Part shown: piece by piece, positions 1 to 15,586 of the stretch
How the letters are laid out: each line of letters opens with the position of its first letter
How positions within the stretch are numbered: the first letter of the stretch is position 1
DNA from: an uncultured Coriobacteriales bacterium
Lineage (GTDB): Bacteria > Actinomycetota > Coriobacteriia > Coriobacteriales > Atopobiaceae
Length of the DNA: 15,586 nt
Assembly: GCA_947305035.1 (NCBI GenBank)
Contig: CAMZCV010000005.1
Coordinates: 1 to 15,586 of the forward strand
Direction of reading: 5' to 3'
Translations under genes and position numbers: made by a program
The notes under the pieces: model-generated
The model's database searches: none
Seen by the model: only the letters and a program-made list of their open reading frames with translations
What the model was told of the DNA's origin: nothing

Positions 1-1680
1 GCAGCAGTTGCAGCCGATCCGCGCGAGAAGAACCCTCTGCTCGTCGGAGCTCAGGGAGCTGTAGCCCTCGTGCAGCTTATCCACGAGATTGACAAGTCGG
101 TTGTCCCCTTCGCTGTCATCCCAGATGGAGTCGCCCTCGTAGCCTGATTCGACATACTTGGATTGATCCGTGTTGTACGTTCCGGAAAAGAAGAGGTGGG
201 TGCCCCGCTGCCAGTCATTGAAGGCCTTCGCGGCATCGAGCAGCTCATCGTAGTTTTCCGACAGCCCTGCCTTGCGGTACGCCCAGCCCAACGACTGTAT
301 GGGGGCGATCAGGTAGGTGGGCGTGTGCAAACTGTATCGCCCGGCATCGCAGATGAGGGATTGCCCGCTCTCGTCGAAGAACGTGGGCATGACTTCGGTG
401 TCGATCCACGTGCACACGCCATCGTCCCAAGCGGTTCCCTGGTACAGGCATTCGAGCAGGTGCGTGACGCAGCCTATGGCATCGTTCATGCCGAGCGTGT
501 TGAAGCGGGCATGTGCGTCATCGAGGCAATCCATGCCTGGATCGAGCGCATTCGTAAGCGTCTCAGAACCCTTGTGGGTTGTATCGCCCCTCGTGAGCGC
601 CTCGCGCCAGTTTGTTGAGTTCTCGGTGTCCGAGAGGGCATAGATGTCGAACGGGGTGTGATGGCCGAACATCGGCATCTTGTTCCCGTGCTGCTTCTTG
701 TAGTTGCAGAACGCGAGGATCGAGCCTTGCGTGATACTGCCATCATGGAATGTGCGGACGGTATGGGCGGGGCACCAGAGGTCCTCGATGGTGTGGCATA
801 TCATTCCGAGCGCACGCAGGCGCAGTTCGCGGCGAGACAGCTTTACCGAAGCCTCATCCGAGCCCACCTGCAGCGACACGTGCATGTCGTGCGCGGTTTC
901 ATCGAGTTGGCCGTACGTGTCGATGAGGCCCCTGAAGATCTTCTCGGCCTGCGAGCTTGTGACATCATGCGTCATCATGACTTCGCCCGTGCGCGCGTAC
1001 TCGTAGGCAACGCCGAGCCATTGCATCACGAATCTTTTGACGTCGGACTGCGTGAGAAAACCCGAGTGGTCTGCCGTCGATGACAGCATGCCGTGCATGA
1101 AGCTGCCGCGGTCGTTTGCCGAGAACTGCACGAGTGCGTTCTCGTCATGCGAGGCTTGATTGGTCTCCAATAGGTGCTGACCAACATCCCAAACGCCCTC
1201 GTAGTGGCTGCTGCCCGAGAACTTGGGGATGGAGTCGGCGTTGAAGCATGAGATCGCATAATCTGCAAGCGTGTTCGCGGCGGCATCATTCCAATACGAC
1301 CCGATGCGCAGATAGGCGAGATTCTCGCGGTAGAGGTGCGTCGCGAGGTCGTCTGCATCGACAAACGCCCCGCCTTCGCCTACGTCCACGGTGTCTCCTG
1401 CAATCGTGGCATAGCGTGCATCGTCCTGCACTTCCCCTGCCCAGGGGTTCAGGAGTGAAGCATACTGTTCTGAATCGTCAGCATGGTTGCGCAGCACGCG
1501 TGCATAGGCGATCTGGGTTAGATCCTCGTGCAGGCAGTCGCCCATATGCATGCTGTACAAGACGGGTGCGGAGGCGTTTGTCCATGAGCTCCATGCAAAA
1601 GCCGGCTTGGACTGGAGCGCAAGAGAGGCAAGTCCCATGAGCGCTCCTGCGCCGAACAAGCCGCGACGTGTCAGATTCAT
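1..1680 (-). CDS. Tat-exported zinc-dependent phospholipase C-like protein (C-terminus cut by window edge)
   Basis: The reading frame is open from an ATG at 1680-1678 to the window edge, giving 560 residues with the C-terminus missing. Residues 1-29 form a twin-arginine signal (TRRGLF at 4-9, hydrophobic stretch, AFA before the cut), so the mature protein should start at Trp30. Zinc-dependent phospholipases C of the Bacillus cereus / Clostridium alpha-toxin family (PF00882) use their N-terminal Trp as a zinc ligand. The family core is visible at 291-306, LGMICHTIEDLWCPAH, giving H296, D300 and H306 in the H-x3-D-x5-H spacing of the family. H341 with D345 repeats the H-x3-E/D ligand pair. H51 and D132 are plausible further ligands. 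The known role is hydrolysis of phospholipid head groups outside the cell; the substrate here is unknown. It is longer than typical members (about 280-400 residues). The ribosome binding site AAGGAG lies only 2 bases from the ATG, but the Tat motif needs this start. It follows the Nif11-type peptide by 36 bases on the same strand, so co-transcription is likely. Confidence 0.82.
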   Translation of the reverse strand, partial: MNLTRRGLFGAGALMGLASLALQSKPAFAWSSWTNASAPVLYSMHMGDCLHEDLTQIAYARVLRNHADDSEQYASLLNPWAGEVQDDARYATIAGDTVDVGEGGAFVDADDLATHLYRENLAYLRIGSYWNDAAANTLADYAISCFNADSIPKFSGSSHYEGVWDVGQHLLETNQASHDENALVQFSANDRGSFMHGMLSSTADHSGFLTQSDVKRFVMQWLGVAYEYARTGEVMMTHDVTSSQAEKIFRGLIDTYGQLDETAHDMHVSLQVGSDEASVKLSRRELRLRALGMICHTIEDLWCPAHTVRTFHDGSITQGSILAFCNYKKQHGNKMPMFGHHTPFDIYALSDTENSTNWREALTRGDTTHKGSETLTNALDPGMDCLDDAHARFNTLGMNDAIGCVTHLLECLYQGTAWDDGVCTWIDTEVMPTFFDESGQSLICDAGRYSLHTPTYLIAPIQSLGWAYRKAGLSENYDELLDAAKAFNDWQRGTHLFFSGTYNTDQSKYVESGYEGDSIWDDSEGDNRLVNLVDKLHEGYSSLSSDEQRVLLARIGCNCC

Positions 1681-1716
1681 ATCTCCTTCTCGTTCGTTAT
1701 GTGCAACCTGCTCCTA

Positions 1717-1923
1717 TTATTGCCACATAAAACCGGGGCAATCGTTTTTGTTGACGTACTCGGAACAGATATCCCAGCAATCCCAGTCGCCGCCGCTAAC
1801 GGCATCCAGCTCGCTATCGGTCAGCTCGTAACCCTCCTCCTTTGCAAGGGCCAGGATGTCCTCAGCCGTCCTGCATGCCTTTGCTTTCTCCTGCTACTCG
1901 GGGGTAAGGTTCTCAAAGTTCAT
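1717..1923 (-). pseudogene. Nif11-type leader RiPP precursor peptide, interrupted by an in-frame amber codon
   Basis: The ATG at 1923-1921 has a strong ribosome binding site (CCGGAGG, about 5 bases upstream). The frame has 69 codons and ends in TAA followed directly by TAG. Codon 10 is TAG (1896-1894), where CAG (Gln) would fit the leader family: MNFENLTPE, stop, QEKAKACRTAEDILALAKEE. Residues 17-45 match Nif11-like leaders of ribosomal peptide natural products, including GYELTDSELDAVSGG with the GG cleavage site at 44-45. The core, residues 46-68, has Cys at 49, 53 and 62 and Trp at 47, 50 and 67. It has one Ser and no Thr, which argues against many lanthionine rings. No ATG, GTG or TTG lies in frame between the amber codon and the GG site, so normal reinitiation would not restore the leader. 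The rest of the frame is undamaged. It could be a recent pseudogene, a sequencing error, or a gene read through by a suppressor. No modification enzyme or transporter gene is in the window. Confidence 0.75.
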
Positions 1924-2067
1924 CGCTGCCTCCGGACTACGAATGCGAATGAGTGAAACCGCTGATTATTCTACATGCATCGTCGTCCAATGCGCCTGCG
2001 GCTCCTTCTCGAGCGTGCTGGGCTATCATGAAACAAGTGCCACCTTGTTCTCGAAGGAGCTTCTTCC
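1924..2067. promoter_or_regulatory. Divergent intergenic region between the Nif11-type peptide and the DUF218 gene
   Basis: This 144-base gap must hold the promoters of two divergent units. On the minus strand TAGAAT (1973-1968) is a possible -10 box about 45 bases before the peptide ATG, and TTGGAC (1990-1985) sits upstream but with only 11 bases between, so it is not a standard pair. On the plus strand TATCAT (2024-2029) is a possible -10 box 38 bases before the DUF218 start, without a clear -35. The two ribosome binding sites are GGAGG on the minus strand next to 1930 and AAGGAG at 2054-2059. Confidence 0.35.
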
Positions 2068-3537
2068 ATGGCCCGCACGCTCGATTCCACAAAGGAGAGC
2101 GTCAAGCGCATCCGCCTGCGCTTCCTCGTTCTTGTCCCTCTTATCATCGCGTGCGCGTTGATATCCCGTGCGCACATCATCTCCGTCGGTTCGCGCTACG
2201 AGATGACCCTCAACGAGTATTCCGGAGTTGCGCTTACCGAGGAGAACTTCTCCTTCGACCCTCCCCAGATGATGCGGGTTGTTTCGGTGGAGCAGGACGA
2301 GGATGGCGCCAGCCACGTGGTCTTCGAGGCGGGAGAGCCGGGAAAGGGCATATGCCTTGTCAGCGCCCCCGATGGTGGAGGCATGTTCGAGATGGCAACC
2401 ACGGCCGACGGCGTCATCGTTGCCAACGGCTTCGAGGTTACTGGTTGGAGGGCGGTCTTCATCTCCCTCGTCACGGTGATATCCTGCCTCGCCGTGCTCT
2501 GCACGAGCGCGGTGGTTTCGCTGGTGCGTCGGTCCTGGTACGGCTACGAGATGGCTGCCTATTGCGGAGGCGCCCTCTTCTTCGCGTCGCAGGCAGTCCA
2601 GTTCATCGGCCTTTACCTGGGAGGAAGGATCTACTCGTTCGCCACGTTCGCGATTCGGGCCATCGTCATGGCAGACAACTTCCTCGAGGTGTCGCTGATT
2701 CCCATGGCCATCCTCGCGATTCTCGTGAGCGTCTCCAACGCGGCGCTCATGCGCTATGAGGGGAAGGGCTTCGGGAACATGCTGGGCATCCTTGCCAGCC
2801 TGTTCGGAGCGGCTGCGTTCTTCGGCCTGCGCTTCTTCCAAGAGGTCATCGACCAGCTCTTGATGAACTCCCTTCTGTCGATCATCTTCTCGACGGTGCT
2901 TTCGGCTCTGTACGCCTATTTCATGGCGCTGTTCCTCGGGGTTTGCATAACGGCGCTGTTCGCCGCGCACCACATGCCCTCCTTCCCGCGAAGCCACATC
3001 ATCATCTTGGGCTGCGGCCTGCGCGCGGACGGAATGCCCACCCCGCTGCTCGCCGGCCGCGTCGATGCGGCGCTGTCCTTTGCCGAGCGCCAGGTTTCCG
3101 AGGGCTACGATGCACCGGCCTTCGTTCCCAGCGGTGGGCAGGGGAGCGACGAGGCATGCTCGGAGGCATGCTCCATGGGGCGCTACATCGAGCAGCACAA
3201 TCCAGCGGCGAGGGTTCTGCTCGAGGACCGCTCCACCACCACGCGCGAGAATATGGCCTTCTCGGCGCGCGTCATCGCGGATGACGCTCCGTCCTCCGAG
3301 CAGCGCATCGCTTTCGCAACCACCAACTACCATGTGCTGCGCGGCTACGTCTTCGCACATCAGGCAGGTATGGAGGCCGAGGGCATCGCGTCTCCCACCA
3401 AGCTCTACTTCTGGCCCAATGCGTTTCTCCGCGAGTTCGTGGGCATGCTCGCAGCCCGCGCGCTCCCCATCCTGATGACCTGCCTCTCGATCATCACCCT
3501 CTACGGATTCCTCGAGTTTCTCCTGCTGCACCATTAA
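2068..3537 (+). CDS. Polytopic membrane protein with YdcF/DUF218 domain
   Basis: A 489-residue protein. One membrane segment lies at about 17-36, then an extracytoplasmic or loop region of about 90 residues (38-127), then several membrane segments between about 128 and 302. The DUF218 (YdcF/SanA/ElyC-type) domain follows from about 310: the Rossmann-like strand HIIILGCGL, the motif SGGQGSDE near 355-362 and EDRSTTTREN near 386-396 are typical. A last hydrophobic stretch covers about 460-487. DUF218 proteins are linked to envelope functions such as vancomycin sensitivity (SanA) and lipid carrier metabolism (ElyC), but the reaction is mostly unknown. The domain at the end of a multi-span protein resembles the longer YdcF-type proteins of Gram-positive bacteria. 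The start is supported by AAGGAG 8 bases upstream. A lipoprotein gene follows after 54 bases on the same strand. The family is clear; the function is open. Confidence 0.85.
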   Translation: MARTLDSTKESVKRIRLRFLVLVPLIIACALISRAHIISVGSRYEMTLNEYSGVALTEENFSFDPPQMMRVVSVEQDEDGASHVVFEAGEPGKGICLVSAPDGGGMFEMATTADGVIVANGFEVTGWRAVFISLVTVISCLAVLCTSAVVSLVRRSWYGYEMAAYCGGALFFASQAVQFIGLYLGGRIYSFATFAIRAIVMADNFLEVSLIPMAILAILVSVSNAALMRYEGKGFGNMLGILASLFGAAAFFGLRFFQEVIDQLLMNSLLSIIFSTVLSALYAYFMALFLGVCITALFAAHHMPSFPRSHIIILGCGLRADGMPTPLLAGRVDAALSFAERQVSEGYDAPAFVPSGGQGSDEACSEACSMGRYIEQHNPAARVLLEDRSTTTRENMAFSARVIADDAPSSEQRIAFATTNYHVLRGYVFAHQAGMEAEGIASPTKLYFWPNAFLREFVGMLAARALPILMTCLSIITLYGFLEFLLLHH

Positions 3538-3591
3538 AAAGGGACGGGTACAATTTAACGTTAAGTTCCTTCTTTTTGAGGTGAGGCCACC
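3525..3591 (+). promoter_or_regulatory. Possible promoter and palindromic site before the lipoprotein gene
   Basis: The gap between the DUF218 and lipoprotein genes has TACAAT (3549-3554), a fair -10 box 37 bases before the ATG; the sequence at the -35 distance is weak. Directly after it lies a perfect 10-bp palindrome, TTAACGTTAA (3555-3564), which stands out in high-GC DNA and could be an operator. The ribosome binding site is GAGGTGAGG about 8 bases before the start. Confidence 0.35.
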
Positions 3592-4680
3592 ATGAGACCT
3601 GCCGTCGCCGCTGTCCTGCTCGTCCTCGTCCTCGCTCTGGGAGGATGCTTCATTGCCGAGAAACCCACTCCCGACGACCGGTATGATCCCGAGCCCGGCA
3701 AGGGACCTGCGGCCTCTGCCGCGGAGCTCGATTTCTCCGGGCTTTCGGAGGTGCAGTACACCTACGAGAGCGGCATGACCTCGCCCGATATAACGCTCAA
3801 GGTGGAGATGACCGACATCACCCCAAACGGAGCCACGCTCCACGTGGAGAAGCGCACCAAGTGGATGGGGGAGTTCAGCAGCGCCACCTATCAGATGAGC
3901 GCGGACGATGTTGCGGGGTTCTGGGACATCATCTGCGAGTTCGATGCCGTGGCATGGTCGAACCTGCCCCGCAGGTCGAGCTACAGCGGGAACTCCCACA
4001 ACACGCTGCGGTTCGTGGTTGACGGAACCAGCTACTACCTCTTCGACATGATCGACTATCCCGATACGATGCCCCCGGTGAAGGACCGGTTCTACGCCAA
4101 GCTGTACAACTTCTTCAATGCGTTCGTCTCTGCCGACCCCGCGATGGAGGCGGCGTGGAGCGACGACCTGGTCGATCCAGCAGACATGCCGCGGAACCAG
4201 GAACGCACGGCCATCTTCCGCGGGCGCGAGGTCACGCTCAAGGCAGGTACCGGTTCGGACAACGGCGATAACGCGCTGATCCTCGAGCTGTCGGGCACTC
4301 GTTGGTGGATCGACGAGGGCCTGGTGGGCCGCTGGGTCCAGACCGAGGAAGACGTCCAGATGAACGGCAACGTGTTCGAACCGTATGGGTCGGCCGAGCT
4401 CTGGATCAATGAGGATGGCTCGTGGACCTTGCTGCTCGACGGTGTCGAGCACTCGGGCACGATGAACAGGAACCGCTACTACAACACGAGTGCGGGCGGC
4501 TTCATGACCGAGCCTATCAGCCGAGGCGTCGCGTTTTCCTACATCATCTACGAGGACGGGCAGGTGTGGCACTTCTCGCCCCAGGACGACCGCACGTCCG
4601 ACCACCTGAGCATGGAATGCGAGGGGCTGCCTTATCCCGAAGACCCCTACAGCTTCTGGCTCTACCTCACCCGCGAATGA
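3592..4680 (+). CDS. Secreted lipoprotein of unknown function
   Basis: A 362-residue protein with a lipoprotein signal peptide: charged start, hydrophobic stretch at 4-16 and lipobox ALGGC with the lipidated Cys at position 19. It should be anchored on the outer face of the cytoplasmic membrane. Residues 20-45 are a Pro/Ala-rich linker. The middle (about 46-190) is rich in beta-strand-like alternation and aromatic residues. The C-terminal part (about 245-362), starting at VGRWVQTEED, has the look of a lipocalin-like or META-like beta domain (GxW at the start, then ELWINEDGSWTLLLDG), but this is only a pattern impression. I do not recognise a family with confidence. The start has a good ribosome binding site. 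The TGA stop lies inside the first hairpin unit of the tandem repeat downstream. Confidence 0.75.
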   Translation: MRPAVAAVLLVLVLALGGCFIAEKPTPDDRYDPEPGKGPAASAAELDFSGLSEVQYTYESGMTSPDITLKVEMTDITPNGATLHVEKRTKWMGEFSSATYQMSADDVAGFWDIICEFDAVAWSNLPRRSSYSGNSHNTLRFVVDGTSYYLFDMIDYPDTMPPVKDRFYAKLYNFFNAFVSADPAMEAAWSDDLVDPADMPRNQERTAIFRGREVTLKAGTGSDNGDNALILELSGTRWWIDEGLVGRWVQTEEDVQMNGNVFEPYGSAELWINEDGSWTLLLDGVEHSGTMNRNRYYNTSAGGFMTEPISRGVAFSYIIYEDGQVWHFSPQDDRTSDHLSMECEGLPYPEDPYSFWLYLTRE

Positions 4681-4737
4681 GACAGGCTCCCGGGGAGGGT
4701 GTCTCAAATGAGACAGGCTCCCGGGGAGGGTGTCTCA
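4676..4737. terminator. Two perfect tandem 31-bp hairpin units, likely bidirectional terminator
   Basis: Two identical 31-base units, 4676-4706 and 4707-4737, each start AATGAGACAGG and end GGTGTCTCA. Within a unit TGAGACA pairs with TGTCTCA (7 bp), then a GG/GG internal loop, then CTCC pairs with GGAG around CGG. T residues follow on the plus strand (CATTT) and A residues precede each unit. The plus-strand lipoprotein stop TGA is the start of unit 1; the minus-strand HelD-like gene reads its own stop TGA from the end of unit 2. The position between convergent genes fits a shared terminator, but the exact duplication also suggests a REP-like repeat element. Confidence 0.7.
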
Positions 4738-6831
4738 TTTCAGGAGGGGGGAGAGGTCGCCTTGGGCGAGAAGGGTCACCTTGTGCATGGCGCGGCTGAT
4801 GGCCGTATAGAGGCGCCGCCTGGCGAGGGGCGTACCGAGGTAGTCGTTCCCATCCGCATCGGCGATGATCACATGGTCGAACTCGAGGCCCTTCGCAAGC
4901 GCCAGCGTGAGCAGCACCACGCCGCTCTTGGGCAGCGCGTCATTGCGGGCGAGCACGCGCACGCGGCCTCCGAGCTGCTTGTCGATCCAATGGACGGTCT
5001 CCTTGCGCTGCACGATGATGGCCGTGAGGCCCGAAGAAGCCTCCGCCTCATCCACCAGCCTTCCCAGCGTGCCGAGGTAGCTTTCGCGATCCTCGCAGAC
5101 GATCTGCTCGGGTTTCGTCCCCTCGCGTTGCACGGATGAGAGGCTCATCGCCACGTCGGCATCGAGCAGGCTCGCGAACAGCTCGGTGATCTCGGGGCTC
5201 GAACGATAGCTCGTGGTGAGTGCGCATTCTGCCACATCGCCATGAACCGCCGAGAAAATCCCGCGTATGGCGTCGAAGCTCGCGGCATGCTCGAAGATGG
5301 CCTGGTTCTCGTCGCCCAGCAGCAGGAAGTGCGCGTTGGCGAAGTAGCGCGCGAGCACCATGAGCTGGACCTCGGAGTAGTCCTGTACCTCGTCGATCAT
5401 GACGTAGCGCACGTGCTTGGCCTGCCCGCCCGCAACGAGCAGCTTGGTGTAGAGCCACTCCGCAGCAGTGAGGTCGCTCCTGCCCAGAAGGCGCATGCCG
5501 ATACGGTCGATGCGCAGCCACGCCGCGCTGTCGATGGCATCGTGCGCCGCGGCGAACCGCTTTGACACGTAGATGCGCGCCAGCGCACGGGTCTCCTCCT
5601 CATCGTAGGGAGCGATGGTGGAGTCGAAGTACTCCAGCTGGTCTTCGATGTCGAGGCCGAGCATGTCCTCCTGCATCTCGTCGTCCTTGGCGAGCGCGTC
5701 GAACCTGCGCTCCAGCTTCTCGTGAAGCTCCTCCTCAACGAGCGCGGCAAGGCGCGGACCTGCGGGAATGCGACTGAACTTCTCCACGGCGTTCTTGATC
5801 TGGGCCGCGGTGAGGAGACGTACGCCGTCCACGCGGATCTCGCGCAGGTCGCCCGCCTCGAGGGTCATGGATGCAACGGCGCGCTCGAGCCGCCTGAGCT
5901 CATCCGCGCTGCCCTGCGCGCCGGAGTTGCGCCCGGAAAGATCGAGCGAGGCGAGGAAGGCGTCCCAGGTGACCGTCTGCGGGTTGGATTCGCCCAGCGT
6001 GGGCAGTACGGTGTCGATGTAGTGCACGAACATCTGGTTGGGCGTGAAGAGGAAGACCTGCTTGGGATCGAGGGTCTTGCGCTGGTTGTAGAAGAGGTAG
6101 GCGATGCGCTGGAGCATGACGCTCGTCTTGCCCGACCCCGCGATGCCGCTCACGAGCAGCACGGGCACGTCCTCGTGGCGCACCACGGTGTTCTGCTCGC
6201 GCTGGATGGTGGCGGTGATGGCCTGGAGCTTCTCGGTGTGGTGCGCCTTGAGCGCGGCGAGCAGCAGCGAGTCCTCGATGGCCACGGTGGTGTCGAAGTA
6301 CATGTTGAGCTTGTCGCGCACGATGTCGAACTGGCGGCGCAGCAGCAGCTCCACGGTGCGGGCCTTGCCGTCCATGAGGTAGCTCGTCTCGCCCATCTCC
6401 TGGTTGTAGTAGGTCTCGGCAACGGGGGAGCGCCAGTCCACGATGAAGGGGATGGAGCGCTCGTCGGTCATGCCAGCTGCGCCGATATAGACGTCGCGCG
6501 GAGGCCTGCCGGGGCGCATCTTGAGGGTGACCTTGGCGAAGTAGGGCTGGCGCAGCAGCATGATGGCGCGCCTGAGCTCGTCGAGCTTGATGTCGTGGTA
6601 CTGGTTGTAGGCGTCGATGACGGCGTTCAGGGTCTCGATGGCCGCGAGGGTCTCCATGGTCTCGTCGGCGCTGTTGAAGTTGAGGCGGACCTCCTCGCTC
6701 ATATCGATAAGGTCCTGGGCCGCGCCGGCGTGGTCGCTCTCGAGATCTGCGGTTAGCGCGTCGCGTATCTGCTCGAGCTTGGCATAAACCTCGAGAAGAT
6801 GCTGCTGCTCCTGGCTGAAGGTCTCGTCCAT
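4735..6831 (-). CDS. HelD-like UvrD/Rep-family helicase
   Basis: A 698-residue protein. The first 90 residues are helical and charged, as in the N-terminal arm that HelD proteins insert into RNA polymerase. SF1 helicase motifs follow: Walker A GIAGSGKT at 229-236, DEVQDY at about 480, LLLGDENQAIFE just after, and AKGLEFDHVI with YTAISRAM near the C-terminus. HelD (helicase IV-like) proteins of Gram-positive bacteria bind RNA polymerase and help to release it from stalled or inactive complexes; some confer rifampicin tolerance. Here that role is inferred from family. The ATG at 6831-6829 is chosen because GAGGAG lies about 5 bases upstream, the protein then begins like other HelD proteins, and it follows the stop of the upstream helicase by one base (TGA-C-ATG). 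A longer frame up to 7014 exists but overlaps the helicase gene. The end of the gene forms part of the tandem hairpin. Confidence 0.9.
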   Translation of the reverse strand: MDETFSQEQQHLLEVYAKLEQIRDALTADLESDHAGAAQDLIDMSEEVRLNFNSADETMETLAAIETLNAVIDAYNQYHDIKLDELRRAIMLLRQPYFAKVTLKMRPGRPPRDVYIGAAGMTDERSIPFIVDWRSPVAETYYNQEMGETSYLMDGKARTVELLLRRQFDIVRDKLNMYFDTTVAIEDSLLLAALKAHHTEKLQAITATIQREQNTVVRHEDVPVLLVSGIAGSGKTSVMLQRIAYLFYNQRKTLDPKQVFLFTPNQMFVHYIDTVLPTLGESNPQTVTWDAFLASLDLSGRNSGAQGSADELRRLERAVASMTLEAGDLREIRVDGVRLLTAAQIKNAVEKFSRIPAGPRLAALVEEELHEKLERRFDALAKDDEMQEDMLGLDIEDQLEYFDSTIAPYDEEETRALARIYVSKRFAAAHDAIDSAAWLRIDRIGMRLLGRSDLTAAEWLYTKLLVAGGQAKHVRYVMIDEVQDYSEVQLMVLARYFANAHFLLLGDENQAIFEHAASFDAIRGIFSAVHGDVAECALTTSYRSSPEITELFASLLDADVAMSLSSVQREGTKPEQIVCEDRESYLGTLGRLVDEAEASSGLTAIIVQRKETVHWIDKQLGGRVRVLARNDALPKSGVVLLTLALAKGLEFDHVIIADADGNDYLGTPLARRRLYTAISRAMHKVTLLAQGDLSPLLK

Positions 6832-6844
6832 GTCACTCCTCTGC
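6829..6844 (-). promoter_or_regulatory. Coupled stop/start junction with internal ribosome binding site
   Basis: Read on the minus strand the junction is GCAGAGGAGTGACATG. The last two Glu codons of the DUF3516 helicase (GAGGAG) also serve as the ribosome binding site of the HelD-like gene; the TGA stop is followed by one base and then ATG. This arrangement predicts translational coupling and decides the start of the second gene. Confidence 0.8.
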
Positions 6845-9412
6845 CTGCAGGTCCTCGAAGAACCCTGCACGGTAGTTTGCGAATTGAACCTCGCCCGTCT
6901 CCTGCGTGGCATCGAGATCCACATCTGCGGCGATGAAGAAGTCGTGGTCATCCTCGGTATCGCAAAGGGTCTGGCGCACATGCCAGACATGGCCGCGCAG
7001 CTCGTCGGCCACATCGATGGCGAGGTAGTCCCAACGGCGCGCGGTGTCGTCCACGATCACGTCCTCATGCGCGTCGTAGAAGTCGTCGAGCGCCTGCTTC
7101 CAGCGCTGCTCCCGCCAGCCCCATTCCGCATCGAGTTCGCCGAGCTCGCGGGCGTTGTCGGAGGCGATGAGGCGCACGCGCCGCCAGAGGGCGTTGCGCA
7201 CCAGCAGCGTCACGCCGCGGCGGTCGTGCACGACCTCGTTCGCGGCTCCCGGCGCGGCGAGCTGCTCGCCTATGCCCGGCTGCCCCGCGCCTGCCCACTC
7301 GTCGATGAGCGAGGAGTCGACGGTGCGCACCACCACGCGGAGCCACGAGATGATATCGGCCAGGCGGTCATCCACTTTCTCGGGCGGGATGGTGTGGTCG
7401 AGCACGCGGTATGCGTCGGAGAGATACCGCAGGAACAGCCCCTCGGAGCGCGCGATGCCCACGCGCGTCACATATCCCTTGAAGTCGCTTGCGCACTCGA
7501 TCATGTCGCGCAGGATGGATTTGGGTCGCAGCTCGAAGTCGCGCGCCCACGGCACCTCGGCGCAGTACTGCTCGAAGGCGGGTGCGAGCAGGTCTTCGAG
7601 CGGACGTGCGTAGGTTATCTCGCGAAGCCGCTCCACGCGTTCCTCGTATTCGATCCCCTCCGCCTTCATGCGGGCATTGGCCTCTTCACGTGCGAGACGC
7701 TCCTGGGCGCGCAGGATCTGGTACGGATCCTCGAGCGTTGCCTCGACCATGCTGATCGCGTCGAGGGCGTACCGATCGTCCTCGGGGTCGAGCAGCTCGA
7801 GCGCTGCCAGCAAGAACGGGGAGAGGGGCTGGTCGAGGGCGAAGTCCTCGGGAAGCGTGATGGTGAGGCGGTAGTCCTCGTCCGCGCCTTCGACCTTCTC
7901 GACAACGCCCGTCTGCATGAGGGTGGCGAGCACCTCGCCCGCCCGTGCGTGGAGCGCCGCTTTCTCGGAAGGGGTTTGCATGGAATCGTCGATGAGCTTG
8001 CCCACGCGCTCCATCGCCCTCCCGCCCTGCTCGCATTCGGCGAGCACCATGGAGTGCGTGACCTTCATGCGCGGGATGAGCGCCTCGGGCTGCGCAGCCA
8101 CGAGCTTGTCGAAGACCTGCTTGTTCCAGCCCACGAATCCTTCGGGCGGCTTCTTGGTCCGCAGCTTGCGCGCCGCCTTTGCATCTCCGCCCGCCTTGGC
8201 GAGCGCCCGGGCGCTGTCGATGTCGTATTCGGTTGCCTGTGCGATGACCATGCCCTCGGTGTCGAAGCCGGCGCGTCCCGCACGCCCGGCGATCTGGTGG
8301 AACTCGCGTGCGTTGAGACGCCTCTGGTGATGGCCGTCGAATTTCGCGAGCGCGGTGAGGAGCACGGTGTGGATGGGCACGTTGATGCCCACGCCCAAGG
8401 TGTCGGTGCCGCAGATCACGGGAAGCAGCCCCTGCTGCGCGAGCTTCTCCACGAGCAGGCGGTAGCGGGGGAGCATGCCCGCGTGGTGCACGCCCACGCC
8501 CGCGAGCAGAAGGCGCTTGAGGGTCTTTCCGAACGCAGTCGAGAAGGCCGTCCCCTTGATGGCCTCCTTGCACGCCTCGCGCTGCTCCTTGGTGGAGATG
8601 CCGAAGTTGGCGAGCGATTGCGCGCTGTTGAGTGCATCGTCCTGAGCGAAATGCACCGCGTAGATGGGCGCCGCGCCACGGTTGACCAGCAGCTCCACGG
8701 TTGCCTCGATGGGCGTCTCGACAAAGTCGAACGAGAGCGGCACGGGGCGTGGGGCGTCGAGCACGCGTTCCACCGGGCGTTCGGTTTGCCGCTCGAGTAC
8801 CTCGGCGATGGCGTCCATGTTGCCGAGCGTGGCGCTCATGAGCAGGAACTGCACGTGCGGCAGGGTGAGCAGGGGTACCTGCCAGGCCCAGCCGCGATCG
8901 CGGTCGCCGAAGAAATGGAACTCGTCCATCGCCACGCAGCCGATGTCGGCTTTGGTTCCCCAGCGCAGGGCATCGTTGGCGAGGATTTCGGCTGTGCAGC
9001 AGATGACGGGAGCCTCGGAGTTAATCACGGTGTCGCCGGTGATCATACCCACGTTGTCACGGCCCAGCACATCGCAGAGCTCGAAGAACTTCTCGCTCAC
9101 GAGCGCTTTGATGGGAGCGGTGTAGTAGCTGCGACGGTCGGTGCACATGGCCATGAAGCACATGCCCAGCGCCACCAGGCTCTTGCCCGATCCGGTAGGC
9201 GTGCCCAAGATCACATGGCTTCCCGAGGCGATGTCGAGAAGGGCCTCCTCCTGATGCTCCCACAGCTCGAGCCCGCGGGATTCCACCCAGCCGAGAAAGA
9301 GCTCGAGCGCCTCGTCTGCGGGGATGTTGGGGAAGTGCTCGTCGTCGGGCCATGGGACGAGCGCACCCAGCGAGCCGTAAGCGAACGGATCTCCAGCGCT
9401 TTGATTTCCCAT
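6833..9412 (-). CDS. SKI2-like DEAD/DEAH-box RNA helicase, DUF3516 type
   Basis: An 859-residue superfamily 2 helicase. Walker A GTPTGSGKS at 70-78, motif II DEFH at 163-166, SATLGN at 193-198, the GVGINVP segment at 341-347 and motif VI QIAGRAGRAGF at 373-383 place it with SKI2/HelY-like RNA helicases. The remaining part (about 430-859) matches the length and place of the DUF3516 region in actinobacterial helicases of this type. Such proteins are thought to unwind RNA in turnover or ribosome-related steps; the exact target is not known. The start ATG at 9412-9410 has GGGGAGGG 5-6 bases upstream. A much longer frame upstream, to 10825, is only the open antisense frame of the gatZ-like gene. 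It is the first gene of a unit with the HelD-like gene, so both products would be made together, pointing to a shared role in transcription or RNA handling. Confidence 0.9.
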   Translation of the reverse strand: MGNQSAGDPFAYGSLGALVPWPDDEHFPNIPADEALELFLGWVESRGLELWEHQEEALLDIASGSHVILGTPTGSGKSLVALGMCFMAMCTDRRSYYTAPIKALVSEKFFELCDVLGRDNVGMITGDTVINSEAPVICCTAEILANDALRWGTKADIGCVAMDEFHFFGDRDRGWAWQVPLLTLPHVQFLLMSATLGNMDAIAEVLERQTERPVERVLDAPRPVPLSFDFVETPIEATVELLVNRGAAPIYAVHFAQDDALNSAQSLANFGISTKEQREACKEAIKGTAFSTAFGKTLKRLLLAGVGVHHAGMLPRYRLLVEKLAQQGLLPVICGTDTLGVGINVPIHTVLLTALAKFDGHHQRRLNAREFHQIAGRAGRAGFDTEGMVIAQATEYDIDSARALAKAGGDAKAARKLRTKKPPEGFVGWNKQVFDKLVAAQPEALIPRMKVTHSMVLAECEQGGRAMERVGKLIDDSMQTPSEKAALHARAGEVLATLMQTGVVEKVEGADEDYRLTITLPEDFALDQPLSPFLLAALELLDPEDDRYALDAISMVEATLEDPYQILRAQERLAREEANARMKAEGIEYEERVERLREITYARPLEDLLAPAFEQYCAEVPWARDFELRPKSILRDMIECASDFKGYVTRVGIARSEGLFLRYLSDAYRVLDHTIPPEKVDDRLADIISWLRVVVRTVDSSLIDEWAGAGQPGIGEQLAAPGAANEVVHDRRGVTLLVRNALWRRVRLIASDNARELGELDAEWGWREQRWKQALDDFYDAHEDVIVDDTARRWDYLAIDVADELRGHVWHVRQTLCDTEDDHDFFIAADVDLDATQETGEVQFANYRAGFFEDLQAEE

Positions 9413-9532
9413 GGTTCCCTCCCCTCGAGTCCGTGTGTGGTAAGTATCAATCGTACCGCAAGGTGCACCCCTCCATCTGTGGATTCGCGTTACACTAGGG
9501 TCGCTATCTGCATGCCGACGAAGGAGATTCCC
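9413..9532. promoter_or_regulatory. Divergent promoter region between helicase and gatZ-like gene
   Basis: A 120-base gap between divergent genes. On the plus strand TACACT (9491-9496) is a plausible -10 box 37 bases before the gatZ-like ATG; the same hexamer lies at a similar distance before the rubredoxin gene. No good -35 is seen at 17-18 bases. The gatZ-like ribosome binding site is AAGGAG, about 6 bases before its ATG. No convincing minus-strand promoter was found. Confidence 0.4.
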
Positions 9533-10807
9533 ATGAGCAAGCTTTCGATGATGCAAACGGTTGAAGGAATGATCAAGCTGACCGCCGAGGGGCGTCCGTC
9601 CACGCTGATCGGCATCGGCCCCATGAGCCCCAACCTGCTGCAGGCCACCTTCGAGCTTGCCCGCGACTGCGACTTCCCGCCCATGTTCATCGCGAGCCGC
9701 AACCAGGTCGATCTGGACGAGCTGGGGGGCGGCTATGTGAATGGCTGGGACCAGTTCCGCTTTGCCGCCGACATCAAGGCTGCAGCCGACGCCGTGGGCT
9801 ATGAGGGCGACTACTACCTCTGCCGCGACCACGGCGGCCCGTGGCAGCGCGACGGCGAGCGCAACGCGCATCTGCCCGAGGACGAGGCCATGGAGCTTGC
9901 CCGCAAGTCGTACAAGGCCGACCTCGAGGCCGGCTTCGACCTGCTCATGATCGACCCCACCAAGGATCCGTTTGAGATCGGCAAGGTCATCCCGCTCGAC
10001 GTGGTGCTCTCGCGCACCGTCGACCTCATCCAGTACTGCGAGGACGAGCGCCGCGTACTGGGCCTGCCCGAGATCGGCTACGAGGTGGGCACCGAGGAGA
10101 CCAACGGCGGCCTCACCTCCACCGAGAAGTACCAGGAGTTCATAGAGCGCCTCAAGGTGGAGCTGGGTTCGCGCGGGCTGCCCATGCCCACCTTCATCGT
10201 GGGCCAGACCGGTACCCTCACGCGCCTCACCGAGCAGGTGGGTCACTACGACTTCGACAACGCGGTGTCGCTTGCCAAGATGGCCGCGAGCTACGGCGTG
10301 GGCCTCAAGGAGCATAACTGCGATTATCTGGACGACGTCACCATGCTCATCCACGCGCCCGCCGGCGTGACCGCGAGCAACGTGGCTCCGCAGTTCGGCA
10401 CCGAGGAGACGCGCGCGCTGCTGCGCCTTGCCGAGCTCGAGGGCAAGCTCGCGGAGAAGGGGCTCGTGGAGGAGCCGTCGCACCTGCGCGATGTGCTGCT
10501 CGAGCGCGCCATCCTCACCGAGCGCTGGCGCAAGTGGATGGTGGGCGACGACACCAAGCTCACTGTGGAGCAGATCTTCGCCGACCCCGAGAAGGCGCTC
10601 GTGATCCTCGACATCGCGGGCCACTACACGTTCAACGAGGAGCCGGTCAAGGCGGAGGTCGCCAAGAACGCCGCCAACCTCGCCGCGTGCCACATCGACG
10701 CGCAGCGCTATGCGGTCGACTGCATCAAGCGCTCCATCCGCCAGTTCGTCGAGGGCTACAACCTCGAGGGCCTTGGCGCGCGCCTGCGCGAGGTTCTCGG
10801 GGAGTAG
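9533..10807 (+). CDS. GatZ/KbaZ-like protein (class II D-tagatose-bisphosphate aldolase non-catalytic subunit family)
   Basis: A 424-residue protein similar by eye to GatZ and KbaZ of Escherichia coli: YLCRDHGGPW corresponds to the GGDHLGP segment, YEVGTEETNGG to IGTEVPVPGG, and LKEHNCDYLDD to EAHSTDYQ. In the known systems this subunit stabilises and activates the catalytic aldolase GatY/KbaY, which splits tagatose 1,6-bisphosphate into two triose phosphates in galactitol or N-acetylgalactosamine breakdown. The length equals the family's usual 420-430. No catalytic partner, kinase or PTS gene is in the window, so this copy may act with a distant aldolase or have another substrate. The start is fixed by AAGGAG before the ATG; the open frame further upstream is antisense to the helicase. 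Stop is TAG, which shows that TAG works as a normal stop in this genome. Confidence 0.82.
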   Translation: MSKLSMMQTVEGMIKLTAEGRPSTLIGIGPMSPNLLQATFELARDCDFPPMFIASRNQVDLDELGGGYVNGWDQFRFAADIKAAADAVGYEGDYYLCRDHGGPWQRDGERNAHLPEDEAMELARKSYKADLEAGFDLLMIDPTKDPFEIGKVIPLDVVLSRTVDLIQYCEDERRVLGLPEIGYEVGTEETNGGLTSTEKYQEFIERLKVELGSRGLPMPTFIVGQTGTLTRLTEQVGHYDFDNAVSLAKMAASYGVGLKEHNCDYLDDVTMLIHAPAGVTASNVAPQFGTEETRALLRLAELEGKLAEKGLVEEPSHLRDVLLERAILTERWRKWMVGDDTKLTVEQIFADPEKALVILDIAGHYTFNEEPVKAEVAKNAANLAACHIDAQRYAVDCIKRSIRQFVEGYNLEGLGARLREVLGE

Positions 10808-10819
10808 GAACGGCCCTTC

Positions 10820-10834
10820 CCGCATAACCTGCGG
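10820..10834. terminator. Small hairpin after the gatZ-like gene
   Basis: CCGCA and TGCGG form a 5-bp stem around a 5-base loop, 13 bases after the TAG stop. No T-run follows on the plus strand, so it is a weak terminator at best. Confidence 0.3.
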
Positions 10835-10849
10835 AGTTAAAAATGCCGT

Positions 10850-10886
10850 TTTTTGAAAATGATAGTCTGACTATCAAATTCAAAAA
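10850..10886. promoter_or_regulatory. 37-bp operator-like palindrome between gatZ-like and HAD genes
   Basis: The core is TGATAGTC-T-GACTATCA (10860-10876), a perfect 8-bp inverted repeat around one base. It is flanked by AA on both sides and then by a second perfect pair, TTTTTGAA and TTCAAAAA, making 16 of 18 positions per arm symmetric about base 10868. The segment is AT-rich in GC-rich surroundings and ends 53 bases before the HAD gene start. The single-base centre makes it more like a protein binding site (dimeric repressor) than an RNA hairpin. TTGAAA (10853-10858) could also be a -35 box lying within it. Confidence 0.6.
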
Positions 10887-10939
10887 GCAGCAAAACTGAG
10901 TTCCAAGGCGGCTGTCTGCACGCAAGGATTGGATTAGCC

Positions 10940-11797
10940 ATGATCAAGCTCGTCATGACCGATCTCGACGATACGCTCATCCCCTTCGGGAACCCCGGGG
11001 TGAGCGACTTCGCGCGTGCGGCCATCCACGAGCTGCTCGATGCCGGGGTGCACTTCGGGCCGGTATCGGGGCGCCCGCCCCGCTCGATGTCGTGGATGTT
11101 CGGCAACGATCCGGCGTGCTTCTCCACGGGCGCGTTCTCCAACGGGCAGGTTGTCTATGTGGATGGCCGGTTGTGCCACACGGCATCGATTCCCCGCGAC
11201 GTGATTGAGCGCACCGTCGCGGCAATCGACGAGATGGACGGCGTTCTGATCGCCCTGCTCGACCTCGAGGATGATTCCAAGGGAGCCTTCGTGACGCTGC
11301 GCCCCGAGGGAATCGGCGAGGTGCCCCAGAGATTTCCCTATGCGAAGACCGCGCGCGTGGGGCTGGGGGAGGGACCCTTTGTGAAGGGCTGCATCTTCTT
11401 CACCCGCGAGGACCAAGGCTACGTTACCGAGGTGCGCAATGAGCTCAAGGCGCGCGTCCCGGAGCTCGATTTCTTCCGTCCGAGCAACGTGATTCCCGCG
11501 CTCGACTACACGCCTGCGAATTGGAGCAAGGGCCAAGCGGTGCTGGCCGTTGCCCGCGAGCTGGGCATCCGTGCCGATGAGGTCTGCGTGTTCGGCGATT
11601 CCGAGAACGACATCGCCATGTTCGACGCCGTGCCCTACTCCGTCGCCGTGGCCAATGCCTGCTCCGAGGCCAAGGCCGCCGCGCGCTTCGAGGTCGGCGA
11701 CTGCCGCGAGGAGAGCGTGGCCAAGGCCCTCCTTGAGATCGCGGCCGCCTCACGGAGCGGCGAGCTGCCGGCGTTCCTCAGAAAGCCATCGAGCTGA
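10940..11797 (+). CDS. Cof-type HAD-IIB family phosphatase
   Basis: A 285-residue protein with all haloacid dehalogenase motifs: DLDDT at 8-12 (nucleophile D8, acid D10), VSGR near 40 (motif II), K197 in NWSKGQ (motif III) and FGDSENDIAMFD at 218-229 (motif IV, binding Mg2+). The Cof-type or HAD-IIB cap lies between motifs II and III, and the length fits the family. Members remove phosphate from sugar phosphates, flavin precursors or pyridoxal phosphate; the substrate cannot be told from sequence alone. The neighbouring gatZ-like gene might suggest a sugar phosphate, but 132 bases and a likely operator separate the two. The ribosome binding site (AAGGA) is about 11 bases before the ATG, which is rather far. 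It converges with the ferredoxin gene with a 24-base gap and no visible terminator. Confidence 0.87.
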   Translation: MIKLVMTDLDDTLIPFGNPGVSDFARAAIHELLDAGVHFGPVSGRPPRSMSWMFGNDPACFSTGAFSNGQVVYVDGRLCHTASIPRDVIERTVAAIDEMDGVLIALLDLEDDSKGAFVTLRPEGIGEVPQRFPYAKTARVGLGEGPFVKGCIFFTREDQGYVTEVRNELKARVPELDFFRPSNVIPALDYTPANWSKGQAVLAVARELGIRADEVCVFGDSENDIAMFDAVPYSVAVANACSEAKAAARFEVGDCREESVAKALLEIAAASRSGELPAFLRKPSS

Positions 11798-11821
11798 CCG
11801 TTGAGTTGTGTCCGAACGCGT

Positions 11822-12322
11822 CTAGGGCTCGTTGCAGGGAATCAAATCCAGAAGCTCTTTCGCCGTCTGTGCGGAAGCGCCCTCGCCGTCGGCGATGCGC
11901 GCGAGCAGCGCTTGGGCGTTGGCAGACTGCGGCAGCATGTAGCCTGACTCGCGCATGACGTCCTCATGCACCAGACGCAGGGATTTAACGGCCGCCTTCA
12001 TCAGGCGTGCGAGGCCTTCCTCGCCGGTTTCCGCTGCGATCTGGCGGGCGATCTGCTCCTCATCGGCCTTCGCACGCGAGAGCTCGCCCATCGCCTCGAG
12101 CACGGAATCCTGCTTCTTCTGCTGGGGCGGATAGGTTGCAGGCACCATGTAAATCGCGCCGCTCGGGCATGCCTCGGCGCACGCGCCGCACCCGACGCAC
12201 TTGTCCACGTCGATGACGCTGTTCTCGGTGTCGGTGGCGCCGTACGGGCACACGAACAGGCAGATGCAGTCCTTCGTGCACAGGCGCAGATTCCTCACCG
12301 CATACTTCCGAGGCGTGCTCAT
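11822..12322 (-). CDS. Two-cluster [4Fe-4S] ferredoxin-like protein with helical C-terminus
   Basis: A 166-residue protein. The second cluster motif is canonical, C42-x2-C45-x2-C48-x3-C52-P. The first is unusual: C15-x3-C19-x-C21-x3-C25-P, still four Cys and a Pro but with shifted spacing. The remaining 100 residues are mostly charged and helical, with no further Cys except one four residues from the end. It should carry electrons in the cytoplasm. The ATG at 12322-12320 overlaps the stop of the rubredoxin gene (ATGA), and GGAGGTGA about 9 bases upstream is the ribosome binding site inside that gene; a longer frame to 12370 has no such support. The overlap implies the two proteins work together, perhaps with the ferredoxin passing electrons to the rubredoxin protein. 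Stop is TAG. Confidence 0.85.
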
Positions 12323-12987
12323 GAGGCCTTCACCTCCATCTTCTCGAACTTCCACGCGGGCACCTTGCACACGGGGCAGAGCTCGGGTGCTTCATCGCCC
12401 ACATAGATGAATCCGCACGCCGCGCACACCCACACCTCGGTGTCCTTCAGGAACGCCTCGCCATCCTTCAGGTAGCGTCCTACCAGATACGAGAGCATGT
12501 TGGTGATGCGCTCGCCCCAGGTCAGGGCGCGCAGCGACCCGCGGTCTCCCGCAGCCTTGGCGGCGTTCCGCGCGGCGGCATAGCGCCCCGCGTCGCCCAT
12601 CAGCAGATCTGCCAGCCCATGGATATCCGCACCGTCGATGGGTTCGACCTGCGCGGTGAAGCTCTCGGCCAGCTGTGCGAACAGCGCGCTCTCGCGCGGC
12701 AGGTTCTGCTTCTCGCACCCACGCGCGAGATTGCCGCACAGGGCCGCGACCTGACCTGCGGACAGACCCGCCATCACATCGCCCTCGGCATCGGTGGCGA
12801 TGCGGATGGCTTCGTCTTGCGCGTCCGCGACGGGTTCGGCAGCTTCCTCCGGAGATCCCTCGATCTCGAAGAACTCCTTCGGAGCTCCGCAGCACGGGCA
12901 GGTCCAGTCGTCGGGCAGCTCTGCGAAGGGAACGGATTCCTTCTCGTCGTCATAGACGTACCCGCAAAGTTGGCAAACAGCCTTCAT
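12319..12987 (-). CDS. Double-rubredoxin, rubrerythrin-like protein without diiron ligands
   Basis: A 222-residue protein. The N-terminus is a rubredoxin-type iron site, C5-x2-C8 and C30-x2-C33 with GYVYD between. The C-terminus is a second, shorter site of the type found in rubrerythrins, C188-x2-C191 and C204-x2-C207. The middle (about 60-180) is helical, but shows no ExxH motif and only one His, so the diiron centre of true rubrerythrins appears lost. Rubrerythrins reduce peroxide in anaerobes; this protein may only carry electrons. The start at 12987 has GGGGGAG about 5 bases upstream; a TTG 18 bases earlier is less likely. TACACT (13028-13023) is a possible -10 box 36 bases before the ATG. 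It leads the overlapping pair with the ferredoxin gene. Confidence 0.82.
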
Positions 12988-13063
12988 GCATCTCCCCCTC
13001 TCCAATCGTTTCCCCTGCTACCAGTGTATCGTGCGAACGTGCTGAGCGGAGATCAGGCCGCGC
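12988..13063 (-). promoter_or_regulatory. Probable promoter of the rubredoxin-ferredoxin pair
   Basis: A 76-base gap between the dehydrogenase stop and the rubredoxin start on the same strand. TACACT at 13028-13023 (in CGATACACTGG) is a possible -10 box; the -35 region has no clear TTGACA-like sequence. No terminator hairpin was seen, so read-through from the dehydrogenase gene is possible. Confidence 0.4.
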
Positions 13064-14257
13064 TTATCGTGCGTTGCGCAGAATCTGCTCCACGTCGTCC
13101 ACGGTGAGCACCTGGAAGAAGCCGCAGGTGCCGCCGCGCCCGTCGCAGATGCCCTGGGCGATTCTGCGCAGCTCCTCGTCGGTAGGCTCGACGCCCATCT
13201 CGGAGATGGTGGTGGGCATGCCGATGGAGTGGCACCACCTCTCGTAGGCGGTGATGCCGCGCAAGCCTGTGAGCTTGGGATCCGCGAAGTCTGCCTCCAC
13301 GCCGAACACGTTCACCGCGAACTGCGCGAAACGGGCGGGGTCGGTGTCCATGACGTAGCGCGCCCAGTGCGGGAAGAGCGCCGAGAGCGTGGCCCCGTGC
13401 GTGGCGTCGTAGATGGCGGAGAAGGGGTTGCCCAGCGCGTGGGTGGTCCACTCGTGGCCATGCCCGATGCCCACGATGTTGCTCTGCGCCATCGCGGCGC
13501 ACCACATGAGGTTGGCGCGCAGATCCACATTGCCGGGGTTGGCCAGAACCTCGGGCGTGAGCGTCACCACGGTGCGCATGATCGCCTCTGCCATGGCGTC
13601 CATGGTCTCGGTATGCACGGTGTGCACGAAGTAGCGCTCGCACACGTGGCAGACGATGTCCACCGCGCCGGCTGCCGTCTGGAAGGCGGGCAGGGTGGTG
13701 GTGAGGTCGGGCGCCAGAACCGAGAAGAGCGGGCGCATCTTGGGATCCTGGTACATGAGCTTATCGAGGGTGCCGTCGGCATTCTCCACGTCGACGACCG
13801 ACGAGATGGACGCCTCGGATCCCGCAGCCGCCGTTGTTGCGAGCACGCCGAAGGGGAAGATGGCTTTGGCCTCGCCGAAGATGGCGCGGCGGTAATAGCC
13901 CGTGGGGTCCTCGCCGGTACCGAGACCCACCGCGATGGCCTTGGTGGAGTCGATGGCGCTTCCTCCGCCGATGGCGAGCAGGAAGTCCACGCCCTCCTCG
14001 CGGCAGAGCTCGATGCCCTTGAGCACGAGCGACATGCGCGGGTTGGGAACCACGCCGTCGAGGTCCACATAGGATACGCCGGCGGCCTCGAGGCTCTTGT
14101 GGATGCGGTCGAGCAGGCCCGTCGCCTTCACATAGTCGCCGCCCCAGTGGATGAGCGCGCGCGTGCCGCCGAAGCTGGAGATGAGCTCGCCCAAGCGGTT
14201 CTCTCCGCCGTTCTCCATCACGAAGCGGGTGGGCATATCGAACATGAAGCTGTCCAT
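13064..14257 (-). CDS. Iron-dependent alcohol dehydrogenase, YqhD/butanol dehydrogenase-like
   Basis: A 397-residue group III alcohol dehydrogenase. The nucleotide-binding motif GGGSAIDSTKAIA is at 97-109. The metal ligands of YqhD (D194, H198, H267, H281) match D200 and H204 (AVDIVCHVCERYF), H273 (EWTTHALGN) and H287 (YDATHG) with the same spacing. Members reduce aldehydes to alcohols with NAD(P)H, for example butanal or toxic short aldehydes; which cofactor is used is not clear from what I can read. The length is normal. The start ATG at 14257-14255 has AAAGGA about 7 bases upstream. It precedes the rubredoxin-ferredoxin pair on the same strand. A role in fermentation or aldehyde removal is inferred from family. 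Confidence 0.9.
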   Translation of the reverse strand: MDSFMFDMPTRFVMENGGENRLGELISSFGGTRALIHWGGDYVKATGLLDRIHKSLEAAGVSYVDLDGVVPNPRMSLVLKGIELCREEGVDFLLAIGGGSAIDSTKAIAVGLGTGEDPTGYYRRAIFGEAKAIFPFGVLATTAAAGSEASISSVVDVENADGTLDKLMYQDPKMRPLFSVLAPDLTTTLPAFQTAAGAVDIVCHVCERYFVHTVHTETMDAMAEAIMRTVVTLTPEVLANPGNVDLRANLMWCAAMAQSNIVGIGHGHEWTTHALGNPFSAIYDATHGATLSALFPHWARYVMDTDPARFAQFAVNVFGVEADFADPKLTGLRGITAYERWCHSIGMPTTISEMGVEPTDEELRRIAQGICDGRGGTCGFFQVLTVDDVEQILRNAR

Positions 14258-14382
14258 GGGGAGTCCTTTCGCTGCTTAACCGTCTGGTACCAACATCATC
14301 CTACCGCACCGCACTTGCGCAGATACGATAAGATAACGGCGACAAACCGAATCGCACAATCGTGTTCTAGGCAGGAGGACAG
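14258..14382. promoter_or_regulatory. Divergent region between alcohol dehydrogenase and ECF sigma factor genes
   Basis: A 125-base gap. TAGGAT (14303-14298, minus) is a possible -10 box 41 bases before the dehydrogenase start. On the plus strand TACGAT (14324-14329) and TAAGAT (14329-14334) are possible -10 boxes for the sigma gene. No good -35 partner was found for any of them, and no clear ECF-type (GGAAC-like) promoter was seen. The sigma gene's ribosome binding site is AGGAGG at 14373-14378. Confidence 0.3.
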
Positions 14383-14880
14383 GTGGCGCGCGGAACAAGC
14401 ACCATAGAGGCAATCTATCGCCGCCATGTGCAGACGGTCTACCGGCTGTGCTACTCCTATCTGGGCTCGTCGGCGGAGGCCGAGGACGCAACCCAGGCAA
14501 CGTTCATGAAGCTCGTGGAGCATCCGCGCAGCTTCGAGAGCGAGGAGCACGAGAAGGCATGGCTCATCGTGGCCGCAAAGAACCACTGCCTCGACGTGCT
14601 CAAGAGCGCCGCGCACTCCCGCGTGGTGACGCTCGATGAGAACGTGCCCGAGCCGAGCATCGAGGACGAGGTCTTCGCCGATGAGCCGAGCGAGGTCATG
14701 CAGGCCATCCGCCGCCTGCCCGAGAAGTACAAGGACGTGCTGTTTCTGTTCTACTACGAGGGCAGGCAGACCGACGAGATCGCGCGCATGCTGGGATCTC
14801 CGCCCTCGACCATCCGCAACCGGTTGGCCGATGCACGGGCGCTGTTGAAGAAGGAGCTGGAAGGAGGTGGCAGGACATGA
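14383..14880 (+). CDS. ECF-subfamily RNA polymerase sigma factor
   Basis: A 165-residue sigma-70 family protein of extracytoplasmic-function size. Region 2 is at about 8-75 (IYRRHVQTVYRLCYSYLGS, then AEDATQATFMKL, then KAWLIVAAKNHCLD), and region 4 is at about 107-157 (AIRRLPEKYKDVLFLFYYEG, then the helix-turn-helix TDEIARMLGSPPSTIRNRLADAR). It directs RNA polymerase to a small set of promoters, usually in response to an envelope signal. The GTG start is supported by AGGAGG 4 bases upstream; that spacing is short but no better start exists. Its stop overlaps the next gene (ATGA), the usual layout of a sigma / anti-sigma pair. Confidence 0.9.
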   Translation: MARGTSTIEAIYRRHVQTVYRLCYSYLGSSAEAEDATQATFMKLVEHPRSFESEEHEKAWLIVAAKNHCLDVLKSAAHSRVVTLDENVPEPSIEDEVFADEPSEVMQAIRRLPEKYKDVLFLFYYEGRQTDEIARMLGSPPSTIRNRLADARALLKKELEGGGRT

Positions 14881-15586
14881 CGGATGAGGAGCTCGAGGGT
14901 TTGATCGGCGCTGCATATGCGCAGGTCGAGATGAGCCCCGAGGCCGAGGAGCGCATCCTTGCCAACCTCCTCGCCGCAGAAGCGGATTCTGTCAAAGGGA
15001 CAGGTTATTTGACAGGATTCTCCTCCGTCGATGGAGATGGGGAAAAGCATGCGGGCGATCCTGTCAAGAAACCTGTCCCTTCGACAGGTTCTTCTCGCCG
15101 CCGCACCTCCGGATGGCGCCGGGTTGCCCCCGCAGCCATCGCTGCCGTCCTGCTCATCGGGATCTTCGTGGGAACCAATCTCCGTCCGTCATTCAACACC
15201 GCCGACAACGCGATGCCCAGCGTGGCCACCGAGAAAGCTGCCGAGGCGGCAGACGAGTCTGCCGATGCCGGTGGAGGGGTGATGCTCATCAACGGCGCTG
15301 CTGAGAGCGCGCCCGCGCCCGCGCCCGCCCCAGAGCCTGAGCCTGCTCCCGAACCGTCTTCCGACTCCGCTCCGATGAGGGTGGATGGTGCAGAGGCTGA
15401 GAGCTATGCGGTCTCCGACAGCGAGAAAAAGGAGTATGCCGAGGTCATCGTCCTTGAGGACGGTCGCCGCTTTGCCATCGTCGACCTCTACGTGCCCGAG
15501 GAGCTCGATCCGGGCGAGCTGGACTGGCAGCCAGCGACGCTCGAGGCCACTGGCGACACAGTTGATGTCGCGCTGCTCGATGACGG
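14877..15586 (+). CDS. Single-span membrane protein, probable anti-sigma factor (C-terminus cut by window edge)
   Basis: The frame opens at the ATG overlapping the sigma factor stop and stays open to the window edge, giving 236 residues. GGAGGTGG about 8 bases upstream is a good ribosome binding site. Residues 1-36 are acidic and helical and would be cytoplasmic; 38-72 are encoded by a palindromic repeat (see separate entry); SRRR and WRR at 73-82 precede one membrane segment at 83-99. Outside are Ala/Glu-rich residues, a Pro-rich linker of AP and EP repeats (about 145-160) and the start of a globular domain from about 178 (EYAEVIVLEDGRRFAIVDLYVP). The topology and overlap fit an anti-sigma factor holding the ECF sigma at the membrane. 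No zinc-binding HxxxCxxC motif is seen, so it is not a classical ZAS type. The function is inferred from context. Confidence 0.75.
   Translation, partial: MTDEELEGLIGAAYAQVEMSPEAEERILANLLAAEADSVKGTGYLTGFSSVDGDGEKHAGDPVKKPVPSTGSSRRRTSGWRRVAPAAIAAVLLIGIFVGTNLRPSFNTADNAMPSVATEKAAEAADESADAGGGVMLINGAAESAPAPAPAPEPEPAPEPSSDSAPMRVDGAEAESYAVSDSEKKEYAEVIVLEDGRRFAIVDLYVPEELDPGELDWQPATLEATGDTVDVALLDD
14989..15091. repeat. Imperfect ~35-bp inverted repeat (REP/MITE-like) inside the anti-sigma gene
   Basis: The left arm (14987-15020) and the reverse complement of the right arm (15057-15091) align with only a few mismatches. Both contain AAGGGACAGGTT, then TTGACAGGAT. The right arm also folds by itself: ACCTGTC pairs with GACAGGT around CCTTC (15071-15089). 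The spacer between the arms is about 36 bases. The whole element is read in frame and adds about 35 residues between the cytoplasmic helix and the membrane segment. It looks like a mobile palindromic repeat that was tolerated in a linker. Confidence 0.7.

Follow-up and report, generated by a model that had tools for sequence, protein, structure and literature searches.

The stretch of DNA analysed here (the window, 15,586 nucleotides) is the whole of contig C5 of G000, a metagenome-assembled genome of an uncultured Coriobacteriales bacterium (1.66 Mb in 339 contigs, 68.75% complete). On its minus strand lies a short gene with the layout of a Nif11-leader RiPP precursor, in which an amber codon interrupts the leader, and next to it a gene that runs off the contig:

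1717..1923, minus strand: Nif11-leader RiPP precursor gene with TAG at codon 10, probably a recent nonsense pseudogene (translation, codons, PF07862 match, Gln in the relative P0001)
1894..1896, minus strand: in-frame TAG, codon 10 (codon reading)
1786..1923, minus strand: leader, codons 1-46, ending in the VSGG double-glycine site (GG at codons 44-45), where cleavage would occur (translation; double glycine kept in alignment A1)
1720..1788, minus strand: putative core DWDCWDICSEYVNKNDCPGFMWQ, codons 46-68 (translation; same in P0001)
1924..1940, minus strand: ribosome-binding site region CCGGAGGCAGCG, directly 5' of the ATG
1..1680, minus strand: Tat-signal-like, phospholipase-C-like gene running off the contig end, 36 bases 3' of the co-oriented precursor (weak PF00882 match)

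Translation of positions 1923 to 1717 on the minus strand gives MNFENLTPE*QEKAKACRTAEDILALAKEEGYELTDSELDAVSGGDWDCWDICSEYVNKNDCPGFMWQ*, that is, nine residues, TAG, 58 sense codons and then TAA, the natural stop, which is directly followed by TAG. A GGAGG motif is located six bases 5' of the ATG, the core contains three Cys and three Trp, and with the TAG read as Gln the intact precursor has 68 residues. A preliminary description of this DNA had listed the ribosome-binding site, the ATG, the TAG at codon 10, 58 intact codons, VSGG and the core with its Cys and Trp residues, and had held that nothing downstream of the TAG is damaged. Translation and codon reading confirmed each of these elements and revealed sense codons throughout to the TAA, with no second lesion.

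Its assignment as a Nif11-type RiPP precursor was likewise borne out. With the TAG read as Gln, residues 8-39 reach 34.0 bits with Pfam Nif11 (PF07862), above the gathering score of 23.8 (E 3.6e-8), while the NCBIfam leader model TIGR03798 gave 28.8 bits and so fell short of its cut-off of 32.3. VSGG/D occupies codons 42-46, and glycines 44-45 are invariant in alignment A1, in keeping with a double-glycine leader end.

Comparison with public proteins gave 262 relatives of the precursor at E <=1e-3, of which 120 were listed. The closest among these 120 of 262 is P0001, a metagenomic protein of 68 residues with an intact frame that shares 88% identity and carries a Gln at codon 10, so that a Gln fits there, as had been proposed. 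Because of the Pfam Nif11 match and this full-length public protein, the precursor frame is more than a chance open frame. Besides the stop, P0001 and the window gene differ at eight positions, all within codons 5-29, and codons 30-68 are identical (Fisher P 0.0005 for the uneven spread). In this pair the leader has diverged and the core is fixed, the opposite of the usual pattern of conserved leader and variable core; recombination, or constraint acting on the core, may explain this. A second relative, P0006, has the same core in 46 residues, with a predicted start at codon 23, and is the sole protein below 50 residues among the 120 listed of 262. Its short form could be due to damage in the 5' half of the gene or to the end of the contig, and the call from codon 23 might mark an early stop recurring in the copy of another strain.

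Genomic setting of the precursor gene

Much of the window between 4.7 and 15.2 kb is 85-91% identical to G003, a genome of the same genus. Positions 1-2100, which include the precursor, have no counterpart in G003; at the orthologous locus of G003 and G002 the DUF218 gene is present and a Nif11 gene is absent, and a precursor at the same place was not found in any other genome of the genus examined. Three short stretches of the window (4676-4741, 3534-3562 and 14984-15020) occur in many copies in G003 and are probably dispersed repeats.

The phospholipase-C-like gene matched PF00882 with 18.4 bits, below the cut-off of 26.8. It is a possible operon partner of the precursor, one that the explanation given below does not need, and was rejected as a fixed partner because UBA3686 (G163) carries a homologue without an adjacent Nif11 gene. 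That homologue adjoins a fragment which, by eye, is integrase-like. No RiPP enzymes were detected in the seven window proteins scanned with NCBIfam, a set without the helicase-like and gatZ-like genes, and two neighbours had no anti-phage defence match. Of 119 stretches of viral contigs that fitted a pattern, none encodes a relative.

At other loci, Nif11 blocks on G000 contig C8 (L108, 8594-9299) and in UBA3686 (L063, DFIX01, 2916-4161) are 97.0% (334 bases) and 92.8% (373 bases) identical; window genes shared with UBA3686 are 67-71% identical, and the flanks of these two Nif11 blocks are without a match. The block identity suggests recent transfer of precursor cassettes.

Reading of TAG in the host genome

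In G000, prfA, which encodes RF1, is present as two contig-end pieces (C218, 370 bits; C75, 109.5 bits), each below the full-length cut-off of 423, that cover profile positions 5-275 and 260-357 and together 5-357. TAG ends the gatZ-like and ferredoxin genes of the window, as the preliminary description had stated, and none of the other window gene ends read is a TAG. With prfA present and TAG terminating two window genes, whole-genome reassignment of TAG is unlikely, in agreement with the earlier view.

No tRNA(CUA) was detected among the 27 tRNA hits of G000, of which ARAGORN named 25 and the other two, at contig ends, were assigned by eye to Ile GAT. As the genome is 69% complete, a suppressor tRNA may have escaped this set. 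The same search of G096, the carrier of three TAG leaders, yielded no tRNA(CUA) among 52 tRNA hits. PylS was absent from G000 (0 of 1) and from its relatives (0 of 9), with a control above its cut-off in 1 of 14 genomes. Dedicated decoding of the TAG, by pyrrolysine or a suppressor tRNA, would thus have to be encoded in the third of the genome that is absent from the assembly, for which a completeness of 68.75% leaves room. However, the lack of PylS in G000 and nine relatives, the lack of a CTA anticodon in the tRNA hits of G000 and G096, the presence of prfA and the use of TAG at the ends of normal genes make this explanation extremely improbable. The suppression or recoding that had been offered as one option for the window TAG thus found no support, nor does the family show a common TAG context, and frameshift and start-loss lesions occur among its members.

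Translation might also restart after the stop and give a precursor with a shortened leader, for which the call of P0006 from codon 23 could speak, as could the Val codons that L099 and L107 carry in frame, past or close to the start of the leader. In the window gene, however, there is no in-frame ATG, GTG or TTG between the stop and the core, and a restarted product would lack the recognised Nif11 part, leaving internal restart very improbable.

Leader stops across the Nif11 family

Nif11 matches at E 1e-5 were found in 40 of 140 genomes of the family, G008 alone holds 40 matches, and G000 and the family contain many dispersed Nif11 precursors. Stops inside the leader were read in at least 13 of 322 matches (10 TAG, three TAA, no TGA), that is, in at least about 4% of the matched copies, a tally that combines two queries and two E limits (1e-3 for G008 and G000, 1e-5 for the genera of G096 and G012). 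By source, the genus of G096 contributes at least six among the matches listed of 163, the genus of G012 four of 113, G008 two of 40 and G000 one of six. Thirteen rows read as broken correspond to 12 genes, the window gene appearing twice (as the window and as L001), and L107, which covered too few model columns to be among those rows, brings the number to 13. Two further candidates, L098 (G094:C48) and L103 (G008:C127), were rejected and left uncounted, their stops being natural ends after the core. The stops lie as follows:

Window gene: TAG, codon 10
L169: TAG, codon 10
L099: TAG, codon 11
L101: TAG, codon 11
L168: TAG, codon 12
L189: TAG, codon 13
L188: TAG, codon 15
L102: TAG, codon about 21, with a second lesion (no ATG at the expected place)
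L106: TAG, codon 33
L107: TAG just before VSGG
L100: TAA, codon 21
L105: TAA, codon 30
L104: TAA, codon 32

These stops bear on whether the window TAG is a sequencing or assembly error in an otherwise intact gene. An error would be compatible with the fragmented state of G000 (339 contigs), with the intact remainder of the gene and with the Gln in P0001, but single-base consensus errors are rare in assembled short reads, and independent leader stops are present in at least 12 other copies from seven other genomes. We therefore consider an error improbable.

Several kinds of lesion among sister copies, a mark of pseudogenes, were found in G096, a 96% complete genome of the same family, where 19 copies matched and damage was seen in 7 of the 17 that were read. 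Four carry stops (L168, L169, L099 and L100), two carry frameshifts (L176 and L180) and one has probably lost its start (L178, with ATA at the start position); stops, frameshifts and start loss together therefore form a mixture as decay gives. Decay is common across the Nif11 family. By eye, the damaged share in G096 is above that in other genomes. Zinc-ribbon-like cores with paired CxxC, which are not short and RiPP-like, follow the leaders of L099, L101, L105, L171, L176, L181 and L187, three of them stop-bearing.

The expectation for stops was computed from the single-base changes giving stops in 117 stop-free leader rows, in 80 of which codon 10 is CAG or CAA; positions 10 and 11 hold Gln codons, which a single C-to-T change can turn into TAG. 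The excess of TAG over TAA and TGA fits this single-base expectation (69-74% TAG expected, 10 of 13 observed; P 0.38-0.55 for at least 10 TAG). With regard to position, seven of the 10 TAGs fall at codons 10-15 against 22-43% expected, depending on the transition weight (P 0.002 unweighted, 0.08 with strong C-to-T bias). As the range 10-15 was chosen post hoc and the excess is weakened by removal of core columns, this clustering is a weak hint. No shared motif or context around the leader TAGs was seen by eye.

If the stop were tolerated, ribosomes would still pass an early TAG now and then, by weak read-through or by near-cognate decoding, some precursor would be made, and early TAGs would persist in the family. 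Such tolerance would agree with the clustering at codons 10-15, with TAGs at codons 10-12 in three of the four stop-bearing G096 copies, and with intact downstream parts and a core equal to that of P0001. Against it stand the dependence of P on mutation weights (0.002 to 0.08) for a range picked post hoc, the lack of a common TAG context and of a tRNA(CUA) in the G096 hits, and the TAA stops and frameshifts that are also present in the family; we give it a small chance. The same small chance applies to the bolder proposal that Nif11 leaders of gut Coriobacteriales tolerate or use amber at codons 10-15, such that read-through would yield precursor in small amounts and the stop would dim the output of a large precursor library instead of abolishing it, a proposal kept alive by the TAG position bias and P0006. 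Genome mining that drops stop-bearing frames would miss real peptides if amber codons early in the leader were tolerated.

Origin of the stop and comparison with known systems

Taken together, the window gene is very probably a recent nonsense pseudogene in a birth-and-death family of Nif11 precursors. The "freshly silenced peptide" of the preliminary description fits these data, with a single nonsense codon where P0001 has Gln, no other lesion, and TAG as a normal stop. Points against a pseudogene are the undamaged part after the stop, with codons 30-68 as in P0001 and eight differences in codons 5-29, the position of seven of 10 TAGs at codons 10-15, and the call of P0006 from codon 23.

How an intact copy would be matured is suggested by neighbours of related genes. 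Of 138 proteins encoded in the neighbourhood of Nif11 genes in public genomes, three match Radical_SAM and five match the NHLP peptidase-exporter model TIGR03796. A radical SAM protein with the motif CNFDCPYC was found at seven loci (six genes, as L038 and L075 are one gene); the closest model for the six radical SAM loci scanned was TIGR04463, at 199-220 bits and thus below its cut-off of 525, and the exporter at L037, cut by the contig end, scored 670 bits with TIGR03796 against a cut-off of 853. A search with one maturase found no solved structures at E 1e-10. In G000 itself, contig C78 (L109, 1862-4022, minus strand) encodes a 219-residue Nif11-domain open reading frame with a Cys-rich tail just upstream of a radical SAM/SPASM protein. 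Because maturases and exporters lie near Nif11 genes of relatives and because of the C78 pair, precursors of this family are likely to be modified by a radical SAM enzyme and cut at the double glycine by a C39-type peptidase, and the product of an intact window gene may have taken the same route.

In the proposed course of events, an intact copy would give a 68-residue precursor whose leader is recognised by the maturase, and a C39-type peptidase/exporter would cut after the double glycine, the Cys/Trp-rich core being modified and exported. A single-base change at the glutamine codon would then have created the stop. Because codon 10 is now a stop, translation should end after nine residues, and no core would be made from the window gene. 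The event appears to be recent. The many dispersed precursor copies would gain and lose function quickly, and because there are so many, the loss of one would cost little. The most likely explanation is that the gene was lost recently in the ordinary way, and not that the genetic code is read in a novel manner. On its own, as a pseudogene, the window gene carries little weight, but it points to a large, fast-turning Nif11 precursor family in Coriobacteriales, probably of the ruminant gut, which, with at least about 4% of copies bearing a leader stop, is a good system for measuring the birth and death of RiPP precursors.

With pyrrolysine or amber recoding the window gene shares an in-frame TAG and an intact downstream frame, whereas its genome differs in the presence of RF1 and in that neither PylS nor tRNA(CUA) was found. 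Closer are the Nif11-like leader RiPP precursors (PF07862, TIGR03798; including prochlorosins), with which it has in common the leader match, the double-glycine end, a short variable Cys/Trp-bearing core and many dispersed paralogues per genome, and from which it differs by its score below the TIGR03798 cut-off and the stop at codon 10. Unlike prochlorosin-type Nif11 hosts, its host belongs to the Coriobacteriales and is not a cyanobacterium, and a literature search found nothing joining nif11 with Coriobacteri-. With a single Ser and without any Thr, the window core does not stand out as a lanthipeptide substrate. The precursor swarms of prochlorosins and synechococsins are served by one promiscuous LanM (PMC10783134), and the main text of that paper does not contain stop codon, truncat-, pseudogen- or degenerat-. 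Close to relatives here, the search for Radical_SAM turned up maturases of the radical SAM/SPASM type, a difference from this prochlorosin LanM. The swarms described in PMC10783134 and the family analysed here are nonetheless alike in being large sets of Nif11-leader precursors with hypervariable cores.
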